64,000 nucleotides of DNA from assembly GCA_019057475.1 (NCBI GenBank), contig DXJO01000039.1:1-64000 (forward strand), read 5' to 3'. Numbering within the stretch: position 1 is the first letter of the stretch; the number at the start of each line of letters is the position of its first letter. The translations under genes were made by a program, and so were the position numbers. This DNA comes from Candidatus Thorarchaeota archaeon. GTDB lineage: Archaea > Asgardarchaeota > Thorarchaeia > Thorarchaeales > Thorarchaeaceae. This document shows, piece after piece, positions 1-64,000 of this stretch. The notes beneath the pieces are model-generated. The model saw nothing but the letters and a program-made list of their open reading frames with translations. It had not been told where the DNA came from and did not search any database.

Positions 1-2
1 AT

Positions 3-131
3 TTGGTCGCCGCCAGTTGGACGGAGACAGAAAACGCCTGTGGAGAGGACGTGAAACTAGTCGCAGATTCAGAAGGATCTGCAGAGCAGACCTCAATGAA
101 TCAGGAACCGAACATCAGTCAAGGACATTGA
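3..131 (+). CDS. Possible C-terminal end of a protein truncated by the window edge
   Basis: Frame 3 is open from the left edge to a TGA at 129-131 and reads as an acidic, Glu/Asp/Ser/Gln-rich tail (it ends ...EPNISQGH). The composition is typical of a flexible protein C-terminus. The two competing plus-strand frames give Arg-rich, less natural peptides. No domain can be recognised in 42 residues. It converges on the minus-strand gene that ends at 196. The call rests on composition alone and could be chance. Confidence 0.3.
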   Translation: MVAASWTETENACGEDVKLVADSEGSAEQTSMNQEPNISQGH

Positions 132-195
132 TGTCCATGATTGTACAAGTTACGGGCAACGGCCTCCTTGGACCCACCCGATGCCAGTCTGTAAA

Positions 196-930
196 CTATG
201 GAGCTGCGGCTTCCATCAAGTCAATGATCCAGTCCAGGTCTCTCTGTTGAATGCCCTCTCCAACTTGATAAATCATGAGAGAACCGGCTGTCGCATTCAC
301 AGAAGTTGTGAGGATAGCACCACTTGGATACGAAAAGGTCCCACGAAATCTACTGATTTGGCCCTTGTATCTGCGTGTGTACAGTCCTACTTCCTCTTCA
401 GACTGTATTCCTGAACCCCGGAACTCCGCATGTGTGAGATTGCCCTTCTCAACGCCAGTAACGAGCACCGACGCGATGTCCACTGCCCGGTCATAGAGCT
501 TCTTCCCTCCGCCATTCAGGCTCAAAGGGGTAACCTTCGCTCCAGTTGTGTCTTCAAGCAATCTTGTGAACTTGTTGGCAATCCGTCGGGATCCTCGAAC
601 CTCGATAGTTTCTCTATCAAGCTTAACAAGAACAGTCCCTCTATCTATACTGACATAGTGAACGCTCGTGAGTTCACCGGCCTTGTAGGCTAGAACCGGC
701 ACACGGAATCCAGAAACGAACTCGCCAATCACAACATCCCCGCTTGCTTTCACTGAAGCAAAGCCAGATGCAAGCCCCTTCTTCTTTTTCGGAGAATACG
801 AGATTCCTCTCAAAAGGCTCGCCAGTTTGGTGGACATCGTATTAAGTCCCGAATAACGAAACAGATGTACAGAGAGCCCCATACCCCGGGGCTTGATGAG
901 TTTAAACTTCGAAGATTTCTTGCTGCTCAA
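196..930 (-). CDS. Conserved-looking hypothetical protein, 244 aa
   Basis: The product has a Lys/Ser-rich basic N-terminus, then regular alternating hydrophobic segments that suggest a soluble alpha/beta fold. No signal peptide or membrane helix is seen. The long reading starts at a TTG at 930; ATG codons near residues 17 and 32 are alternatives. A T/A-rich stretch around 1000-1010 (TTTTATTAG on the minus strand) could be its TATA box. I do not recognise the family. It is separated from the Alg13/Alg14 pair by about 240 bases that hold no obvious gene. Function unknown. Confidence 0.6.
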   Translation of the reverse strand: MSSKKSSKFKLIKPRGMGLSVHLFRYSGLNTMSTKLASLLRGISYSPKKKKGLASGFASVKASGDVVIGEFVSGFRVPVLAYKAGELTSVHYVSIDRGTVLVKLDRETIEVRGSRRIANKFTRLLEDTTGAKVTPLSLNGGGKKLYDRAVDIASVLVTGVEKGNLTHAEFRGSGIQSEEEVGLYTRRYKGQISRFRGTFSYPSGAILTTSVNATAGSLMIYQVGEGIQQRDLDWIIDLMEAAAP

Positions 931-1169
931 GGTGCCTCATCTCACTTATGTTTGGAAGCTGAGTCTTCACTGACCTCTACTTCCCATGGAACAATGCATC
1001 ATACCCTAATAAAACCCCCATCCAACACAGAAAATAGCTGGACTCTATGCGGGGTATTACCCATGTACTAATCAGCGTATGATATGAAACAACACACAAT
1101 CAATGCGCGTTTCTCATATCCGCAATTTGGCGCCAAATGAAGCGCGCGACTCTTTTTCTCTCAAGGCGC

Positions 1170-1625
1170 CTACAACGATTTGAGTAGGCCCTCAATGAGA
1201 ATATGTGCCCGGGGCTTATCCGGAATGAAGGGTGCGAAAGTCGACACCTTAGCGGTGGCGATACAGTCAGCAAGGTCACTCAAGTCCCGACACCATACGA
1301 GGTGATTCCTTCTTGACATCTTGCCAATCAATTGGGCCTGATGACCCTCCATGAGAGTTCTGTTCTCAACGACAACAAGTCTGAGACCTCGTTTCACGCA
1401 TTCGATCGTTGTCCCTGCACCACCAGTGCTCACGATTACATCCGCCCAATCGTATGCAGTGTTTAACGACCTGATGAAACGAAAGAACGGGAAGTTCCTG
1501 GGCACGTAGGAACCGCGACCTATCTGCGCCACAATCTTGTCTTGAACTATGCCCTGCTCAACAAGTCGGTCCATCTCTTTGATAAGAGGGTCAAAGTGAG
1601 CAGTCCCTACTGTCAAGAAGATCAT
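1170..1625 (-). CDS. Alg13-like UDP-GlcNAc transferase catalytic subunit
   Basis: The 151-residue protein matches the C-terminal half of GT-B family 28 enzymes (Alg13, EpsF, PssE). It opens with MIFLTVGTAHFDPLIKEMD and holds the nucleotide-binding STGGAGTTIE motif near residue 67, followed by VVENRTLMEGHQAQL. In eukaryotes Alg13 is the cytosolic donor-binding subunit that, docked on membrane Alg14, adds the second GlcNAc to dolichol-PP-GlcNAc. Its start overlaps the stop of the Alg14-like gene by four bases (ATGA), so the two are translationally coupled and very likely form a complex. The real lipid acceptor and sugar are inferred. The pair could equally serve an exopolysaccharide, as the bacterial PssD/PssE pair does. 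Confidence 0.85.
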   Translation of the reverse strand: MIFLTVGTAHFDPLIKEMDRLVEQGIVQDKIVAQIGRGSYVPRNFPFFRFIRSLNTAYDWADVIVSTGGAGTTIECVKRGLRLVVVENRTLMEGHQAQLIGKMSRRNHLVWCRDLSDLADCIATAKVSTFAPFIPDKPRAHILIEGLLKSL

Positions 1626-2104
1626 AGTAGCTGACCCCCGTAGATAGCGGCTGGAATCCTTGTTACCAGGTCAGGCCACTGAACCATAAAGAGGTCAGTC
1701 TTCCCCAGCAGCATTCGACCGGTTATGGACAGTGTTTCAACCCTGGACATGCTCTCAATGAACACTGTCTTGATGCCGAGCAGACGAGCGGAATAGAATA
1801 TGGGCACTGTCAGACCGGTACCGCAGCTGACCATCAATGCCGGTCGGAAGAGAACAAGGTAGACGAATGACATCATCAGAGTTGCAAGGGTTCGAATCAC
1901 GGACATGATTCGCGAATCCTGAGGCAGGAGTCGAGGAGTGAGCACAGGAAGAACTCGGCCGGCAATCCGTATCTTCTTGGGCGTCAGCGGGTCAAGGAGT
2001 CCAATCATGTAAAGATACTCGTATTTCGGACCCATGAGATCAATGAGTGCAAAGGTTTGTGCAGTATGACCGCCTCGTCCCAGCACAACACCAATCCTCT
2101 TCAT
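1622..2104 (-). CDS. Alg14-like membrane-anchoring subunit of GlcNAc transferase
   Basis: This 160-residue protein begins MKRIGVVLGRGGHTAQTF, the Alg14/PssD signature GxGGHT. Further on it has a hydrophobic segment (residues about 70-95) and the motifs VSCGTGLTVPIFYSARLLG and FIESMSRVETLSITGRML, which are typical of Alg14. Alg14 recruits the catalytic Alg13 to the membrane and helps bind the lipid-linked acceptor. The hydrophobic stretch is internal, so membrane contact may be monotopic. It is the first gene of a two-gene unit with the Alg13-like gene and faces away from the FAD oxidase gene across a 126-base spacer, which probably holds both promoters. Family assignment is firm; the exact acceptor is inference. 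Confidence 0.85.
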   Translation of the reverse strand: MKRIGVVLGRGGHTAQTFALIDLMGPKYEYLYMIGLLDPLTPKKIRIAGRVLPVLTPRLLPQDSRIMSVIRTLATLMMSFVYLVLFRPALMVSCGTGLTVPIFYSARLLGIKTVFIESMSRVETLSITGRMLLGKTDLFMVQWPDLVTRIPAAIYGGQLL

Positions 2105-2197
2105 ACCGGGTTCCTCGTAAAAGCCCTATTCTGTTGTGCCACATAAAGGGTTCTCTCCGGGGGAAACGCTGAAACCTGGCATAAGATATGGCAGTAA

Positions 2198-2206
2198 TCA
2201 CTTATA
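2198..2206 (+). promoter_or_regulatory. Putative TATA box for the flavin oxidase/Fe-S operon
   Basis: ACTTATACTG lies about 30-40 bases ahead of the candidate starts GTG 2231 and ATG 2240. That distance suits an archaeal TATA box with a very short leader. The spacer also has to hold the promoter of the divergent Alg14 gene. Confidence 0.4.
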
Positions 2207-2239
2207 CTGGTGTGACGGCGCTTCAGACGAGTGGTGGAT

Positions 2240-3664
2240 ATGACTATTGTCAAAGCTTCGAAAAAACATCCGCTCTATGAAGAGCTGGCTGCGATTGTAG
2301 GAGAAGACCGTGTAAACGACAATCAGGTGATAATCTCGTCATATACCCAGGATGCATGCCATCTTACCGCGGAGAGGCCGGGCATTGTCGTTTTGCCGAA
2401 CACCGTTGAGGAAGTGCAGGCGATTGTCAAGCTCTGCAACAGAACAAAGACCCCATTGATACCTGCAGGAGGACGAAATGGTATCTGTGGAGCATATCTG
2501 CCGCGCGTTAAAGGTTCAGTCATGCTAGACATGGCCAGCATGGACAAAATTGTAACTATCGACGAAGATGTCATGACCGTTACAGTGGAAGCAGGTCTAC
2601 GATGGGCTGAACTTATTCACCGTTTGGATGAGAAAGGCTACAAGCTTGGCTTCAGAGGTCCTTACGGGGGTAATGCCGGGACTGTTGGAGGTTCCACGAG
2701 CATTAACAGCATCGGCTATGCTGCCTCAAAGTATGGACCTTCGACAGAGGGGGTTGTTTCACTCGAAGTCGTTCTGGCTAATGGCAACATCGTCCAAACC
2801 GGAACTGGCTGGAAAAAAGGTGCAAGGCCTTTCGCAAGATACTCCGCGTTCCATGACTTGACCGGCGTGTTCCTTGGTGATCACGGTACCCTTGCTGTCA
2901 AGACGAAGGTGACCCTCAAGATCTATCCAAAAGCTGAGTTCATCACTTATGGAGACTTCGGATTCAAAACCCTTGAGGATGCGTGTGCTGCCTTCTTGGA
3001 AGTACAGAAAAGGGGTTTGACAGAGGAGTTGAATCTCCTATGTGACCGGCAGTCAACGGATACGTTCTTCCCAGGTTTTCTCGATAGGCATTCCGAGATC
3101 AACGCCATGTTTGCAGCGATAGCACAGGAAACAGATGAACAATTGGCCAGCCGCAAGATGGAGATTGTCAGAGAAATCGCGCTTGAACATGGAGGCAAGG
3201 ACCTTGGCAACTTCGCTGCACAGATGCACTGGGGTGAGATGTTCAACCTCGTGCAGCCCCTCTATAACAACGGATTCTGGCTGAATACCTGTCACCTCAG
3301 GCCAATCACACTGATACCTGAGTTGATGAAGAGGGATTTGGAGATTTTCAAAAAGCACAAACTGCTGAAGAATGGTATCAAGTGGATTGCGAGTTGCCTT
3401 GGAGCTGACAGAGCATTCGCAACCGGGTGGGTAACGATCTTCGCTCCAGACAAGAGTAAGATGGAGCTTGCCTTGAAGGCCTGGAATGAGATGCTTGACG
3501 CGACGATTGACAGCGGAGGATGCCCCTATTGGAGCGGCCTTCTGTGGGAGAACCGAGTTCTGAAGACCGTCAGCAAACCCTTCCTAGATACTTACAAAGT
3601 AATCAAAAACGCATTGGACCCGAACAGCATCTTCAGCCCACATGTCTTCGAAGGGGTAGACTGA
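2240..3664 (+). CDS. FAD-linked oxidase, GlcD/lactate dehydrogenase type
   Basis: A two-domain flavoprotein. Residues about 40-210 form the PCMH-type FAD-binding domain, with PLIPAGGRNGICGAY and GGNAGTVGGSTSINSIGYAA as FAD-contacting glycine loops. The remainder is the FAD-oxidase C-terminal substrate domain, ending with a DPNSIFSPHVFEG-type tail seen in D-2-hydroxyacid dehydrogenases. It probably oxidises a 2-hydroxyacid such as glycolate or D-lactate and passes electrons to the Fe-S protein encoded two bases downstream. GTG 2231 is an alternative start; ATG 2240 fits the nearby TATA box. The substrate cannot be read from the sequence. Confidence 0.88.
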   Translation: MTIVKASKKHPLYEELAAIVGEDRVNDNQVIISSYTQDACHLTAERPGIVVLPNTVEEVQAIVKLCNRTKTPLIPAGGRNGICGAYLPRVKGSVMLDMASMDKIVTIDEDVMTVTVEAGLRWAELIHRLDEKGYKLGFRGPYGGNAGTVGGSTSINSIGYAASKYGPSTEGVVSLEVVLANGNIVQTGTGWKKGARPFARYSAFHDLTGVFLGDHGTLAVKTKVTLKIYPKAEFITYGDFGFKTLEDACAAFLEVQKRGLTEELNLLCDRQSTDTFFPGFLDRHSEINAMFAAIAQETDEQLASRKMEIVREIALEHGGKDLGNFAAQMHWGEMFNLVQPLYNNGFWLNTCHLRPITLIPELMKRDLEIFKKHKLLKNGIKWIASCLGADRAFATGWVTIFAPDKSKMELALKAWNEMLDATIDSGGCPYWSGLLWENRVLKTVSKPFLDTYKVIKNALDPNSIFSPHVFEGVD

Positions 3665-3665
3665 G

Positions 3666-5237
3666 ATGGAGTACACCAACCTATCCAAGTATGCGGAGGA
3701 ATTGTGGCTCTGTGCCAGATGCGGCGATTGCTCTTTGGCTGACAAGACTGTCGCGTCCAAGCGTGATGTGTTCCTCCCCTGTGCAGTGAAGAACGTACTG
3801 GGTTTTGAAGCATACTCTGCTCGAGGTAGAATCATGGTCATGAATGATCTCCTGAACGATAAGATTGACCTGACCGATGATGTGCTTCAATGGTTGTATA
3901 CGTGTACTACGTGCAAGGGCTGCCAAGAAACCTGCGCTGCTACTGCAGAGGGCATCAAGCTTCCAGAGATGACGGAAGCTTTGCGCAATGACTTGGTTAA
4001 TGCAGGCTATGAATTACCCAAGCATAAGGCGATTGAGGAATCCATAATCAACCTAGGCAACCCCTACAAGGAAGAACGCGATAAAAGACTTGATCTATTT
4101 GGCGAAAGGGACTGGCCTGAAATGGCGGATGTAATCTACTTCGTTGGATGCACCAGCGCGTATCGCGAAAAGGAAATAGCCAAGACAACGGTTGAACTCC
4201 TCGATAAGGCAGGCGTAAACTATACGATACTTCCCGAGGAGGAATGCTGTGGGTCCGTTCTGTTAAGATTGGGACATAAGAGGGCTTTCGATGCCCTCAC
4301 CAAGAAGAACATCGAAGCCATCAAGAAGACAGGCGCCAAGCAGATTGTATCGGCATGTGCAGGCTGTTTCAGGACATGGAAAATCGATGTTCCAAAGGAA
4401 GGCCATAGCCACGATTTTGAGATCCTTCACATCACTGAGTTCCTAGATCAACTGGTTCAGGAGGGGAAAGTAGCCTTCAGGTCGCCCAAACCAATCAAGG
4501 TCACCTACCACGACCCGTGTCACCTTGGCAGACATGCAGAAGTTTACGAAGCACCTAGAAGAGTCATCGAAGCAGTTGAGAATGTTGAGCTTGTGGAGAT
4601 GGAAACGAACAAGAGATACGCGCACTGTTGTGGCTCAGGGGGAGGGGTCAAGGGGAGTCACGGCGAACTGGCTGACAAGATAGGCGCAAACAGAATCAAA
4701 GAGGCAGAAGAAACTGGTGCGGACCTTCTCGTGACCGCCTGTCCATTCTGCCACAGGGGACTCGTGGATGGTGCGAAGTACGGAAACAGCAAACTTGAGG
4801 TGCTTGACTTGCCGGAGTTTCTGTTACCGTTCATGGTTGAAGCCACAGGTAAGAGAGAAGTTGGAGAGAACCCGCTCAAGACAGAGTTCATGGCCTATCT
4901 CAGCAATCATCCGAAAATCTTCGATGGTCTGAAGAAGGATGCAGTCATTGACTACGATATCGAAGGTGATCGATTCCACCTGGTTATAGCTAAAAAGGGA
5001 CAAGTTGTTGTGTATCCAATCAGAGCTGAAAATGCGGACGTTGAGCTGACGTTCTCTAAGGGAGCAGTAAGGAAACTTGTGACATTCGAATCGGAGGAGG
5101 AGTATGCGAAGCAGTTTGGTCTGTTCTTCAAGGAGCCAACGGACGATGAGTGGATCAAATTCAATCTAAGACTGAACCTTGTTAAGTTGTTGATGAAAGG
5201 ATACAGAAAGTTCGCACAGAAGGCGGGGCTGATCTAG
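3666..5237 (+). CDS. HdrD/GlpC-like Fe-S oxidoreductase with possible SCP2-like C-terminal domain
   Basis: The N-terminus binds two [4Fe-4S] clusters. The second motif is regular (C80, C83, C86, C90). The first is stretched: C16, C19 and C22 are followed by 16 residues before C39. Two CCG domains follow, with ECCGS near residue 193 and HCCGSGGG near 320; these ligate the cysteine-rich site found in HdrB/HdrD and GlcF. Residues about 405-523 are extra to the family. They have the strand pattern of an SCP2 (sterol-carrier-like) domain: a short helix, alternating strands around VVYPIRAENADVELTFS, and a terminal helix. The gene starts two bases after the FAD oxidase stop, so the pair should form an electron-bifurcating or quinone/heterodisulfide-linked oxidoreductase. 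The SCP2 call is inference. Confidence 0.87.
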   Translation: MEYTNLSKYAEELWLCARCGDCSLADKTVASKRDVFLPCAVKNVLGFEAYSARGRIMVMNDLLNDKIDLTDDVLQWLYTCTTCKGCQETCAATAEGIKLPEMTEALRNDLVNAGYELPKHKAIEESIINLGNPYKEERDKRLDLFGERDWPEMADVIYFVGCTSAYREKEIAKTTVELLDKAGVNYTILPEEECCGSVLLRLGHKRAFDALTKKNIEAIKKTGAKQIVSACAGCFRTWKIDVPKEGHSHDFEILHITEFLDQLVQEGKVAFRSPKPIKVTYHDPCHLGRHAEVYEAPRRVIEAVENVELVEMETNKRYAHCCGSGGGVKGSHGELADKIGANRIKEAEETGADLLVTACPFCHRGLVDGAKYGNSKLEVLDLPEFLLPFMVEATGKREVGENPLKTEFMAYLSNHPKIFDGLKKDAVIDYDIEGDRFHLVIAKKGQVVVYPIRAENADVELTFSKGAVRKLVTFESEEEYAKQFGLFFKEPTDDEWIKFNLRLNLVKLLMKGYRKFAQKAGLI

Positions 5238-5263
5238 GAAAGCGAGGGCAGAGTCGCGTCCAT

Positions 5264-6196
5264 CTAGTCCGAGTACCTCCCCCTAGTCCTTAGCAGGTTG
5301 AGTATCACCCATAAAGGGGACTTGCCATGCCCGTAGAACTCTAGGACTTCAGGGTCATCACAACGCCATACACCACGCATCCTCTCATAGAGATAGCCCC
5401 TTAGCATCTCAGTACCGTGTCTTCTAAGAAGCATCCTTCTGATAGCTCGTAAGAGCACGCCTAGGAGCGGTCTTCCGATGAAGAAGTTTAGTTGTCCCTG
5501 GTAGAACATTCCCTCTGCAGTTGTCCCAAGTGATGGTGCGTCTTGGAGGACTGGAACTCTCCAGATTTTCAGGTTATAGCCCATGCTCAAAGTCTTGATG
5601 TTCAGGTATGTATCTGGAGAAAGGGCCCAGTACTTTTTGATGCGGCTTATGATGTCCCACCTTATGACTTTGCAGTCACCCATCGGCATACCAGCCTCTC
5701 GGGCAACCTCCTCGCTCACAACAGTCCCTGAACACGCGCCGACCAAAGGATTCGCTTCCATGAGCGAGATTATCCGCGCGAAGTAGTTGGGACATGGACG
5801 CGTACCAACATCTTGTATTGTATAGTACTTGACCGTTCTATCCTTGAGCTTCTCCACGAAGTCAGGCATGAATCGCGTATATGCACGACCTATCGTGTTC
5901 AGGTCACCCTTTTTCTTTGAAGGCATTCTTTCAATCCAGATCTCAAGCTCCGGGTGTTCCTTTGAAACCCGTTCTATCTCATCGTAGGATCCGTCGACTG
6001 AACCGTCGTCTATCCACAACCAGACGAGGGGCTTTTTCGTCTGTGCCGCCATTCTTTCGAATGCACGCTCGATCTTATCCGTTTCATTCCAGATGTTCGT
6101 TACCATAACATAGTCAGCTGATGGGATGGCTGACTCACACCGAGTCTGACAGAACTCACAAAACCTATGAAAGGGAAAATCAAGATCCTCAATCAT
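5264..6196 (-). CDS. Family 2 glycosyltransferase
   Basis: The 310-residue protein has a GT-A fold start, with VMVTNIWNETDKIERAFE and WLWIDDGSVDGSYDEI as the nucleotide-sugar binding region. Further in are TIQDVGTRPCPNYFARI (DxD-like) and a helical C-terminus rich in Arg. No transmembrane helix is convincing, so it probably acts at the inner face of the membrane. It is convergent with the Fe-S gene and divergent from the GT4-like gene at 6327, and marks the left border of the glycan island. Donor and acceptor are unknown. Confidence 0.8.
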   Translation of the reverse strand: MIEDLDFPFHRFCEFCQTRCESAIPSADYVMVTNIWNETDKIERAFERMAAQTKKPLVWLWIDDGSVDGSYDEIERVSKEHPELEIWIERMPSKKKGDLNTIGRAYTRFMPDFVEKLKDRTVKYYTIQDVGTRPCPNYFARIISLMEANPLVGACSGTVVSEEVAREAGMPMGDCKVIRWDIISRIKKYWALSPDTYLNIKTLSMGYNLKIWRVPVLQDAPSLGTTAEGMFYQGQLNFFIGRPLLGVLLRAIRRMLLRRHGTEMLRGYLYERMRGVWRCDDPEVLEFYGHGKSPLWVILNLLRTRGRYSD

Positions 6197-6295
6197 GGTA
6201 GGTCTACCTCACTACATGGACTACTTTCTGCACACACTCCGACCGGATTTACAGGTGTCACCTCTAGTACTGTGATTGCATGTGATATGGACGAG

Positions 6296-6304
6296 CTTAT
6301 AAAA
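6296..6304 (+). promoter_or_regulatory. TATA box of a leaderless glycosyltransferase transcript
   Basis: CTTATAAAA lies 23-31 bases before ATG 6327. Archaeal transcription starts about 25-27 bases past the TATA box, so the mRNA should begin at or next to the start codon. This supports ATG 6327 over the upstream TTG 6324. Confidence 0.6.
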
Positions 6305-6326
6305 CGACTCGTGGAGCTAGGAGTTG

Positions 6327-7313
6327 ATGAGAATCCTCCACATCAGTGATGCCGGACTTCCTGACCCTCGTGTAGAACGAATGGCGTCGACTATGAAGAA
6401 AAGGGGACATGATGTTGTCTTTTTGGGTGGGCGCGACATTAGGGGTCAGCATCTGTCAGCGTTCTCAGAAACAAGGGCAGAACTTCTCCCGAGCGGACCA
6501 AGGATAGTACATGACCCCCGTGTCAAAAGGCGTTGGCTTCGAGCAATCTGCGAAATGAAGCCCGATGTCGTACATGTACACAATGTTGTCGTTGGCCATT
6601 TCCTTCTCGACACAGACTATCCTGCTATCTTTGATGATCACGAACACCTAAGCGCGCAGAGGTGCGTATTCATGTCTAGGCCATTCGTGAGGAAGACTGC
6701 TGCAAGACTCCTTGTTAGGAAGTTCCCAAGGTGGGAGCGTGCACTCGCTGAGAGATTCCCCGTGTTGACTGTGAGTGAGGGAATTGCTGACTACTATCGT
6801 CGATACACGTCGAATGTGGGTGTGGTCATCAACACACCAATGCTCGACGAGGTATCATGGATTGAGAGCCCGCCAAAGAGAGAGGGCCTAGTGTATATGG
6901 GGGGGGACTTCAATGCGCCTCGTTTTATCCCGTTCCGAAACATGTCCGGGCTGAGGGAGATACTTGATTTCGACATAGTTTCTGGTTTGCCACACAGGGA
7001 GATGATGAAGAATCTGGCGAAATACAGGATTGGATTAACCCCTTATCGACCGCACCCCTTCCAGTTAGTATGCAATCCTAACAAGAATTACGAGTATCTC
7101 CACGCAGGTCTCCAGGTTTTGCTTCAGGAGAATTTCTTTCACCTTTTCGAGGACAATAAATTCGTGCATAGTTACGGGGATTATGATGATATCCTGAATG
7201 TCGTGGACTCGATTCCTGAGGCCAATCCTGAGCGTATAATGGAGATGGCACGGGACAAGTACATTTGGGAGAAGCGCGAGAATGTGGTTATTTCGGCATA
7301 CAAGGCAGTCTGA
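6327..7313 (+). CDS. Glycosyltransferase, GT4-like (GT-B fold)
   Basis: It starts with MRILHISDAGLPDPRVERMA, the classic N-terminal strand and donor loop of GT-B enzymes. DVVHVHNVVVGHFLL and FDDHEHLSAQR follow, and the C-terminal half carries LVYMGGDFNAPRF and LTPYRPHPFQLVCNPNKNYEYLHAG, where the E of NYEY matches the conserved sugar-nucleotide-binding glutamate region. At 328 residues it is slightly short for the family. A TATA box just upstream implies a leaderless mRNA. It is probably a cytosolic or peripheral enzyme that extends a lipid-linked glycan. Specificity unknown. Confidence 0.8.
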   Translation: MRILHISDAGLPDPRVERMASTMKKRGHDVVFLGGRDIRGQHLSAFSETRAELLPSGPRIVHDPRVKRRWLRAICEMKPDVVHVHNVVVGHFLLDTDYPAIFDDHEHLSAQRCVFMSRPFVRKTAARLLVRKFPRWERALAERFPVLTVSEGIADYYRRYTSNVGVVINTPMLDEVSWIESPPKREGLVYMGGDFNAPRFIPFRNMSGLREILDFDIVSGLPHREMMKNLAKYRIGLTPYRPHPFQLVCNPNKNYEYLHAGLQVLLQENFFHLFEDNKFVHSYGDYDDILNVVDSIPEANPERIMEMARDKYIWEKRENVVISAYKAV

Positions 7314-7512
7314 CATACTAAAGATGCTTGGCAGTTCATGAATCATGTGATGTGGTCGGCTCGCCTCTGAATTCTTGTATTATTGGATAAGGACCGGATT
7401 GTCCGCGCAACCAGATGACGCAACTACCTTGCACCGCAACTTTCAATAGACAACTCAATCGTTCGCACGCGCAAACGTGGATCTAGAGAGGACCCACATT
7501 GGGCTGATAATC

Positions 7513-8619
7513 ATGCACGTAGCTCTTGTGACTGGTACACGTCCCCAGATAATCAAATCAGCGCCTGTTATTCATGCGCTTGAAAAAGAAGGGGTTCAAG
7601 TCACCTTCATTCATACTGGCCAACACTATGACTATGAACTGGCGGCTCAATTCATCGAAGAACTCGCAATCAAGCAGCCTGACAAGAACCTCGAAGTAGG
7701 GAGCGGCACAGGCGTCTTCCAGATACGTGAAGTGATGATGCGACTAGCGGATTCGTTGGAGCAGAATCGGCCGGATTACCTTGTCGTGCCAGGAGACACG
7801 AACTCAGCATTGGGCGCAGCTCTTACTGGGTTCAAGTTGGACCTCCCCACCTGCCATCTGGAGTCAGGACTTCGGAGCTATGATATGGGCATGCAGGAAG
7901 AAATCAACCGAAGGCTGATAGATCATGGTTCAGCAGGACTCTTCGCACCCACGGTCACTGCAGTGCGAAACCTAGAGAGTGAAAATGTAGTTGGTACCGT
8001 ATACCACACTGGCGATACGATGTACGATATTCTGAAAGAGAGATTGAAGGTTTTCAATAGCAAGTCATTCCAAGATGAAGCAATGGATGGGATTGACCTT
8101 CCTTCTGATAACTTCGCCATGCTGACCATGCACAGAAGAGAGAACGTTGATGTTCTGAAGAGACTCAGAGGTATCATTGAGGGGTTGAAGAAGATCAATC
8201 ACGCCATCGTATTTCCCATGCACCCGAGGACCCGTGAAAGACTCTCCGAGCATGGCCTTGAAATGAGCAAGAACGTCCACATAATCCCACCAGTTTCCTA
8301 CACTCGAATGATGGCTTTGGTTAGCAAATCATCGCTGCTGCTGACTGATTCGGGAGGCTTGCAGAAGGAAGCATACCTGTTGAACACACCCTGCGTGACT
8401 CTACGTGATAACTCCGAGTGGGTCGAAACAATCGAAGCTAAGGCCAACGTTCTGGCTTTGCCCAACGCCAAAGATATCGAGAAGAAGGCGTCCATGATGT
8501 GGGGCAAGAAGCTCGACAATGACCCATCAGTCTATGGCGATGGCAGAGCATCTCAAGAGATAGCCAAGATATTAGCCAGTGGCGAGATAGGCATCAAGAA
8601 TTCCGTGATGATTGAATGA
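7513..8619 (+). CDS. wecB: UDP-N-acetylglucosamine 2-epimerase (non-hydrolysing)
   Basis: The enzyme interconverts UDP-GlcNAc and UDP-ManNAc, a precursor for ManNAc, ManNAcA and nonulosonic acids in surface glycans. Signature motifs are present in order: TGTRPQIIKSAPVI, HTGQHYDYELA, VPGDTNSALGAAL, HLESGLRSYDMGMQEEINRR, TMHRRENVD and LTDSGGLQKEAYLLNTPCV. ATG 7513 places the first beta-strand (MHVALVTGTRPQ) at the N-terminus; the reading from 7477 adds twelve unlikely residues. At 368 residues the length is normal. It sits among glycosyltransferases with no overlapping partner. Confidence 0.92.
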   Translation: MHVALVTGTRPQIIKSAPVIHALEKEGVQVTFIHTGQHYDYELAAQFIEELAIKQPDKNLEVGSGTGVFQIREVMMRLADSLEQNRPDYLVVPGDTNSALGAALTGFKLDLPTCHLESGLRSYDMGMQEEINRRLIDHGSAGLFAPTVTAVRNLESENVVGTVYHTGDTMYDILKERLKVFNSKSFQDEAMDGIDLPSDNFAMLTMHRRENVDVLKRLRGIIEGLKKINHAIVFPMHPRTRERLSEHGLEMSKNVHIIPPVSYTRMMALVSKSSLLLTDSGGLQKEAYLLNTPCVTLRDNSEWVETIEAKANVLALPNAKDIEKKASMMWGKKLDNDPSVYGDGRASQEIAKILASGEIGIKNSVMIE

Positions 8620-8709
8620 AAATGGTGGGATGCATTCCCTCACGCATGGGATTGCCTGACTACGGGTTTTAGCGAATTTTGCGGAAGCTTGAACTTATTG
8701 AGGGGCACA

Positions 8710-9300
8710 TCAAGGATTTGCAGCAGCGGCAACTACAAGCAGAACTGAGCAGATGGAAGCTGGCACATTAAGTGAAACGTACCACCGATGACTCAGTCGT
8801 TTCATCCATCTGTCCAACGGTCGGAATGAGAACCCTATGCCGCGCTTCCGGACTATCCTAAACCCAGCAGTCTTAATCATGGCGCATAACTGGGAACTAG
8901 TATAGCTGTGTCTATGATGATCAATACTGTTCACAGGAGAAGTCAAGAACAGCAAAGATCCTAGCTTGAGGACCCTGCGTGTTTCACTCAAGACCGATTC
9001 CGGGGCAATCACATGCTTCAACACAGATTCCAAGACTGCTGAAGAAAACGTGTCGTCTTGAAATGGGAGTTGCTCGCCAACAGCTTGAATATCAATAGGG
9101 CCCCTGGGGAATGGGTCGATTGAAACAGTTCGGCCTTTGTGACCAGCGGCACCGATGTCCAACGAGGGGGAAGGAATGCTTCCCGCAAATGAGGCCCATA
9201 CCTCTAGCATTTGGTCCCATAAATCTCTCTGCTCTGACGTGACGTGAGCAGGATGCCCCCACTTCGTCAGATCCACTTCATAGGAATCCTCCGATGTCAT
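8710..9300 (-). CDS. SAM-dependent methyltransferase (Methyltransf_11-like)
   Basis: About 196 residues long. SPSLDIGAAGHKGRTVSID corresponds to motif I of class I methyltransferases, PFQDDTFSSAVLESVLKHV to motifs II-III, and a VSETRRVLKLGSLLFLTSP-like segment to the post-motif strand. A full C-terminal region follows, ending in a hydrophobic segment. Close paralogue of the truncated copy at 10618-11009, which shows what it lacks. It probably O-methylates a sugar in the surface glycan. ATG 9300 is preferred; GTG 9309 is possible. It is divergent from the glycosyltransferase at 9430, and that gene pair seems to have been duplicated. Confidence 0.75.
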   Translation of the reverse strand: MTSEDSYEVDLTKWGHPAHVTSEQRDLWDQMLEVWASFAGSIPSPSLDIGAAGHKGRTVSIDPFPRGPIDIQAVGEQLPFQDDTFSSAVLESVLKHVIAPESVLSETRRVLKLGSLLFLTSPVNSIDHHRHSYTSSQLCAMIKTAGFRIVRKRGIGFSFRPLDRWMKRLSHRWYVSLNVPASICSVLLVVAAAANP

Positions 9301-9429
9301 TAATCTCACACATGTGGTAGCGCTTTCGAACAGAAGAATCCATCGAGAAGATTATATCTGCAATTGATAAGTGCCCCGGATGAGCAATGAGTGTTCATCC
9401 ACGAGCCAGACTAGCAAACGGAGGAACAG

Positions 9430-10629
9430 ATGACGACAATTCGAATACTATTGATCTCGCACCCTCACAGTGTTCACACTGAGAATTGGGTAGAAGGGCT
9501 CTCCAACAACGGGGTGGAAGTAGACGTCCTCTATGTGAGAGATTGGATTCCTCAAGGAACAAATGCACGCCCAAGAGCTGATATTGACTGTACATTGCTC
9601 GATGTTCCGCGTAAACTCCCGCTATTGAAACACTCCCTGTTCCATGGCGGCGTCAGGAAGATGCTGAGGGATATACTGAATCGTACAAGGTTGCATCAGA
9701 GCCTTGATCTACTCGGGAAACAAGTTTCAGACATCGTAAAAACACAATGTTATGACCTGATTCACGCCCATGGGATAGCCACATCTGCTCTCTTGGCTGA
9801 CGCGAGCAACTTTACTCCTTACACCGTATCGGCATGGGGGTCTGACATCTATATCATGCCCAGCAAGTATCCGTACATACAGCGTCTCATGGCCAGAGCC
9901 CTGGCTCATGCTGCCCTAGTTCATGTTGAAAGCACTGTGTCCGCCAATCGCATTCTTGAGATAGCACCCAGAGTCAAGGACAGGCTCTACATCAGTACTT
10001 GGGGGGTGGACACAGATTTCTTCGTTCCGCAATCACTCTCTACAGAAGAAAAAGAAAAGGTTGGGATACCCAAAGGTAGAGTTATTCTAAGTTTCAGAGC
10101 TCTTCTGCCGCTTTATAGGGTTGACATCATTGTAAGGGCATTTGCAGCACTGCTAGAAACCGTACAAGACGCAGTACTTGTCATAGGTAGTGATGGTTTG
10201 CAGAGGGACGCATTGGAGAAACTGTCCAAGAATCTTGGGATTGAAGAGAAGGTCATCTTTACCGGTTATGTGGATCAAGGCAAAAAACGGGCGCTCTTTT
10301 CAAGTGCGTATCTCTATGTTCAGTTTCCCGAATCTGATGGAGTGGCGCTCTCGATGATGGAAGCTATGAGTTCGGCCTTGCCAGTGGTTTCTTCGGATGT
10401 GGGCGAAACCTCAGTTCTAATCAAAGATGGCTACAACGGTTTCTTGGTAAGAGACTCGACCCCAGAAGGCTTATCGAAAGCTATGAAGAGGATTCTAGAT
10501 GATCATGAGCTGAGAAATACCATGGGGATGCATTCGAGAGAATTGGCGATTGAAGACCATAGCAGAACCGAGTTCTTCCGCTCTTTTGTAGAAGCAGTGA
10601 AGCACGCTGTCGAGAAGCTATGTCTGTGA
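9430..10629 (+). CDS. Family 4 glycosyltransferase
   Basis: A 399-residue GT-B enzyme. The N-terminal acceptor domain starts IRILLISHPHSVHTENWVEG, the middle has YTVSAWGSDIYIMPSKYPY, and the C-terminal donor domain has ILSFRALLPLYRVDIIVRAF, FTGYVDQGKKRALFSSAYLY and SDGVALSMMEAMSSALPVV with the EX7E-type glutamates. It is intact, and is the reference for the decayed paralogue split by the composite transposon (12800-17452). The gene ends exactly where the truncated methyltransferase begins, suggesting that an ancestral duplication joint lies here. Confidence 0.85.
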   Translation: MTTIRILLISHPHSVHTENWVEGLSNNGVEVDVLYVRDWIPQGTNARPRADIDCTLLDVPRKLPLLKHSLFHGGVRKMLRDILNRTRLHQSLDLLGKQVSDIVKTQCYDLIHAHGIATSALLADASNFTPYTVSAWGSDIYIMPSKYPYIQRLMARALAHAALVHVESTVSANRILEIAPRVKDRLYISTWGVDTDFFVPQSLSTEEKEKVGIPKGRVILSFRALLPLYRVDIIVRAFAALLETVQDAVLVIGSDGLQRDALEKLSKNLGIEEKVIFTGYVDQGKKRALFSSAYLYVQFPESDGVALSMMEAMSSALPVVSSDVGETSVLIKDGYNGFLVRDSTPEGLSKAMKRILDDHELRNTMGMHSRELAIEDHSRTEFFRSFVEAVKHAVEKLCL

Positions 10630-11009
10630 CCGTCAATGCGATTGACGGGCAAAGTGACAAAGAGCCAGCCATCATTCGATGTCACTCGCTGGGCTTCTGC
10701 CAAGGTGTCCTTGAGCGACAGAACATGTTTCAGGACCGACTCGAGCACAACTGAGGCGAAGATACGATTCCCGAAAGGCAGATTCTCCCCTAGTGCTCGA
10801 ACATCAACGTGCCTTCTAGGGAATGGATCTACTGACACCGTTCTACCCTTGCTGACTCCCGCACCCAAGTCCATAGAGGGGGAAGGAATGTCGCCCACAA
10901 ACCGGTTCCATCGGTCACTCATCTTGGACCAAAGTGCTCTCTGTTCAGGTGTTACTCTGGTTGGATGACCCCATGCTTCAAGGCCATCCTCGGTTGTGGT
11001 CGATATCAT
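10618..11009 (-). pseudogene. Truncated methyltransferase, paralogue of the 8710-9300 gene
   Basis: The N-terminal 130 residues align throughout with the intact methyltransferase: WGHPTRVTPEQRALWSKM, SPSMDLGAGVSKGRTVSVD, SVVLESVLKHV, VNRIDGHRHS. Similarity stops at about 10618. The frame then runs to 10503 as unrelated residues antisense to the 3' end of the neighbouring glycosyltransferase. About 60 C-terminal residues of the domain are therefore missing. The start (ATG 11009) and motif I are intact, so a stable shortened product is possible, but loss of function is more likely. Confidence 0.7.
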
Positions 11010-11096
11010 TTGTAGTCAACTTGATAGATGTACAGACTCACAAAAGAATCCAGCGGGAAGAGTTCATCAATTAATTGGAGTAGGCTCAACGAAACA

Positions 11097-12803
11097 ATGA
11101 CAGAGCCTATGGAAGCAGCTGTGCTTAGAGATAGTGTCAGCAGAAACGTACTGATGGAATCATTGTCACGCGTAATGACCTACATTGGTGGCATTGTTTC
11201 CTCGGCAGTCTTATACAGGGCCATTTCTGAATCCAGCTCCAGCCTATGAAAAGAAACAGACTATGCACACCTGAGAGTTCTAATGAGCTGGCACCAGATT
11301 CTGTTAGTCGTCGTACTAGTTGGGATCACAACCTCTGTTGTCAAGAACGTTTCACAGAGTGCTCAGGATCGTCAAGGGATTGGCACAATCATCGCAGTTT
11401 CCTTGACCGTCGTTACAGTGATGTTTCTCGTGGCTGTGTTTGTCACTCTGGGATTTGCTGAGCCCCTGGGTTTCTTGGTTGGCGACACCCCAGAAATCAT
11501 CGAGCAGCTAAGGCTCTTATGGTTCGTAGTTCTGCTGCCCACTGCGTACATGCGGATTATCAAGTCTGGTTTCGCAGGACTACAACGCATGAGCCGAACT
11601 CTGATAGTGGATATCTTTTACAACGGCATACGGATAGTGATTCTGCTATATCTGTTCTTCACGCTCTCTGTTTCCATAGTCAATGTTTTGTATATGTACC
11701 TATTCGCCTCTGTGTTGGCTTGCATTGCCATCTTCCTAGTCCTGCTCAGGGAAACTAGGCGTGAAGGAATCAAGCTAGGCTTCAAAGGATGGAAGCAGAA
11801 GTCCGGGCCACTTCTGAAGCTTGCTTCAGTTTTCCTTATCCTGGCGCTGATTTCCGCGTTCTTCAACAGTGCAACAACTCTCTTCGTCGACTACCTCGGA
11901 TCTGACACTGATGTGGCAAGATTCTCAATAGCTCAGAACATCACCCTCACATTCAGATCATTCCTCTACGCGCCTTTTGCCGTCCTTTTGTCCAACCCAG
12001 CAGGGATTGCAGCTCAAGGGAACATCGAGAATGTGCGCAGGAGATTCGACGAGAGCAACAGAGTGATAATCCCTACGTTGATCTTTGCTTGCGTATCGCT
12101 TTTCTTCTTCGGAGAATCCGTTCTTGGAGCGATATATGGTTTGAGAGGCGTAGATGCGTCTGGCGGTACGACAGCGGCACAGTTCCTTGCGGCTTTGTCT
12201 ATAACCCTGCTAGTATACCCCATGACAGGCATCTACTCGAATGTACTGACCGCCCTAGGAAAACTGAAGGTCCTACTCCTAGTCGACATTTTTTCTGTAT
12301 TTCTCCAGACTGCGTGAATCATTCTGTTGCAGCCGCACTATGGTGTGATTGTAGTGGCGTTCTCTTGGGTGGTCACTCTCCCGGGTTCAGCAGTCTACCA
12401 TTTCTACTCCAAGACAAGATTTGGACTTCACATGAATAGAACCACGCTTATTCGAGGAGCATTAACCGCAATCATCCTCATTCCCCTAGCAAACGGGATG
12501 TATCTTGCTGCATCAATGATTTCGGATCTTCTTGGCATCATCCCGCTAATGACCTCCACGACAATTTACTCCGCATTCAGACTACTCTTTCTGATACCAC
12601 TCTGGTATATTTTCATCGCCATCAGTCTGGCTGTGGGTTTCATGGGACTTGAGGATGTAGAGAATCTGAAGAAGGTCCTCAAGAAGGTTCCACCAGCGTG
12701 GTGGGTTTCTAGGTATATGCTTGAGTGGCTCGGTCGCTTGGCTCGAAAGACTCCTTTAAGGCCAAGCCAGAACGGGAAGCGGGCCCCAGCAACACAAACG
12801 TGA
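11097..12803 (+). pseudogene. Wzx-like polysaccharide flippase with two in-frame TGA codons
   Basis: One continuous frame from ATG 11097 to 12803 aligns with the intact flippase at 20483-22156 over its whole length, apart from two stops. TGA 11247-11249 falls in a loop after the first helix. TGA 12315-12317 replaces the tryptophan in LQVIWIVLLQPHYGV of the paralogue; here LQTA, stop, IILLQPHYGV. Both could arise from single transitions (CGA or TGG to TGA). No frameshift exists. The family (MATE/Wzx, about 12-14 helices) flips lipid-linked glycans across the membrane. The following glycosyltransferase overlaps its stop by four bases (GTGA) and is also broken, so decay is the simplest reading. 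TGA recoding is unlikely because many genes here end in TGA and Trp is TGG. Confidence 0.8.
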
Positions 12804-13112
12804 GGCTGAATCGTCAGCGAATCCTCCTAATATCAAACCCGTATGGCATTCACACTTCAAACTGGATTGATGGGCTGGTGAGTGAAGGTGCTGAAGTAAA
12901 TGTTCTCTTTGTTGATCGCTGGGCCAAACGGGCAGGAGCCCTTCGAGGCAGCCTTGATATCGACGCGGTCATGCTGCACACTCCCTCAGTATCGAGGCTT
13001 CTTGGCCATTCATTGACATAATTCCGAGCTATTGACATCGCTAGGGATATCAAGAGTCATACAATGATTCATCAGAGCTTGAGATATCATGGCCGTCAGG
13101 TTTCTAAACGCG

Positions 13113-13116
13113 CATC
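13113..13116. repeat. Left target-site duplication CATC of the composite transposon
   Basis: CATC precedes the left inverted repeat. The same four bases follow the right inverted repeat at 16563-16566. Keeping one copy rebuilds the glycosyltransferase frame exactly. Confidence 0.75.
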
Positions 13117-14100
13117 GGGGCCCTATAAAATAATACACGAACTTAGAGGCGAATTGATCACGTCACATGATTCATGAACTACCAAGCATCATACGATGCG
13201 GCCAAAGCTCGCCGCTATCACTTCCTGCTTGAAGATCGTATGAAACTTTGCAATACTGTTCCTGATGTCAGATCCAGACACGGTAGACCTGTCAAGTTCC
13301 CTCTTCCCACTCTCTTTGTCCTTCTCGGACTCAAGTTCGACTCAGCTCTCAGTTATCGTGACTTTGTCTCCTCTGTCAACTTCAATCCCTACATCCTTGA
13401 ACGACTTGGTATCGACCACGCTCCCAGTCACACTCTACTCCACTCAGCTCTGAAACGACTGAACACACGACTCCTTCATCAGATGTACGAGATTGTTGCA
13501 CGTAGACTACCACCTCCGAAGAACATTGCTGTGGACTCCTCCGGGTTCTCTCACTCCACAGGGGGCGAGTGGGTGGCTGCGCGGTTCAAGAAGACCCGGA
13601 AACGTCGTTTCCATGAACTACACAACGCCGTAGACACTGACACTCTGATGATCAATGCGTCCTATGTCAGGCCTCGACCGGGGGGTGATGCAAAACACAT
13701 GATAGCTCTGGTGAGAAGAATGCCGCGCTCAGAACTAGAGCTGGTCCTTGGTGACAAGGCATACATCTCAAGGAGGAATGTCCAGTTCATTGCAGATGTT
13801 GGTGCATATCCGGCAATTGAGCCGAAGAGTAACTCGAGTGTCAGGTCAAAGGGTCGCCAAACATATGGTGAATTGATCAGGGAGTACAGGTCGGACCCTA
13901 AGAAGTGGAAGGAGGTTCATCAGTATGGAAAGATGAGCCTTGTCGAAACAGTGTTCAGCATGATGAAGTTGAGGTTCGGAGGAGCACTGAGTTCAAAAGG
14001 ACAGAGAGAGAGGAGAGTTGTTGATCAAGGTAGTCCTTCACAACATAAACCGATTCAACTATCTGGAGTATGCTGGGAGGTGATTTATTTTACAGGGCCG
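13117..14100 (+). mobile_element. IS5-like insertion sequence (left end of the composite)
   Basis: It is about 980 bases long. The left end GGCCCTATAAAATAA and the right end TTATTTTACAGGGCC (about 14085-14099) are inverted repeats matching at 14 of 15 positions. It encodes one DDE transposase with a frameshift near the 3' end. Only the outer end of this copy is next to a CATC target repeat. Confidence 0.75.
13174..14083 (+). pseudogene. DDE transposase (IS5/IS4 superfamily), frameshifted near the C-terminus
   Basis: The catalytic triad is visible: D121 in KNIAVDSSGFS, D194 in LVLGDKAYISR and E258 in SLVETVFSMMKLRFGG. After SSKGQRE the frame shifts within the GA-rich run at about 14001-14019. 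The alternative frame reads GELLIKVVLHNINRFNYLEYAGR and stops at TGA 14081-14083, which is the normal family ending. The uncorrected frame runs to 14151 with a nonsense tail that crosses the right inverted repeat. The lesion could be inactivating or, less likely, a slippage site that still allows some full protein. The start may be at ATG 13174. Confidence 0.8.
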
Positions 14101-14145
14101 ACGGAGAGCCAAGCCTTGAATACGGATTTGAGCAATCAGTGTATT

Positions 14146-15144
14146 TCATAAGTTCTGTGTTTCATTACCCCAATCTCCGTGGGATGGTCCAGATGGAATC
14201 CATTTTGTGATGAAGTAGTTGTCAAGATATAGGTCGTGTCCTGATTCCCACCGCCCAAATGCACAGACTGCACTGATACTTGAAACTGAACCACCACGAC
14301 CATCTTTCAGAGGGTAGCCTATGTTCACTCCATTGGACTGATAGTATATCCTGTTGCCGCTCAGGTCAAAACCGATATCTGCACTCCACCATGTATTCGC
14401 AGAAATGTACTCCCACATAGTATAGACGGAACCATTAAAGTGTCTAAGAGCATAGTATTTGATAGCTCCACCATAGATCAATAACCCTGCCTTGTTTCGG
14501 CCCATCACAGGATAGCCGCCGGGTCTAGGATTGGTTGCATAACACTGGGTGTGTATCATGAAGATAGAGGTCAATGTCAGGTCCTTTTGCAGATTACCTT
14601 GACCATCTGAACCCAGGTCTCTTATCGCACTTCCTGAATAGGCTATACTATCTTGAAGTGCCCAGCCTGTTGATATGTCCCATTTATCTAGATTTCCGTT
14701 CTCAAAATCATCGAAGAAAATGAATGTTGCATCACCATCACTCTCATCTTGTATCTGATCATTGCCATAATAGATGTAGAATGTCTTGCCATTTGGAATA
14801 GGGTCTAGTAGCTCTACCCAGAAACGCGCCAGATTGCCTTCAACATACGACTCCCGCCAATAGATTAGAGGAAGATCATCGTCATATGCAAATCGTACAT
14901 CGTCAAAGCCTATTTGGCAGTGTTCATTAAGATAGATAGCGTTACCAGAGTCAGAACCCGAACCATAATAAGTAATAAAACTCAGTTGATATTCTTCAGG
15001 AATAGTTCCTCCGAGGTGGTGTGATTTCCTATAGTTGAACATATCAACTGTTATCTGAGAGAGGATAGTATCTTGTTTCTGGTTTGGTAGAATTAAGTTC
15101 CCAGAATCAATCCCATCCGTCCCAGCGAGCTGTATTCCATTCAT
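14146..15144 (-). CDS. DUF2341-domain protein with lectin-like C-terminal part (transposon cargo)
   Basis: Residues about 33-130 carry the DUF2341 pattern: FNYRKSHHLGG, SFITYYGSGSDSGNAIYLN, FDDVRFAYDDD and KTFYIYYGN. This module is found in large secreted archaeal and bacterial surface proteins. The rest (FFDDFENGNLDKWDISTGW, DLYLDNYFITKW) resembles a beta-sandwich LamG/concanavalin-like fold that binds sugars. From ATG 15144 no signal peptide is present. In frame just upstream (to a TAA at about 15180) are residues ELFVVAIPLC, hydrophobic like the end of a signal peptide but without a normal start codon, so the gene may be 5'-truncated. It lies 17 bases after the epimerase-like gene. Probably extracellular; function unknown. 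Confidence 0.7.
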   Translation of the reverse strand: MNGIQLAGTDGIDSGNLILPNQKQDTILSQITVDMFNYRKSHHLGGTIPEEYQLSFITYYGSGSDSGNAIYLNEHCQIGFDDVRFAYDDDLPLIYWRESYVEGNLARFWVELLDPIPNGKTFYIYYGNDQIQDESDGDATFIFFDDFENGNLDKWDISTGWALQDSIAYSGSAIRDLGSDGQGNLQKDLTLTSIFMIHTQCYATNPRPGGYPVMGRNKAGLLIYGGAIKYYALRHFNGSVYTMWEYISANTWWSADIGFDLSGNRIYYQSNGVNIGYPLKDGRGGSVSSISAVCAFGRWESGHDLYLDNYFITKWIPSGPSHGDWGNETQNL

Positions 15145-15161
15145 ACAAAGTGGAATGGCAA

Positions 15162-16280
15162 CTACAAAAAGCTCAGTAGCTTAACTCTCAATCTTCTGCG
15201 TTTCAACCGTCGTCGCACAGTTATTTGAAGTACGTCCAGAGATAGAATCGATACAAAGGCAAGAAGCAGAACTAGAGAGCCATAGAACAGGTACCGACCA
15301 GCTGTGTTTAACATCTCCGAGAGCGAAGGCTCGGGATACTTGGTAAAGTTGGACCATCTCAAATGGTATGTGTAGAATAATGAATCGTTTGTTATGTCGT
15401 ACAGAATCTCAGTTAGTTTAACATGCACTCGATGATACTGTTCTGATGCTATCGCTTGGGGGTGGAGCTTGTAGTATGTCCAGTTCCTGGGGAGCTCGTA
15501 CTTGTGTAGATTGGCACGTGCTGATGCGATTCCCGTCTGAAATATATCTTGCACACGGCTCTGATTGAGAAGAAGATAGGATAGGAAGAGGTCCTCTAGG
15601 GCATACAAAAAACCATTTAGTATCAATGGAGTTACGAAACTGGAATCGATATCGGGAGCAACAATTACTTCTGGGTACCACACAGTGCCGTCATCCAGTA
15701 CAAGCCTGTTACCCCCCTGATATATCGGAATCTCAAAACCATTGATTATCCTGTCGGATATGCTTAAATAAGTGTCATTCTTGTAATAAGAGTAAGCGAG
15801 GGCGAAAACGTGCAGGATTTGAGCGTCTGCCATCGATGAGGTCCAACCCGCAGGGATGTTCCAGATGGAAAAATTATAGACCCACTGGCATACCTGCTTA
15901 GTTTCGTTATGAATTGCTACAGTCGCAGTCCTGCAGTTATTCATTAGCCAGCTAATCACATTCATTAGAAGAGGTTCAGCAGTTGCGTTTCCGCCGACCA
16001 TCTGAAAGTAATACTTCTCAGCTGCATCGCCGACGGCAAGAGGATTGATATGTGGGCCAACATAGACGCCTTTTTTGTAGCCGTAGTTAATGACTGGTAA
16101 TCCGCTCTCATCATAGTAGACAGTCGATATATCGTTTCTTAGAATCACTCCCGCGTATATCTCGTTTCGGAACACAAAGAAGACCGACATCACTACCAGA
16201 AGGATAAGAGTATAAACTCGTAATCTACTTCTTAGGAATCTTGCGGCTGTCATCAACTTCTGCCGGGGTTTTCTCCGCAA
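15162..16280 (-). CDS. Membrane-anchored D-glucuronyl C5-epimerase-like protein (transposon cargo)
   Basis: The 372-residue protein has an N-terminal signal-anchor helix (residues about 24-41, after a basic MRRKPRQK start) and a C-terminal helix near 332-352 followed by an Arg/Lys-rich tail. The intervening, probably outward-facing region matches the C5-epim_C alpha/alpha domain: YYFQMVGGNATAEPLLMNVISW, GWTSSMADAQILHVFALAYSYY (family W.SGMAQG) and an LNGFLYALEDLFLSYLL (family VLNGF..AL..L) helix. Members convert glucuronate to iduronate in heparan sulphate or mannuronate-like residues in bacterial polymers. Here the conserved SGMAQG is changed to SSMADA, so activity is uncertain. It lies with the DUF2341 gene between IS ends, so it came as cargo. 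Confidence 0.7.
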   Translation of the reverse strand: MRRKPRQKLMTAARFLRSRLRVYTLILLVVMSVFFVFRNEIYAGVILRNDISTVYYDESGLPVINYGYKKGVYVGPHINPLAVGDAAEKYYFQMVGGNATAEPLLMNVISWLMNNCRTATVAIHNETKQVCQWVYNFSIWNIPAGWTSSMADAQILHVFALAYSYYKNDTYLSISDRIINGFEIPIYQGGNRLVLDDGTVWYPEVIVAPDIDSSFVTPLILNGFLYALEDLFLSYLLLNQSRVQDIFQTGIASARANLHKYELPRNWTYYKLHPQAIASEQYHRVHVKLTEILYDITNDSLFYTYHLRWSNFTKYPEPSLSEMLNTAGRYLFYGSLVLLLAFVSILSLDVLQITVRRRLKRRRLRVKLLSFL

Positions 16281-16416
16281 TGATAATTACTCCTTCTTCT
16301 GTGCTATTTCGGAGCCGCCTCCCCACTGGATATACGATTCCAAGGTGGAAGCAAGTATCTCGCAGGAGCACGTCGGGTTCGCACCTGGTTGACTATATTA
16401 ATTCTTGGATGCACTA

Positions 16417-16562
16417 GGCCCTGTTGAATAATTCGAATGATATGAGGAAAAGGATTCGATTGCACAGCCAGTCATGTCGAATTATCAACACTATGAAATG
16501 AAAGGAATGTCGATTCAGATTATATTGAAAGGTTAGTGACAGCATTATTTTACAGAGCCGCC
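16417..16562 (+). mobile_element. MITE-like deletion derivative of the IS
   Basis: It is 146 bases long. The left end GGCCCTGTTGAATAAT and the right end ATTATTTTACAGAGCC match the IS ends. Inside, at about 16475, the frame reads MSNYQHYEMK. This resembles the transposase N-terminus MNYQASYDAAK, so the element keeps both termini and the first codons but lacks the transposase body. It supplies the right end of the composite. Confidence 0.65.
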
Positions 16563-16566
16563 CATC
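16563..16566. repeat. Right target-site duplication CATC of the composite transposon
   Basis: Direct partner of CATC at 13113-13116. It is immediately followed by the glycosyltransferase 3' part in frame. Confidence 0.75.
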
Positions 16567-17448
16567 AGAGAAAGGTTATCAACTCATCCATGCTCAATGA
16601 GTCGCTACTTCTGGCCTGCTTGCGGAAGCGTCCAGATTCCGTCCATACTCTGTATCCGCTTGGGGGTCAGATATCTATGTTGCTCCAGACAAGTTCCCGT
16701 ATCTAAGACCGCTGATAGCACGCTCACTCAAGGACGCCAGCTTTATACATGCTGAGAGCGCGATATCAAAGGACCGAATCATTGAACTCGCAAGCCAGAC
16801 TGAGAAGAGGTTCGTTGTCAGTACCTGGGGGGTTGACACCAAGTATCACTGCCCCGACCATCCCTTTGAGCATACTAGAAACGCGCTCTCAATCCCCAGC
16901 GGCAGAATCCTGCTCTCGATCAGGGCACTAGAACCCAATTACAGAGTGGATTCGATTCTCAGAGCATTTGCCGTCGTGAGCGAGGAGATTCAGGACGCAG
17001 TGCTTGTTGTAGCCAGTGATGGTTCACAGAGTGAAGACCTAGCTAGGCTGGCGGAGAAATTAGGAATAGCCGACCGTACTGGTTTCACGGGCTATATCGA
17101 AGACGATGACAAGCGGGCCTTGATGGCCAACTCGTACCTGTACGTCCAGTTTCCCATGTCCGATGGAGTGACGCGATCAATGATGGAAGCCATGAGCTCT
17201 GGTTTGCCTTTAGTATCTTCAAATGTTGGAGAAACGCCAGTCTTGGTCGAGAACGAAAGGAATGGTCTCCTGGTGGAGGGCTCCACGCCCAAATCTCTCG
17301 CAGAAGCTTTGCTGCCACTACTCAAGAACACAGAACTCAGAAACGACATGAGTCGAGAATCCAGAGAGATGGCTATGAAAGAGCACGAAAGATCCCAGTT
17401 CTTCAGGAAGTTCATGTCAACGGTGCAGGAGGTTGTAGATGCAAGCTC

Positions 17449-18600
17449 CTAGGATTCAAGTGCGTTTCTCAGCTCCCGGACAACCAGTGAAACATCATCA
17501 TTGCTGAGCTTCTGGTGAAGCGGAAGGGTGAGAACTCTTCGCCCCAGCTCATCTGCAACGGGCAGATGTACATCAGCATATCCAAGTTGCTGATAGTAGC
17601 TAAAGGTATGAATGGGAGTGTAGTGAATGCTCGTGCCAATTCCATGTTGGGCCATATGTTTCCTGACGCGAGGCCGCATGCTTTCAGGCAACAGGATGGG
17701 CAACACATGATGGCTGTGCCGCACGTAGGCGGGTATCTCTTGGAAGACAACTGGCAGATTCTCACATAGTTCGCTGTACAGAGTATAGACTTCGCGACGT
17801 CGTGAGTTGTGACGGTCAAGCTTCATCAGCTGGACCAGACCAAGTGCTGCACCGATTTCAGTCATCCTGTAGTTGTAGCCAAGCTCAACCATGTCATACA
17901 GTTGATCTCTTGACTCTTCATCGCGGTCATAATGTCGACTCCAAGTAGACTTCGTAAGTCCGTGTGATCTCATCAGTTTCAACCGTTCAGCAATCTCGCC
18001 ATCACTAGTCGCAACCGCTCCGCCCTCTCCGACAGAGAGGTTTTTATTTGAGAAGAAGCTGAATGCTGTCACGTCTGCCAGGGTACCCACATTCCTATCG
18101 CGATAGACTGCCCCAATGGCGTGGGCTGCGTCATCCATCACTACGAGACTATGCTTGGATGCGATCCTCTTGATCTCGTCCATCTCAGCAGGCAGGCCAG
18201 CAATATGGACTGGGACTATGGCCTTGGTTCGTTCAGTAATAGCAGATTCAATCAGCTTAGGATCCATGTTGAACGTCTTCGAATCGATATCTACGAAGAC
18301 AGGCCTTGCACCAGTGTAAAGGATCGCATTGGAAGTAGCAACGAAGGAGATGGGTGTCACGATCACCTCGTCGCCCGCACTGACTCCGAGTGAAAGCAAA
18401 CCGAGATGAAGTGCCGCCGTGCCACTGTTAACGGCAACTACATGCTCGACTCCCAAGTACTCGGATATCTTCAACTCGAATTTCTGTGTCCTGGGACCCA
18501 TGGTAAGCCATTCCGACCTGAGGACCGAGATGACTGCATCGATCTCCTCTTGGTCGTAGCTTAAATCCGAAACCATGATGGAACGGTCTTTGTGGTTCAT
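17449..18600 (-). CDS. DegT/DnrJ/EryC1/StrS-family sugar aminotransferase
   Basis: A PLP-dependent enzyme that aminates a nucleotide-linked keto-sugar. EHVVAVNSGTAALHLGLL binds the PLP phosphate. DDAAHAIGAVYRDRNVG carries the Asp/His pair. FSFFSNKNLSVGEGGAV contains the Schiff-base lysine, and ELGYNYRMTEIGAALGLVQL is the family's C-terminal signature. At 383 residues it has normal length. Its ATG overlaps the stop of the nucleotidyltransferase (ATGA at 18597-18600), and the 4,6-dehydratase gene precedes that, so the three genes probably make a 4-amino-4,6-dideoxy sugar in the order dehydratase then aminotransferase. It converges with the broken glycosyltransferase at 17452 (4-base overlap). 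Confidence 0.9.
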   Translation of the reverse strand: MNHKDRSIMVSDLSYDQEEIDAVISVLRSEWLTMGPRTQKFELKISEYLGVEHVVAVNSGTAALHLGLLSLGVSAGDEVIVTPISFVATSNAILYTGARPVFVDIDSKTFNMDPKLIESAITERTKAIVPVHIAGLPAEMDEIKRIASKHSLVVMDDAAHAIGAVYRDRNVGTLADVTAFSFFSNKNLSVGEGGAVATSDGEIAERLKLMRSHGLTKSTWSRHYDRDEESRDQLYDMVELGYNYRMTEIGAALGLVQLMKLDRHNSRRREVYTLYSELCENLPVVFQEIPAYVRHSHHVLPILLPESMRPRVRKHMAQHGIGTSIHYTPIHTFSYYQQLGYADVHLPVADELGRRVLTLPLHQKLSNDDVSLVVRELRNALES

Positions 18601-19316
18601 GCAAAGACCCCGTCAGCATCGCTTTCGAGACCATTCTCCATGTCGTTTATCGCCTTTAGGTAGTCATCCATCCGTCCAATGTCTCGCCAAGCCTCGGTGA
18701 ACTCATACCCTAAAACCTTCATCCCCTTACTAATGGCAGACTTCACCAATTCTGTCATATGGAAGCGGCTATCGTCTGGTATCAGGCTTAGCGTGTCAGG
18801 CGAAACAGCGTAGATTCCTGAGTTAATAAGAAAACTGAGAATTGGTTTCTCTTTAAGCTCTGTTATCCCAAAGTCAGGACCAACTTCCACCACACCATAG
18901 GCAATCTTACGATCGAACCTCTTCAGGGCAACGGTCAGGTCGGCACCCTGCTTCCTGTGAAACTGCAGAAGATCTTGGAAACGTATGCTTGTCAGCAGAT
19001 CTGCGTTCATCACAATAAAGGGTGAAGTCACACGACCTTTCAATTCAGATAAGGGTCCTGCTGTTCCTCTCGGAGTACGCTCTTCGAAGTACTCGATGTT
19101 GACTCCAAGGCTCTTTCCACTCCCGAAGTAGCTGCGTATCATCTCCGCTTTGTAATTGACCATAAGATAGAATGTTCGGAAATTCTGCTCTCTCATTCGT
19201 CCTATCGTCACCTCAAGGATTGGCTTGGACCCGAGAGGGAGCATCGGCTTGGGCACTGCATACGTGAGCGGCCGCAGCCGCGTTCCTTCCCCGCCGCAGA
19301 GTATCGACGCTTCCAT
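18597..19316 (-). CDS. Sugar-1-phosphate nucleotidyltransferase (NTP_transferase family)
   Basis: A 239-residue single-domain enzyme. MEASILCGGEGTRLRPLTY contains the GGxGTRLRPLT nucleotide-binding signature. VPKPMLPLGSKPILE is the PKPM motif, FIVMNADLLT the metal-binding N-A-D, and GYEFTEAWRDIGRMDDYLKA the closing W-D-I-G-T-like motif. It lacks the C-terminal left-handed helix, as short PtmE/RfbA-like enzymes do. It activates a hexose- or nonulosonate-type sugar with NTP. It is the middle gene of the dehydratase-nucleotidyltransferase-aminotransferase operon, with a 4-base overlap downstream and a 9-base gap upstream. Confidence 0.88.
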   Translation of the reverse strand: MEASILCGGEGTRLRPLTYAVPKPMLPLGSKPILEVTIGRMREQNFRTFYLMVNYKAEMIRSYFGSGKSLGVNIEYFEERTPRGTAGPLSELKGRVTSPFIVMNADLLTSIRFQDLLQFHRKQGADLTVALKRFDRKIAYGVVEVGPDFGITELKEKPILSFLINSGIYAVSPDTLSLIPDDSRFHMTELVKSAISKGMKVLGYEFTEAWRDIGRMDDYLKAINDMENGLESDADGVFA

Positions 19317-19325
19317 GTAATCCCC

Positions 19326-20324
19326 CTACATATAACCCTTAGAGGGCTTATAGAACGACAGGTAGTTCCCATACCAATGTACGGTTTCCTTCAGACCGTC
19401 CTCAAGAGCAATTTTAGGTGTCCATTTCAAGAGCTTTCTTGCCAGACTGATGTCTGCGCAAAGGCGATTGACCTCGCTCTTCGTTGGGCGTATGCGCGTA
19501 GCATCGAAGACAACCTTTGCATTGGTCTGGGTAACCGTTCGAATGGCGTTCACAAGCTCTTCTATACTCACTTCAATCCCGGTTCCGAAGTTCAGAGTCT
19601 TGCCAAAGAGTTTCTCAGCCTTAGTAGCAACTTCGATGAATGCTCTTACAGTGTCCTCGATATACATGAAATCCCGAGTGGGTCTGGTGTCCCCGAGAAG
19701 TATGGCCTTCTGACTTAGCGCTTGTGTAATGATTGTAGGTATAACAGCTCGAACAGACTGTCTTGGTCCATACGTGTTAAAGGGACGCACAGTCACGACT
19801 GGACTATCGAATGCCCTGAAGAAACTCTCTGCTACCTTATCAGCGGCAATCTTGCTCGCGGAATACGGCGATTGTGCCTTCAATGGATGACTTTCTGGTA
19901 TCGGCACCTGTTCCGCAGTGCCATACACTTCACTAGTTGAGGTATGGATCACAGCCTTTGTTCCAAGCTCCTGAGCAGCCTGAAGGATGTTGAGGATAAA
20001 GAACACGTTGTTCTCGAAATATTCCCTTGGATTCCTATACGAATACGGGATGGATATCACCGACGCAAGATGAAAGACGTAGTCTACATCCTGCATGGCG
20101 TTTTTGCAGGCATACGGGTCCTTTAGGTCACCCATCACTATCTCAAGATTCTCCGCCGAATCGTCAACATATCTCAGGTTTCCCAAGTGGCCGCTTGATG
20201 TATACCTCACAAAAGCTCTCACGTTGGCGCCCATCTTCAGGAGTTCCTCTACGAGATGACTCCCAATGAAGCCACCGGCACCGGTTACTAGAACAGAAGC
20301 TTTTTCCAGAGTCATGGTGGACAT
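19326..20324 (-). CDS. NAD-dependent 4,6-dehydratase, LegB-like SDR
   Basis: An extended short-chain dehydrogenase. VLVTGAGGFIGSHLVEELL binds NAD, YSASKIAADK is the catalytic YxxxK, and HTSTSEVYGTAEQVP is the T-S-E substrate loop of 4,6-dehydratases. The sequences VVTVRPFNTYGPRQSVRAVI, DTRPTRDFMYIEDTVRAF and RIRPTKSEVNRLCAD are close to LegB, which dehydrates UDP-GlcNAc or its relative for legionaminic acid or bacillosamine-type sugars. It is the first gene of the operon with the nucleotidyltransferase and aminotransferase. No LegI/NeuB synthase is in this window, so the final sugar is open. Confidence 0.85.
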   Translation of the reverse strand: MSTMTLEKASVLVTGAGGFIGSHLVEELLKMGANVRAFVRYTSSGHLGNLRYVDDSAENLEIVMGDLKDPYACKNAMQDVDYVFHLASVISIPYSYRNPREYFENNVFFILNILQAAQELGTKAVIHTSTSEVYGTAEQVPIPESHPLKAQSPYSASKIAADKVAESFFRAFDSPVVTVRPFNTYGPRQSVRAVIPTIITQALSQKAILLGDTRPTRDFMYIEDTVRAFIEVATKAEKLFGKTLNFGTGIEVSIEELVNAIRTVTQTNAKVVFDATRIRPTKSEVNRLCADISLARKLLKWTPKIALEDGLKETVHWYGNYLSFYKPSKGYM

Positions 20325-20482
20325 CCCAGCCCAGTTGGCGGATGCTAGGAGCAGACATAAATGATTCGGCGAGATTATAACCTGAAAATCCTGTGAATAC
20401 GAGACCGACCTTTTCTTCTACTCTCGTTTTCCTAGGTAGCAAGAAGGCTTTATTTGCAGAACACAAACCCCACATAGTATCC

Positions 20483-22156
20483 ATGACAGAAGAAACTCGA
20501 CGCGATGTGGCGGCAGATAGCCTTAGCCTAAATATAGTTTCCGAATCGATGTCCCGAGCACTCTTGATCGTGGCAGGGATTACTTCCTCAGCATTGCTCG
20601 TCCGGGCGACTGATGTATCTTGGAGCATCTCTGACTATGCTCATCTCAAAGTGCTTATGTACTGGAGCAATGTGGTTATCCTGTTCATTCTAATGGGTCT
20701 AACAACTGCGGTTGTGAAATCTGTTTCAGAGAATGCCCATCGCAAAGCTGAGGTGGGAACTGTGATCGGAACAGCCCTAATATCAGTCACTTTGTCATAC
20801 CTGATAATGGCCTTTGCAACCGTCGTTCTAGCTAATCAAATTGGGTTCCTTGTTGGCGAGTCTCCTACAGTAACGGCCGAGCTTCGATTGTTGTGGATCC
20901 TAGTAGTACTCTCGATGCTTCCATCTGCATATCTCCAGATAACGAAATCGGTCATTAGCGGCTTTCAGAGAATGAAACGGACCGTTGGAGTAGATATCGT
21001 CTATAACTCATCTAGAATTTGTGTCTTGGTTGTTCTCTACGTCAACAACATGATAACTATTACAAATGTCCTATACATGTATCTAGGCACGATGTTTCTC
21101 GGTTTTGCGGCGGGAGCTGCAGTACTCCAGAGAGAACTGAAGGCAGAGGGTATCAGCATTCAGACACGCGGGTGGCGCCGGATATCAAGATCCATGTTCG
21201 CGGTATCTGGAGCCATCTTTGGTCTCGCCCTTATTAGTTCATTCGGGAACTACATCATACCTCTACTCGTTGACTACTACGGAACAGACTTCGACATGGC
21301 CAGATACTCCATCGCGCTTGCCACACTGACTACCGTGAAATCATTCATCTATGCACCATTTGCGGTGCTTTTTCCGAACTTGGCGGGAATGTCTGGCCGA
21401 GGAGAATACGACATGATTCGTACCAGATTCGATGAGAGCAACAGGATTATGTTGCCCACCTTCATCTTCGCATTCATTGTTGTTCTTACCTTTGGGGATG
21501 CCATTCTGGGCACAATATACGGTGTCAGAGGACTCGACACGACTGGTGGACTTTCGGCCGCGCAATTCCTGTTTGCCATCTCACCGACTCTATTGATCTG
21601 GCCTATCAACGGATTGTACACCAATCTCGTGACAGCATTAGGAAGAATGAAGGCTCTTGTTGGAATGGGGTTACTCTCCGTGTCCTTGCAGGTGATCTGG
21701 ATTGTGCTCTTGCAGCCTCACTATGGTGTGGTAGCACTAGCGTATGTCTGGTTGATCGGGATCCCGATGTTTTTCCTTTACCACTACTACTGCAAGAAAT
21801 CGGTTTCTGTAGCCATGAGTACAAGATTCCTGACAAGGTCAATCATACTTGTGGCTCTATTCTTAGGAGTCGCTTGGGGGGTTTCTCTTCTGGGAGAACT
21901 CGTGGTAAACGCACTCTCTTTCATACCCCTCTTGCAGCTCACAACATTCAGTTCGCTGGCTAAACTGGTATTCATTATTCCGCTCTGGTATTTATTCATA
22001 GCATTCTGTCTTGGAACTCGGGTTATGAACTTCTCAGATGTGAACAATCTTAGGAAATTCCTGAGAAGAATCCCCCCTGTATGGTGGATATCCAGACCGC
22101 TTCTGGACCTAGTGGAGCGCACGGGCAAGAAATACTATGATAAACTCCTGAAGTAG
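20483..22156 (+). CDS. Wzx-like polysaccharide flippase (MATE/MOP superfamily)
   Basis: A 558-residue polytopic protein with about 13-14 hydrophobic helices. It should move lipid-linked glycans to the outer face. Landmark segments are SMSRALLIVAGITSSALLV in helix 1, KSFIYAPFAVLFPNLAGMSG, and VIWIVLLQPHYGVVALAYVW, with a basic C-terminal tail. ATG 20483 (MTEETRRDVA) gives a short cytoplasmic N-terminus like its decayed paralogue at 11097; the frame from 20393 adds 30 unsupported residues. It is divergent from the dehydratase operon and is the only intact flippase in the window. Confidence 0.88.
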   Translation: MTEETRRDVAADSLSLNIVSESMSRALLIVAGITSSALLVRATDVSWSISDYAHLKVLMYWSNVVILFILMGLTTAVVKSVSENAHRKAEVGTVIGTALISVTLSYLIMAFATVVLANQIGFLVGESPTVTAELRLLWILVVLSMLPSAYLQITKSVISGFQRMKRTVGVDIVYNSSRICVLVVLYVNNMITITNVLYMYLGTMFLGFAAGAAVLQRELKAEGISIQTRGWRRISRSMFAVSGAIFGLALISSFGNYIIPLLVDYYGTDFDMARYSIALATLTTVKSFIYAPFAVLFPNLAGMSGRGEYDMIRTRFDESNRIMLPTFIFAFIVVLTFGDAILGTIYGVRGLDTTGGLSAAQFLFAISPTLLIWPINGLYTNLVTALGRMKALVGMGLLSVSLQVIWIVLLQPHYGVVALAYVWLIGIPMFFLYHYYCKKSVSVAMSTRFLTRSIILVALFLGVAWGVSLLGELVVNALSFIPLLQLTTFSSLAKLVFIIPLWYLFIAFCLGTRVMNFSDVNNLRKFLRRIPPVWWISRPLLDLVERTGKKYYDKLLK

Positions 22157-22160
22157 TGCA

Positions 22161-22169
22161 CTTTTTATT
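22161..22169 (+). terminator. T-rich termination signal after the flippase gene
   Basis: CTTTTTATT starts five bases after the flippase stop. Archaeal RNA polymerase terminates at short T-tracts without a hairpin. Weak evidence because the tract is only five T. Confidence 0.35.
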
Positions 22170-22426
22170 CACTGTCGCTTCTAGAGTAGCTTCGGATAGG
22201 CGCAATCCGAATCCGCCATCGCAGGTTGCCCACGTTTCAAACACGATGTACGCCTCCCACCTGCCTGATGATTGTGACACATCCTTTCCGCTATTCCACT
22301 AGGTTTCCACCAGTAAGTTCAAGAGTATCAATAGAAACAACAAGAATGGCGAGGTATACCTACTCGAATGCTCCGGTCCTTTGATGGCGCTCATAAGGAT
22401 ATCTTAGCTGAGCTTGGTGATGCTGC

Positions 22427-23344
22427 ATGAAGAAGCTCGCAGTATTCGCAACTGATGCCAACTTCTTGGCTTTCACACGACGGTTTGACACCCGGCTGTA
22501 TGGAGAATTAACATCTAGTGGGCTTAGATTCGTTTTGGAGAAAAGAATGACCCCTATCAAGATTCGGAATCTGACACGGTGGGCCGATTTTGTCCTAGTT
22601 GACTTCCTCACTCCTCTTGGACAGGAAGTTACGAGGTACTCCGTGAAACCCGTTCATATCAGAATCCATAGGTATGAATTGGATTACCCAGACCTTTTTG
22701 TACCTGTATGTTGGGACAACGTTGCATCAGTCATCGCTGATTCCAGCTACTACGCATCACTATTGAAGCAGTATGTTCCTGGCAATATCCCAATATTCAT
22801 TGTACCCGCTGGAGTTGATGCATCCAGATGGCCATTTAGGCCGTCATCATCAAGGAAACTCTGCACTTGGGCATTGCCGAGCCACCGGAAGCGCATCTAC
22901 GATCTGATGCTTGCCTTACGTGATGAAACACTCTATGTTGGGGGCAAGAGTGCCAGCTACAGATATCTTCTGGAAGCCAACAGAAGGTTCTCCCTCGGTC
23001 ACGTTTTTGAGCCCGACGCGAAGTTTCCTCAATGGCAGTGGGACAAAGAGTTCTATATTCATCACTCTCTCGATGAAGGCCTTCCTATTTCAGTTGGAGA
23101 AGCCATGGCCTCAGGTCTGATTCCACTCGTCCATAGATTCCCATCTGCCCTAGAGATTGTCCCGAAGGAGCTAACCTACGTCTACAACACTGAGCTTTTA
23201 GGGTTGATTCACCAGTATAGGGAAAAAAGTGAAGAGGAGAGAATGGTTCTCAAGCATGAACTAAGGCAGACCGTTCTTGAGAAGTATGGCTCTGAGTCAG
23301 TGGCTCATAGACTTGAAGCCATCTTCGAAGAATCCATGGCTTAG
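22427..23344 (+). CDS. Glycosyltransferase-like protein (GT-B fold, short)
   Basis: 305 residues. The N-terminal half has a plain Rossmann start (MKKLAVFATDANFLAF). The C-terminal half shows the GT4 donor-site pattern HHSLDEGLPISVGEAMASGL, with two glutamates eight apart, then IPLVHRFPSALEIVP. The donor domain also has IFIVPAGVDASRWPF, like the NGVD motif. It is shorter than usual for GT4 (about 370). The start ATG 22427 is clear. It lies between the flippase and a convergent glycosyltransferase. Substrate unknown. Confidence 0.7.
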   Translation: MKKLAVFATDANFLAFTRRFDTRLYGELTSSGLRFVLEKRMTPIKIRNLTRWADFVLVDFLTPLGQEVTRYSVKPVHIRIHRYELDYPDLFVPVCWDNVASVIADSSYYASLLKQYVPGNIPIFIVPAGVDASRWPFRPSSSRKLCTWALPSHRKRIYDLMLALRDETLYVGGKSASYRYLLEANRRFSLGHVFEPDAKFPQWQWDKEFYIHHSLDEGLPISVGEAMASGLIPLVHRFPSALEIVPKELTYVYNTELLGLIHQYREKSEEERMVLKHELRQTVLEKYGSESVAHRLEAIFEESMA

Positions 23345-23570
23345 AATGAAAAAGGATGTATGATTCAATCTAGACATGCAATTGAAAACCTAGTTATGCA
23401 TCGCGATCGTGTTACTGTTTCTAGTGCCAGCTGCATCATTGTGGCCAACCAGGGACCAGTTTCCACGCTGCAATCAGCTCATGTGACACTTGATAGACAC
23501 AGCCATCCTATTGAAGAGCTCGTTGGCACCTCCTTCGCAATGATCAAGAGAATAGAAAAGAGAGAGCATA

Positions 23571-24806
23571 TTAGATCATTGAGTCTAGGACTTTAGCAAG
23601 CTTGCCAGTCAAACTGCGTCGACTAAATCGTTCGTACTTCTCCTTTGTTGGACCAGGTATGGCCTTGTTTTGGTCGAATGCATCGAAAAGCTCTACGATT
23701 CGAGCTGCCCCGAGCTCGGGTTTCGAACCGTCTGTTGAGAAACCGAATTCATTCTCAAGTATGAAGTCCTCTAGAAATCCAGGCGCAGAGAAGCTCAAAA
23801 CTGGACGGCCTGTGGCAATATACTCGTAGAATTTGGCTGGCACCACCGATGGTGCCACCATCCCACTGATGAGGAGCAAGACATGGCATCGGCGCATGAA
23901 TGCAATCGCTTCTTGATGAGGACTGAACCCTGGCACTCTTACGAGGCCATCTACAAGAAGCTTTCTTGCCTCAGCGTAGATGAAGTCTGGCTGCACTCTG
24001 CCCAAGAAAACGACGTTTGTTCTTTGCCTTATCTCTGGTCGTTCTTGGATGGCGATTGCCAGCGATTGGAAAAGGGGACGAGGTGACATTGTCCCGTAGA
24101 TTGATCCGATGTGTCCCATTACGAACCGATCGGCTGGAGGAACATCTGTCTGACCAACGAAATCGGATGTGTCAAAACCGTTTGGTATTACAGTTGGATT
24201 GAGCCGTGAAAGCCCCATACATACAGCCACATCCTTCTGCATCAGCTTGTTGACTACGACGACTCGGTCCATCTGACCAAGAAGCTTAGTTTCATAGAGT
24301 CTATAGAAGCATTTGTGGAATCTCGTAGGCCACACCATGAAATCATTCGATGAGAATGGATCCCTGAGATCGGCCAACGTCGGGAGTCCGAATTTCTTGC
24401 GAAGTTGTGACGCCACTCTCAAGCACGAGTAGGGAGGCGCTGTTGCGTAGATGGCATCGATATGCCCGGACTTCAGCAGCTCACTGCCCGCTCGAACGGC
24501 ACCAGGAACCCAATCGAACTGGGGATCAACGAATGAATAGAGAAGATGATATCTGCGAAGGCCCTTTTTCGCAAACCTGCGGAGCGTCTGATAGACGGGT
24601 AGACGGATGGCCCTTATCACTTGCTGGTTTGATGGAATTTCATAGAGCAATGTTTCATCTTTTATGTAGTCAGGATCATTGAGAACAGTTAGCACAGTTG
24701 TGTTCCAACCATACTCACGGAGGTACCGAGAGAACTTGAGAGGCCTAAGAGAACCAATCCCCCCAAGAGGTGGATAGTAATAGGCAATCATCAGAAGTTC
24801 TCGCAT
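23571..24806 (-). CDS. Family 4 glycosyltransferase
   Basis: A GT-B enzyme of about 411 residues. MRELLMIAYYYPPLGGIGSL is the GlfT/ExpE-like acceptor domain with a PPLGGIGS glycine loop. PTLADLRDPFSSND and VIPNGFDTSDF follow, and the donor site lies in PAKFYEYIATGRPVLSFSAP. ATG 24806 places the first strand correctly; the frame from 24836 adds ten residues. It is the right border of the glycan island, with an 830-base stretch without genes before the TatD gene. Donor and acceptor unknown. Confidence 0.82.
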   Translation of the reverse strand: MRELLMIAYYYPPLGGIGSLRPLKFSRYLREYGWNTTVLTVLNDPDYIKDETLLYEIPSNQQVIRAIRLPVYQTLRRFAKKGLRRYHLLYSFVDPQFDWVPGAVRAGSELLKSGHIDAIYATAPPYSCLRVASQLRKKFGLPTLADLRDPFSSNDFMVWPTRFHKCFYRLYETKLLGQMDRVVVVNKLMQKDVAVCMGLSRLNPTVIPNGFDTSDFVGQTDVPPADRFVMGHIGSIYGTMSPRPLFQSLAIAIQERPEIRQRTNVVFLGRVQPDFIYAEARKLLVDGLVRVPGFSPHQEAIAFMRRCHVLLLISGMVAPSVVPAKFYEYIATGRPVLSFSAPGFLEDFILENEFGFSTDGSKPELGAARIVELFDAFDQNKAIPGPTKEKYERFSRRSLTGKLAKVLDSMI

Positions 24807-25637
24807 CCACATCCATCCTGTTTCTGGACCATCCAAGACACAGCATTCTTCAAAGATTGAACCATGCCAACAAGCTGAGTCCTGTAAATGCTTTCAAAGG
24901 AGTTGGCTGCCCTATTCCAGCAGACAAATGGCGAGATATCTCATGAAACATAAAAGTGATGTGGAATCATTTCGCAGAGAAGGCTGGTCCCTAAACTCCT
25001 GCAGACTAGCATCTAGGCTGAGAACGGTTACCACGTGGAACGATAGAAAGGAAGAACTCGCTTCGTCGAGGGACTAGATGGAAGGACTGTAGACTTGCTT
25101 GAAGTGGCGGAAGGTTGGTCACATGTACTGCTTCACGCAAAGGGCCGATGCTTGCCTTAGGAAGAAAACGACAGGAGCAAGGGAGAGGGTTCTTCTGGGT
25201 CTGACCACGAGGACGGAGGTCTGTGGCTTGTGTCGTTTTCCATGTCTGTGCGACAATTCCCCATTCCCATTTCCCGCTCTCTCGGTGCTACCAGAACTCA
25301 CTGTCGACTCGAGTCTGATGAACTCGGAAACATGTGCACCATGTTTCACAAGCGATACTGGTTAACAAGATCCACCCGTCATAACAACATATCCTCACTC
25401 CTTCGGGATGGTTCAAGTTGGCGCACTAGTGCTTCTTTCCTGCAAAAAGGAACATCAGGACGTAAGTCGTAATACTCTTCAGTCCAAAATACCCAACACC
25501 AACGACCCCAATAGCCGCTTCTCGATTCTCATCTTGAGAGCATCGAGCTTCTCACCATTCATAAGCCATTAAGGCTTCATGCGATTCATAAGCGTTCTCT
25601 TGCCATCGGAAATGCGAGGCCAAACGAGGAACGTAAC
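24807..25637. other. 830-base stretch without a convincing gene
   Basis: Short ORFs exist on both strands (for example 25099-25365) but none has a domain, start signal or amino-acid composition I trust. A possible minus-strand TATA box, TTTTATG, lies near 24950 and would serve the glycosyltransferase. ATTCATAAG near 25580 could serve TatD. No tRNA-like arm or strong repeat was seen. It may hold an RNA gene or decayed sequence that I cannot identify. Confidence 0.4.
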
Positions 25638-26420
25638 ATGCCCAATGAAAAGACCCCTTTGCTAAGAGTTGTCGATACACATTGTCATCTCGAGCAAGCA
25701 GAGTTCCTGCATGATCTCGATGCAGTTGTGGACCGAGCTTTGGAAGGTGGAGTGCACATGATAACCTCAGCGATTACCCCTGATACATGGAGCAGAGGTC
25801 TTGACATTGCATATGAGCTCCAAAATGTTCATGCAGCCATCGGTCTGGATCCTGTTCTGTTCTCTGACCTCGAGTCTGTGCTAGATTGCATTCACAAGAA
25901 CGCCTCCCAGCTGATTGCAATTGGCGAAGTTGGACTAGACCATTACAGAACAAGAGATCATTCTGAACGCGAATGTCAGAGATCTGCATTTGAAGCTGCC
26001 ATTGAAAAGGCAGATGATCTTCGACTTCCTGTTCAGGTTCACTCCCGATCTGCTGGAAAAAAGGCCATAGAGGTCCTATCTAGCATGAACGCCCATTCTG
26101 TTCACATGCATGCATTTGATGGAAAAGCCAGCTTGGCGCGCATCGCATCACGGGAAAAGGGATACTACTTCTCGATACCAACCTCAGTTGTTCGTTCAGC
26201 TCAGAAGAGGAAGCTGGTCAAGGCTGTAGATATCGAGAGGATTCTCGTTGAAACTGACAGTCCAGTGTTGGGACCCGACAGAGAAACCAGAAACGAACCC
26301 ATGAACGTCTGGATGGCCCTGAGAGAAATAGCCAGCATTTTGAAGAGAGAAGAAGAAGAAATGCGCGAGATACTCCTTGAGAATACACTCAGGCTCTATC
26401 CGGGAATTAGGACCAAGTGA
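25638..26420 (+). CDS. TatD-family metal-dependent hydrolase
   Basis: 260 residues. Metal ligands appear in order: DTHCHLEQAEF (HxH), GEVGLDHYR (Glu), QVHSRSAGKKAIEVL (His), HMHAFDGK (His) and LVETDSPVLGPDRETRNEP (Asp), as in TatD 3'-5' DNA/RNA exonucleases of the amidohydrolase superfamily. Length is normal. Its stop is overlapped by GTG of the HD gene (GTGA), so the two are co-translated, probably together with the CinA-like gene three bases further on. A nucleic-acid quality-control role is inferred from the family. Confidence 0.85.
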   Translation: MPNEKTPLLRVVDTHCHLEQAEFLHDLDAVVDRALEGGVHMITSAITPDTWSRGLDIAYELQNVHAAIGLDPVLFSDLESVLDCIHKNASQLIAIGEVGLDHYRTRDHSERECQRSAFEAAIEKADDLRLPVQVHSRSAGKKAIEVLSSMNAHSVHMHAFDGKASLARIASREKGYYFSIPTSVVRSAQKRKLVKAVDIERILVETDSPVLGPDRETRNEPMNVWMALREIASILKREEEEMREILLENTLRLYPGIRTK

Positions 26421-27124
26421 TACAATTCATAAATGGCATGGATGGTCCTACACTGCTGGTGACTATGAAGGATGGTCTTGAAGAGAAATTGAAGCAGCTT
26501 GTTATTTCAAGAACGTCTACTGCAGCCCGTGAGGAGTGGCTGAAAGCTCAACAAGAGTCCGAAGCGCCTCTCTTCAACTACCGTTATAGTCACGTTAGTC
26601 AAGTTGTTGCTGTTGCTAAGGATTTAGCAAAGGCCGGGGGAGCTGATACGGACATTGTAACAACAGCGGCTTGGCTACACGACTTCACCAAACCCGGAAT
26701 GGGCGAAGTCCCGGGCCATGGAGAAACTAGCGCAAAAGATGCCAGAGAGATTCTGCTGAAGGAGGGGATTGACCCCGATACTGTGGAAAGAATCTGCGAT
26801 ACAATCCGGAAGCATGTTGGACTCACTCTGGACAGTCCGCTTGAACCCATGGAAGCGCAGATACTCTGGGAAGCTGACAAGTTAGTGAAACTAGGAGTCA
26901 CCGTCTTTGCTCACATGATTGTGTACATGCAGAAAGCAAGACCGGGTTTTAGTCTCAAGGACTTGGCAGATGAACTCCGTGATTACTTGGACCTTGCTGA
27001 GAGAATAGCTGCGAGCATGAATACGAAACGAGCCCAGGAACTAGCTCGAGTCAGGCTAGATGCCATGAGAGGCATCAACGAGCTATTAGACTCGGAGCTT
27101 ATGCTTGGCAAACAGGAGAGATAG
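26417..27124 (+). CDS. HD-domain phosphohydrolase
   Basis: The HD metal site is complete: YRYSHVSQVVAVAKDLAKAG (H), TTAAWLHDFTKPGMG (HD) and the trailing HVGLTLDSPLEPMEAQILWEADKL (H...D). In this family it usually dephosphorylates nucleotides or cleaves cyclic phosphodiesters; the substrate is unknown here. The start at GTG 26417 overlaps the TatD stop; an ATG at 26465 would also keep the domain. C-terminal residues 165-235 are helical. It is the middle gene of a TatD-HD-CinA-like operon. Confidence 0.8.
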   Translation: MIQFINGMDGPTLLVTMKDGLEEKLKQLVISRTSTAAREEWLKAQQESEAPLFNYRYSHVSQVVAVAKDLAKAGGADTDIVTTAAWLHDFTKPGMGEVPGHGETSAKDAREILLKEGIDPDTVERICDTIRKHVGLTLDSPLEPMEAQILWEADKLVKLGVTVFAHMIVYMQKARPGFSLKDLADELRDYLDLAERIAASMNTKRAQELARVRLDAMRGINELLDSELMLGKQER

Positions 27125-27127
27125 ATA

Positions 27128-27955
27128 ATGACCGAGAGCACGGACCCTTCGGAGGGAACGCTAAGAGCCGGAATCCTGGCGATAGGTGATGAAATCTTGG
27201 ATGGGCTTGTGCTTGATACGAACTCCAATTGGATGGAGATTCATCTGGCATCTCTCGGCGTTGAGATGAATCGACTTGTTTTAGTGCGTGATGACCTCAC
27301 CGAGATTGGATGTGCTCTAAAGTTCCTCATGGAAACATGCAATCTTGTGATTACGTCTGGTGGACTTGGACCCACCCACGATGATATGACACTGAAGGCG
27401 GTTGCTCAAGCTTTCAATAGAGATCTTGTGGAGGACTCAAGAGCCCTCAGCATAGTGGAAAAACAATACAGGGACTTGCACGACAGAGGGATAGTGAACA
27501 GTCCGGAGATAACAGAGAGCAGGAGAAAGATGGCACGCATTCCAAAAGGTTCTGCCGCTCTCAATAATACTGTCGGGGGAGCTCCCGGCGTAATGCTCGA
27601 GATTGACAACGTCACGATCTTTTGTCTACCGGGTGTACCAAGCGAGCTGAAGATGATCTTTGAGGGATCGATTGTGCCGTGGATACAGAAGAAAGGCACA
27701 AGCAAATTCTGTGAGCGCGTTGTTGAGTTTGAGATGCGCGATGAGAGTGTCTTCGCCCCAATCATCGACATTGTGATGAAAATGCATCCTGGCGTATATA
27801 TCAAATCGATGCCCCGAACCTACGGAACATCCCATGTGTTGAAAGTCTGGGTGTCATCAAGGGGGAGCGACAAGGAAACAGTCACTAGGATTGTAGACGA
27901 TGCAATCAGAAGCATAAGTCACAAAACGGGTCTAGAAGCCAGGTCGAAGGGATGA
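27128..27955 (+). CDS. CinA/MoaB-like molybdopterin-binding domain protein
   Basis: 275 residues. AGILAIGDEILDGLVLDTNSN, then LVITSGGLGPTHDDMTLKAV, is the MoCF-biosynthesis fold signature (GGxGPTxDDxT). NNTVGGAPGVMLEIDNVTIF and CLPGVPSELKMIFEG are specific to the CinA N-terminal family (competence/damage-inducible and pyrophosphatase proteins). The C-terminal deamidase (PncC) domain of bacterial CinA is absent. It starts three bases after the HD gene, hence the same transcript. The likely role is ADP-ribose- or FAD-related nucleotide clean-up, or molybdopterin binding; the sequence does not decide. Confidence 0.85.
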   Translation: MTESTDPSEGTLRAGILAIGDEILDGLVLDTNSNWMEIHLASLGVEMNRLVLVRDDLTEIGCALKFLMETCNLVITSGGLGPTHDDMTLKAVAQAFNRDLVEDSRALSIVEKQYRDLHDRGIVNSPEITESRRKMARIPKGSAALNNTVGGAPGVMLEIDNVTIFCLPGVPSELKMIFEGSIVPWIQKKGTSKFCERVVEFEMRDESVFAPIIDIVMKMHPGVYIKSMPRTYGTSHVLKVWVSSRGSDKETVTRIVDDAIRSISHKTGLEARSKG

Positions 27956-28021
27956 ACTCTCCACTCAGCCGATAGATATATCGAGCTGTTGTGCTTGCAA
28001 CTGCGGCTGGAGTAATCTATC

Positions 28022-28798
28022 GTGCAAGTGGAATTCGCAATCCTGCCAGTTGACATCGTTGTCTTCGTTATTGCTGTTGTTTACGCCGTCTTTGTCCTAA
28101 CAATGGGAGACGTGATGCGTCGCAAGCTAAACCTAGATGCAGAGTTCACCCGGAAAATCGTGCATATGTTTGGAGGAGGCGCAATCTGGACTATTCCCTT
28201 CTTTCCTCACCCGTGGTTAGCTACGTTCGTAGGATTTCTATTCGTACTAATGACCTCAATGGCTAACACTGAGAGATTCGGAAGGTTCTTCGCAGCCATG
28301 GCTCGCCCTGAAGATGTCGAAAATGCGAGTGTAAGAGGACCCTTCTGGTACGCGGTTTCGGTCACTGTGCTAACAGCTCTCTTTACGTTCACTGGAAACG
28401 AGGCAATCTTCTTCCTAGGAGCTGCAGGAATTCACATCATGATGTTTGGTGATGGCATGTCGGCACCTATAGGCATGAAGTACGGTAAGAACCACACGGT
28501 TGTCATCTTTGGATCCAAGCGAAGCCTTCAAGGCTGCCTAGCCCTTTTCGCATTCGGATTCATAGGATCACTTTTCTCCTTCTGGTACTTCGGGACCCTC
28601 TTCACCGGATACGAAGCCTTCGTTTCAGGAAATGCGATACTCTGGACTGAGATGTTCGTACTTGCATTGGCTGGTGCAACAACCGCTACATTGGTAGAAT
28701 TGGTGAGCCCAAAGGGCACAGACAACATCACCGTACCATTTATCGCATGTGCTGTCATGCTCTTGGTCGGAATGGCTCTGGGGGTAGTTGCCTTCTAG
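28022..28798 (+). CDS. Dolichol/phytol kinase-like membrane protein (SEC59 family)
   Basis: About seven hydrophobic helices in 258 residues. MRRKLNLDAEFTRKIVHMFGGG matches the R-K-x-x-H motif. FGDGMSAPIGMKYGKNHTVV is the GDG-AA-IGR-GK motif of CTP-dependent polyprenol kinases and related phosphatidate cytidylyltransferases, and FGSKRSLQGCLALFAFGFIGS resembles the KSLEG segment. Such enzymes phosphorylate dolichol or phytol at the membrane; in this organism the product could feed the N-glycan lipid carrier used by the Alg13/Alg14 pair. It starts at GTG 28022 and converges with the Rpb5-like gene (gap of two bases). Confidence 0.8.
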   Translation: MQVEFAILPVDIVVFVIAVVYAVFVLTMGDVMRRKLNLDAEFTRKIVHMFGGGAIWTIPFFPHPWLATFVGFLFVLMTSMANTERFGRFFAAMARPEDVENASVRGPFWYAVSVTVLTALFTFTGNEAIFFLGAAGIHIMMFGDGMSAPIGMKYGKNHTVVIFGSKRSLQGCLALFAFGFIGSLFSFWYFGTLFTGYEAFVSGNAILWTEMFVLALAGATTATLVELVSPKGTDNITVPFIACAVMLLVGMALGVVAF

Positions 28799-28800
28799 GC

Positions 28801-29361
28801 TTAGGAAGGCGCATCAACAACAAGCCTATAGTAATAGATGGAGCCCGCTGTAGGACTGGCCCGTTCAATCCGGATAACCTGCTCAACCTTTGCGCCCAGG
28901 ACTCTCGCTGCTGGATCGTCTCTCAGTATTCTTGGCAATTGACGCTTCTCCATGCCATAATGACTGAGTACAAGTTGCACTTCACTTTCTTCAGCGATTG
29001 TATGCTGGGGGACCAGCTCATGTCCGAACAGGTCAAACGAGGCATATCCGCCCTCGACAAGTTCGACCCTCGTAATTCTAGCGTACTTCTTGGCAGCAGG
29101 TGTGTACCTTGTCCCTCCTACAAGCATACCTTGAATGGAGTTGGTTTCTTCCATCTCCTTCACGATGTCTCTAACTATGGCCACTCCAATGACCTTCTGT
29201 TCCTTGAAAATCCAGACTACAGACTTCAGGACATCTTCTTCATCCGTTTTTTCAGGATAAAGCGCGTATCTATTCTCATATTCGAGAACTTCATCCACGA
29301 CATATCTGCGCAGATTCAGAAGAGCTCTCGTTTTCATTACAATGGAAGGTAGCTCTACCAA
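28801..29361 (-). CDS. rpoH: Full-length Rpb5-like RNA polymerase subunit H, copy 1
   Basis: 186 residues. The C-terminal 75 residues are archaeal RpoH (FGHELVPQHTIAEESEVQL, MEKRQLPRILRDDPAARVLG, SIYYYRLVV). The first 110 residues are not found in usual archaeal RpoH but line up with the jaw domain of eukaryotic Rpb5: TRALLNLRRYVVDEVLE, KVIGVAIVRDIVKEMEE (yeast SVGVKTMKTFVIHIQE) and MLVGGTRYTPAAKK (yeast IFVYQNNITPSAMK). It would sit in the lower jaw of RNA polymerase near downstream DNA. TTG 29361 fits because the same N-terminal residues (VELPSIVMK versus MEELPAIVIK) open copy 2. Alone here, it is not next to rpoB. Confidence 0.85.
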   Translation of the reverse strand: MVELPSIVMKTRALLNLRRYVVDEVLEYENRYALYPEKTDEEDVLKSVVWIFKEQKVIGVAIVRDIVKEMEETNSIQGMLVGGTRYTPAAKKYARITRVELVEGGYASFDLFGHELVPQHTIAEESEVQLVLSHYGMEKRQLPRILRDDPAARVLGAKVEQVIRIERASPTAGSIYYYRLVVDAPS

Positions 29362-29402
29362 TTGACAACACCCGATTAGAACAATTCATCCATACTTGGC
29401 GC

Positions 29403-29411
29403 CCTTATAAG
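29403..29411 (-). promoter_or_regulatory. TATA box for Rpb5 copy 1
   Basis: On the minus strand the sequence is CTTATAAGG, 42-50 bases before TTG 29361. It lies in the spacer between the two Rpb5 genes, so copy 1 probably has its own promoter. Confidence 0.55.
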
Positions 29412-29453
29412 AGTTGTAGAGTGTTGGCCAATTCTGACCTCCAAGTACACTGT

Positions 29454-30011
29454 TTAGTTGGAATCCACAACAAGACGGTAGTAATATACAATGCCAGAGG
29501 TTGCACTATCGCGTTCAATTCTCACGACTTGACCGGGCTTCGCTCCAAGTGCCTTGGCAGCTGGATCATCTCTGAGAATTCGCGGAAGCTGATTCTTTTC
29601 GATTCCGTAATGGCTGAGCACGAGTTGTATTTCATCAGCACTGACAATTGAGTGCTTGGAAACAAGCTCGTGTTGGAATATGTCAAAGGATGCGTAAGTT
29701 CCCTCAATCAACTCAACCCTTGCCGTTCGAGCAGATTTCTTGGCCGCAGGGGTAAACCTCAGGCCGCCCACGAGCATGCCATCCCGTGCATTTCGCTCTT
29801 CCATTTCCCGAGCTACTTCCCTGACCAGGGCTACCCCGACCACCTTGGACTCCTTGAGAATCCAGGTGACCACTCTAACCGCATCTGCCCCGCTGTCTTT
29901 GATTGGATACATTACGTATCTGTTCTCGTACTCGAACAGCTCATCGACTACATAATCGCGCATAGTCAGTAGAGCTCTCGTCTTAATTACAATAGCTGGA
30001 AGTTCCTCCAT
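29454..30011 (-). CDS. rpoH: Full-length Rpb5-like RNA polymerase subunit H, copy 2
   Basis: 185 residues from ATG 30011, paralogue of the neighbouring gene with many identities along its whole length. The jaw domain includes TRALLTMRDYVVDELFEYEN, KVVGVALVREVAREMEE and MLVGGLRFTPAAKKS. The RpoH domain has FQHELVSKHSIVSADEIQL, NQLPRILRDDPAAKALGAKP and VYYYRLVVDS. Both copies keep the H-E-L-V and QLPRI...DP residues that contact Rpb1, so both look functional. A stretch reading from 30071 adds 20 unlikely residues. The two copies might assemble alternative polymerases or be a recent tandem duplication under divergence. Confidence 0.85.
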   Translation of the reverse strand: MEELPAIVIKTRALLTMRDYVVDELFEYENRYVMYPIKDSGADAVRVVTWILKESKVVGVALVREVAREMEERNARDGMLVGGLRFTPAAKKSARTARVELIEGTYASFDIFQHELVSKHSIVSADEIQLVLSHYGIEKNQLPRILRDDPAAKALGAKPGQVVRIERDSATSGIVYYYRLVVDSN

Positions 30012-30054
30012 CTGAGAAGCACCCCTAGGCAAGCTCGCACGCCCATTTGAAAGG

Positions 30055-30063
30055 CATATAAAC
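30055..30063 (-). promoter_or_regulatory. TATA box for Rpb5 copy 2
   Basis: GTTTATATG on the minus strand lies 44-52 bases ahead of ATG 30011. With the box ahead of copy 1 it suggests separate transcription of the two genes. Confidence 0.5.
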
Positions 30064-30113
30064 ATTGTCAAGTATTCTAGTCAGAAAGGGGTATCGTGAG
30101 GGCAGACTAAGAT

Positions 30114-30236
30114 TCAGTCCCCTTCGTAGAGGCGCATAGGCTGGTTACAGCATACCAGCGTTCCTGCGCCTGCTTTCTTCACGATAATGATTTGCTGACA
30201 TATGTCACACACGTAAGTTGCTCCTTCCTTTGCCAT
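30114..30236 (-). CDS. Desulforedoxin-like rubredoxin-type small iron protein, 40 aa
   Basis: ATG 30236 to TGA 30114 encodes MAKEGATYVCDICQQIIIVK, then AGAGTLVCCNQPMRLYEGD. The CxxC near residue 10 and the adjacent CC about 20 residues on are the iron ligands of desulforedoxin and of the N-terminal domain of class I superoxide reductase. No superoxide reductase domain follows; a free-standing desulforedoxin acts as a one-electron carrier. It lies 100 bases upstream of the Rpb5 copy 2 gene on the same strand. The gene is short but the motif match is strong. Confidence 0.7.
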   Translation of the reverse strand: MAKEGATYVCDICQQIIIVKKAGAGTLVCCNQPMRLYEGD

Positions 30237-30370
30237 TGAAATCAATCCCTGATATGATTCCTCGCACTATAAACCAGGGATTCTAGTGCTTATAAGGTTC
30301 CAGAAGAAGTGGCACATAGATAAATATACACGAAACGTTACAGGCATAGTTCAGGAAAGAGGCGATAGAC

Positions 30371-30796
30371 TTGCCCGGACTTACGAAAGGAATGATTGCT
30401 GACGTCCAGAATAAGAGGGAGATTCGACTTCCGGATGACTTCTTCAAGAATGCAGACCTAAAAGGCATGAAGGCCGCGATGGTCATTTACTTTGAGAGAT
30501 CCGGGGAAATTCGTCTAATCCCAATGATGAAAGATGGTGGTGCTCGAGTCAGGTTGGAAGTCGAGAAGGTCAATCCAGCGCTGATGCAGACAATGACTCA
30601 CCTCTTCAAGGAGCATGACCTGAAGGTTCTGTTCACAACTGGCTTCTGTTTCGAGCAGAATAGATGCATCTACGAAGTATACTTCGCCGCTGACGCAATC
30701 AAAGAAAAAGAAGCGGACATTCGCAAGACAATCGGAAGCATTCCGGGCTTGTACGAGAGCGAGTTTGAGATACTAGAACTGGGTGTAGACTGGTAG
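30371..30796 (+). CDS. Uncharacterised protein with AbrB-like N-terminus
   Basis: 141 residues. The N-terminus (IADVQNKREIRLPDDFFKNADL) has the swapped-hairpin look of SpoVT/AbrB DNA-binding domains. The rest (VNPALMQTMTHLFKEHDLKV, then VYFAADAIKEKEADIRKTI) has a beta-alpha-beta-beta-alpha pattern like an ACT ligand-binding domain. That would make a ligand-responsive regulator, but this is inference. TTG 30371 has a purine-rich GAGGCGAT before it, and GATAAATATAC near 30320 may be the TATA box. It faces the RHH gene at its 3' end. Confidence 0.55.
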   Translation: MPGLTKGMIADVQNKREIRLPDDFFKNADLKGMKAAMVIYFERSGEIRLIPMMKDGGARVRLEVEKVNPALMQTMTHLFKEHDLKVLFTTGFCFEQNRCIYEVYFAADAIKEKEADIRKTIGSIPGLYESEFEILELGVDW

Positions 30797-30818
30797 GCTG
30801 CAACAGAGGTAAGTGAGT

Positions 30819-31430
30819 TTAGCGCGTTTCCCTTAATGCCACATTCTCTTTCACGTTTGTTTCTACAAGTTCAAGTTTAATCTTGAAGAGAGACTCCAGA
30901 TATCCCCTAATGAACGGAGCAGGATAGAACGGACCTCCAATCACAATGAGGTCATCGTGGGAACTGAATTCACCCCATCCAGAATTTTGCAGCAATTGGA
31001 AAGCTAGCTCACGAGTTGCCGTGTCTCTGACATCCTTTCCGTGGAACAAGCGAATTACATCAGCAACAGGCGCTTGGCTTCCAGCGGTTTCACCCAGTAC
31101 GTACTGTTCCACAGGCGTGAGCTTTGAGAAGAACAGCGAAGACAGCGTTTCTGACTCAAGCACACTCCGAACAGCGTTAACGTAAAGCCCACGCTCAGCC
31201 CACTTGTGTACAGTGAAGTCTAGATACCATCGAACAGCATCTTCGATTAGTTGTGCTCTCGATCGGCCGACTCTGTCCTGAACCAACTTATCCATCAGTT
31301 TGACAATCGAGCTGCTCATTGTAACACTGATGATTTTCTTTTTATCAGATTTCTCAGATCCTTTTGGCACGCCAGGTCGTCTCCCTACTACACTCCCGCA
31401 AGTGGCTGAATTGAACTTGCCAGCCTTCAA
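30819..31430 (-). CDS. Ribbon-helix-helix (CopG-like) transcription regulator
   Basis: 203 residues. Residues about 31-72 form an RHH domain (KKKIISVTMSSSIVKLMDKL, then GRSRAQLIEDAVRWYLDF), which dimerises and inserts a beta-ribbon in the major groove. The C-terminal 130 residues are a helical and alpha/beta region of unknown role, perhaps a sensor. The long frame begins at TTG 31430; a GTG near 31370 would still keep the ribbon strand. TATATTCG on the minus strand lies near 31443. Its target is unknown; the adjacent AbrB-like gene is a candidate. Confidence 0.7.
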   Translation of the reverse strand: MKAGKFNSATCGSVVGRRPGVPKGSEKSDKKKIISVTMSSSIVKLMDKLVQDRVGRSRAQLIEDAVRWYLDFTVHKWAERGLYVNAVRSVLESETLSSLFFSKLTPVEQYVLGETAGSQAPVADVIRLFHGKDVRDTATRELAFQLLQNSGWGEFSSHDDLIVIGGPFYPAPFIRGYLESLFKIKLELVETNVKENVALRETR

Positions 31431-31583
31431 TATTGAGTATTCGAATATACGGGGTCTGAGTATTATGCATGTAGAGCTACTATTTGAACTCTTGGGATAG
31501 CCTAGCGAAGGTTACTCCGAAGTACGAGTACACAGCCAGAAACTTTAATCATACATTCATCACTGCGCTAACTGGCTAATGCT

Positions 31584-31862
31584 ATGTCTTACAGTGAACT
31601 CTGGTTGGAGATGCGAGGTAGCGACAATTCATTCCGGGTGGTTCTCCTAACTCCAGTTGATTTTGAGATGCCGAACGGTTTTACTGTGGGGGACATTCAG
31701 AATTTCCTGCCCCAGAAGAAGCTATACTATTCAGAGTGGTTTCCCAGCGTAGCTAAGGCCAAGGAATCAATGGATGCTGCTTCACAATTCTACAACGAAC
31801 GTTCGATTCATTTTCTGTACTTCAGAGAGATACGACCGAGCCAAAAGAAATCTGGCGACTAG
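31584..31862 (+). CDS. Small hypothetical protein, 92 aa
   Basis: A soluble acidic/basic mix with a compact alpha/beta pattern (LWLEMRGSDNSFRVVLLTPV, YSEWFPSVAKAKESMDAASQ). ATG 31584 follows a possible TATA stretch (CTTTAATCAT, near 31543) at a plausible distance. It converges with tnpB, 20 bases away. I do not recognise the family. Confidence 0.5.
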   Translation: MSYSELWLEMRGSDNSFRVVLLTPVDFEMPNGFTVGDIQNFLPQKKLYYSEWFPSVAKAKESMDAASQFYNERSIHFLYFREIRPSQKKSGD

Positions 31863-31881
31863 TCCACTGACGCATACTATT

Positions 31882-34005
31882 TTATTGTCCAAACTTGTCA
31901 CCCCTTGAGGGAAGTCCGGATTGGCCCTGGTATGCGGACAGGGCACGGTTAGCGTAAGTCATTGCAGCATTGTGATGTCTGTTCACTCTCTCACCACATT
32001 CATCGCATCTCAGAGTGTCCCAGTCACCTGTATTTATTAGCCTGCCTCCACAGTTCACATGAGTACCCACTCTTGGTGCAACACCCTTTGTTTCCACTGG
32101 GACTCCTTTCACGTCAAGTACTTCCAGTGCGTACTCCATTATGATCTCTAGCCTCTTTGGCATGTGAGTTATCGCTTTAGCCAGGGCTCCTCTTGTGCCT
32201 CTTGTGCTCAGTTTCGATATGTTCATCTCATAGCCTATGACCTCTGGTCTGCACTCGTAGACGACCTCTGCCAGCAGTCGCCCACAGGCTCTGTCAAGCT
32301 CAGCCTTCAGTCTTGCAACACGTGCATGAACCATCGCAATCTCCTTCTTCAGTTTGTAGGACATCCGCTTCTTGTTCAGGCGTTCATACTTTGCCCTCTT
32401 TCTTGTGAGTCGTGGTAGAACAACATCCCTCAGTCGGACTATCCTCTTTGATATCTGCTCAACACGACTCATGTCACCAAGTGGAGCTCTCTCTGTTGAC
32501 CCGATCACAAACACATCCTTCGATGGACGATTCGGGTCTACTCCAACAGCCTCTACCGACCTCTTCTTGATCTTGATGCGGTTCAAGAATTTTGTGCTGG
32601 GCTTGAAGTCCGGAATCTCAAGGACGATATCGAATTTCACTTTCTTCGTTGGCCCCTCTGGCGGCAGTACACGTGCTGACCTGACTCTTGCTCCTTGCAA
32701 GATGTGGCTCCTGATTGTCTTGCTCGCTATCACTCTCATTGTGATCTTTCTTCTTCGACTGGGTCTGACTGTGAACTCTGTGTAACCCATGTTCCGAAAG
32801 TCGTCAGTGATCTGGGTCGAGTTGCCACGGGCTATCACATACTTCGGACCCATGTGTAGCTCCAACGGGAGTTCGTTGCGTGTTGTGCTGCTGAAGGGGA
32901 CTGATATGCAGTTGCTGACTGTGAGATGCCTGATGAACCCTCTCTCATCTGTGACTAAGGAGGCTGCAATGATCTCTCTGAGAGCTGACAGGTAGTTATG
33001 TCGTCCTCCAAGTCTACTTCTGACAACTTCAGACAATGACTTGAGGAATCGCCTTGAGGGCAGGATATGCTCAAGAAGGTCTTCGAACTCATCGACTCTG
33101 TCGGTCAGGTCCTTGACCTTTCTCAGGAACACCTCTGCTCTCTGGCTGTCCTTACCATCACGTTTCATCGACTCGATGTTGTTCTCAACACGTCTCAGTA
33201 GGCGTCTAGCTTCTCTCACAAAGTCGTTCTTCCTCACTCTGAATGTCGAATGGGGCGGACTCACATGAGCCAGCCTGTCCATCCCTCTGACAAGAGTGTC
33301 AGTCTTTCCTACGAACACCAACGCATGCATTCTCTGCAACTTGTTCAATACTCTCTCGTCACCATTGAACAGTCGCCTGTGTGCCTCTACCTGTTCATTC
33401 ACACGATCAATCCTGTAGGATAGCTTGTCATCTATCTTGTTGCGGAGACCTCGAATTGTAGCATTCATCCATCTCTCCTCTACGTTGAACATCTTTGCCA
33501 TGGTCAGTGAAAGGTATCTGGGCACCTGTCCGAAGAACGCTATCGAGGGAATACACACTTCAAAATCACCTTGTAGCAGGTCTCTCAACTTCTTGAGCTT
33601 CTCCACTAGGCTCATCTGTACCTCGCATGCATTCCCTAGAGAGTAGAAGTACGAGTGAGCAAGGTTCTCCTCGATCCCTGTGTGCGCTCGCAATTTGGCT
33701 GCTCCGCTAATACCACCACTCGATATCGCTCCTGAGCGAAAGAGCTGGAATGCAATTGGTGCAAGACACTTTGCTTGGGACATTGCGCGACGACAGAATT
33801 TAGAAACAGTGTCAGCAGCCTCGTACTCCAGTGACTTCGGAGTTCCTTCAGGTCGTCGCCAGCTCGTTGTATAGGTGCGGATCTCAGGTTGTTGTTGAGG
33901 TTCTGTTGTCTTGGTGTTGTTGTTTGGGGTCTGGGGTTGTGATGGTGTGCGGTTGGTGGTTGCGGCGGGGGGCAGCTGCGGGTGGGTAGTTCTCACATCG
34001 GTCAT
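31882..34005 (-). CDS. tnpB: Large TnpB-like RNA-guided nuclease with altered RuvC-III, 707 aa
   Basis: The C-terminal third is the TnpB nuclease: RuvC-I AVGVDPNRPSKDVFVIG (Asp near 507), a coiled insertion, and RuvC-II PEVIGYEMNISKL (Glu). RuvC-III reads CDECGERVNRHHNAAMTYA, where the usual catalytic Asp of DRDxNAA is His. The zinc ribbon keeps CDEC, but its first pair is HVNC rather than CxxC. The N-terminus opens with a Pro/Thr/Gln-rich tract of 45 residues. Typical TnpB is about 400 residues, so this is nearly twice as long, in the range of Fanzor-like proteins. The neighbour is a serine recombinase of the IS607 type, so the element is an IS607 relative. The protein may be a nuclease-dead regulator or a very divergent active one; sequence alone cannot say. 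Confidence 0.8.
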   Translation of the reverse strand: MTDVRTTHPQLPPAATTNRTPSQPQTPNNNTKTTEPQQQPEIRTYTTSWRRPEGTPKSLEYEAADTVSKFCRRAMSQAKCLAPIAFQLFRSGAISSGGISGAAKLRAHTGIEENLAHSYFYSLGNACEVQMSLVEKLKKLRDLLQGDFEVCIPSIAFFGQVPRYLSLTMAKMFNVEERWMNATIRGLRNKIDDKLSYRIDRVNEQVEAHRRLFNGDERVLNKLQRMHALVFVGKTDTLVRGMDRLAHVSPPHSTFRVRKNDFVREARRLLRRVENNIESMKRDGKDSQRAEVFLRKVKDLTDRVDEFEDLLEHILPSRRFLKSLSEVVRSRLGGRHNYLSALREIIAASLVTDERGFIRHLTVSNCISVPFSSTTRNELPLELHMGPKYVIARGNSTQITDDFRNMGYTEFTVRPSRRRKITMRVIASKTIRSHILQGARVRSARVLPPEGPTKKVKFDIVLEIPDFKPSTKFLNRIKIKKRSVEAVGVDPNRPSKDVFVIGSTERAPLGDMSRVEQISKRIVRLRDVVLPRLTRKRAKYERLNKKRMSYKLKKEIAMVHARVARLKAELDRACGRLLAEVVYECRPEVIGYEMNISKLSTRGTRGALAKAITHMPKRLEIIMEYALEVLDVKGVPVETKGVAPRVGTHVNCGGRLINTGDWDTLRCDECGERVNRHHNAAMTYANRALSAYQGQSGLPSRGDKFGQ

Positions 34006-34150
34006 TTCGTGTCACCGCCAAGTGTTTCTTGCTGTTGACATCTGTTAGAACTTCTGAATTATATGGACCGAACTAGTAGTGGTGTTTTTCAGAGAGTGTA
34101 TGGCAGACACCATTATATACGCACTAGGGGTAATATCCTCCACTATCAGA

Positions 34151-34340
34151 GGTTCAGGTTGCACGAATTTGACCGCTCGATTGGCGCAGATTGCATTCTA
34201 GTGACCAGTCGTCTGCACAGGTTGCAGCCCTGTGACCGATTGCATATCTCAAGTTGCATCAAAATGACCGTTCGTGTCTGTGAGGTTGCAATAGAATTAC
34301 CGTTTGGGTCTCGAATGTTGACTCCAAATGACCACTCTGT
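34151..34340. repeat. Six phased ~32-bp imperfect direct repeats (iteron-like array)
   Basis: Each unit has TTGCA, six free bases, then TGACCG and a [ACT]T[CT]G-like end. TTG begins at 34159, 34191, 34222, 34254, 34286 and 34318, giving steps of 32, 31, 32, 32 and 32 bases. The TTG-to-TGACC offset is eleven in all six. Copy 5 has TTACC and copy 6 has TTGAC for the first block. About 32 bases equals three DNA turns, so proteins would bind one face. The array ends about 30 bases before ATG 34373, overlapping its probable promoter region. Confidence 0.75.
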
Positions 34341-34372
34341 AGGACAATAAACTCAATAAAACGCATCAAGGA

Positions 34373-34615
34373 ATGGTGAACTCATTGGTCTCAAGGGACT
34401 CTCTTCCTCAGGAGCGACTCACTCGTGAGTCTGTGGCAAAGGTCATCCACAACAGAGGACATATGGTGTTGCTCATGGACTATCTCAAGGCATATCCTGA
34501 CGAGCTACTCAGAGGAGTACTTGTTGCAGGGTCAATCGGTTCCGGTAAGACTGAGAGGGCTAAGAGCATTGTAATGGCAGCTCTTGACTCTATAGTGGTT
34601 GGAGGCATGTCTTGA
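34373..34615 (+). CDS. Small P-loop NTPase-like ORF, 80 aa
   Basis: ATG 34373 lies just downstream of the repeat array, with CAATAAAC near 34345 as a possible TATA box. Residues about 50-66 read VLVAGSIGSGKTERAKSIV, a Walker A motif. The protein ends soon after, lacking Walker B and the rest of an ATPase core. It could be the start of a broken HerA/FtsK-like ATPase or a genuine miniature. The next ORF overlaps it by four bases. Confidence 0.45.
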   Translation: MVNSLVSRDSLPQERLTRESVAKVIHNRGHMVLLMDYLKAYPDELLRGVLVAGSIGSGKTERAKSIVMAALDSIVVGGMS

Positions 34616-34794
34616 GTGAGCCAGTTCGAGGGGAACGTGAGTCAATGCAGTTATCCATACGTCTAGTCAGGAGGTTATGTAAGGCAGTGGTAGACTCTGT
34701 GTTGTGGGAGACCCTAATAGAGAGTGACCCCAAGGTCAATCAGTTTGAGGAGGTTCTTAGAAGATGTATCAGGATTGAGGGGGATGCTTGGTGA
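34612..34794 (+). CDS. Small ORF overlapping the P-loop ORF, 60 aa
   Basis: It starts at TTG 34612, overlapping the TGA of the P-loop ORF. The product is helical and charged (LSIRLVRRLCKAVVDSVLWE), and the last 26 bases overlap tnpA antisense. No family recognised. Possibly another piece of a decayed larger gene. Confidence 0.3.
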   Translation: MSEPVRGERESMQLSIRLVRRLCKAVVDSVLWETLIESDPKVNQFEEVLRRCIRIEGDAW

Positions 34795-35338
34795 GCGACT
34801 TTCCCCGTCGTGATCTATGAAGTCGTCCTGCAAAAGATGTGACAAGTGCAATGATATCTTCTGCAAGTGTGTGATCTCTGTCTGCTGAGGGAAATACGCG
34901 CTCGACTCTGACACCAATATGACTGAGAAGTTCTTTCAGAGTATGAGTCCCGAAACGTGCAAGGCGGTCATCATAGGTAATGAGCATTCTGTCAACAGCG
35001 CCAGAAGCACATAGTCGCAGAAGCCTGGGCAGACCTTGATGTCTGTCATTGAGACCAGATGCGATATCAAAATACTTCTTGACAATGAGATAGTCATTCT
35101 CAAGAGCATAGTCTTCCAGAGTGTTCAACTGGTGACGAAGATCATCCTTCTGTTTATGTGCTGAAACTCTTGCATGGAGAGCAACAGTCTTTGGAGTGTT
35201 TGACCTTGTAGAGGTCTCATATCTTCGATGACTCCTAGTGTTCTGAGAGTAGAGATGTATTTGCCTTTCTTTTCCCATCATCTGAGTGTTGATGTTGAGA
35301 CCAAGATTTCTTGCCATGATACCAATTCTTACTAACAT
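34769..35338 (-). CDS. tnpA: IS607-family serine recombinase (TnpA)
   Basis: About 189 residues. A degenerate MerR-like helix-turn-helix opens the protein (MLVRIGIMARNLGLNINTQ, ending SHRRYE). The resolvase domain follows: ARVSAHKQKDDLRHQLNTLE carries the nucleophilic serine of RVS, and DRLARFGTHTLKELLSHIGV matches the YKDRLARFG region. It ends in the family tail LVTSFAGRLHRSRRGKS. IS607 recombinases move a circular intermediate with little target preference. ATG 35338 gives a normal length; the frame from 35392 adds 18 unlikely residues. Confidence 0.8.
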   Translation of the reverse strand: MLVRIGIMARNLGLNINTQMMGKERQIHLYSQNTRSHRRYETSTRSNTPKTVALHARVSAHKQKDDLRHQLNTLEDYALENDYLIVKKYFDIASGLNDRHQGLPRLLRLCASGAVDRMLITYDDRLARFGTHTLKELLSHIGVRVERVFPSADRDHTLAEDIIALVTSFAGRLHRSRRGKSLTKHPPQS

Positions 35339-35442
35339 GACAAGATTGCAACAGGGTTTTCCCTTCTGAATGCAACGGTGAAATTGCATCACAGAAGAAG
35401 ATGGAAAAAAGGTGAGGGAGGGGTAGTATACCCCTCAGTTGA

Positions 35443-36105
35443 TTATGGTAGCGGTGGAGGTATCCACGGTGTAACGATGCCTACGAGGTCGGGCATGACC
35501 AAGACAACAATACCGACACCAATGCATGCGAGCCCAATTATGATACTGACAGGAGTCGCTGAGAATATCTTCCCGAGAAGACTCACGAGCGACAATAGGA
35601 AACCACCCAAGCTATAGGCTATGGCGAAAACGATGACGCCTATCACAGCCATCCACTTGAGGGAGATGATCTGTGTAATGGTTGGACCGACGACCGCTTC
35701 GTTTGCATAGGGAGCCAGCACCCCATAGATCGTGAAAGTCACGAATATCGCAACAGCCAATGCAAAGACGAATCCGAGTGGGAACTTTGAGAGTATTCTC
35801 ATTGTCAGAGAAAAGCCCGCCAGAATCAGTACCCCTGCGACAATCACTGCACTGGGCTGAGTGACCCACACGACATAGCCAACGAGTATGTCCAGGGCGC
35901 CTACAAAGAAACCTAGGTACGTACCCAAGACCTTGATTATGTCGAATATGCTGCCCAGTATTGGAATTGGATCAGTGATAGTCTCAAAAAGCCAGGCAGC
36001 CGCGAGAATCCCAGTAATAATCAGCACCCAGCCAACGATCCATTCGTTAGCAAAGTAGCCCATTATTTGACCGAGGTCATAGTCTAGAAACTCTAATTGA
36101 AGCAT
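35443..36105 (-). CDS. Polytopic membrane protein, 220 aa
   Basis: Six or so hydrophobic helices separated by short loops (for example WVLIITGILAAAWLFETI, FPLGFVFALAVAIFVTFTIY, VSIIIGLACIGVGIVVLVMP). No charged motif points to a known transporter. ATG 36105 (MLQLEFLDYD) is preferred over 36117. It follows the TadC/FlaJ-like gene by about 60 bases on the same strand, so the two may be one transcript with a shared envelope role. Family not recognised. Confidence 0.65.
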   Translation of the reverse strand: MLQLEFLDYDLGQIMGYFANEWIVGWVLIITGILAAAWLFETITDPIPILGSIFDIIKVLGTYLGFFVGALDILVGYVVWVTQPSAVIVAGVLILAGFSLTMRILSKFPLGFVFALAVAIFVTFTIYGVLAPYANEAVVGPTITQIISLKWMAVIGVIVFAIAYSLGGFLLSLVSLLGKIFSATPVSIIIGLACIGVGIVVLVMPDLVGIVTPWIPPPLP

Positions 36106-36162
36106 GAAACACACCACGCAATTCTTAGTTCAGGAGTCTGCACCGATGCTAAAAAAGCTATG

Positions 36163-37692
36163 TTACACAAGCTCCAGATGTAATAAAGAGGCTGATAGTG
36201 AAAAGGACATCCAGAAGATAAGACCACAGATGAGTCCCATCATCTTGCCGCGAGAACCACTTACCATGACAGTGTTCTGATAGCCCATTGATACTGTAGT
36301 AAGTAGCAGAGTAATCATCAACGGCAAGATATCAAAGAAACTCAGGACCATGGGAGTCCATGTAGGACCCTGAGAGAGCAGAGACCCAATGAATAGAAAA
36401 GGCGAAAGAGAGGCCAGCAGACCCAACACAAACGCACTCGTCAGGTTTAGAATGTAGATCTTGAGTCTTTGTGCAGCAATAATCGAGTCGCGTTCCTTTG
36501 CAACAGCAGACCTCTTGACCAGACGGGCTGTGATGCGAGCTAGTCGCTCCCCTGCATCCTTGGCCGAAGCTTCACACATTAGCACAATCACCTCCAACAT
36601 GTTGGCGACTCGCTGACCGAGAGCTTCATTGACTGAAAGGGCAATCGCTTCCTTGATACTATTCCCTTGCCAGTACACAGAATTGATGGCAGGGTCGATC
36701 AAACTTTGAACTTCGGGACCTACTTCATCTCTTGTGGCGGGAAGAGCAACCTCCAATGTGTCACCCAGTCTAAGCCGTTCCGATAGAAGCATGAGAAAGT
36801 TGAGGAACTCGTCGTATTCCGCGATAATCTCCTTTTGTGAGGGCGCGATGATTCCACCCTCCCGCGGTCTGTCGAAGTATGCTGAAAACTGACTGGCAAA
36901 TCGTGACTTCAGTAGCATATTGAGCAATATGAATACAGGCGCAAATAGAATGATGAGAGGATTTGTTGCCATTCCGCCTAATGAGATAGCTAACGTGAGC
37001 ATAATGGGGACGTATGTAACAAGCGCTGCAACGATGAGCAGACGACTCTCCAACTCCATGTTCCTCTGCCTAAGAGTCATGTCGGCCTCGAAGGATTCAC
37101 CAGACAGAGCTTCAAGCAGGTCAGTCTTACGCTCCAACGATGACAATATCGCGATGATATACCTCCGAAGATCACTAGAAGGCTGCCCATTGGCGAACTC
37201 CATGAGGCAGATTTCCGGAGGAACGCCTGTTTCGATTCTAACAACGATTCCTTTGAATGCCTTTGAGAGGAATGGGTGGTTTGATTGAGCCACCATCTCG
37301 ATGGCATCAAAGATTGTTCCACCACTCTGGAAGACCAACACAAATTGCTCAAAAACAATGTCTGCTTCTTCTGAAAGGCTGAGTCTATAGCTATTCATCT
37401 TAGAAACAGGGTAGTTTTCAATGGCATAGTGCATCAGAATCGCAAATACAATGGCTAGAGGGATTGAGAGGAATAGACTAACCTCAAGAAGGAACGCGAT
37501 GAATAGAAGCAGTACAAAGACAGCTGTAGACATGAGGTAGGCAGCCGCCATCACTCCCTGGACGCTAAGCGCCATCAGAGGCGCGAGGAAGTTCACCGCC
37601 TTCTCAAGCTCTCTGCTTTTGGAACGATTTCCTAGGTAAGAGAATAGCGGAGCTCTGGCGCTTACATTGCATACTCTCGAGTAGATTGACAT
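36163..37692 (-). CDS. TadC/FlaJ-like type II secretion/pilus assembly membrane protein
   Basis: 509 residues with two GspF-like halves. Each has a cytosolic helical region (SLSEEADIVFEQFVLVFQSG, and EIIAEYDEFLNFLMLLSERL) followed by helix pairs. The proline-rich EIENY-type entry, SSDLRRYIIAILSSLERKTD and DAGERLARITARL match archaeal T2SF proteins. Such platforms drive archaellum- or pilus-like filaments with a GspE-type ATPase. No ATPase or pilin gene is in this window, so it may be an orphan or its partner lies elsewhere. Downstream is a polytopic protein. Confidence 0.75.
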   Translation of the reverse strand: MSIYSRVCNVSARAPLFSYLGNRSKSRELEKAVNFLAPLMALSVQGVMAAAYLMSTAVFVLLLFIAFLLEVSLFLSIPLAIVFAILMHYAIENYPVSKMNSYRLSLSEEADIVFEQFVLVFQSGGTIFDAIEMVAQSNHPFLSKAFKGIVVRIETGVPPEICLMEFANGQPSSDLRRYIIAILSSLERKTDLLEALSGESFEADMTLRQRNMELESRLLIVAALVTYVPIMLTLAISLGGMATNPLIILFAPVFILLNMLLKSRFASQFSAYFDRPREGGIIAPSQKEIIAEYDEFLNFLMLLSERLRLGDTLEVALPATRDEVGPEVQSLIDPAINSVYWQGNSIKEAIALSVNEALGQRVANMLEVIVLMCEASAKDAGERLARITARLVKRSAVAKERDSIIAAQRLKIYILNLTSAFVLGLLASLSPFLFIGSLLSQGPTWTPMVLSFFDILPLMITLLLTTVSMGYQNTVMVSGSRGKMMGLICGLIFWMSFSLSASLLHLELV

Positions 37693-37784
37693 TGAAGTCC
37701 TCTGATAGTTGGATTCCTAGCAGCTCTCTTAAATTGCCCGCTAAAATGTACGAATTGTCTGGCTTGTTTCAGAGCATAACGCAT

Positions 37785-39044
37785 CTAGTAGAACTCCTCG
37801 AGCGTTCGCTGCGTTCCAAACTCGGAATACAATCGACTGGCCTTCAGCCATCTCTCGACGGAACCGCTCAGATGTGAGTCCACTTCAGCCACAGATTCCT
37901 CAAGAGTGGAGAAACGCTTCCCTGCACCTGAGAGCGCTCGACGCGCTATCTCTCTGAATCGCCAGACCCCAAGAGGAACCCACTTTGTCGGGTCAGTTTG
38001 CATGAAAACCATCACTCCGGCCTGTCTTCGTATTTTGACAAGAAACTCAAGGGCGGGCAATCGAGTTGCGTAATACGCTCCCACGACAATTGACGCATAG
38101 TTCTTCCGACCCCGGAACCACTCATAGTCAGATATAATCGGAGGATTAGGGCCGCTCAGCCATGACTCGAGTCCTTCAAACTGCCAAACACTTGGGAGAA
38201 ACAGGATGACAACGGTGTTACCCAACGCCTTGCCTACGTAGACCATGAAGTCACTGATCCATGGAAACCTGAGAACCTGCTTATGAAGCGACTTTCCAAT
38301 GATGTCATCTACTGCGGTGATACTCCATTTCGTTGGAACTAGTTTTCTTGACTTCCCCTCACCGAGAAGACCGACAGAGAAGAGTCTCGTCGTATGCTGT
38401 TGTCTTATCCCGTCATCATAGAGACCCAAGATACCCTCAGTTGCCTTGAGGTCTGTGTCCGAAGTAATCTTATCCACAGGACGAGGCACTTTGGGATTGT
38501 CATCAAGCTTGAAAGTATCCAGAGGAGCGGATGGTCCATATGGAAGTGTGGTATCAGAGAATACGCTGGTGAACCTCGGTCTCTTCAGGAGCAGTGCCTC
38601 GGAATCTGTCGGAGTTTCAGACAATGCCATGGTCTGCGTTTCTGCCAGAACCCGCGGAGGATCAGCAGCAGAATCCACTGATAGAGACTGTTTTGTTCGG
38701 ACTAAGCTGAAGCGCATCCCGATAATCTCATCGATTGTCCTGTTAAGCCAAAGATCAGGGCGCTCCATCAGGGCGGTCTCTTCACCTTTAATCGGCGGAA
38801 TCAATGGTCCAATCAAAACTTTCGGATAGCCATGTTCGCCCACAAAAACTGACGGGGGCGAAGAACCTGTAAGAGTCAAATTCGTGACTGCGTCATCGAT
38901 GCGGACCAATGCCTTTGCTCTCATTAACAAGGGACAAGGTTTCACTCCACACAGCGCGCGGTGACCCATACACCTGGAGCAGACTCGCTCATCATATGAT
39001 GTGACTCTTTTCTTGCTGCCCACAAGGGGTGTCTGTGTCAACAC
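37785..39044 (-). CDS. NreA-like archaeal DNA-repair protein
   Basis: 419 residues. The N-terminal zinc motif CSRCMGHRALCGVKPCPLL matches the NreA finger (Cx2C...CGx3CP). The core has the family phrases FVGEHGYPKVLIGPLIPPIKG and VVILFLPSVWQFEGLESWL. It ends with GTQRTLEEFY, a PIP box (QxxLxxFF-like) that would bind PCNA, as archaeal NreA does. NreA takes part in repair of crosslinked or alkylated DNA with NER-like factors. It sits beside the HTH/zinc-ribbon regulator (divergent) and the OB-fold/EndoQ group, forming a repair neighbourhood. Confidence 0.85.
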   Translation of the reverse strand: MLTQTPLVGSKKRVTSYDERVCSRCMGHRALCGVKPCPLLMRAKALVRIDDAVTNLTLTGSSPPSVFVGEHGYPKVLIGPLIPPIKGEETALMERPDLWLNRTIDEIIGMRFSLVRTKQSLSVDSAADPPRVLAETQTMALSETPTDSEALLLKRPRFTSVFSDTTLPYGPSAPLDTFKLDDNPKVPRPVDKITSDTDLKATEGILGLYDDGIRQQHTTRLFSVGLLGEGKSRKLVPTKWSITAVDDIIGKSLHKQVLRFPWISDFMVYVGKALGNTVVILFLPSVWQFEGLESWLSGPNPPIISDYEWFRGRKNYASIVVGAYYATRLPALEFLVKIRRQAGVMVFMQTDPTKWVPLGVWRFREIARRALSGAGKRFSTLEESVAEVDSHLSGSVERWLKASRLYSEFGTQRTLEEFY

Positions 39045-39138
39045 ATTGACTCCTTGAACTCAGTTCAAATAGTGGCTTCTTGCTGCGTTCTGTTGGTTCT
39101 ACTGCACTTCTACATCCCAGAGAGTACACCGAAACTAT

Positions 39139-39468
39139 ATGACTGAAGTGATTGCTACAGATGAACAGATGACAACGAGAAGAAAGTCTATTGCTGAGCT
39201 GCTGGAGAAATCTGAGCATCCAATGACTGCGCATGACATCTGCAGTATTCTCGATATAGAAAGCCGGTCGATTGTGTACGAAGACATTGGGCATATCGCG
39301 AAATCCGTAAAGAACTCCGGAAAGGAGGTACTAATCCGACCTGCAAGCTGCGGTAAGTGTGGGTATGTCTTCTCAAGTCGCAAGGTGGCAAGCAGGCCTT
39401 CAAAGTGTCCCAAGTGTCGTTCTCAGTGGATATTGCTACCGGGTTATCTCATCCGTTCCAAGCGCTAA
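39139..39468 (+). CDS. HTH/zinc-ribbon transcription regulator (COG3357-like)
   Basis: 109 residues. An N-terminal winged helix (EQMTTRRKSIAELLEKSEHP, then AHDICSILDI) is fused to a zinc ribbon, ASCGKCGYVF, with KCPKCRSQW carrying the second CxxC pair. This pairing is typical of the archaeal predicted regulator COG3357. It starts at ATG 39139, divergent from NreA (94-base spacer), and its stop abuts the OB-fold gene, with which it converges. Confidence 0.75.
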   Translation: MTEVIATDEQMTTRRKSIAELLEKSEHPMTAHDICSILDIESRSIVYEDIGHIAKSVKNSGKEVLIRPASCGKCGYVFSSRKVASRPSKCPKCRSQWILLPGYLIRSKR

Positions 39469-39777
39469 TCAGTCCTCGAACCGATGTACTTTCTGAATGC
39501 CGGCCCCTTCATGCTTGATGTCGGAAACTCTAGTCACTACGAAATCTGACAACCCATACTCTGCCTCCTCAACATAACCATGAAGAATGACCTTCATGCC
39601 AACCCGAGGTAAGAACTGATTTCGATCCATGACTTTAGCAGAGAGCTTGACGCTGTACGTCTGTGTGGTAGATTCATCCTGAACGACGATTGTTGTGGAG
39701 CCATACCATCTTTGCGCACTGATTCTTGTTGTAGTGCTGCGACCAATCTCCCGTATGATTCCCCTTACAACAGTCAC
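39469..39777 (-). CDS. Small OB-fold nucleic-acid-binding protein
   Basis: 102 residues with a five-strand barrel pattern: VVRGIIREIGRST, TTIVVQDESTTQTYSVKLSA, GMKVILHGYVEEA, LSDFVVTRVSDIKHE. It resembles archaeal tRNA/ssDNA-binding OB domains. It starts two bases after the EndoQ stop, so it is in the MDR-EndoQ-OB transcript. A single-stranded DNA-binding helper of EndoQ is possible but is inference. Confidence 0.65.
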   Translation of the reverse strand: MTVVRGIIREIGRSTTTRISAQRWYGSTTIVVQDESTTQTYSVKLSAKVMDRNQFLPRVGMKVILHGYVEEAEYGLSDFVVTRVSDIKHEGAGIQKVHRFED

Positions 39778-39779
39778 GG

Positions 39780-41060
39780 CTAACTCACTTCCCAGGGAGC
39801 GATAATCGAACCGTACCGGCCTCCACCCCCAGCCACATAGCCTACTGAGCCATCCCTATATGATTCTATCACGTGAGCAATCCGCGAGTTGAATGCCCTC
39901 AACGATTCGATAGGAGTTTCAGTCAGGATTACAGTTTCAGGGCCAAAAGACTCTCTCATGCTCTTGTAAGCGCTCATGACTGTCTTAGACTTTGTCGAGC
40001 GTACACCAAGTCCAACAGAGATTACCTCTAGCAATGGAGGGATGTGAAGGTAAGGCGGCCGATGGAGTGGCGAACAACTTTGACCATCGCCTAACATGAG
40101 CGCGCGGTCTCTTACACCAAGCCTCAAACGTTTGCCATCAGCAGGACAGCGCACATTCCTTTTGTGTATGTCTTGGAGCAACAGCATCTTCTCATCACTA
40201 GTCCTGCAGTGGATGTAGATGTTGATATCATCGAATTCCGGATAGTCGAACCCAGTCCCAAGGACCAAAGTCCTTCTACAGGATGAACAGAATGATAGGT
40301 AGTACTTACCGAGGCGCGGGTTGAAGCCAACATTTAGAGTTGGTTTGCGGCCCTTCTTCCTTAGGATAGCAAGCTTCAGTTCTTCAAAGGTTGGTGCTTT
40401 CATCAGGAATCGAACAAACTCCCTGCCGATCTTGTCGGGAGTTGGCGAATGTGCGTCGCTGGAAGTGATGTATGTCAGTCGCCTTAGCTCGGGAATGCAG
40501 TCAGCAATCTCTGTATCCGCAGAGAGTCCGAGCTCTAGGAAGTGGATATTCGGCGTTTCATCTCCGTAGCAATCTTTTAGGCTGTCATGTTTCCCCTCTC
40601 TAAAGATTGACCTAAAAGGGGTGAATGCGTGTGCAGGTCCGATGAGACCACCCACGTCTCGCACCATACCGGCCAGCTCCTCTCCGCTCACATTGACACG
40701 AGGACGCCCACCCCATTCAGCATCAAGATTTGGGGAATGTGGACGCAAAACGCTCCGTAGGTTTTCCACAGACTCAAAGTCAGGCAGAATGACAACATGA
40801 TGAACCGCCTCTTCGTCCTCTATCTCCACCGTTAGGATGAACGCAACTGATCCTGTCGTCAAGATCCCTCTCTTCTCATTTAGATGAGTCCTAAGATGGT
40901 CAAGCCAATCGGGCTGGGTCGCATCACCAGTGCCAAGAACTGCAAGACCCTTCTCGATTGCACCCTGTGTAAGCGCGGGAATAGTCATGTGTTTACTTAC
41001 GCCTATTGAGTGAAGCGAGTGTATGTGCAGGTCGACGTCGTATTCTTCCATGTGCCCCAT
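39780..41060 (-). CDS. Endonuclease Q (PHP-domain deaminated-base repair nuclease)
   Basis: 426 residues. The N-terminal PHP domain opens with YDVDLHIHSLHSIGVSKHMT and then LAVLGTGDATQPDWLDHLR, close to archaeal EndoQ. Further motifs are VHHVVILPDFESVENL, ITSSDAHSPTPDKIGREF and a zinc finger, SFCSSCRRTLVLG. The end GYVAGGGGRYGSIIAPWEV is the family's C-terminal signature. EndoQ nicks DNA 5' of uracil, hypoxanthine, xanthine and abasic sites. The gene follows the MDR dehydrogenase by eight bases and precedes the OB-fold gene by two. ATG 41051 is an alternative start. Confidence 0.9.
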   Translation of the reverse strand: MGHMEEYDVDLHIHSLHSIGVSKHMTIPALTQGAIEKGLAVLGTGDATQPDWLDHLRTHLNEKRGILTTGSVAFILTVEIEDEEAVHHVVILPDFESVENLRSVLRPHSPNLDAEWGGRPRVNVSGEELAGMVRDVGGLIGPAHAFTPFRSIFREGKHDSLKDCYGDETPNIHFLELGLSADTEIADCIPELRRLTYITSSDAHSPTPDKIGREFVRFLMKAPTFEELKLAILRKKGRKPTLNVGFNPRLGKYYLSFCSSCRRTLVLGTGFDYPEFDDINIYIHCRTSDEKMLLLQDIHKRNVRCPADGKRLRLGVRDRALMLGDGQSCSPLHRPPYLHIPPLLEVISVGLGVRSTKSKTVMSAYKSMRESFGPETVILTETPIESLRAFNSRIAHVIESYRDGSVGYVAGGGGRYGSIIAPWEVS

Positions 41061-41068
41061 CTGTCTCC

Positions 41069-42058
41069 TCAGATGTTCACGAGGACCTTCGTTACGTTAG
41101 GCTGACTGGCGTGCTCAAAAGCCTTGAGACCTTCCTCGAGAGGAAACTTTTTGCTGACCAATCGATTCACCTCGATTCTGCCTTTGGATAGCATGTCCAA
41201 TGCCTTGTTGTATGGACCTCTGCTGGTGCCCACGATTCTAATCTCACGGTTCACAATCTCAGTGGCATTGATTCGAACGCCGTTGCCGTGCATACTCTTG
41301 AGCGCGATTGTTCCGCGGCTCCTTACGATTTCGAGTGCCATTGCGAATCCGTCAGGAGTGCCTGTGGCTTCAACAACTAAGGCCGGGCCTACTCCGGAAG
41401 TAGCTTTCAGAACCGCCTTCTTCCAATCCGTTTCTTCCGTGTTAATCGTGTTTGTGAGGCCAAGCTGTCTTCCGATGCCCAGTTGGTAGCGGTTGCGATC
41501 CAACAAGAGTACGTCAGCACCGGTTGCATCGTATATCTGAGAGATGAGTAAACCTAGCTTGCCACTTCCGATAACTAGGACAACTTCCCCAGGTCCAACC
41601 GGAGAGTCGATTTGCGTCTGAATGGCCGAAGCTAAAGGCTCGACAAAAGTGCCAGCTACCATGTCTACACCTTCAGGGAGTAGATGGACTAGGTCGGCAG
41701 GTACACTGAGGTATTCTCTCAACCCGCCGTCTGCCGTGATTCCAAGAGTCTGCTTCGCGATGCAGAGATGCTTGAGGTGATTCTTGCAGTACCAGCAGCG
41801 ACTGCAAGCCAGATCTATTTCAGTCGTTACCATAGCCCCTGGTGTAAACTCGGACATGGAGCTTTCATGGACAACCCCAGCAATCTCGCGTCCGAGGATT
41901 ATCGGCAATGGTGTGTCGAGGTCACCATTCCAGATGGCAAGGTCGGTACCACTAATCCCCACTGATCTGACCTCTATTCTCACATCTCCGGGCATAAGTG
42001 GCGTGATAGGTGTGTCAGCCAACTGTAGACCATCACGCGTTAAGACTAGAGATTGCAT
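41069..42058 (-). CDS. Zinc-dependent medium-chain alcohol dehydrogenase
   Basis: 329 residues. SVGISGTDLAIWNGDLDTPL, LGREIAGVV and CSRCWYCKNHLKHLC (structural zinc lobe) precede the Rossmann fold (VVLVIGSGKLGLLISQIYD). The catalytic zinc region has GREI instead of the usual GHE, but the D-x-x-x-x-E-P pattern (FVEPLASAIQ) is intact. It resembles sorbitol/threonine dehydrogenases; the substrate is unknown. It is the first gene of the MDR-EndoQ-OB transcript, a metabolic gene linked to repair genes only by position. Divergent from mer. Confidence 0.85.
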   Translation of the reverse strand: MQSLVLTRDGLQLADTPITPLMPGDVRIEVRSVGISGTDLAIWNGDLDTPLPIILGREIAGVVHESSMSEFTPGAMVTTEIDLACSRCWYCKNHLKHLCIAKQTLGITADGGLREYLSVPADLVHLLPEGVDMVAGTFVEPLASAIQTQIDSPVGPGEVVLVIGSGKLGLLISQIYDATGADVLLLDRNRYQLGIGRQLGLTNTINTEETDWKKAVLKATSGVGPALVVEATGTPDGFAMALEIVRSRGTIALKSMHGNGVRINATEIVNREIRIVGTSRGPYNKALDMLSKGRIEVNRLVSKKFPLEEGLKAFEHASQPNVTKVLVNI

Positions 42059-42190
42059 AGTTGTACCCTCAGCAAGGAAACTGGTTCTCTACTAGCACAA
42101 TAAACCCTTCGATTACGTTGAATTTGAAACTGCCGCGTGAGAGCCTGTAGGGAGTTTCACTTATCTGGTACCGATATTAGTAGCTAGTGT

Positions 42191-42200
42191 GAAAAAGGAG
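42191..42200 (+). promoter_or_regulatory. Strong ribosome binding site of the mer gene
   Basis: AAAAAGGAGGC lies 11-20 bases before GTG 42211. The match to the 16S tail supports the GTG start of Mer. It contrasts with the leaderless genes elsewhere in the window. Confidence 0.55.
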
Positions 42201-42210
42201 GCCAAGGTTA

Positions 42211-43275
42211 GTGGTTCGCTTTGGAATTGAGTTCGTACCTGACAAGCCAGTAGACAAGATAGTTCATTGGGCCAAGCTCGCTGAGAAGAACGGTTTTGAC
42301 ATCGTCTGGCTCACAGATCACTACAACAATCGCAACGTATGGTCAACATTAACGGTTATTGCATTGAACACAAGCAGGGTCATCATTGGTCCGGGGGTTT
42401 CGAATCCATATCACATGAGCCCGGCCCTTTCAGCATCAGCAGCAGTCACTCTCAATGAGATAAGCAATGGACGGGCGGCAATAGGTTTCGGTGCTGGAGA
42501 TAGGACTACACTCAACAGTATCGGCATCGATTGGGTCAAGCCAGTTTCAACTGTTGTTGAGTGCATAGAGTATGTCAGAGCACTGACGGAAGGACGAAGG
42601 TTCACACTCGACGGGAAAGCCTTCAAGATTAGAGGAGCAAAGCTGAGCATCGTGAAGCGTGAGGATGCACTAGATGACAAGGGTAACCCTGTGCTGAAAG
42701 ATGGGAAGCCTATCAAGCGTGGACCAAAGATACCTATCTATGCAGGAGCGCAAGGGTCCCAGATGCTAAAGCGTACTGCAATGGTCGCTGATGGAATCCT
42801 CATCAATGCTAGTCATCTCAAGGACTTCAAGATCGCATTGGAGAAGATAAGAGAGGGAGCTGAAGAGGCAGGTCGTGATCTATCCGATATCGATGTCGGG
42901 GTGTATGCCGCGTGCAGCATCGGAGAAACGTATGACGAAGCGTTGAAGGGGGATTTGAAGACAGTCGTTGCATTCATAGTTGCTAGTTCCCCGGAGGTGA
43001 TACTAAATAGACACGGAATTGATGCAGATTCCTGCAAGCGTGTCAGGAAACTCCTTGGGGAGGGTAACTTCAAGGAGTTGCCCAAAGCAATCTCTGAAGG
43101 AATGCTGGAGGCATTCTCGATAGTTGGAGATAGCAGGCAATGTATCAGTCGCATAGAGGGTCTAGTGAAGGCGGGGATGACTCAAATGGTAATAGGCTCG
43201 CCCATAGGGCCAGACAAATCAAAAGCCATAAAACAGATCGGGCGGGACATCATCCCACACTTTAAGGCAATGTAA
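42211..43275 (+). CDS. mer: 5,10-methylenetetrahydromethanopterin reductase (Mer)
   Basis: A luciferase-like F420-dependent reductase of 354 residues. FGIEFVPDKPVDKIVHWAKL, VWLTDHYNNRNVWSTLTVIA, IIGPGVSNPYHMSPALSASA and NGRAAIGFGAGDRTTLNSIG are near identical in pattern to methanogen Mer. FIVASSPEVILNRHGID and VIGSPIGPDKSKAI complete the C-terminal half. It uses reduced F420 to convert methylene- to methyl-H4MPT in the archaeal Wood-Ljungdahl pathway. GTG 42211 has a good SD. No other pathway gene is nearby. An insert of about 25 residues (REDALDDKGNPVLKDGKPIK) appears extra to methanogen Mer. Confidence 0.88.
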   Translation: MVRFGIEFVPDKPVDKIVHWAKLAEKNGFDIVWLTDHYNNRNVWSTLTVIALNTSRVIIGPGVSNPYHMSPALSASAAVTLNEISNGRAAIGFGAGDRTTLNSIGIDWVKPVSTVVECIEYVRALTEGRRFTLDGKAFKIRGAKLSIVKREDALDDKGNPVLKDGKPIKRGPKIPIYAGAQGSQMLKRTAMVADGILINASHLKDFKIALEKIREGAEEAGRDLSDIDVGVYAACSIGETYDEALKGDLKTVVAFIVASSPEVILNRHGIDADSCKRVRKLLGEGNFKELPKAISEGMLEAFSIVGDSRQCISRIEGLVKAGMTQMVIGSPIGPDKSKAIKQIGRDIIPHFKAM

Positions 43276-43337
43276 CTCTACGACACTAAGTCCATGCTCA
43301 ACTAGTCTGGCAACTCACAAGGGAAGGAAACCCTTTT

Positions 43338-44375
43338 GTGAGCGAAATGATGAAGTCGGATGGTCAAGACATGCCCACTCTTAGCCTGAAAAAGCACGGG
43401 ACCGGCATAGCCCTAGAATACGGTAAGGTAAAGCTGGCACTTGACACCGGGGTGCAGGGTGCGACAACTCTTCTTTCTCATTCACATACAGACCATATTG
43501 GCAGACTTAACCGAGCGGACCAAGTCATTGGAACCAAAGGAACCTTCGACACCTATTCTGCGCGAGGAGGAAAACTACCTGCTAACCGAATCGTTGTTGA
43601 ATATCAGCAGGTGACATTTCTCAATGGAGCCGACATTACGGCCATCAATGCAGGACATGTGCTGGGCTCAACGATGTTCCTAATCGAGTTTGAAGACGGC
43701 CTGAGAGCATTGTTTACAGGAGACTTCAATGTTGTTGATAGCATTGTGCACGAACGTGCTCGTCCGGTCAAGGCGGATGTACTGATTACTGAAGCGACCT
43801 ACGGTTCACCCTCTTGGATTTTTCCAAGCAGAGTCGAAACACATGAAAACATCTTGAAGGCCGCCGCCAACAGTCTTGCTGAAGGGGTCAACCCGTTGTT
43901 CAATGCATACTCTTTGAGAAAAGCCCAAGAAGTAATCGCTCTTCTACAAGGTCGGGGGATAAGCGTGGTTTCAGGAAATCGTAGCATTGACCAAGTATGT
44001 AAAGTATACAACCGCCACGGCTTCGACCTAAAACAGGTTCCCGTCACTTCAAAAGACCTCGCCCATCTCATTGAAAGGGGCTGCGCAATCGTGACTTCTT
44101 CACCTCGACATACTGAACAGCATATTCGCAGGATGCTTGGGAAGATGGAGAGCAGAACAATTATGGACAGAATGAAATCTTACTTTCTTTCAGGTTGGAC
44201 GCTTGGCAAGTTCAGACAACGCGGTTTCCCTTTAAGCGCACATTCTGACTATCTAGGACTTTTGGAATTCGCCAAGGGAGTTGATCCCAAGGTCGTCTAC
44301 TGTTTCACAGAAAACGCGCGTGAGTTCTCAGGGCATCTTGCAACGGCGGGATTGAATGCAGTGCCACTGGAGTAG
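43338..44375 (+). CDS. Metallo-beta-lactamase/beta-CASP-like nuclease
   Basis: 345 residues. Metal motifs are HSHTDHIGRLN (HxHxDH), INAGHVLGSTMFLIEFEDG, LFTGDFNVVDSIV and FPLSAHSDYLGLL. This matches archaeal COG1236-type (Ysh1/SNM1-related) exonucleases, but ITEATYGSP and the smaller cap show a shortened beta-CASP domain. Known relatives process RNA 3' ends or trim damaged DNA ends. GTG 43338 has a purine-rich run (AAGGGAAGGAAA) upstream. The next gene begins right at the stop. Confidence 0.8.
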   Translation: MSEMMKSDGQDMPTLSLKKHGTGIALEYGKVKLALDTGVQGATTLLSHSHTDHIGRLNRADQVIGTKGTFDTYSARGGKLPANRIVVEYQQVTFLNGADITAINAGHVLGSTMFLIEFEDGLRALFTGDFNVVDSIVHERARPVKADVLITEATYGSPSWIFPSRVETHENILKAAANSLAEGVNPLFNAYSLRKAQEVIALLQGRGISVVSGNRSIDQVCKVYNRHGFDLKQVPVTSKDLAHLIERGCAIVTSSPRHTEQHIRRMLGKMESRTIMDRMKSYFLSGWTLGKFRQRGFPLSAHSDYLGLLEFAKGVDPKVVYCFTENAREFSGHLATAGLNAVPLE

Positions 44376-44939
44376 GTGAATGGTTTGTTGAACGAACTCT
44401 CTGAATTGGTTGAACCTGTTCATGCTGAATCATTTTTCTCGGTATCAAGAACAGGAGAGATACACGAAAGACTCTCCTACGAGTATGCTGACGCCGAAGG
44501 ATACTATCGAAAAGTAGTTCGCAATCAGGACCTCCTAACAAAGGAAGTTGAGAAGCTCGCCGCGAACATGCAATTCTATCTCGATAAGGAGCGCGTCGAG
44601 ATTAACGACGAGAAAGTTAAGTCGAAGGTCAGCATGTGTGACATCTTTCCCAAGGGTGCAACAGAGGTAGTCGCAGTTATTTTTCTCATAGATTTCACGG
44701 GCAAGTTCAAGCCAAGCAAAAACAAGATTGTCACTTGGCTCGAGGAGGAAACCGCACCCTATGACTTTGAGATTCAATGGCGTTTTCCTTTGGGGACACG
44801 CATTGTCGAGATCGATACGTTACTTGAATACGAAATCTACGACGACATAGTGACGCTATGGGCTACCGAGGGACAATATGTCGGAGGTTATGAACGCATG
44901 GAGTTCGTGCTGCCGGAGGTATCGCTTGATGCAGATTAG
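44376..44939 (+). CDS. Uncharacterised protein, 187 aa
   Basis: The start GTG 44376 directly follows the nuclease stop codon, so the two are coupled. The product looks soluble, acidic at both ends, with helical segments (DAEGYYRKVVRNQDLLTKEV, LAANMQFYLDKERVEINDEK) and strand-rich stretches (TEVVAVIFLIDFTG, LGTRIVEIDTLLEYEIYDDI). No zinc, P-loop or membrane motif. A role linked to the nuclease or the DUF131 protein behind it is possible. Family not recognised. Confidence 0.6.
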   Translation: MNGLLNELSELVEPVHAESFFSVSRTGEIHERLSYEYADAEGYYRKVVRNQDLLTKEVEKLAANMQFYLDKERVEINDEKVKSKVSMCDIFPKGATEVVAVIFLIDFTGKFKPSKNKIVTWLEEETAPYDFEIQWRFPLGTRIVEIDTLLEYEIYDDIVTLWATEGQYVGGYERMEFVLPEVSLDAD

Positions 44940-45180
44940 CGGCTTATTCGGTATCATAGGACTGTCATTAGTGGTTCTAGGCATCGTGGTCATTCTTCTG
45001 GGCGTGGCCTTTGTTATGCGTCAGTCGAGCCAAGGAAACACAGAGGTCCGGAGAGAAAGCAAGGGCATAATCCTGTTGGGGCCAATACCAATCGTCTGGG
45101 GATACGGGAAAAAGGGGTGGGCTGTAGCAATCATTATGGGGATAATGCTCGTCCTTGTGTGGTTCATGTTCCGTGGCTAA
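44929..45180 (+). CDS. DUF131 family small membrane protein (TIGR00304-like)
   Basis: 83 residues. Two transmembrane helices (residues about 4-28 and 61-81) flank the archaeal signature GIILLGPIPIVWGYGKKGW. The start ATG 44929 lies inside the end of the previous gene (11-base overlap), which implies co-translation. The family is widespread in archaea, and its function is unknown. Confidence 0.75.
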   Translation: MQISGLFGIIGLSLVVLGIVVILLGVAFVMRQSSQGNTEVRRESKGIILLGPIPIVWGYGKKGWAVAIIMGIMLVLVWFMFRG

Positions 45181-45287
45181 TCGATATGGTATATTCTTGG
45201 ACATTATATTATCGAATGTAGGTATTACCTATGGAGTACGAAACCTCATAGATATAGAATAACTCTGTCTATTGGAGACAAACTCTC

Positions 45288-45545
45288 ATGATATTCAAAT
45301 GCAGAAACTGCGGTGACACATCAGCTGACATCGATATGGTACTCGATGGCACATGCCATTGTGGATGTACCCACTTCCAGTTGGCTTCTGAAGACTTACC
45401 CGGAGTATCCAAGGAGATTTCACAGAAAGAGCAGATACGAAGAGACCTACATCTCTGGGTAGACCTCAACCTAGATTCTATGGAGTCAAGTGACATCGGA
45501 AGTATCCGAGTCGCTTTCGAGTGCGAGAATCCAAAGATGACTTGA
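45288..45545 (+). CDS. Zinc-ribbon protein, COG3364/OapC-like
   Basis: 85 residues. MIFKCRNCGDTSADIDMVL followed by CHCGCTHFQLASED gives a CxxC...CxC zinc ribbon like the archaeal COG3364 family. The rest (HLWVDLNLDSMESSDIGSIR) is a short alpha/beta tail ending in acidic residues. It converges with the helicase operon, 15 bases apart. Function unknown; nucleic-acid binding is plausible from the ribbon. Confidence 0.7.
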   Translation: MIFKCRNCGDTSADIDMVLDGTCHCGCTHFQLASEDLPGVSKEISQKEQIRRDLHLWVDLNLDSMESSDIGSIRVAFECENPKMT

Positions 45546-45559
45546 ATGCGTGAGTTCTA

Positions 45560-48178
45560 CTATTCTGGCGTTTTCGAATTCAGGGGGCGTTCTATTCGGG
45601 AGATTTGCCCCTCTATCTCTTCATTAATATCGGTCTCGCCAGCAACGGCAGCGATTCTCTGAACTGCTTTGAGATTGTGAATCAAAGTGTCCAACCATGA
45701 AAAGAGGTCTCCAGGGTACGCCCACAGCTCGTATTTCTCGTGTAATTCTTGGGCAATGCCTGACGGGTTAAGGCCCTTCTTTCTGGCGTCCACAATCCAT
45801 CGACCCAGCTTGATGTGACCGTGGCTGCACTCTGGGAAATCCCGACAACCGCATCCAAAGAAATCCAATGTCCATCGTCCGAACAACTCAAACACCCACT
45901 TCGGAAGCCTAGTGGCACCTCCACGTGGTTGCCTCATATCAGTTAGGTCTGCAAACACGCCCGAGAAAAGGCGCGTTGGCATATGGGTCCGGAATGCTGA
46001 GTTAACTTCGCTCTGAAGCTTGGGACTGAGATAGACATTCTCGAAGGGGTCAAGCAAGATGGCGATATCGAGCACATCCATTGAGGTCACTTGCTTCTGA
46101 ACCTCAAATCCAGATGTAGGTGTTAGGAATGACACTGACGTTGCCCGTCCCAGCGGAGTCGGATGTGCACCACCCTCGCGAACACGAATCATGTGTTTCC
46201 TTACGAGATGCTTCAAGGCATCAGAGGGGGGAATACTTCTTGAAAGCATCTTGTTGTAGGCTCGGGCGACTGCTTTCAACTCCACCAGTCCGGTTGAGCA
46301 TATTGTTGCAAGAATTTGCTCTGCGCAGGCTTCGGTGTCCGCGAATGGTTCAACGTCCTCAACGATGCCTGCAAGCAACTCTGACGCTATCTCATCCTCA
46401 GTCTTGCTTTGTCCTCCATGGTACTTCCGCTCGGGCTCAACAATGATGTACACTTTTCCTCGATCATGCTTTCCGAGCCTTCCTGCTCTCCCTAGCATCT
46501 GCTCAAACGCTGCTGTAGTGAGCCATTCAGCACCCATTGCTAGAGATTCAAAAATAACCTGAGAGGCTGGGAGGTCAACTCCAGCCCCGAGAGCTGCAGT
46601 CGTGACCACGCATGCGTACCGTTGTTTAGCGAAAGACCACTCAACACTCCTCCTCCGCGAGTACGAGAGACCTCCATGATATACAACACTTGAAACGTGA
46701 TGCTCCCTGAGCCAGTCAGCTAAAGCTTGAGCTCGTCGACGAGAGAATGTGAAGATAATTGATTGTCCTTTGGCCCCTGAACTGCTTACGTGTCGGAACT
46801 CGTTTGAAACCAACCTTTGGATTATGGATCGCTTATCCACATCACTTCGAGCGAAGATCAAGTGACGCTCGAGCGGAACTGGACGACCTACGTAGTTAAC
46901 GAGTTTTAGCTTCATATCCTTGGCCAGACGATCAGGAGACCCCACTGTGGCAGAGAGCGCTATGACTTGGGCATCAGGGGCATAAAAGTGCAGCCTTGCA
47001 AGCAGGCCATCCAGCTCTGGACCCCGGTCCGGGTCGGCAAGGTTCTGAACCTCGTCCACTATGATTGTGCCAATCGTTCCTAGTTCCTTGGATGCTCCTG
47101 TTCTAAGGAGCACGTCTAGCGCTTCGTAGGTTGCACAGATGATATCGGACCTGGAAACGCTAGTATCGACGATTACAGGATGTTCTTTACTAACAGCAAG
47201 GCGCGACATGCCAACGCGAATACCAACGCGGAGCCCAAGAGACTTGTAACGTTTCTTAAACACCTCATATTTCTCATTGGTGAGGGCAACGAGCGGCGAG
47301 AGGTATAACATTTTAGCGCCGTTCATGGCTTTAGGTACTCCAGCTATCTCCGCAAGGAGCGTTTTCCCTGATGAGGTGGACGACACAATAAGCAAGCTAA
47401 CTCCATCAAGCAAACCTGCATCCACAACCATCTCCTGTACAGGTAGAAGTTTCGTAAACCCGTCAGAGATTAGGAGATTCTTCAGTTTAGCGGGAAGCGC
47501 AAGCTCATTTACTTCTCTACCCGCTATAATGTCCCCAACATCAATAGTATCAATCAGTGTAAGTTCAGGCTCTTTTACAGGGTCGAAACCAGGAGTAAGG
47601 AGTCCCATCATGCGGGGTACTGATTTAACGGATGCAAGTTGCTTCTCTAGGTGGTTGATCATTCCCTTTGAAAGGTGGATGCCAAGGCTCTTCATATCAG
47701 TTCGGAAATCTATTCGGGCACAAGTAACGCATGCCACCTGATCTTCTGTCACTTTGATTGCATTTCGTCTAGTCAGTATGGTGAGTTGCTCTTTGCGCAG
47801 GCAGCCCTCACACACTTGCACTACACGAGGCTCAACGGTTTGAAGGCGCTGGAGCAGATCCTTCAATTTATCAGTGAACGCGGGTTTCTGTTTCCGTGGG
47901 ATAATTATGTTCTTAGCTTTCCGGAGAAACTGATGAAACTTTTTGGGTTGATAGTAGATAGGCTTGTTATATTTTACAAACCAAGCACGCTTAATCTCCA
48001 ATAGGTCAGACGTTCGATGCCCATACTCAACCATTCCCGAGAGACGTGCACGTTGTCGATCAAGCAGAACGTCAGAGAAAACATCAACTCTGGTCGTTAG
48101 GTCTTGGCGGCCTGCCCGGAAGACAATCGTGTAGGGCTTGGCCAACTGCCTTTCAATATCTGCTTCCGCGACTTCCAA
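45560..48178 (-). CDS. Superfamily 2 DNA/RNA helicase (Ski2/Hel308-like), 872 aa
   Basis: Helicase motifs in order: IVSSTSSGKTLLAEIAGVPK (I), LYLSPLVALTNEKY (Ia), IGTIIVDEVQNL (II, DEVQ), VIALSATVGSP (III), and C-terminal SVVYHGGLSYSRR, VVTTAALGAGVDLPASQVIF and EQMLGRAGRLGKHDRGK (VI). The first 250 residues hold a zinc finger (VCEGCLRKEQL, CVTCARID) and a charged arm. The C-terminus has a further Cys/His cluster (FFGCGCRDFPECSHGHIKLG), so the enzyme has two zinc modules. The start is TTG 48178 with GAGGT about nine bases upstream. It is last in a three-gene operon with two unknown proteins. DNA repair or RNA surveillance is inferred. Confidence 0.85.
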   Translation of the reverse strand: MEVAEADIERQLAKPYTIVFRAGRQDLTTRVDVFSDVLLDRQRARLSGMVEYGHRTSDLLEIKRAWFVKYNKPIYYQPKKFHQFLRKAKNIIIPRKQKPAFTDKLKDLLQRLQTVEPRVVQVCEGCLRKEQLTILTRRNAIKVTEDQVACVTCARIDFRTDMKSLGIHLSKGMINHLEKQLASVKSVPRMMGLLTPGFDPVKEPELTLIDTIDVGDIIAGREVNELALPAKLKNLLISDGFTKLLPVQEMVVDAGLLDGVSLLIVSSTSSGKTLLAEIAGVPKAMNGAKMLYLSPLVALTNEKYEVFKKRYKSLGLRVGIRVGMSRLAVSKEHPVIVDTSVSRSDIICATYEALDVLLRTGASKELGTIGTIIVDEVQNLADPDRGPELDGLLARLHFYAPDAQVIALSATVGSPDRLAKDMKLKLVNYVGRPVPLERHLIFARSDVDKRSIIQRLVSNEFRHVSSSGAKGQSIIFTFSRRRAQALADWLREHHVSSVVYHGGLSYSRRRSVEWSFAKQRYACVVTTAALGAGVDLPASQVIFESLAMGAEWLTTAAFEQMLGRAGRLGKHDRGKVYIIVEPERKYHGGQSKTEDEIASELLAGIVEDVEPFADTEACAEQILATICSTGLVELKAVARAYNKMLSRSIPPSDALKHLVRKHMIRVREGGAHPTPLGRATSVSFLTPTSGFEVQKQVTSMDVLDIAILLDPFENVYLSPKLQSEVNSAFRTHMPTRLFSGVFADLTDMRQPRGGATRLPKWVFELFGRWTLDFFGCGCRDFPECSHGHIKLGRWIVDARKKGLNPSGIAQELHEKYELWAYPGDLFSWLDTLIHNLKAVQRIAAVAGETDINEEIEGQISRIERPLNSKTPE

Positions 48179-48232
48179 CTGATGGACCTCAACATGTCCC
48201 GAACCTAAACACCAAAGACTCTTCCGGAAGAA

Positions 48233-49015
48233 TCAGAGCTCATAGATGAATGCATCTGATTCCTGCTCCACTATTGACAATGTAGACGCATACTCTTCGT
48301 CAATTGCGGGGATGCCTACCTTATCAGTCCGACCGGCTTTTTCCACTATCATCCACTCGCCCAGCACATCTTCATCATCAAATGTGCTGAATTTATCGAA
48401 TGGGGTTGCCAAAACCTTGGAATTCTTTGCCCAATTGTACTTCCCCTTTTCAAATCGCTGAACGAATGGTCGATACAACGGACTATTGGTACCTGCAAGG
48501 ATAAACTTGGCGCGTTGCACACCCGACACATGTGTAATTCTGATCTTCTCCATTCTCTCGTCGTAATGAGCTGTTTCAGGCACACCCGTCCCATACTTGA
48601 TACGTGCGAGCGGGTCTGCAATTAAGATATTGCCCTTCTCAAGGATAAGCTTACGAATTACGCTGTAGATGTCTTCAGGGCGGGCCGCAGAAAGCGGATC
48701 AATAACTTCAGGATTCACAATGTCCACGAATGGCAAAGGTTCGTCGTATCTCATCTGGGTTGGGTCAAAAATCAGTGCTGAGATGTATTCTAGAACATCA
48801 ACTCTGCGCGGTCCGCTTTCAGCCACACCTTTGAAGATGCCTGGCCCCACCAAGATTGAAACAACCTTATTTCCTCGGATTAGAGACCAAAGCTGACGTG
48901 AAACAATTAGTGCCCGTCCGGACAAGTCTGTATCCCGAAGAATGCCTACGTCGAAGCCATGTGCCTTCACATCAAGAAGCCAGAATAATGCGCCTTGGTC
49001 CTCCAACATAATCAC
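48233..49015 (-). CDS. Uncharacterised protein of the helicase operon, 260 aa
   Basis: A soluble alpha/beta protein. RLIVSRQLWSL-like and NILIADPLARIKYGTG segments suggest a nuclease- or nucleotide-binding-like fold, but no diagnostic motif is seen. Its start (GTG 49015) overlaps the stop of the 391-residue gene by four bases. Its TGA is 54 bases before the helicase TTG and in the same frame. The three genes therefore look co-transcribed, and this one could be an accessory subunit. Confidence 0.6.
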   Translation of the reverse strand: MIMLEDQGALFWLLDVKAHGFDVGILRDTDLSGRALIVSRQLWSLIRGNKVVSILVGPGIFKGVAESGPRRVDVLEYISALIFDPTQMRYDEPLPFVDIVNPEVIDPLSAARPEDIYSVIRKLILEKGNILIADPLARIKYGTGVPETAHYDERMEKIRITHVSGVQRAKFILAGTNSPLYRPFVQRFEKGKYNWAKNSKVLATPFDKFSTFDDEDVLGEWMIVEKAGRTDKVGIPAIDEEYASTLSIVEQESDAFIYEL

Positions 49016-50187
49016 TCCGAAAGGTAGTAGGTGTTTACAAAATCGAAGACTAGTTTGCCGGCTACTGTGTCACGCTCCGGGATTCCTACATCAACCAGAA
49101 CTTGCTCAGCAGACTCGTACTGCTCGTCCAATGAGATATTCTCAAGTCCTAGTCTGTCTATTAGTTCACTCAAACATGTTTTCACGATGTCCTGAATTGG
49201 GTCGCCCTGGAATTTCAAGACACGAATCACTCTGTCAATCCTCTCTATGAGAAACGTGGATTGCTCCTCACCGACTCTCCGTCGGGCCAGACGAACATCT
49301 CGCTCAAGAAAATCAAAAGGTGACGCCATGTCCGGCTCGGTCTTGCTGCCTCTTGTAGATGCCGTCCCAACTTGCACATAGCGCGACCTGTCACCACGAC
49401 CCGTAGGACGCGGGGCCATATGAAGAATGAGATGAGCTATGGATTTGATAGTCATACCACTAAGCGGTTCGTTCATGTCCTCAATCACGGCGTTGAGCCG
49501 CGTGATGGACATGTCAACCGTTGCAGATTCCGAAGCTGTGGAAAGGATTTCGCGGAGTCTTCGAAAGAGCGCTTGATTCCTTCGTAGCAAATGATGGAAT
49601 TTTCCTTTGAGTGTTTCAGGCTTCCACTTGGTCACAGGGGGGCCGAAATACAGCAGTGCTTCTTGCGAAGTGGATTTCAGATGCTCTTTCAACCAAGCCT
49701 GAAGCACTGGCACAATGAAACCTTCAGCCAGTTTGGTGCGAGCGGCGATAACGGAAATCGCTTTTTCAACAGTGGACGATTCTTCATCCAATGTGCTCTC
49801 TAGGTTTGCCAGATCCCTGACTTTCAACTCTAGGTCACGAGCGAATGTGCCATAGACATATTCAATCCAACGACCCTCAGTTAATGCAAACTCCATAATG
49901 TTTCCAGGAATGTTCGGTACATCTTCACCAACAGATGCTCGCCTTTGGAGCTCAGCACTCAGAAGGGCAATCGACTGCTTTAGGCTCTGAATCCCATCCA
50001 TGTGGATAAGATAAGCCATCATTGCTACCTCAAGGGGGCATGAGAACTCCTCAGCAATCCTTTGAGATTCCTCAATGGGAACTCTTCGAACCCGCTCTCT
50101 TAGGTTTACATACTTGTCCGCAAACTCCTGTGTGAGCCTTTGTCGACTCGCTACAGCCAGCTTTTCAAGATCAGGATCGCGCAGCAA
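49012..50187 (-). CDS. Uncharacterised helical protein leading the helicase operon, 391 aa
   Basis: Mostly alpha-helical and charged, with heptad-like stretches (residues about 30-60, 120-165 and 315-345) that may form a coiled-coil bundle. No zinc, P-loop or membrane signal. Phrases such as RIAEEFSCPLEVAMMAYLIH and IKSIAHLILHMAPRPTGRG are not from a family I know. The long frame starts at ATG 50187. A four-base overlap follows with the 260-residue gene, which fits two proteins made in fixed ratio. Confidence 0.6.
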   Translation of the reverse strand: MLRDPDLEKLAVASRQRLTQEFADKYVNLRERVRRVPIEESQRIAEEFSCPLEVAMMAYLIHMDGIQSLKQSIALLSAELQRRASVGEDVPNIPGNIMEFALTEGRWIEYVYGTFARDLELKVRDLANLESTLDEESSTVEKAISVIAARTKLAEGFIVPVLQAWLKEHLKSTSQEALLYFGPPVTKWKPETLKGKFHHLLRRNQALFRRLREILSTASESATVDMSITRLNAVIEDMNEPLSGMTIKSIAHLILHMAPRPTGRGDRSRYVQVGTASTRGSKTEPDMASPFDFLERDVRLARRRVGEEQSTFLIERIDRVIRVLKFQGDPIQDIVKTCLSELIDRLGLENISLDEQYESAEQVLVDVGIPERDTVAGKLVFDFVNTYYLSE

Positions 50188-50313
50188 CCAAGAACACCTC
50201 TTTGCCCGTGAAGTCTATCTAAATGACATAAACACAGTTAGAGTAGGCTCTTGTTAGTCCTCAAATATGTATTGCGCGTGTGGAACCGCATTGCTGTTGC
50301 GCGCTCAACTCAG

Positions 50314-50541
50314 TCACGCGCCGCCGGATAGAAGCAGGAAATGAATGCCAAAACCTAGGAAAAGCGCTCCGAGTATTAGAGCAAATGCTGCTTTCATCTT
50401 TGAGAAGTGGCGACCATGTTCAACATGTATTACGAGCCAACCAAAAGACATGAGTCCAAAGGCGATGAAGATGAGGGCAAAGTAGATGTTGAGTGATTCG
50501 ACAATGATTTCAAAAGTGGGTAACTCGAACAGTTGCATCAT
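50314..50541 (-). CDS. Small two-helix membrane protein, 75 aa
   Basis: Transmembrane helices at residues about 10-36 and 47-70, with a polar HVEHGRHFSKMKA loop between them. ATG 50541 is clear. It is separated from the helicase operon by about 120 bases on the same strand. Family unknown. Confidence 0.55.
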   Translation of the reverse strand: MMQLFELPTFEIIVESLNIYFALIFIAFGLMSFGWLVIHVEHGRHFSKMKAAFALILGALFLGFGIHFLLLSGGA

Positions 50542-50614
50542 TCACCAACCTCATTTCTGGGCTATCTTGACCGCGGACTCTATTGGGGTTTTAAAGGTCA
50601 CGGTAATAAAAGAT

Positions 50615-51385
50615 TCATGCCACGAAATCGTATTCACTCGTGTATTCCTTGTCATCAATGACTACTTTCCTCAGGAGCCTTGCACTCCGCTTGGCTAATT
50701 TCCTTTTCTCCGCAAACGATAGGCTCGGATCTTCGGGAATCTCGATGGATTCAATGACTATTGTGTGTAGTATCTGCACCTTCTTGGTCTTCGGACCTAT
50801 TTCTTCCCACAAGTCAGGAAGGGTTTCCTGAAGAATGAACTTCATTGTATCTGGAGTGTTAGCCAATGCGCCCTTGCAGAAGACGGGGGCTTTCACTTTC
50901 GTTTGGCCGTCCTCTGCACCCTTGGGCGCCTTGGGGAAAGATGTCTTGGTTGTGATTTTCCATGGGGTCCCGGCGTCGCTTGGACTCATACTGAGCAGGA
51001 AAAAAGTCGTAGGTGCTTCGTTATACGCTAGTTGCCTGATGTCCTGAAGTGGAGCGATCTCCTTGAGTTTAGCCTTATACGTTGGTGGCCCTTTTCCCCC
51101 GGACTTTTTCCATAGGAGTGGCATATTCAAGTTAGCGAACTCATTCGCCCGATCTGAGTAGGAAACTATCAATCCGGAAATTCTGTGCGTTCCTTCCGGT
51201 GCTCCATCAACATAGCATTGAATGAATGTTTCCTCAAACCCAAGGTCAACCTTGAAAGAAATTCTCTTCTCGCTGAAGGCCAAGTGCGCTCTCGGACCAT
51301 GATGAGATCCGATGCCGTACTTTACCAACTTCGCATGCACAAATTCGTCGGGTTCGTTTCGTACAACCTTGGCCAGCCAATTCAT
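50615..51385 (-). CDS. Uncharacterised soluble protein, 256 aa
   Basis: A strand-rich N-terminal half (RAHLAFSEKRISFKVDLGFE, RISGLIVSYSDRANEFANL) and a C-terminal half with TIVIESIEIPEDPSLSFAEK and a basic helix rich in Lys/Arg (RKLAKRSARLLRKVV). No membrane helix. The pattern resembles a ligand-binding beta domain but I do not recognise it. It lies downstream of the SLC13 transporter on the same strand with a 70-base gap. Confidence 0.6.
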   Translation of the reverse strand: MNWLAKVVRNEPDEFVHAKLVKYGIGSHHGPRAHLAFSEKRISFKVDLGFEETFIQCYVDGAPEGTHRISGLIVSYSDRANEFANLNMPLLWKKSGGKGPPTYKAKLKEIAPLQDIRQLAYNEAPTTFFLLSMSPSDAGTPWKITTKTSFPKAPKGAEDGQTKVKAPVFCKGALANTPDTMKFILQETLPDLWEEIGPKTKKVQILHTIVIESIEIPEDPSLSFAEKRKLAKRSARLLRKVVIDDKEYTSEYDFVA

Positions 51386-51457
51386 CCCTACGGACCTCTT
51401 TGGAGTCCGGTTAACTGGGAGTTTTAAACTTGCCGTGAAATCAGAATACGAAAATAA

Positions 51458-53221
51458 TTACAGTACAACAAGGCCCAACAATCCCCATATCCAAACGACA
51501 ACGATTGTCACAACCAGGATTGCCACCAAGTCAATCATAAGTCCTGTCGTGACCATCTCTCTCATCGTCACTTTTCCGGTGGAGTATGCAATCGTGGAGG
51601 GAGGGGTTCCGGTGGGTAACGCAAAGTCCATGGAAACCGCAATCGCGATGACCATCGTCACCAACATAGGATCTATCCCGAGCCCTATAGCCAATGGGAT
51701 AGCAACTGGAATGAGTATTACGGCCGCTCCAGTGTTAGAGGCAACCATCGTCACTAGAACTGCCACAACTCCCAATATCACCACAATGAGAAAAGCTGGA
51801 AACATGCCTAGGCCATTCATTTGGTGAGCCAGATAGGCTGAAAGACCAGTGTCAATCATTGCACCTCCTAATGCGATTCCGCTGCCTAGTATTAACAAGG
51901 ATGACCAGCTAATTTCTGAGGATATATCCTTCTCATCCAAGATTCGAAGTACTAGAAGAAACAGACCACCCATCAGAGCGACGATGGAGCTTGGAATTCC
52001 ATGTCCGGACCAGTTGAGAACAGAGGCCATGAAATCAGGAAGCCCTTCGGTAAGCCACAGCCCCACGACCCCTGCGAAGACTACGACTACCAGCTTCTGC
52101 TGCAACGACATCGGTCCTAGTTTGAGGTACTCCTTCTCAGAAATCCCCTTGAGGTCTCGGATCTCCTCAATATCCTTCGGAAGCTTGAATCTGATTAGCA
52201 GCCATTGCCACACAATGGGCAGCATTATCAGCACCACGGGAACCCCAAACGGAAGCCAGCTCATGAAGGAGAATTCAATATCGAGGAAGGAATTGATGTA
52301 TGTTGCCGCCAACGGATTCGGAGGCGAACCAACAAGACTGGCCACTCCGCCCAGAGTTGCTGCGTAGGCAACTCCAAGCACGAGAGCCTTCCCATACTTG
52401 CTTCTCGTTTCCTCATTCCGTATCCTTGAGATAACAGCGATAGCTATCGGAATCATGATTGCGGCTGAAGCGGTGTTGCTAATCCACATTGAGAGGAATG
52501 CGGTCACAGCCATCACGGTCAACAGCAGACTGGAGCCAGATCCAGTGCTTCTAGACAGGATTAGTAGGGCTAGCCTCTTATCGAGGTCATACTTGCTCAG
52601 AGCGCGTCCGAGAAGGAATCCTCCTAGAATGAGCACAACTGCAGGATCAAAGAATGGAGCCAGTGCAGCCTGAGGAGTGCGTATCTCAGTGGTAACGAGC
52701 AGGATGGGGATTAGCATTGATGTAGCAACCAAACTGATTCCTTCCGAGAACCAAAGAATCGCCACGACTGCCAGTATCATCAGAGCGGCTTTTGATTTCA
52801 CAAGAGGTTGATATGTGACTGTGAATGTCTGACCACTCTGTCGCGCTGGTCTAATCGTCTGATCAAACCCTGCTTCATTCTGGAGACGAACCTCTATCTG
52901 ATCTGCTGCCAGGGGCGCTCCTATCGCGCTTATGATGAAAGTCAGCGCAGTGTCAGGAGCTAGGGGAACTCGAGTCATCACTGTGACCGTGACATTCGTT
53001 GTTGTGCCATTGAGATTGTATACGCGTTGTTCCAGTTGTCCGCCCTCAGCAAGTAAAACAATCACTGGGAGATCCACATCAATGCCGGGCGAAACGACAG
53101 TAATTGTGGTCTGATATTCGCCTGTTTGGAAATCCGGAGGGGCGAGATTGTAAAGTGCTAACCCGACAACAGCCGTCACGACCATTACAATCGCGGTTTT
53201 TCGCGAAATCCGGTATGACAA
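51458..53221 (-). CDS. SLC13/DASS-type anion transporter with N-terminal extracytoplasmic domain
   Basis: 587 residues. Past a first helix (residues 8-25), residues about 30-145 form a soluble beta-rich domain (TITVVSPGIDVDLPVIVLL, NVTVTVMTRVPLAPDTALTF) that faces outward. Then come about 11 helices with DASS signatures: ALAPFFDPAVVLILGGFLLG, ALPTGTPPSTIAYSTGK near the C-terminus, and SNTASAAIMIPIAIAV. The family moves di/tricarboxylates or sulphate with Na+. The extra domain is not part of normal DASS carriers and may bind substrate or anchor to the envelope. Confidence 0.82.
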   Translation of the reverse strand: MSYRISRKTAIVMVVTAVVGLALYNLAPPDFQTGEYQTTITVVSPGIDVDLPVIVLLAEGGQLEQRVYNLNGTTTNVTVTVMTRVPLAPDTALTFIISAIGAPLAADQIEVRLQNEAGFDQTIRPARQSGQTFTVTYQPLVKSKAALMILAVVAILWFSEGISLVATSMLIPILLVTTEIRTPQAALAPFFDPAVVLILGGFLLGRALSKYDLDKRLALLILSRSTGSGSSLLLTVMAVTAFLSMWISNTASAAIMIPIAIAVISRIRNEETRSKYGKALVLGVAYAATLGGVASLVGSPPNPLAATYINSFLDIEFSFMSWLPFGVPVVLIMLPIVWQWLLIRFKLPKDIEEIRDLKGISEKEYLKLGPMSLQQKLVVVVFAGVVGLWLTEGLPDFMASVLNWSGHGIPSSIVALMGGLFLLVLRILDEKDISSEISWSSLLILGSGIALGGAMIDTGLSAYLAHQMNGLGMFPAFLIVVILGVVAVLVTMVASNTGAAVILIPVAIPLAIGLGIDPMLVTMVIAIAVSMDFALPTGTPPSTIAYSTGKVTMREMVTTGLMIDLVAILVVTIVVVWIWGLLGLVVL

Positions 53222-53261
53222 AGCGCTTCTTCCTCACTCACGTTGTGTGGCATTCAAAGAC

Positions 53262-53624
53262 TCAATCGATAGGACGCGTTTCAAGAATTCTCAACATCTC
53301 GGTAGAAGGCGAAACAAAACCCTTTGTGCCTACTATCGTCCTGGTCTTCTCTACCAGATGACCAGTATACTTGTCGAGGATGTCAACGGTTTCCTCAAAC
53401 TTATCGAAGGGACCTTCGAAGACTGTGAACCCAGTGAATGCGGTTCCAAAAGCACTACCGGCCTCGGCCAGAATCTTGATTCCCGCGGGTAGTTTGTTCC
53501 TTATTGTGCCCCATTGCTTGAACCATTCCCGCTTCTCATCATCCGTCATCGTACGAAGCCGATACATTAGTATGTAATAAAAATCCGGGTGACTGGAGTC
53601 ACCGGGTTTCGTGCGGCCAGCCAT
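53262..53624 (-). CDS. Small dimeric alpha/beta-barrel-like protein, 120 aa
   Basis: DFYYILMYRLRTMTDDEKRE, then FGTAFTGFTVFEGPFDKFEE, looks like the ferredoxin-like half-barrel of ABM/GYD-type proteins. The C-terminal IVGTKGFVSPSTEMLRILE gives the last strands. No catalytic residues stand out. It starts at ATG 53624 and is divergent from the MFS gene. Function unknown. Confidence 0.5.
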   Translation of the reverse strand: MAGRTKPGDSSHPDFYYILMYRLRTMTDDEKREWFKQWGTIRNKLPAGIKILAEAGSAFGTAFTGFTVFEGPFDKFEETVDILDKYTGHLVEKTRTIVGTKGFVSPSTEMLRILETRPID

Positions 53625-53698
53625 ACTCTAACGAACGCACTGTATAGCTTATAACGGTGATGTACCCTGAAACTCGAAACCTACAAGGGGTAATTCGT

Positions 53699-54925
53699 AT
53701 GGGTCTCAGAGCGTCCGAGTATACAGGTAACCTGTTGGCTCTCTACTTTGTCACAATCATTATGCGCGCGTCATTCTACATTAGCATAGCTGTCATTCAA
53801 AGCTTGAACTACATGGGCGGAGGCATACATGAATGGGAAATCGCAGCCGTTATGGTTGTGTACCCACTTGCAGAACTCACCTCGGTTTCATTCTTTGGCT
53901 CATATAGTGATAAGATTGGCCGGAGGCCCATCCTGATTGCTAGTCTCTTCATCACTGCAGCTTCAGCATATCTCTTCGCCATAGCACCAACCGCAGCGAT
54001 TCTGATTGCATTCTCGGCAGTCTTTGGAATCGGTGCCGCATCCAAGGTTTCCACAACTTTGTCGATGATTGCGGATATGTCATCTGAGCACGATCGAGCT
54101 CGTCTGATGGGGTACTATGATCTCTCTACACTCTCGGGTCTTGCCGGGGGCTATGGCTTGGGAATCATACTGCTGGAGATGACCATTGCTCCGAGCTCAA
54201 TCCTCTTCATGGCTGGCTCAGCCTGCGCTGTGAGCGGAATAATTGCATTCTTTGTAATAAGGGAAACCCGAACTCACGTGCATGTTGACATGAGCACGCT
54301 CGATTTAATCAAGAAGGTTGCAATGGATCGGAAGATCCAGATGTTGATTCCGGTTTACGTTCCTATAATCGCAATGTACGGTCTGCTCATTGGATATGCA
54401 GAGAGGATAATCGAGGAACATTTCGATCTGCTGACTGGTACTGACCTGCTATACCTCTTTGCTGTGCTCGGCGGCTCACTCATTCTGGGAATCGTTATCA
54501 TGGGACACCTCTCAGATCATTACATGAAGCGACGGCCGTTCATTGTGGCAGGACTTATCGGCTTTGGAATCTTGGGATACTTGATGGTTGCATACGCTGA
54601 CAATTTACCGGGACTTTGGAGCATTTGGCCAGCGTTGCCCATACTTGGCTTCATGGCAGGCGCATTCCCCCCAGCGGCAATGGCCTATCTCACGGACGTA
54701 TCTGACAAGGAAGCAAGAGGAGCCACGATGGGTGTCTATAGCATCTTCTTCGGCTCAGGTATGATCATTGGACCGCTAGCTGGAGCGTTTGCTTACGGTA
54801 ACTACGGGCTCTACGGGATGGCTGCCCTCGTAGGCATTTTCATCACTATCGCAATAGCTGGAACATACTTCATGCCTGAAAGACATCATAAGGAAGAAAG
54901 CCCCGCGCTAGAATCCGCTGACTGA
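53699..54925 (+). CDS. Major facilitator superfamily transporter
   Basis: About 408 residues and 12 hydrophobic helices, with MFS signatures: FGSYSDKIGRRPILIASLFI (the D-R/K-GRR motif between helices 2 and 3) and GHLSDHYMKRRPFIVAGL (its repeat in the second half). AVFGIGAASKVSTTLSMIAD matches helix 4. Substrate is unknown; drug or sugar export fits. A TATA box, GCTTATAACGG (53647-53657), makes the ATG at 53699 (MGLRASEYTG) more likely than GTG 53657, which would lie at the box. Confidence 0.8.
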   Translation: MGLRASEYTGNLLALYFVTIIMRASFYISIAVIQSLNYMGGGIHEWEIAAVMVVYPLAELTSVSFFGSYSDKIGRRPILIASLFITAASAYLFAIAPTAAILIAFSAVFGIGAASKVSTTLSMIADMSSEHDRARLMGYYDLSTLSGLAGGYGLGIILLEMTIAPSSILFMAGSACAVSGIIAFFVIRETRTHVHVDMSTLDLIKKVAMDRKIQMLIPVYVPIIAMYGLLIGYAERIIEEHFDLLTGTDLLYLFAVLGGSLILGIVIMGHLSDHYMKRRPFIVAGLIGFGILGYLMVAYADNLPGLWSIWPALPILGFMAGAFPPAAMAYLTDVSDKEARGATMGVYSIFFGSGMIIGPLAGAFAYGNYGLYGMAALVGIFITIAIAGTYFMPERHHKEESPALESAD

Positions 54926-54987
54926 GCAAAGGTTAATAGCAAGCACATCCTTCAACGCGATAGAATCTCATAACGGAGAGCGTAATC

Positions 54988-55599
54988 ATGGCTAGGCTTA
55001 CTACCATTGGTAACTTAATCGCAGGGATAGGTCTCGCAGTGTTGGCTTTTGCAGCGATACTGCACTATCTACTGTCAGGAATCGCAGAATTGGCGGGGGT
55101 TGGTATCATTACATGGACGGTGGCCGCAGGGTTGCTTGTTCTAGTCCTAATCTTCGCCGTAGTCAACACGTTCACGGAAGTCACAGGATTTGTGCATCCA
55201 GAAGACAAACTCGTCGCCAACATGTTTGTCTTCATCATGGCTATTGCAACTATTCTGATCTACGGAATCTTTCCTGACTTGGCCGTCCCCCAGGATAGCC
55301 TTTTCCAGATGGCTTCAATGATTGTGATAGCTTACGTGTTTCTGTTCGTCTTCACCTACTTTAGCTCAACAATAACTGAAGGCGCGGATATGTCCCAAGT
55401 GAAGGAGATGACTGCTCGATTCATGCTTGTTTCGCTATTGCTAGGAGCAATCATGGCAGGGCTTATGGTGATACTTGACTGGATAATGTTCACTCTCTCA
55501 TACGAGTGGGCGAGTGTTTCGCTGGGTGCCTTCGCTGTTGGACTCGTATTCGTCATGGCATTCGCGCTGGGAAGAAAATACGAACCTGTCGGAGGGTAG
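54988..55599 (+). CDS. Membrane protein with six helices, 203 aa
   Basis: Helix pairs with short loops (GNLIAGIGLAVLAFAAILHY, MFVFIMAIATILIYGIFPDL, MLVSLLLGAIMAGLMVILDW) and a basic C-terminus, GRKYEPVGG. No family recognised. ATG 54988 is preceded by GGAGAGCG. It follows the MFS gene by 62 bases on the same strand, so the two may be one transcript. Confidence 0.6.
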   Translation: MARLTTIGNLIAGIGLAVLAFAAILHYLLSGIAELAGVGIITWTVAAGLLVLVLIFAVVNTFTEVTGFVHPEDKLVANMFVFIMAIATILIYGIFPDLAVPQDSLFQMASMIVIAYVFLFVFTYFSSTITEGADMSQVKEMTARFMLVSLLLGAIMAGLMVILDWIMFTLSYEWASVSLGAFAVGLVFVMAFALGRKYEPVGG

Positions 55600-55787
55600 A
55601 ATCTCAACAGAGGATGGACTTTTCTCCCCATCCTTCCCCCTTTGGGGGGTTCTGTTTCTTTCAAGTAGAATGTGTAATTAGGGCAATCTCTCAGCAAATG
55701 TATTAAATGCTGGTACATCCGTTGTTCGTAACTAGTTGAGGCAGGCGATCTCCGCCCCAACAAGACAAGCTGAAGCTGGTGTGACAT

Positions 55788-57737
55788 ATGACAGACGGCA
55801 AGCTATGGCTAGGTTTTTACCTGGATGAGGAAGGAAAGCGGACCAAAAACAAGTTCGAGATTAGTGTGGACCTTCTTCGAAGACATGGTGGCGTATTCGG
55901 ATCTACGGGCTCGGGGAAGACGGTACTTAGTAAGGCCGTCATAGAAGAGGCCGCAATGCAGGGCATCCCCGTTCTGGCGTTCGACCCCCAAGGTGACATC
56001 GCCTCGTTAATGTTACCTGGTGATCCCAAGGAACTCCAATCGAAAGGTGTTCCACCAGAACGTTTGAAGGAGTACATGGATAAGGTCATAGTACGTGTAT
56101 ACACACCAGCAAGCAGCAAAGGATTAGCAATCTCGATCAACCCCTTGAAGCTGCCTGACAGGAAAGCAGACCAGGATGACGTCATAAGACTTCTTGATAA
56201 CTCTGCAAGAACCCTCGTCAAAGTCCTGGCAAAGGTTGCGGGCCTCTCAAAGTCGTGGGAGAGTAAGTCATTCGCGGCGGTCTATGAGCTCCTCCGAAGC
56301 ATCTGGGAGAATCCCAAGAAGGAAATTGGCACCTTAAAGGATCTCGCGAATATGCTCGTTTTGGACAAAGAAGAAATCGGAGTCGACTTGGAACCCTATA
56401 TGAGGTTAACAGAGCGTCAGAAACTGGCGTCTACAATTAGGGCTCTTACTGTTGGCTCATCCCAGCTGCTCTTCAAAGAAGAAGGCCAGATTGACTTTGA
56501 TTATTTGATCAAGCCTGTGAACGGGAAGACCCCAATCAACGTTCTGTTTCTGAAGACCTTGCGCAGTGAGGAGGAAAAGCACTTCTTCATCGCTATAGTT
56601 CTAAATCAGCTATATTCTTGGATGCTAAGGCAAGGCTTTACGAGTAAACCCAGACTACTCCTCTTCCAAGATGAAGCGGCACCCTTCATACCAGCTGGAA
56701 TGCGGGCTCCAGGTCCCAAGGAAACTTTCCTTCTCCTCTTCAGACAGGCGAGGAAGTATGGAGTGGAATGCCTAATCGCCACTCAGAGCCCAAAGGATAT
56801 CGATTACAAGGCATTCGAACAATTCAACACAATTGCCTCAGGCAGAATCAGCAGCGAGCAATCATTGAAGGTACTGGAGAGAATTCTCGAACCCATCGCA
56901 GGCGAGAAGCAGTCTGAAGAGATAATCCGGGCCCTCCCAGGCCAGCAGACGGCGACCTTTATTTTCTCGTCAGCAGAGATGAAGCCGAAGGTCAATCACA
57001 TCGGAGTGCGATGGCTGCTCACTAGGCACATTACGCTGACAGAGAAAGATGTTCAGAAACATATGTCTCAACTCGTCAAGCAGCAGCAAAAGATCCTTCA
57101 AGAGATGGAGCGCGTTCGACTAGGAGCGAAGGCAAAGAAGGAAGCCGAACGCCGAAGACTTGCCGAACAGAGGAAAAAGGATGCTGAACAACAACGCGCG
57201 GATGAGGAAAGGAGAAAGAAAGAAGAAGAAAACCGTCGTCGAAGGGAGAAAGAGCTTGCAGAGAAGAAGGCCAAGTTCAAGAAAGCCTCTGATAATGATA
57301 AGGTATTCTCAACTCGTGGCCAGGCGGGCACAATTTCTTATGATGACCTCATCAATGGGTTCGTAGCAATGATAGAGGCTATCGCAAAAACCGCCTTTGG
57401 ACTTCCGTTCTTGAGGGAGCTCGTGAAGCGAGGAGAACTCAACTACGAGAAAGCTCTGTCCTACTATCTAACGGAAACGAGAGCGGCAATTAAACAAGGC
57501 TTAGCTAAGAAAGAGAAGAAGGAAATCAAGAAACGAGGGAAGACCAAGAAGGTCACGTACATCGTCTATGATTTCGAATATGTGCTCAATGCAGTCATTA
57601 AAAGCATGGGCGTCAAAGAGCCCGATTACGTCGATGAAAAGAGGCTGAGAAAGCGCTTTGAACAGCTGGTCAAGAAAGCCTCCAGAAACAGCCTTCTCGA
57701 GCGCATCGTACTGGGAGAACCTTTCCTCCAGTTCTAG
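55788..57737 (+). CDS. HerA-like ATPase with coiled-coil and DUF853-like C-terminus, 649 aa
   Basis: Residues about 32-50 hold GGVFGSTGSGKTVLSKAV (Walker A) and VLAFDPQGDIASLMLPGDPK follows. The later RLLLFQDEAAPFIPAGMRAP holds the DE of Walker B and TIASGRISSEQSL lies near the arginine finger. This is the HerA/VirB4-like FtsK fold, here of the DUF853 type. After residue 420 there is a coiled coil rich in Glu/Lys/Arg (residues about 430-500), then a 110-residue domain ending LERIVLGEPFLQF. HerA proteins move DNA, often with NurA, which is not present. ATG 55788. Confidence 0.8.
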   Translation: MTDGKLWLGFYLDEEGKRTKNKFEISVDLLRRHGGVFGSTGSGKTVLSKAVIEEAAMQGIPVLAFDPQGDIASLMLPGDPKELQSKGVPPERLKEYMDKVIVRVYTPASSKGLAISINPLKLPDRKADQDDVIRLLDNSARTLVKVLAKVAGLSKSWESKSFAAVYELLRSIWENPKKEIGTLKDLANMLVLDKEEIGVDLEPYMRLTERQKLASTIRALTVGSSQLLFKEEGQIDFDYLIKPVNGKTPINVLFLKTLRSEEEKHFFIAIVLNQLYSWMLRQGFTSKPRLLLFQDEAAPFIPAGMRAPGPKETFLLLFRQARKYGVECLIATQSPKDIDYKAFEQFNTIASGRISSEQSLKVLERILEPIAGEKQSEEIIRALPGQQTATFIFSSAEMKPKVNHIGVRWLLTRHITLTEKDVQKHMSQLVKQQQKILQEMERVRLGAKAKKEAERRRLAEQRKKDAEQQRADEERRKKEEENRRRREKELAEKKAKFKKASDNDKVFSTRGQAGTISYDDLINGFVAMIEAIAKTAFGLPFLRELVKRGELNYEKALSYYLTETRAAIKQGLAKKEKKEIKKRGKTKKVTYIVYDFEYVLNAVIKSMGVKEPDYVDEKRLRKRFEQLVKKASRNSLLERIVLGEPFLQF

Positions 57738-58450
57738 TTGGAACTGAACGTGGTCCATCCCTCAACCGTACAAGTGACCCACCGGTCCACCATTTCAAGC
57801 GTAAGATTCGCTGCAGAGGTCATCATGTCAGGCGTTGCGACCGGAGCACCATAGATGAGAAGCAAGATGTTCTTGCTCTTTGGTGTAACCTTTGTTCTCT
57901 CCGAATCATGAGTAGCGTACCCAAAGCAGACTATTTTCTCGTCATCAGCAAGAACAATCTCCCGCCCTCTGCATGTGAGCTGCTTGCCCCCAATCCTCTC
58001 GAAAACCTCTCCCTTGTGGGCAGTGCGCACAACTAGGTTTCCCTCTAGAACAGTTTCATCAATCAATCCTATCGGAAGCTTGTGATAGGCTGACGCAAGA
58101 TTCGCCACATCAACAAGAGTGGATATGCGCCAGAGGTTTAGGCCTCGCACAATCCTTCGCAGCAATGCCTCACTCGATACGCGAAGCTTGGTGGGATCCA
58201 TTCCGAATGTCCAGTATAGGTCGCGATATGACCTGAAAACAAGGTCATCCTTTACATCATCCAAAGTTGTTCGAGACCGTATCTCACCAAAGAGCTCCTG
58301 CTCATACTTCTCGAAATCAGAACTGGATTTGCCCAGGTCCAGCTCGATTAACCTTGCGATCATTAAACTGAGGCCTTCGCGCTGCACATCGAAACGTACA
58401 GCACGACCAAGAGAAATCCCCGCTTGAAATCCTGTATTGGATGGGCACAT
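57734..58450 (-). CDS. B3/B4-domain tRNA-binding protein (COG3382-like)
   Basis: About 238 residues. DDVKDDLVFRSYRDLYWTFG, then MDPTKLRVSSEALLRRIVRG and LWRISTLVDVANLASAYHKL, are the B3/B4 module of the phenylalanyl-tRNA synthetase beta chain. LPIGLIDETVLEGNLVVRTA and RGREIVLADDEKIVCFGYAT close it. The free-standing domain may edit mischarged tRNA or bind metabolites. ATG 58450 (MCPSNTGFQA) is preferred; the frame from 58495 adds 15 residues that overlap the HAD gene. It converges with the HerA-like gene (4-base overlap). Confidence 0.82.
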   Translation of the reverse strand: MCPSNTGFQAGISLGRAVRFDVQREGLSLMIARLIELDLGKSSSDFEKYEQELFGEIRSRTTLDDVKDDLVFRSYRDLYWTFGMDPTKLRVSSEALLRRIVRGLNLWRISTLVDVANLASAYHKLPIGLIDETVLEGNLVVRTAHKGEVFERIGGKQLTCRGREIVLADDEKIVCFGYATHDSERTKVTPKSKNILLLIYGAPVATPDMMTSAANLTLEMVDRWVTCTVEGWTTFSSN

Positions 58451-58481
58451 GTTTCTCACGCCTGATTCTGAAGAAGCCCTG

Positions 58482-59288
58482 CTACAGCATCTCAATGACT
58501 TCCCGAAGGCTATTCACCTCTAGATCAGGAGTCATATCCATGCCATCCACATCGAATGGAATGATATCGTCCGGATTGCGCCGAACAAGAATAGTTGCGA
58601 GACCTGCTGCCTTTCCTCCAGCAATGTCTGAAGCCGGGTTATCCCCGACCATCACAGCATCGCTCATCTCGAATCCAAGAGTTTTCACTGTTTCAATCAC
58701 GATTTCAGGGAGTGGTTTCCTTACCGCAATTGCCTTCACGCCAGTGGCATGCTCAATTGCTGCGACAATTGAACCCTCGCCGATGTAGATGTCCTCGTGC
58801 CCGAGATACACCCCAGGATAGTCCTTGCTTCCGCTGATGCACAGAAGAGATGCTCCTTGATGGACCATCTTGGTCGCAAAGTTGAGACGCTGAAAGGTGA
58901 GACCCCGGTCGGCTCCAACTGCCACGTAGTCGATGGGCGGGTTGTTAGTGACATCAAGACCTCTTGCAACAAAGTCCTCTGTGGCGCCTCCCTCGCTGAT
59001 TACAAAGCATCTTGCACCAGGAGACCTATTGTGAACGTACGCTGCCGCGGCAGCACCAGCACTGAATGTATTCTTGAGGCTGACATCGAACCCCGCAGAA
59101 GCCACAGCCCCGTGAATTTGCCGTGCAGAAAGCCGTCCGGTGTTAGTCAATAACGCAAGCGTTCTACGCTTTTCCATTAGAGCATTCCAGAGAGGCAAGG
59201 CGTCGGGGAATGGCTCAGGATGTTCTACATCCTTTATGAGCGTGTTATCAACATCGAATATCCACAGATGTTTGCTACTGAAGTCCAT
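58482..59288 (-). CDS. HAD-superfamily phosphatase (NagD/PGPase-like)
   Basis: About 268 residues. WIFDVDNTLIKDV is motif I (DxD), LALLTNTGRLS motif II, AIAVRKPLPEIV motif III (Lys) and AVMVGDNPASDIAGGKAAGL motif IV. A type C2 cap lies between, as in NagD and phosphoglycolate phosphatases. It probably dephosphorylates a small phospho-compound. ATG 59288 puts motif I near residue 10; the frame from 59348 adds 20. It precedes the B3/B4 gene on the same strand. Confidence 0.83.
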   Translation of the reverse strand: MDFSSKHLWIFDVDNTLIKDVEHPEPFPDALPLWNALMEKRRTLALLTNTGRLSARQIHGAVASAGFDVSLKNTFSAGAAAAAYVHNRSPGARCFVISEGGATEDFVARGLDVTNNPPIDYVAVGADRGLTFQRLNFATKMVHQGASLLCISGSKDYPGVYLGHEDIYIGEGSIVAAIEHATGVKAIAVRKPLPEIVIETVKTLGFEMSDAVMVGDNPASDIAGGKAAGLATILVRRNPDDIIPFDVDGMDMTPDLEVNSLREVIEML

Positions 59289-59348
59289 GGCAGTCACTAT
59301 CTTGCTCCAATGCGAAGCATCCACAAAAGTCTGTCTGACGCGATGCAT

Positions 59349-59756
59349 CTAGTCCTGTTCAAGAAGCGGAATCACGCAGATGAAAATGAAGGGCTGTTTC
59401 CCCTTTGTGTTGTCATACCCATGCTCAACACCGGATGGAATGAACACGACATCATCCTTCTTTGCTATAGTACCTTCTGGAAAACCTAGGGCCTTAACCT
59501 GACCATGAAGCACGAATATCTGGTGCTCTTCATCATGTGTATGAAGTGGAATGATGCCACCAGGCTGTATCTCGAAACGTCGCATAGAGTATGTCGTGGC
59601 TCCAGTCATCTTCCCAACTAGCCAGCGCATTGTGACCTTCCTGCTGCCAGGCATTGTGATTTCACACTCTTCGCGCTCGTTGTAGTTCACAATGTACATA
59701 CGGAAGACCTCCGATATTGCCCGGAAAGTGCCGGATGAAGCGTTGTGCTGGCTCAC
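59349..59756 (-). CDS. Single-domain cupin
   Basis: 135 residues. Metal-binding motif 1 is HTHDEEHQIFVLHGQVKAL and motif 2 is PSGVEHGYDN, with G-x5-HxHx3-4Ex6G order kept. An N-terminal 40-residue arm precedes the barrel. The role could be an isomerase, dioxygenase or a sensor; no partner suggests which. Its stop is 60 bases upstream of the HAD gene's start on the same strand. Confidence 0.75.
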   Translation of the reverse strand: MSQHNASSGTFRAISEVFRMYIVNYNEREECEITMPGSRKVTMRWLVGKMTGATTYSMRRFEIQPGGIIPLHTHDEEHQIFVLHGQVKALGFPEGTIAKKDDVVFIPSGVEHGYDNTKGKQPFIFICVIPLLEQD

Positions 59757-59922
59757 AATATAATAACATTAGGTTATGACCACGTGGAATGAGAGATCTA
59801 TCGTGAATGCTTGGACCAGCGGCATCATCGACTCACCGCAGAAAGTTTAATCTTGGCAGCTCTCGTTTGCGAATCACCTAGAATGCAGGAGAGTTGGCCT
59901 GCAGCTGTGGATGGTACTATTC

Positions 59923-60444
59923 ATGAGTGAAGAGAACACATACCTTCGAGCAAAACTGACCGAAATCAACAGCTCCATCAAGGGCTTGACTGAGATGCTC
60001 AATCGGATGATTGACGTCATGTCAAAGATCAGCGAGGTACAAGACGCAATGTCTGAAACGAAAGCCCTTGCAACTGCGAATAGCCAGAAGCTTGATGCGC
60101 TCATGGAAAAGATCGAAGGCATCACTGTGGCCGCTTCACCTGCTGCAAGACAGGCATCAATCGCTGAGAAAGGAGCAGTTCCTTCAATGCAGATAATACT
60201 CGACACATTGGAGTCCCAAGTCAGAGAAGGAGTAATCGCAAGCGATTTATCCATGAAGATAGGCGAAACTGTTCAAACCCTTGAACGAATGCTGGGCAAG
60301 TCTGGGCCACTCATTGTAAAGATGCAGCGGTGGACACGGATTCTCAAAACGTACGGGAGGGTTGACACCATCAGTCCCCAGGACCTCCAGAAGCTGCGCT
60401 TAGACATCAAGGACTGGGGCAAAGAGCTGGCGAAGCTGAGATAA
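59923..60444 (+). CDS. Coiled-coil hypothetical protein, about 173 aa
   Basis: Nearly all helical, with a predicted coiled coil around residues 5-65 (LTEISSI-like heptads: SSIKGLTEMLNRMIDVMSKI, SEVQDAMSETKALATANSQK). The C-terminal half has a second helical bundle. No known domain. ATG 59923 (MSEENTYLRAK) is preferred over 59911. Confidence 0.55.
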   Translation: MSEENTYLRAKLTEINSSIKGLTEMLNRMIDVMSKISEVQDAMSETKALATANSQKLDALMEKIEGITVAASPAARQASIAEKGAVPSMQIILDTLESQVREGVIASDLSMKIGETVQTLERMLGKSGPLIVKMQRWTRILKTYGRVDTISPQDLQKLRLDIKDWGKELAKLR

Positions 60445-60659
60445 GGCTTACACCTTCTCCTAAGCACCCGCAACAACTGATTTCCGCGTATAATCTGTTT
60501 TGGTGCCTTTGAGTGGCAAAAAACGTGATGATAATGCTTAGTTCGTGATTTGAGGGTAAAGAAGACGTTATTGTTATCAGAATGCTCAAGGCTTAATAAC
60601 AGAGAATTCAGTTGCACTTGTAGAGGATTCTGCCGGGAAGCAGTGGAGTTAGACTTCAA

Positions 60660-60998
60660 ATGCTTGATGATAATTGGAAGCGCACTGTGGAGGAAACGAT
60701 TGAGCGTTTCCCAGTCACGCATAGGGATACTATTCTCAAAATATGGTATGATTGGCTTGACACCGACCCTCAAGCACCATTCTATGTCAGCTGGTCAGAC
60801 TTCTCATCACAGCACGACGATCAAGAGGCTCTATACACAGAAACGAGAGTCTTCCTGAAGAGAGTCGCGAATGAGCTCAGGGAGCGCGAAGTCCCACGCA
60901 CTAGCTGGCAAAAAATAGCGAAAGCTCTTGCTGCCGCTGCGAGTGTACTCCTTGTCATATTCCTAGCGCTTTCGAGGGCATTTCGTGCATCAGAGTGA
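60660..60998 (+). CDS. Tail-anchored hypothetical protein, 112 aa
   Basis: A charged helical cytosolic part (residues 1-78) is followed by one C-terminal hydrophobic segment (KALAAAASVLLVIFLALS) and a short basic end, the layout of tail-anchored membrane proteins. No domain recognised. ATG 60660. Confidence 0.55.
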   Translation: MLDDNWKRTVEETIERFPVTHRDTILKIWYDWLDTDPQAPFYVSWSDFSSQHDDQEALYTETRVFLKRVANELREREVPRTSWQKIAKALAAAASVLLVIFLALSRAFRASE

Positions 60999-61035
60999 AT
61001 GCTTCTAATGATTTCTCATGAATTCAGAGCGGCCT

Positions 61036-61044
61036 ACTTATAAC
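61036..61044 (+). promoter_or_regulatory. TATA box of the RecJ-like nuclease
   Basis: ACTTATAAC lies 30-38 bases ahead of ATG 61074. GGGGAAGCG directly before the ATG is a further start signal. Confidence 0.55.
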
Positions 61045-61073
61045 AAGATTAGACGACCCACGCTGGGGAAGCG

Positions 61074-62564
61074 ATGGAGTCAATAGTGTCAGCCCAGCCG
61101 AAAGCCATGCGCAGGCTCTTCCAGAGGGGAGCCAAGGCCATTGAAGAATCCTCCAGAGTTCTTGCAATATCTCATATCGATACTGATGGAATCACTTCAC
61201 TCGCCATTGTGATTAGCATGCTTCAAAGGGCAGAAAAGACACTTCACTGGCAGAATATTCACCAGCTCAACTCCGAAACGATTCTTGAAGTCAAGCAGCT
61301 TGTCAAAGAGCATAAGCCCGACCTTGTGATATTTTCAGACCTTGGTACTGGACAGATGCACTTGATAGAGGAGTACATCATCCCAGAGGACATTGAGAAG
61401 ATAATCATACTGGATCATCATCTTCCATCTGATAGTCGCCAGCAGCTATCAGAGAGTTCTGAACAAGACAAGATTATTGAGATAAACCCCTGCCAACATA
61501 ACATGAGTGGCAGCTATGACATTTCTGCAGCAGGGGTATCTTTTCTTCAGGCGTATGCACTCTCGAAAGATAATGTAGACCTCAGCGAGTTGGCCATTGT
61601 CGGCGCGTCAGGTGATCTTCAGGATTACTACGGAAAGGGCTTCACTGGGTTGAACAAGGAGATAGTTAGTCTGGGAGAATCGGTAGGATGCATCCAAGTT
61701 GACAAAGACCTCACGTTCTTCGGGATAAACACAAGACCGTTGCCATTCCTGCTCGAGTATGCTACTGACCCATATCTTCCGGGAATCACTGGTGCACGCG
61801 AGGCGGTCTATTCATTCTATCAAGATCTGAAGATACCGCTCAAGACCTCAGACGACCAGTGGAGAATATGGGTTGATCTTAGTAGCGAAGAGAAGCAGAG
61901 AGTGGTTCAAGGTTTAGTCAATGTGATTCTTGAAACCTACGAGAACCCCAAAGTTGCCACGGGAATAATAGGAGAGGTCATAACTCTCAAAAACAGACCG
62001 GCCAGGACTGAATTGAGCAGTTCGAAGGAGTTCTCCACTCTACTGAACGCGTGCGGAAGAAACAGGAGGGCTGAAGTTGGCGTCAAAATCTGCCTTGGTG
62101 ACCAAGAGGCGCTCCTAGAAGGACGCACGCTTCTGAAACAGCATAGGATGAATTTGGCAACAGCTTTGCGTAGGCTGGAATCAGAAGGCTACGAAGAGAA
62201 GCCTGGCATGTATGTTGTAAACGACCCACAGACTCAAGACACCATTGTGGGCATTGTCATTGGGATGGCGCAAGGCTCTCGGATTGTGCCAGCGGATAGA
62301 CCAGTGATTGGCGTGAGCACGAATACCACCGATGAAGGGCCAAGAGTCAAGGTTTCAGGCCGGTGTCGAAGATCCTTGGTGAAGAAAGGCATCAACCTGA
62401 AGGAAACATTCACTGAAGTTGGGGAGTACTTGAACGAACAACATGACTCGCTAATCGTAGAAGCTGGAGGACATCCCATGGCAGCAGGGGCATTTGTTCA
62501 CCAAGATCACTTAGATGAATTCCTGAATCGTGTTTCAGACCTGATGGCGAAGATTCTTGGGTAG
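61074..62564 (+). CDS. Archaeal RecJ-like DHH-family nuclease
   Basis: 496 residues. DHH-family metal motifs: ISHIDTDGITSLAIVISML (DxD), FSDLGTGQMHLIEEY, IIILDHHLPSDSRQQL (DHH) and AIVGASGDLQDYYGKG (Asp). The C-terminal DHHA1 part has EAGGHPMAAGAFV. Archaeal RecJ homologues (GAN and relatives) are exonucleases linked to GINS and the replication fork. Length fits the archaeal group. It starts at ATG 61074 with a TATA box 30 bases upstream. Not a bacterial RecJ, because the OB domain between DHH and DHHA1 is reduced. Confidence 0.87.
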   Translation: MESIVSAQPKAMRRLFQRGAKAIEESSRVLAISHIDTDGITSLAIVISMLQRAEKTLHWQNIHQLNSETILEVKQLVKEHKPDLVIFSDLGTGQMHLIEEYIIPEDIEKIIILDHHLPSDSRQQLSESSEQDKIIEINPCQHNMSGSYDISAAGVSFLQAYALSKDNVDLSELAIVGASGDLQDYYGKGFTGLNKEIVSLGESVGCIQVDKDLTFFGINTRPLPFLLEYATDPYLPGITGAREAVYSFYQDLKIPLKTSDDQWRIWVDLSSEEKQRVVQGLVNVILETYENPKVATGIIGEVITLKNRPARTELSSSKEFSTLLNACGRNRRAEVGVKICLGDQEALLEGRTLLKQHRMNLATALRRLESEGYEEKPGMYVVNDPQTQDTIVGIVIGMAQGSRIVPADRPVIGVSTNTTDEGPRVKVSGRCRRSLVKKGINLKETFTEVGEYLNEQHDSLIVEAGGHPMAAGAFVHQDHLDEFLNRVSDLMAKILG

Positions 62565-62591
62565 CTTGTCCTACGCTGTATTTTCCAGTTC

Positions 62592-63065
62592 CTAGTAGTC
62601 TTCTTTGGTCAAAGAGGCACCAATGATTCCAGGAATACCGAGCAGAGCAATGGCCACTCCAAAATCGATTCCAAGGTCAACTGCACTAGCGGAGATGGCT
62701 TCGAATGTGTACTCCACACCCTGAACAAGGATAGCAAAACCTGCAAAGAAAAGACCAACGCAGACCAAGGAAACAACGATCATTCGCTTCCAATCCTTTG
62801 AGATAAGACCCGAAATGAAACCAGCCACTCCAAGGGCAACGATTGGAGCGTAAGCTGCTTCGTCTCTCGCGAGGGTGTAAGGGCGCATCAATCCTTGGAA
62901 CAATGCGGCTCCATATACTTTCAACGTGAGGATTATATCCCCGGAATCTGCAATCAATTGGATTTCCACCAAGCTCAAGCCCACAATCTGAAAAGCGCCG
63001 ATGATTATCGCGGCAGACAGGGCGATTAGCAATGCAATGGTTGTTCTGAACATTTTCTCATGCAC
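62592..63065 (-). CDS. Four-helix membrane protein, 157 aa
   Basis: Hydrophobic segments at residues about 9-30, 72-90, 97-117 and 128-150 (for example TIALLIALSAAIIIGAFQIV). Small polar loops. No family recognised. It converges with the RecJ-like gene. Confidence 0.6.
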   Translation of the reverse strand: MHEKMFRTTIALLIALSAAIIIGAFQIVGLSLVEIQLIADSGDIILTLKVYGAALFQGLMRPYTLARDEAAYAPIVALGVAGFISGLISKDWKRMIVVSLVCVGLFFAGFAILVQGVEYTFEAISASAVDLGIDFGVAIALLGIPGIIGASLTKEDY

Positions 63066-63166
63066 ATCCTATATCAAGCACGAATCTGTCTTAGGGGATG
63101 CAGGAGTCCCTCTGAGCTCTTATATCTCTTGGCAGCCTGCTCAAGGATACCCCCGATATAGAACAG

Positions 63167-63631
63167 CTAGTCACGACTGGTCAATGATAGCATTCTTTCA
63201 CGTGATTTTTCAAGAAGTCCCAAAATCTGTATCGGCATCTCTCCTACTGGCAGTGAGTCAAGCGGGAACCAAGTCACTTCCGCGGCTGGAGTTTCCGGTC
63301 GAGTTTCCATCGTCAAGCCCCGTGCAAGATAATGGTTCAAGAGATAATGATACTCTACACGCCCCTCTGAATCGAGAGTTACAAGGTCAGCCGTGGAAAC
63401 GAGCTCTAGGACTTCACACTGTACTCCGGTCTCCTCCATAACCTCCCTCACAACTGCTTCCTTCTGCGTTTCGCCCAACTCAACCGCGCCGCCAGGAATG
63501 CTCCAGAGCCCCTTGCCAGGTTCCTTATCACGACGCAAAAGAAGAAGACCAGCAGGTCCAACCACGATAGCTCCGACACCGGGGATTGGATGACTGGGAT
63601 ACCTGCGATTATCCACATGCGGCACCATCAC
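63167..63631 (-). CDS. NUDIX hydrolase
   Basis: 154 residues. The Nudix box GGAVELGETQKEAVVREVME followed by ETGVQ fits GX5EX7REUXEEXGU fully. PGVGAIVVGPAGLLLLRRDK and GKGLWSIPGG precede it, and the CEVLELVSTADL strand follows. Such enzymes hydrolyse nucleoside-diphosphate-linked compounds such as ADP-ribose or mutagenic dNTPs. The box lies at about residues 45-67. The start at ATG 63631 is clear. It is separated by ten bases from the partial TPR gene on the same strand, so they are probably co-transcribed. Confidence 0.87.
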   Translation of the reverse strand: MMVPHVDNRRYPSHPIPGVGAIVVGPAGLLLLRRDKEPGKGLWSIPGGAVELGETQKEAVVREVMEETGVQCEVLELVSTADLVTLDSEGRVEYHYLLNHYLARGLTMETRPETPAAEVTWFPLDSLPVGEMPIQILGLLEKSRERMLSLTSRD

Positions 63632-63641
63632 TATTCGTTAA

Positions 63642-64000
63642 TCAGTAGATCGCGAGACTTGCCGGCATTGGCATGGCTTGGCCACACTTCTCGCAGGTCC
63701 GGGACTCTGATAGGTCGAAGTAGTGACCGTTCTGATAAGGTATTCTCATGTCCAGCCCACAAGACGCGCAGTGAATCTTCACGTACCGTCTCAAATCAAA
63801 TGAAATGCCCCAAGCATGTTCAGCATCATCGGTTTTGCCCAACTGAGTGTATACGTTGGCCAATGCAATCCATGGAGACGCCGAGCCGGCATCATCCAAA
63901 GTCCCACGCACTAGACAGTCAACTATTTCGTCATTCCAAGCCAGATGATTGTAGACATAGTAGAGAGCACACCACCCCTGCGGTATGTCGACTATCGCAT
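63642..64000 (-). CDS. TPR-like protein with C-terminal zinc ribbon, N-terminus beyond the window
   Basis: The frame is open to the right edge, so the start lies outside. Visible is part of a tetratricopeptide repeat (AWNDEIVDCLVRG, SPWIALANVYTQLGKTDDAE) and a C-terminal zinc module, IHCASCGLDMRIPYQ with a second pair in CEKCGQAMPM. The repeats suggest a protein-protein scaffold. GTG 63911 is an internal codon rather than a start, because the reading continues upstream without a stop. Confidence 0.65.
   Translation of the reverse strand, partial: AIVDIPQGWCALYYVYNHLAWNDEIVDCLVRGTLDDAGSASPWIALANVYTQLGKTDDAEHAWGISFDLRRYVKIHCASCGLDMRIPYQNGHYFDLSESRTCEKCGQAMPMPASLAIY

Follow-up and report, generated by a model that had tools for sequence, protein, structure and literature searches.

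Tandem Full-Length Rpb5-Type RNA Polymerase Subunits in a Thorarchaeota Archaeon and the Archaeal Distribution of Their N-Terminal Jaw Domain

The DNA analyzed here (the window, the whole stretch of 64,000 nucleotides) contains two adjacent genes for an RpoH/Rpb5-type RNA polymerase subunit, both on the reverse strand. The upstream gene, copy B, occupies positions 29454 to 30011, starts with ATG, and encodes 185 amino acids. The downstream gene, copy A, occupies positions 28801 to 29361 and encodes 186 amino acids from a TTG start that is kept in all four genomes of the genus that were compared. The two proteins are 66% identical to each other. Each consists of an N-terminal jaw-like domain (residues 1–107; positions 29691 to 30011 in copy B and 29041 to 29361 in copy A) followed by a C-terminal assembly (RpoH) domain (residues 108–185 of copy B, positions 29457 to 29690; residues 108–186 of copy A, positions 28804 to 29040). 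A TPAAKK motif is found at residues 87–92 of both proteins, at positions 29736 to 29753 in copy B, where it is aligned with T117-P118-S119 of yeast Rpb5, and at 29086 to 29103 in copy A. The description of two tandem full-length Rpb5-like subunits given in an earlier note on this DNA therefore holds for both open reading frames.

The C-terminal 72–73 residues (109–181) of both copies correspond to the Pfam domain Rpb5_C (PF01191), with E values of 2e-27 for copy B and 1e-25 for copy A. The NCBIfam model NF007129 scores above its equivalog cutoff, and the C-terminal domain is 53–54% identical to Rpo5 of Pyrococcus/Thermococcus in a structure alignment. The whole genome (3.34 Mb, 96.4% complete) was searched with PF01191, and the only matches are the two tandem copies. 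The check for a short canonical rpoH elsewhere in the genome, which the earlier note had proposed, was thus carried out, and none is present in this assembly. The genome contains one rpoB and one rpoA1, which are located on the same contig and apart from the rpoH pair. Since rpoB is found on contig C54 and the pair on contig C19, the pair lies outside the rpoH-rpoB-rpoA operon.

The genes that flank the pair (positions 25638 to 28798 and 30371 to 31862) also accompany rpoH in other Thor genomes. On one side these are TatD-like, HD-domain, CinA-like, and membrane-kinase-like genes; the other side has a ribbon-helix-helix gene. Just upstream of the pair, a reverse-strand open reading frame of 40 amino acids (30237 to 30118; MAKEGATYVCDICQQ...CCNQPMRLYEGD) shows a Cys4 desulforedoxin-like pattern. 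A TnpB-like open reading frame of 707 amino acids (31882 to 34005, reverse strand) contains a C-terminal zinc-finger-like CxxC region and is probably an insertion element.

The N-terminal domain (NTD) was characterized using a profile built from 31 Asgard sequences trimmed to the NTD, with all PDB chains as the target. Thirteen distinct eukaryotic Rpb5 chains are detected with E values from 3.6e-9 to 0.009, and positions 7–98 of the profile align with residues 12–121 of human Rpb5. Nothing else in the whole PDB is significant, nucleases included, and the next match appears at an E value of 0.08. The same outcome was obtained with a second profile of 43 sequences that included Bathyarchaeia. 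With hhalign, the NTD matches a profile of the fungal/plant Rpb5 jaw at a probability of 96.7% (E value of 3.8e-10) and the Bathyarchaeia NTD at 99.7%. The VGVxxxR and TPAAKK motifs line up with VGVK(T/E)M and TPSAxK of Rpb5, respectively. The kinship of the NTD with the eukaryotic jaw proposed earlier is borne out by the PDB profile search, hhalign, and the motif alignment, which support the archaeal NTD as a homologue of the Rpb5 jaw.

The near-invariant motif of the NTD is T-x-x-A, which reads TPAAKK in both window copies. The Thr is kept in 41 of 42 Asgard and 22 of 24 Bathyarchaeia sequences, and the Pro in 17 of 42 and 1 of 24, respectively. In yeast Rpb5, T117-P118-S119 touch the minor groove of the downstream DNA, 15–20 nt before the fork (PMC6690254); given the poor conservation of the Pro, the contact in archaea may not be identical in its details. 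The Pfam model for the eukaryotic domain, RNA_pol_Rpb5_N (PF03871), matches neither window protein and 3 of 31 relatives. In yeast Rpb5, the one protein checked, this model spans residues 6–99 and ends ahead of the TPSA motif, which may be the reason that the window proteins are missed.

The AlphaFold2 model of the full-length protein has a pLDDT of 87.8, and that of the NTD alone has a pLDDT of 91.6 and a pTM of 0.84. When the full-length model was compared with the PDB using Foldseek, the top 34 matches were eukaryotic, plant, or viral RPB5 chains. The alignments cover 138–211 columns, which exceeds the approximately 76 columns of the C-terminal domain alone. The overall rmsd of about 13 Å in these matches probably results from a different inter-domain angle. 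The NTD alone matches Rpb5 chains at an rmsd of 2.0–4.1 Å with a TMq of up to 0.66. The EndoMS and MspJI nucleases are also matched by the isolated NTD, and EndoMS ranks above Rpb5.

A relationship to nucleases appears in the sequence profiles as well. Mrr_cat (PF04471) matches 31 of 31 archaeal NTDs (best E value of 2e-12), outranks all other Pfam models for each of them, and matches three of four eukaryotic jaws weakly, which places the archaeal NTDs between the nucleases and the eukaryotic jaw in sequence. The window proteins singly match Mrr_cat and not PF03871; copy B is above the cutoff (1.8e-6) and copy A is below it (1e-3). In the core strand, where a catalytic (E/Q)xK would be located as judged from the alignment columns, V-x-W is found in both window copies, and no aligned member has both the E/Q and the K. 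A search of 17 Asgard genomes with the NTD profile returned no unfused NTD, apart from one marginal partial match. The NTD of Rpb5 has been described as a restriction-enzyme fold that has lost its catalytic activity (PMC1185551, PMC551604). From its sequence, the archaeal NTD likewise appears to be a PD-(D/E)XK (Mrr/NucS-like) nuclease fold that was inactivated by loss of the catalytic residues.

These matches could also be read as a convergent fusion, in which archaea independently added an Mrr/NucS-like domain to RpoH, and the resemblance to the jaw comes from nothing but the shared PD-(D/E)XK fold. The top Pfam match of all NTDs (Mrr_cat) and the top fold match of the isolated NTD (EndoMS) would suit such an origin, as would the trees of the C-terminal domain (75 positions, fast searches), in which the long forms do not make up one clade. 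An AU test over the same 75 columns, also with fast searches, gave a p value of 0.018 against monophyly of the long forms, a value that was not relied on, and the C-terminal domain tree is treated as uninformative. However, the NTD-only profile is significant in the PDB for Rpb5 jaws and for no nuclease, the catalytic residues are lost as they are in Rpb5, and the domain order, the junction with the assembly domain, and the RGY, VGV, and T-x-x-A motifs all match Rpb5. An independent fusion is considered quite unlikely.

The distribution of the jaw-type NTD was determined in 228 Asgard genomes from 28 families by scoring the domain directly on extracted open reading frames. It is present in 20 of the 28 families, and the carriers include Thorarchaeota, Borrarchaeum/Sifarchaeum, Jordarchaeia/Freyarchaeota, and Heimdallarchaeota MAGs; CSMAG_2438, CSMAG_3034, and HM4_FB6 are carriers from the genus of the window (g1). 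In this sample, the domain is absent from families f2, f3, f4, f19, and f20, which are Loki-like by inference, and from the Odin-like family f26, which we take to be that of Odinarchaeum. It is also absent from f21, once G161, a genome with a copy very similar to that of f14, is set aside. The sole RpoH sequence of f23 has 246 amino acids and an NTD match below significance.

The phylum-balanced archaeal sample contained no recognizable Bathyarchaeia. In a full-length alignment search of named archaeal genomes, the same two-domain protein was found in many Bathyarchaeota, and across 397 Thermoproteota genomes the long rpoH frames are confined to a subset of families, those Bathyarchaeota among them. 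About 200 non-Asgard rpoH frames from other archaeal phyla, among those listed, are all short. The jaw is absent from the eight non-Asgard frames that were read individually (three among the longest and five others); the long ones contain non-coding upstream sequence or SAP-like extensions. A jaw restricted to Asgard archaea is ruled out by the Bathyarchaeia carriers, and the occurrence in 20 of 28 Asgard families and in Bathyarchaeia shows that the domain is not peculiar to the window genome either. The textbook view cited in the earlier note, that canonical archaeal RpoH has the C-terminal domain only, fails for most Asgard archaea and for Bathyarchaeia. The same note would have counted a fusion common in ordinary archaea against its proposal; the fusion does occur in Bathyarchaeia but was not found in the other non-Asgard archaea sampled.

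Several variant forms of RpoH were observed in these surveys. In two Asgard families (f7 and f8), the protein has 430–500 amino acids, and the assembly domain is preceded by jaw-like repeats in tandem, two of them clear and one weak. RpoH of the Asgard family f6 has a long C-terminal tail rich in Lys, Ala, Pro, and Thr that resembles a histone H1 tail. In families f24 and f25, the NTD is divergent and the RpoH domain has an insertion (KEELIKKYGKKFGE) before its last strand. In two non-Asgard archaeal genomes, the N-terminal extension of RpoH looks like a SAP-type DNA-binding domain and not like a jaw. Unlinked pairs of long-frame rpoH genes, on different contigs, are found in at least two Thermoproteota genomes of the long-rpoH (Bathyarchaeia-like) families, one of them G850 and another with a copy at G546:C48:16719-16937.

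The long and short genes differ in their genomic location. The short rpoH is found directly upstream of rpoB at 33 of 33 loci, including three short-form Asgard loci that were checked, whereas rpoB is found near the long rpoH at 0 of 50 loci, within the flank present (up to 4 kb). The long gene is thus not simply the operonic gene extended in place. Either the gene moved to a new site, or it is an ancient second gene that took the place of the operonic one, the two forms being lost reciprocally. A search for genomes that carry the long rpoH alongside a short operonic copy gave no convincing case.

A tree of the full-length protein was calculated from 188 columns with the LG+F+R5 model and included five eukaryotic sequences. 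The groups recovered are Bathyarchaeia, a Heimdall-type cluster, Thor with Jord, and f15–f17, and several deep nodes have low support. The tree largely follows recognized groups, broadly as expected for vertical descent. The eukaryotes appear on a long branch, with 46% support for a position beside the long-branched f24/f25. Four placements of the eukaryotes were compared by the AU test with fast searches; none is rejected, and the best-scoring one is with the Heimdall-type cluster.

The earlier note had left it open whether the jaw predates eukaryotes or was acquired. Acquisition from outside could have taken the form of a transfer, in which full-length Rpb5 arose in eukaryotes and reached Asgard archaea and Bathyarchaeia by way of proto-eukaryotes or giant viruses. 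Rpb5 is carried by giant viruses, and a long rpoH that is never in the rpoB operon would be expected of an incoming replacement gene. Against this, the archaeal NTDs are more diverse than the five eukaryotic sequences that were compared, and their diversity broadly tracks recognized groups. The archaeal NTDs are also nearer to Mrr than the eukaryotic ones, whereas descent from eukaryotes would predict the reverse. In addition, no related locus was found in viral contigs searched with one pattern. A transfer of this kind is regarded as very improbable. The wider diversity of the archaeal NTDs and their closer likeness to nucleases point to archaea as the first to carry the domain, and the jaw probably arose there before eukaryotes; the suggestion of acquisition is not supported, as the tree largely follows recognized groups.

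Tandem pairs with copies approximately 650 bp apart are found in genera g1, g8, g9, and g10 of the Thor family, and the other genera have a single copy. The upstream copies of g1, g8, and g10 group together in a clade with 100% support. Those of g9 are located in another clade (96% support), and in g9 it is the downstream copies that are divergent. From these two clades, the duplication is old within the family and occurred either once with losses or twice. Pairwise dN/dS values (NG86; four genomes of the genus) are about 0.10–0.17 for copy A and 0.11–0.27 for copy B. Both copies are under purifying selection.

A TATA-like element, TTTATATG, is located 43 nt before the start of copy B (positions 30055 to 30062, reverse strand). 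A second, CTTATAAG, is located 42 nt before the start of copy A (29404 to 29411, reverse strand), in the 92-nt intergenic gap. Both putative elements are kept in four genomes of the genus, across which the spacing to the start of about 43 nt is nearly identical. Since TTTATATG by itself is expected by chance about once per 64,000-nt window, the case for these elements is based on the four-genome conservation. The earlier proposal of a separate TATA box for each copy agrees with this result.

One of the two Thor copies could instead be a decoy, a regulator, or a decaying duplicate rather than a polymerase subunit. The duplicates are limited to certain lineages, the downstream copies of g9 are divergent, and a truncated extra fragment of 48 amino acids is found in one relative (G208). 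Yet the assembly domain and TPAAKK are retained in both copies, the upstream regions of both are conserved, and the dN/dS values given above are low for both. This explanation is unlikely, though less so than the two considered before it. A role in alternative polymerases, suggested in the earlier note, does not agree with the single rpoB and single rpoA1, which allow at most two isoforms of one RNA polymerase. The simplest reading of the sequences is that two independently promoted jaw isoforms would be used on one core enzyme.

The window proteins resemble eukaryotic Rpb5 (RPABC1/POLR2E; PDB 1dzf) in the order of the jaw and assembly domains, in a restriction-endonuclease-like NTD without catalytic residues, in the RGY, VGVK, and TPSA motifs, and in an identity of about 25–36% over structure-aligned columns with fungal and mammalian chains. 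They differ in that the archaeal NTD has about 107 residues compared with about 142, with a shorter insertion between RGY and VGV, and is more Mrr-like. The archaeal form also serves one RNA polymerase, not three, is duplicated in Thor, and in the two other Asgard families has the jaw repeated two to three times per protein. With canonical archaeal RpoH/Rpo5 (PF01191, PRK09570/NF007129), the window copies share the C-terminal assembly domain and are the only subunit-H genes of their genome, but they carry the extra jaw domain and lie outside the rpoH-rpoB-rpoA operon. The Mrr_cat/NucS(EndoMS)-like nucleases (PF04471, PF01939) are similar in profile and fold, and unlike them the NTD is without the catalytic D...(E/Q)xK and is fused to RpoH in the genomes searched, bar the one marginal match. 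Rpo13 of the Sulfolobales occupies a place near the downstream DNA that is partly filled by the jaw of eukaryotic Rpb5 (PMC2675907). This small helix-turn-helix protein is unrelated to the jaw and fills the equivalent position in a different way, which fits a repeated filling of that spot.

The two genes are best read as tandem functional Rpo5/RpoH paralogues in the full-length Rpb5 form, a form that was archaeal before it was eukaryotic; a probability of roughly 0.8 is assigned to this reading. By analogy with the family, the C-terminal domain would dock on the C-terminal part of Rpo1. The NTD would act as a lower jaw that holds the downstream duplex as it enters, its T-P-A loop lying at the minor groove as it does in the yeast subunit, and homology suggests that the jaw would steady the open and elongating complexes. 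The long form, encoded at a separate locus away from the rpoB operon, would have replaced the operonic short rpoH. At least the Asgard lineage of archaea would have carried it before eukaryotes arose, and Bathyarchaeia have a homologous form. Duplication in Thor would then have provided two jaw isoforms, each with its own promoter, that may compete for one core enzyme. A broader scenario is somewhat favored, in which archaea made the jaw out of an Mrr/NucS-like nuclease that had lost its activity, and the lineage that founded the eukaryotes already possessed it. Most Asgard archaea and Bathyarchaeia would still use it, while the short operonic form would have been retained by the Loki-like, Odin-like, and other archaea. 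The Thor pairs and the proteins with two to three jaws in two Asgard families would represent swappable or extended jaws on one polymerase.

From 2009 to 2024 the Rpb5 jaw has been described as eukaryote-specific (PMC2675907, PMC6690254, PMC10881513), or archaeal RpoH as lacking it. No report of an archaeal Rpb5 jaw was found in the literature searched; prior notice is possible in subscription papers, preprints, or supplements, which were outside this search. The Rpo5 passages of a 2026 survey of archaeal RNA polymerase small subunits, which covers Asgard archaea and Bathyarchaeota, do not mention a jaw, and the main text of a 2023 Asgard reconstruction paper treats RPB8 and not RPB5. If the present reading is correct, a piece of Pol I, II, and III that grips the downstream DNA and is bound by regulators would be an archaeal inheritance, and its likely nuclease origin would be visible in intermediates. 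The function of the jaw would be open to study in a simpler system with a single polymerase. Yeast Rpb5 has already been used for reconstitution with a Pyrococcus RNA polymerase depleted of subunit H (PMC3906176). The presence or absence of the jaw, together with the uncoupling of its gene from the rpoB operon, would provide a new character for the placement of Asgard groups, Bathyarchaeia, and eukaryotes.

What the first reader, a model, noticed from the sequence alone, without database searches (positions are those of the whole stretch)
34151..34340. Helically phased six-copy repeat array between IS607 tnpA and tnpB
Six units of about 32 bases with fixed TTGCA-N6-TGACCG blocks and otherwise free sequence. 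The step equals three helical turns, so a protein oligomer would see six sites on one face. The array precedes a P-loop ORF and may be its operator, a recombinase accessory site, or an origin-like iteron set. Not CRISPR, because the conserved part is shorter than the variable part.
Basis: partly seen in the sequence, partly recalled or inferred. Interest (0 to 1): 0.72.

Follow-up and report, generated by a model that had tools for sequence, protein, structure and literature searches.

The report
Six-site array upstream of archaeal ATPase
Between two genes of a jumping DNA element in an Asgard archaeon lies a row of exactly six evenly spaced DNA signals, also found in two related genomes just in front of the same motor-protein gene; it is most likely the docking and control region of that gene (broken in this genome) rather than part of the jumping machinery.

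Summary
The array is real: six units, TTGCA-N6-TGACCG, at 34159-34334, steps 32,31,32,32,32. A motif-free six-unit scan scores it 36.4 bits; no dinucleotide shuffle exceeds 26.
The window is from a Thorarchaeota (Asgard) genome. Four congeners show the empty site, defining a 3,505-bp IS607-type insertion (31873-35377) holding tnpA, tnpB, the array and a P-loop ORF. That ORF is the remnant of an internally deleted HerA-type ATPase gene; an intact 802-aa relative carries two C-terminal winged-helix domains.
The two other loci of this ATPase carry a six-unit array at 31-33 bp steps, directly before the ATPase start; neither has tnpA nearby. Across 18 units TTGC and TGNCC are largely kept, while one base is invariant within each array but differs between arrays (A, T, C). 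Filler sequence is not conserved, so binding by a cognate protein, not recent duplication, best explains uniformity.
Best reading: a promoter-proximal six-site platform bound by the element's own protein, most likely the ATPase through its winged helices, for autoregulation and/or hexamer loading (as TraB at clt in Streptomyces). No binding was tested. A tnpA accessory site, CRISPR, an iteron origin and the RHH protein are disfavoured.

The parts
31873..35377 (.). IS607-type insertion, 3,505 bp, containing tnpB, array, ATPase remnant and tnpA
   Evidence: Empty site in four congeners (L102-L105); cleanest in L104 (...CCACTGACG|GTGAAACTGAG...), insertion at G|G, no target duplication beyond a 3-nt ACG ambiguity
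31882..34005 (-). TnpB-like protein, 707 aa, Pro/Thr-rich N-terminal leader
   Evidence: Pfam Cas12f1-like_TNB below cut-off; Asgard homologues; RuvC I D and RuvC II E present, RuvC III D replaced by H in most of the aligned set
34006..34150 (.). non-coding stretch between array and tnpB start, partly conserved with G191 contigs C582 and C526
   Evidence: alignment
34159..34190 (+). array unit 1 (TTGCACGAATTTGACCG...)
34191..34221 (+). array unit 2 (TTGCATTCTAGTGACCA...), 31 bp
34222..34253 (+). array unit 3 (TTGCAGCCCTGTGACCG...)
34254..34285 (+). array unit 4 (TTGCATCAAAATGACCG...)
34286..34317 (+). array unit 5 (TTGCAATAGAATTACCG...)
34318..34334 (+). array unit 6, blocks only (TTGACTCCAAATGACCA), the weakest and nearest the ATPase
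34344..34352 (+). A/T-rich ACAATAAAC, putative TATA box of the ATPase gene
   Evidence: 14-16 nt after the start of the last TGNCC block in all three loci; TATA assignment is inferred
34373..34615 (+). 5' remnant of HerA-type ATPase gene (P-loop GSIGSGKT)
   Evidence: 58% identity to residues 13-67 of the 802-aa ATPase P0001; 67% to G191 C582
34600..34795 (+). 3' remnant of the ATPase gene, in another frame; about 670 codons between the remnants are deleted
   Evidence: matches P0001 residues 738-797, E=0.003, frame open to its stop
34769..35338 (-). IS607 TnpA serine recombinase (start re-assigned to MLVRIG..., inside the element)
   Evidence: NF033518 125.3 bits, Pfam Resolvase; start as in homologues L006, L013, L009, L017

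Best explanation
The array is the promoter-proximal DNA-binding platform of a mobile HerA-type ATPase gene. Six direct 32-bp units put two short recognition blocks each (TTGC and TGNCC, 11-12 bp apart, one helical turn) on the same face of the helix, ending shortly before the gene's TATA-like box and about 40-55 bp before its start codon. An element-encoded protein binds all six sites cooperatively. The likeliest binder is the ATPase itself, whose intact relative has two C-terminal winged-helix domains; related solved HerA proteins are multi-chain rings. Binding would regulate the ATPase promoter and/or load the ring on its own element. Shown: the array, its conservation in spacing and position at three loci, an array-specific base, the ATPase architecture, the insertion boundaries. 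Inferred: protein binding, the identity of the binder, promoter function, loading. In this window the ATPase is deleted, so the array is probably a recent orphan.
For: Homologous six-unit arrays lie before the ATPase gene in G214 (Ca. Thorarchaeota YT5_051; steps 32,32,32,32,33) and G191 C582 (32,31,31,32,32), at 32.7 and 35.9 bits against shuffle maxima of 26. Over 18 units T at block-2 position 0 is 18/18, G at +1 17/18 and C at +3 17/18, while +2 is A six times, T six times and C six times, once per array: a specificity switch common to all six sites. Identity outside the blocks is only 0.33-0.46, so units are not recent copies. A two-unit search of 228 Asgard genomes finds only the window and G214 arrays plus one stray match: a single-locus binder, hence probably element-encoded. 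The ATPase is the only gene seen at all three loci; tnpA is absent from the held G214 and G191 loci. Two wHTH regions and a HerA core in P0001. The ATPase core is 56% identical between G214 and G191, the wHTH part 25%, in line with changed specificity, if contigs C582 and C67 belong to one gene.
Against: No binding data. The window's array has the highest block identity of the three although its ATPase lacks the wHTH region, and G191's ATPase gene is also broken; either the losses are recent or another protein uses the array. Only three loci. G214's contig ends 7 bp before its first unit, so six is a minimum there. The link of G191 C582 to C67 (wHTH half) is inferred from shared insertion ends. 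The TATA-like boxes are weak. Two TTGCA-containing motifs lie within 35 bp of the tnpA end of the element, so a tnpA role for the first block is not fully excluded.
Confidence: 0.6

Rival explanations
1. Operator only: a separate regulator (for example the TnpB-like protein or a small host wHTH factor) binds the six sites to control the ATPase and/or tnpB promoters; the ATPase does not touch it.
For: Position between divergent genes and next to a TATA-like box; tnpB 5' region partly conserved in two array loci; array preserved although the ATPase is deleted in the window.
Against: No other array found in the genome, unlike a host regulator's regulon; the solo tnpB homologue on G191 C526 shows no evident array upstream (by eye); an array-specific base implies a binder that changes with the element.
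Confidence: 0.25
2. IS607 TnpA accessory or end-binding sites: TnpA dimers bind the array during transposition.
For: Array lies inside an IS607 element; IS607-family ends carry helically phased direct motifs (PMC6188088); two TTGCA-containing motifs at the tnpA end.
Against: Array is internal, more than 1 kb from the tnpA end, period 32 not about 10 bp; two array loci have no tnpA nearby; tnpA upstream regions of five Asgard IS607 relatives hold no such array, and the loci of TnpB relatives gave no comparable 31/32-bp array in the motif-free scan.
Confidence: 0.07
3. Iterons of a replication origin or a centromere-like site of an integrated plasmid.
For: Tandem phased direct repeats next to an ATPase gene are typical of iterons and par sites (general knowledge).
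Against: No replication or partition gene identified near any of the three arrays; the element is a 3.5-kb IS607-type insertion.
Confidence: 0.06
4. Guide or CRISPR-like array, or structured RNA, for the TnpB-like nuclease.
For: Repeat-variable-repeat look beside a Cas12/TnpB relative.
Against: Conserved part is short and split, filler inside the block varies, number and spacing are kept but filler is not; no Rfam match; folding no better than shuffles on either strand.
Confidence: 0.02

Closest known systems
Streptomyces TraB and its clt locus (8-bp TRS repeats)
   Same: A hexameric DNA-translocating ATPase assembles on short repeats carried by its own mobile element (PMC4170104; PMC12857230); here too a translocase-type ATPase with C-terminal winged helices lies beside repeats.
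   Different: TraB is of the FtsK clade; this ATPase is HerA-like. The sites here are split 17-bp signals at strict 32-bp steps, six in number, upstream of the gene; binding and DNA transfer are untested.
HerA/DUF87 ATPases, including anti-phage HerA and archaeal CedD
   Same: Walker A, Walker B region and core of the 802-aa relative match HerA families.
   Different: Far below NCBIfam equivalog cut-offs (about 50 vs 600-850 bits), two added winged helices, and an upstream six-unit array.
IS607-family elements (TnpA serine recombinase, TnpB)
   Same: TnpA above cut-off, GG target, no clear target duplication.
   Different: About 760 bp with the ATPase remnant and array between tnpA and tnpB; IS607 TnpA motifs are 9-bp, closely phased and terminal (PMC6188088).

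Membership tests
IS607 family (the enclosing element) | TnpA serine recombinase of IS607 type | tested here: met
   NF033518 125.3 bits vs cut-off 110
IS607 family (the enclosing element) | insertion at GG without target duplication | tested here: met
   empty-site comparison with congeners; 3-nt ACG ambiguity remains
IS607 family (the enclosing element) | tnpA directly followed by tnpB | tested here: not met
   34006-34768 lies between them with array and ATPase remnant; so a composite variant
HerA-type ATPase (gene the array precedes) | P-loop, Walker B and HerA core | tested here: met
   G214 copy P0001; in the window only the P-loop remnant and a C-terminal piece remain
HerA-type ATPase (gene the array precedes) | hexameric ring | not testable with these tools
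   inferred from related solved HerA entries with many chains; AlphaFold model of P0001 failed (pLDDT 36)
TraB/clt type conjugation locus | FtsK-clade translocase | tested here: not met
   closest families are HerA/DUF87
TraB/clt type conjugation locus | translocase binds its repeats | not testable with these tools
   wHTH regions present; binding unknown
Archaeal operator/promoter region | sites at a fixed distance from a TATA-like box and start codon | tested here: inconclusive
   A/T-rich box 14-16 nt and start codon 40-54 nt after the last block in three loci, read by eye; box sequence weak, no transcript data
CRISPR array | contiguous near-identical repeats | tested here: not met
   split 11-base signal with variable N6 inside
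Iteron origin | adjacent replication initiator gene | tested here: not met
   none in the element (Pfam); in the G191 and G214 loci none recognised among the listed ORFs, only some of which were run against Pfam
IS607 TnpA binding sites | located at element ends, closely phased short motifs | tested here: not met
   array internal, period 32; PMC6188088

The most novel reading that the evidence does not exclude
A ring-shaped HerA translocase is loaded onto double-stranded DNA by wrapping a dedicated six-site array, one 32-bp site per subunit, in a relaxase-free archaeal DNA transfer, segregation or integration system that rides on TnpB elements in Asgard archaea. Sites and winged helices switch specificity together between elements.
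Probability: 0.15. Interest if true: 0.82.

Novelty: new variant of a known kind. Interest (0 to 1): 0.52.

Why it matters
It links a precise DNA signal to an uncharacterised family of mobile ATPases in Asgard archaea, where few element-encoded control or loading sites are known (own knowledge). Six sites recur at three loci (at least six in one) beside an ATPase of a ring-forming class, with one base that changes in all six sites at once. That makes a simple prediction: swap the base and the protein should lose its own array and gain another. It also shows an IS607-type insertion that carries, besides tnpA and tnpB, a gene with its own regulatory region.

Tried and rejected
TRF does not report the array. 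The first genome-contig scan with TnpB found nothing; with the ATPase it found only the G214 record. The viral-contig scan with the ATPase found no relative; a strict three-unit pattern found nothing and a looser one eight coding or simple repeats judged unrelated by eye. Plasmid and phage searches gave only distant DUF87-type relatives. My G191-style pattern had a gap range that could not match G191's own array, so its empty result means nothing. A motif-free scan of the fetched loci under 12 kb, including other HerA genes and Asgard TnpB loci, ranked these three loci among the top; other high scores were other periods or weaker. AlphaFold on the single ATPase sequence was useless. No second contig in G214 shares the contig end, so the far side of its array stays unseen. 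The HTH-HNH gene beside the G191 array was considered as the binder: a relative in G212 also lies next to rpsB (by eye), so it seems to be a local host gene fused to the tnpB leader (inference).

Full report
Observation. The six-unit array is real and lies where stated. TTGCA-N6-TGACCG occurs at 34159, 34191, 34222, 34254, 34286 and 34318 with 0, 1, 0, 0, 1 and 3 mismatches. A motif-free scan for any six units at 31-33 bp steps gives 36.4 bits here; the next best place in the 64-kb window has 25.4. The maxima are 25.3 in 24 shuffles of the window and 25.0 in 200 shuffles of the element. No seventh unit scores on either side. No second array of this kind was found in the genome. The step is not a multiple of three and an ORF read through the array has no Pfam match, so it is not a coding repeat.

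Setting. The window is from a Thorarchaeota (Asgard) genome: a relative in the same family is record JAEOTX010000150.1, Ca. Thorarchaeota YT5_051. Four congeners show the site without the insertion. The cleanest empty site reads ...CCACTGACG|GTGAAACTGAG..., which defines a 3,505-bp insertion, 31873-35377, at G|G, with no target duplication beyond a 3-nt ambiguity. This fits IS607, and the TnpA passes the IS607 cut-off. tnpA and tnpB are separated by the array and the P-loop ORF. The RHH gene at 30819-31430 is a host gene kept in three congeners, not part of the element.

The P-loop ORF. Its relatives in the phylum are at two loci: an 802-aa HerA-type ATPase in G214, and a broken copy in G191 C582. 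The window keeps residues 13-67 and 738-797 of this protein, in two frames, with about 670 codons lost between them; both pieces are still open, which suggests a recent deletion. The intact protein has a HerA/DUF87 core and two winged-helix regions near 512-578 and 681-721. The G191 copy carries a duplicated P-loop stretch and an internal deletion, and ends at a contig break; a C-terminal half with winged helices lies on contig C67, joined to it by inference.

Conservation. In G214 six units TTGC-N7-TGTCC stand 32, 32, 32, 32, 33 bp apart before the ATPase; in G191 six TGCCG-type blocks stand 32, 31, 31, 32, 32 bp apart. Both exceed all shuffles. Aligned on the second block, 18 units keep T (18/18), G (17/18) and C (17/18) at positions 0, +1 and +3, and T at -11 (17/18). 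Position +2 is A in all six window units, T in all six of G214 and C in all six of G191. Identity outside the blocks is 0.33-0.46 (G191 has some further conserved positions), so the likeness is not from recent duplication. I read this as selection by one binder per element whose preference has drifted. A search of 228 Asgard genomes for two phased units found only the window and G214 arrays and one stray match; its pattern does not fit the G191 variant.

Linkage. The array goes with the ATPase gene: it is upstream at the three loci of this family whose upstream sequence is held. tnpA is not encoded in the held G191 and G214 loci, and tnpA upstream regions of five Asgard IS607 relatives show no array. 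A solo tnpB homologue on G191 C526 shares the partly conserved 5' region but shows no evident array (by eye). In all three array loci an A/T-rich box follows the last block by 14-16 nt and the start codon by 40-54 nt, the order expected of upstream sites, TATA box and a short or absent leader (inference).

Mechanism. The ATPase is the only gene seen at all three loci, carries predicted DNA-binding domains, and belongs to a class whose solved members are deposited as multi-chain assemblies. I therefore favour self-recognition: autoregulation, ring loading, or both. TraB on clt repeats is the closest working analogue (PMC4170104; PMC12857230), but membership in that family is not met. The weak point is that the window array is the best preserved although its ATPase is gone. 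Other rivals are listed with their evidence. CRISPR or structured RNA is excluded as far as sequence, Rfam and folding go.

Noticed in passing
window 31882-34005 and homologues L005-L032: This Asgard TnpB family has H instead of the third RuvC aspartate (HxNAA for DxNAA) in most aligned members (exceptions such as L031 have Q), while the first D and, in most, the E are kept; activity or death of the nuclease is open.
   Followed up: partly
L040 726-2255 (G191 C582), L082 (G200 C259): Multi-HTH plus HNH proteins, multicopy in Thorarchaeota; in G200 one directly follows a separate HerA/VirB4-like ATPase gene, and one HTH stretch resembles the CRISPR-repeat-binding protein Cbp1.
   Followed up: partly
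L040/L041 and L042/L078 contig ends: G191 contigs C582 and C78 share one ~55-bp end sequence, C526 and C67 another ~24-bp one; apparently one insertion sequence has hit both the ATPase gene and the tnpB gene.
   Followed up: no
window 35346-35377: Two GTTGCA motifs (on the minus strand) lie within 35 bp of the tnpA-side end of the element; possibly TnpA end motifs.
   Followed up: partly
L039 16321-17106 and L078 8202-8771: Genes downstream of the ATPase: DUF3800 in G214 and a 189-aa protein without NCBIfam or PADLOC match that by eye resembles a PD-(D/E)XK-like nuclease in G191; possible partners of a HerA-type defence pair.
   Followed up: no
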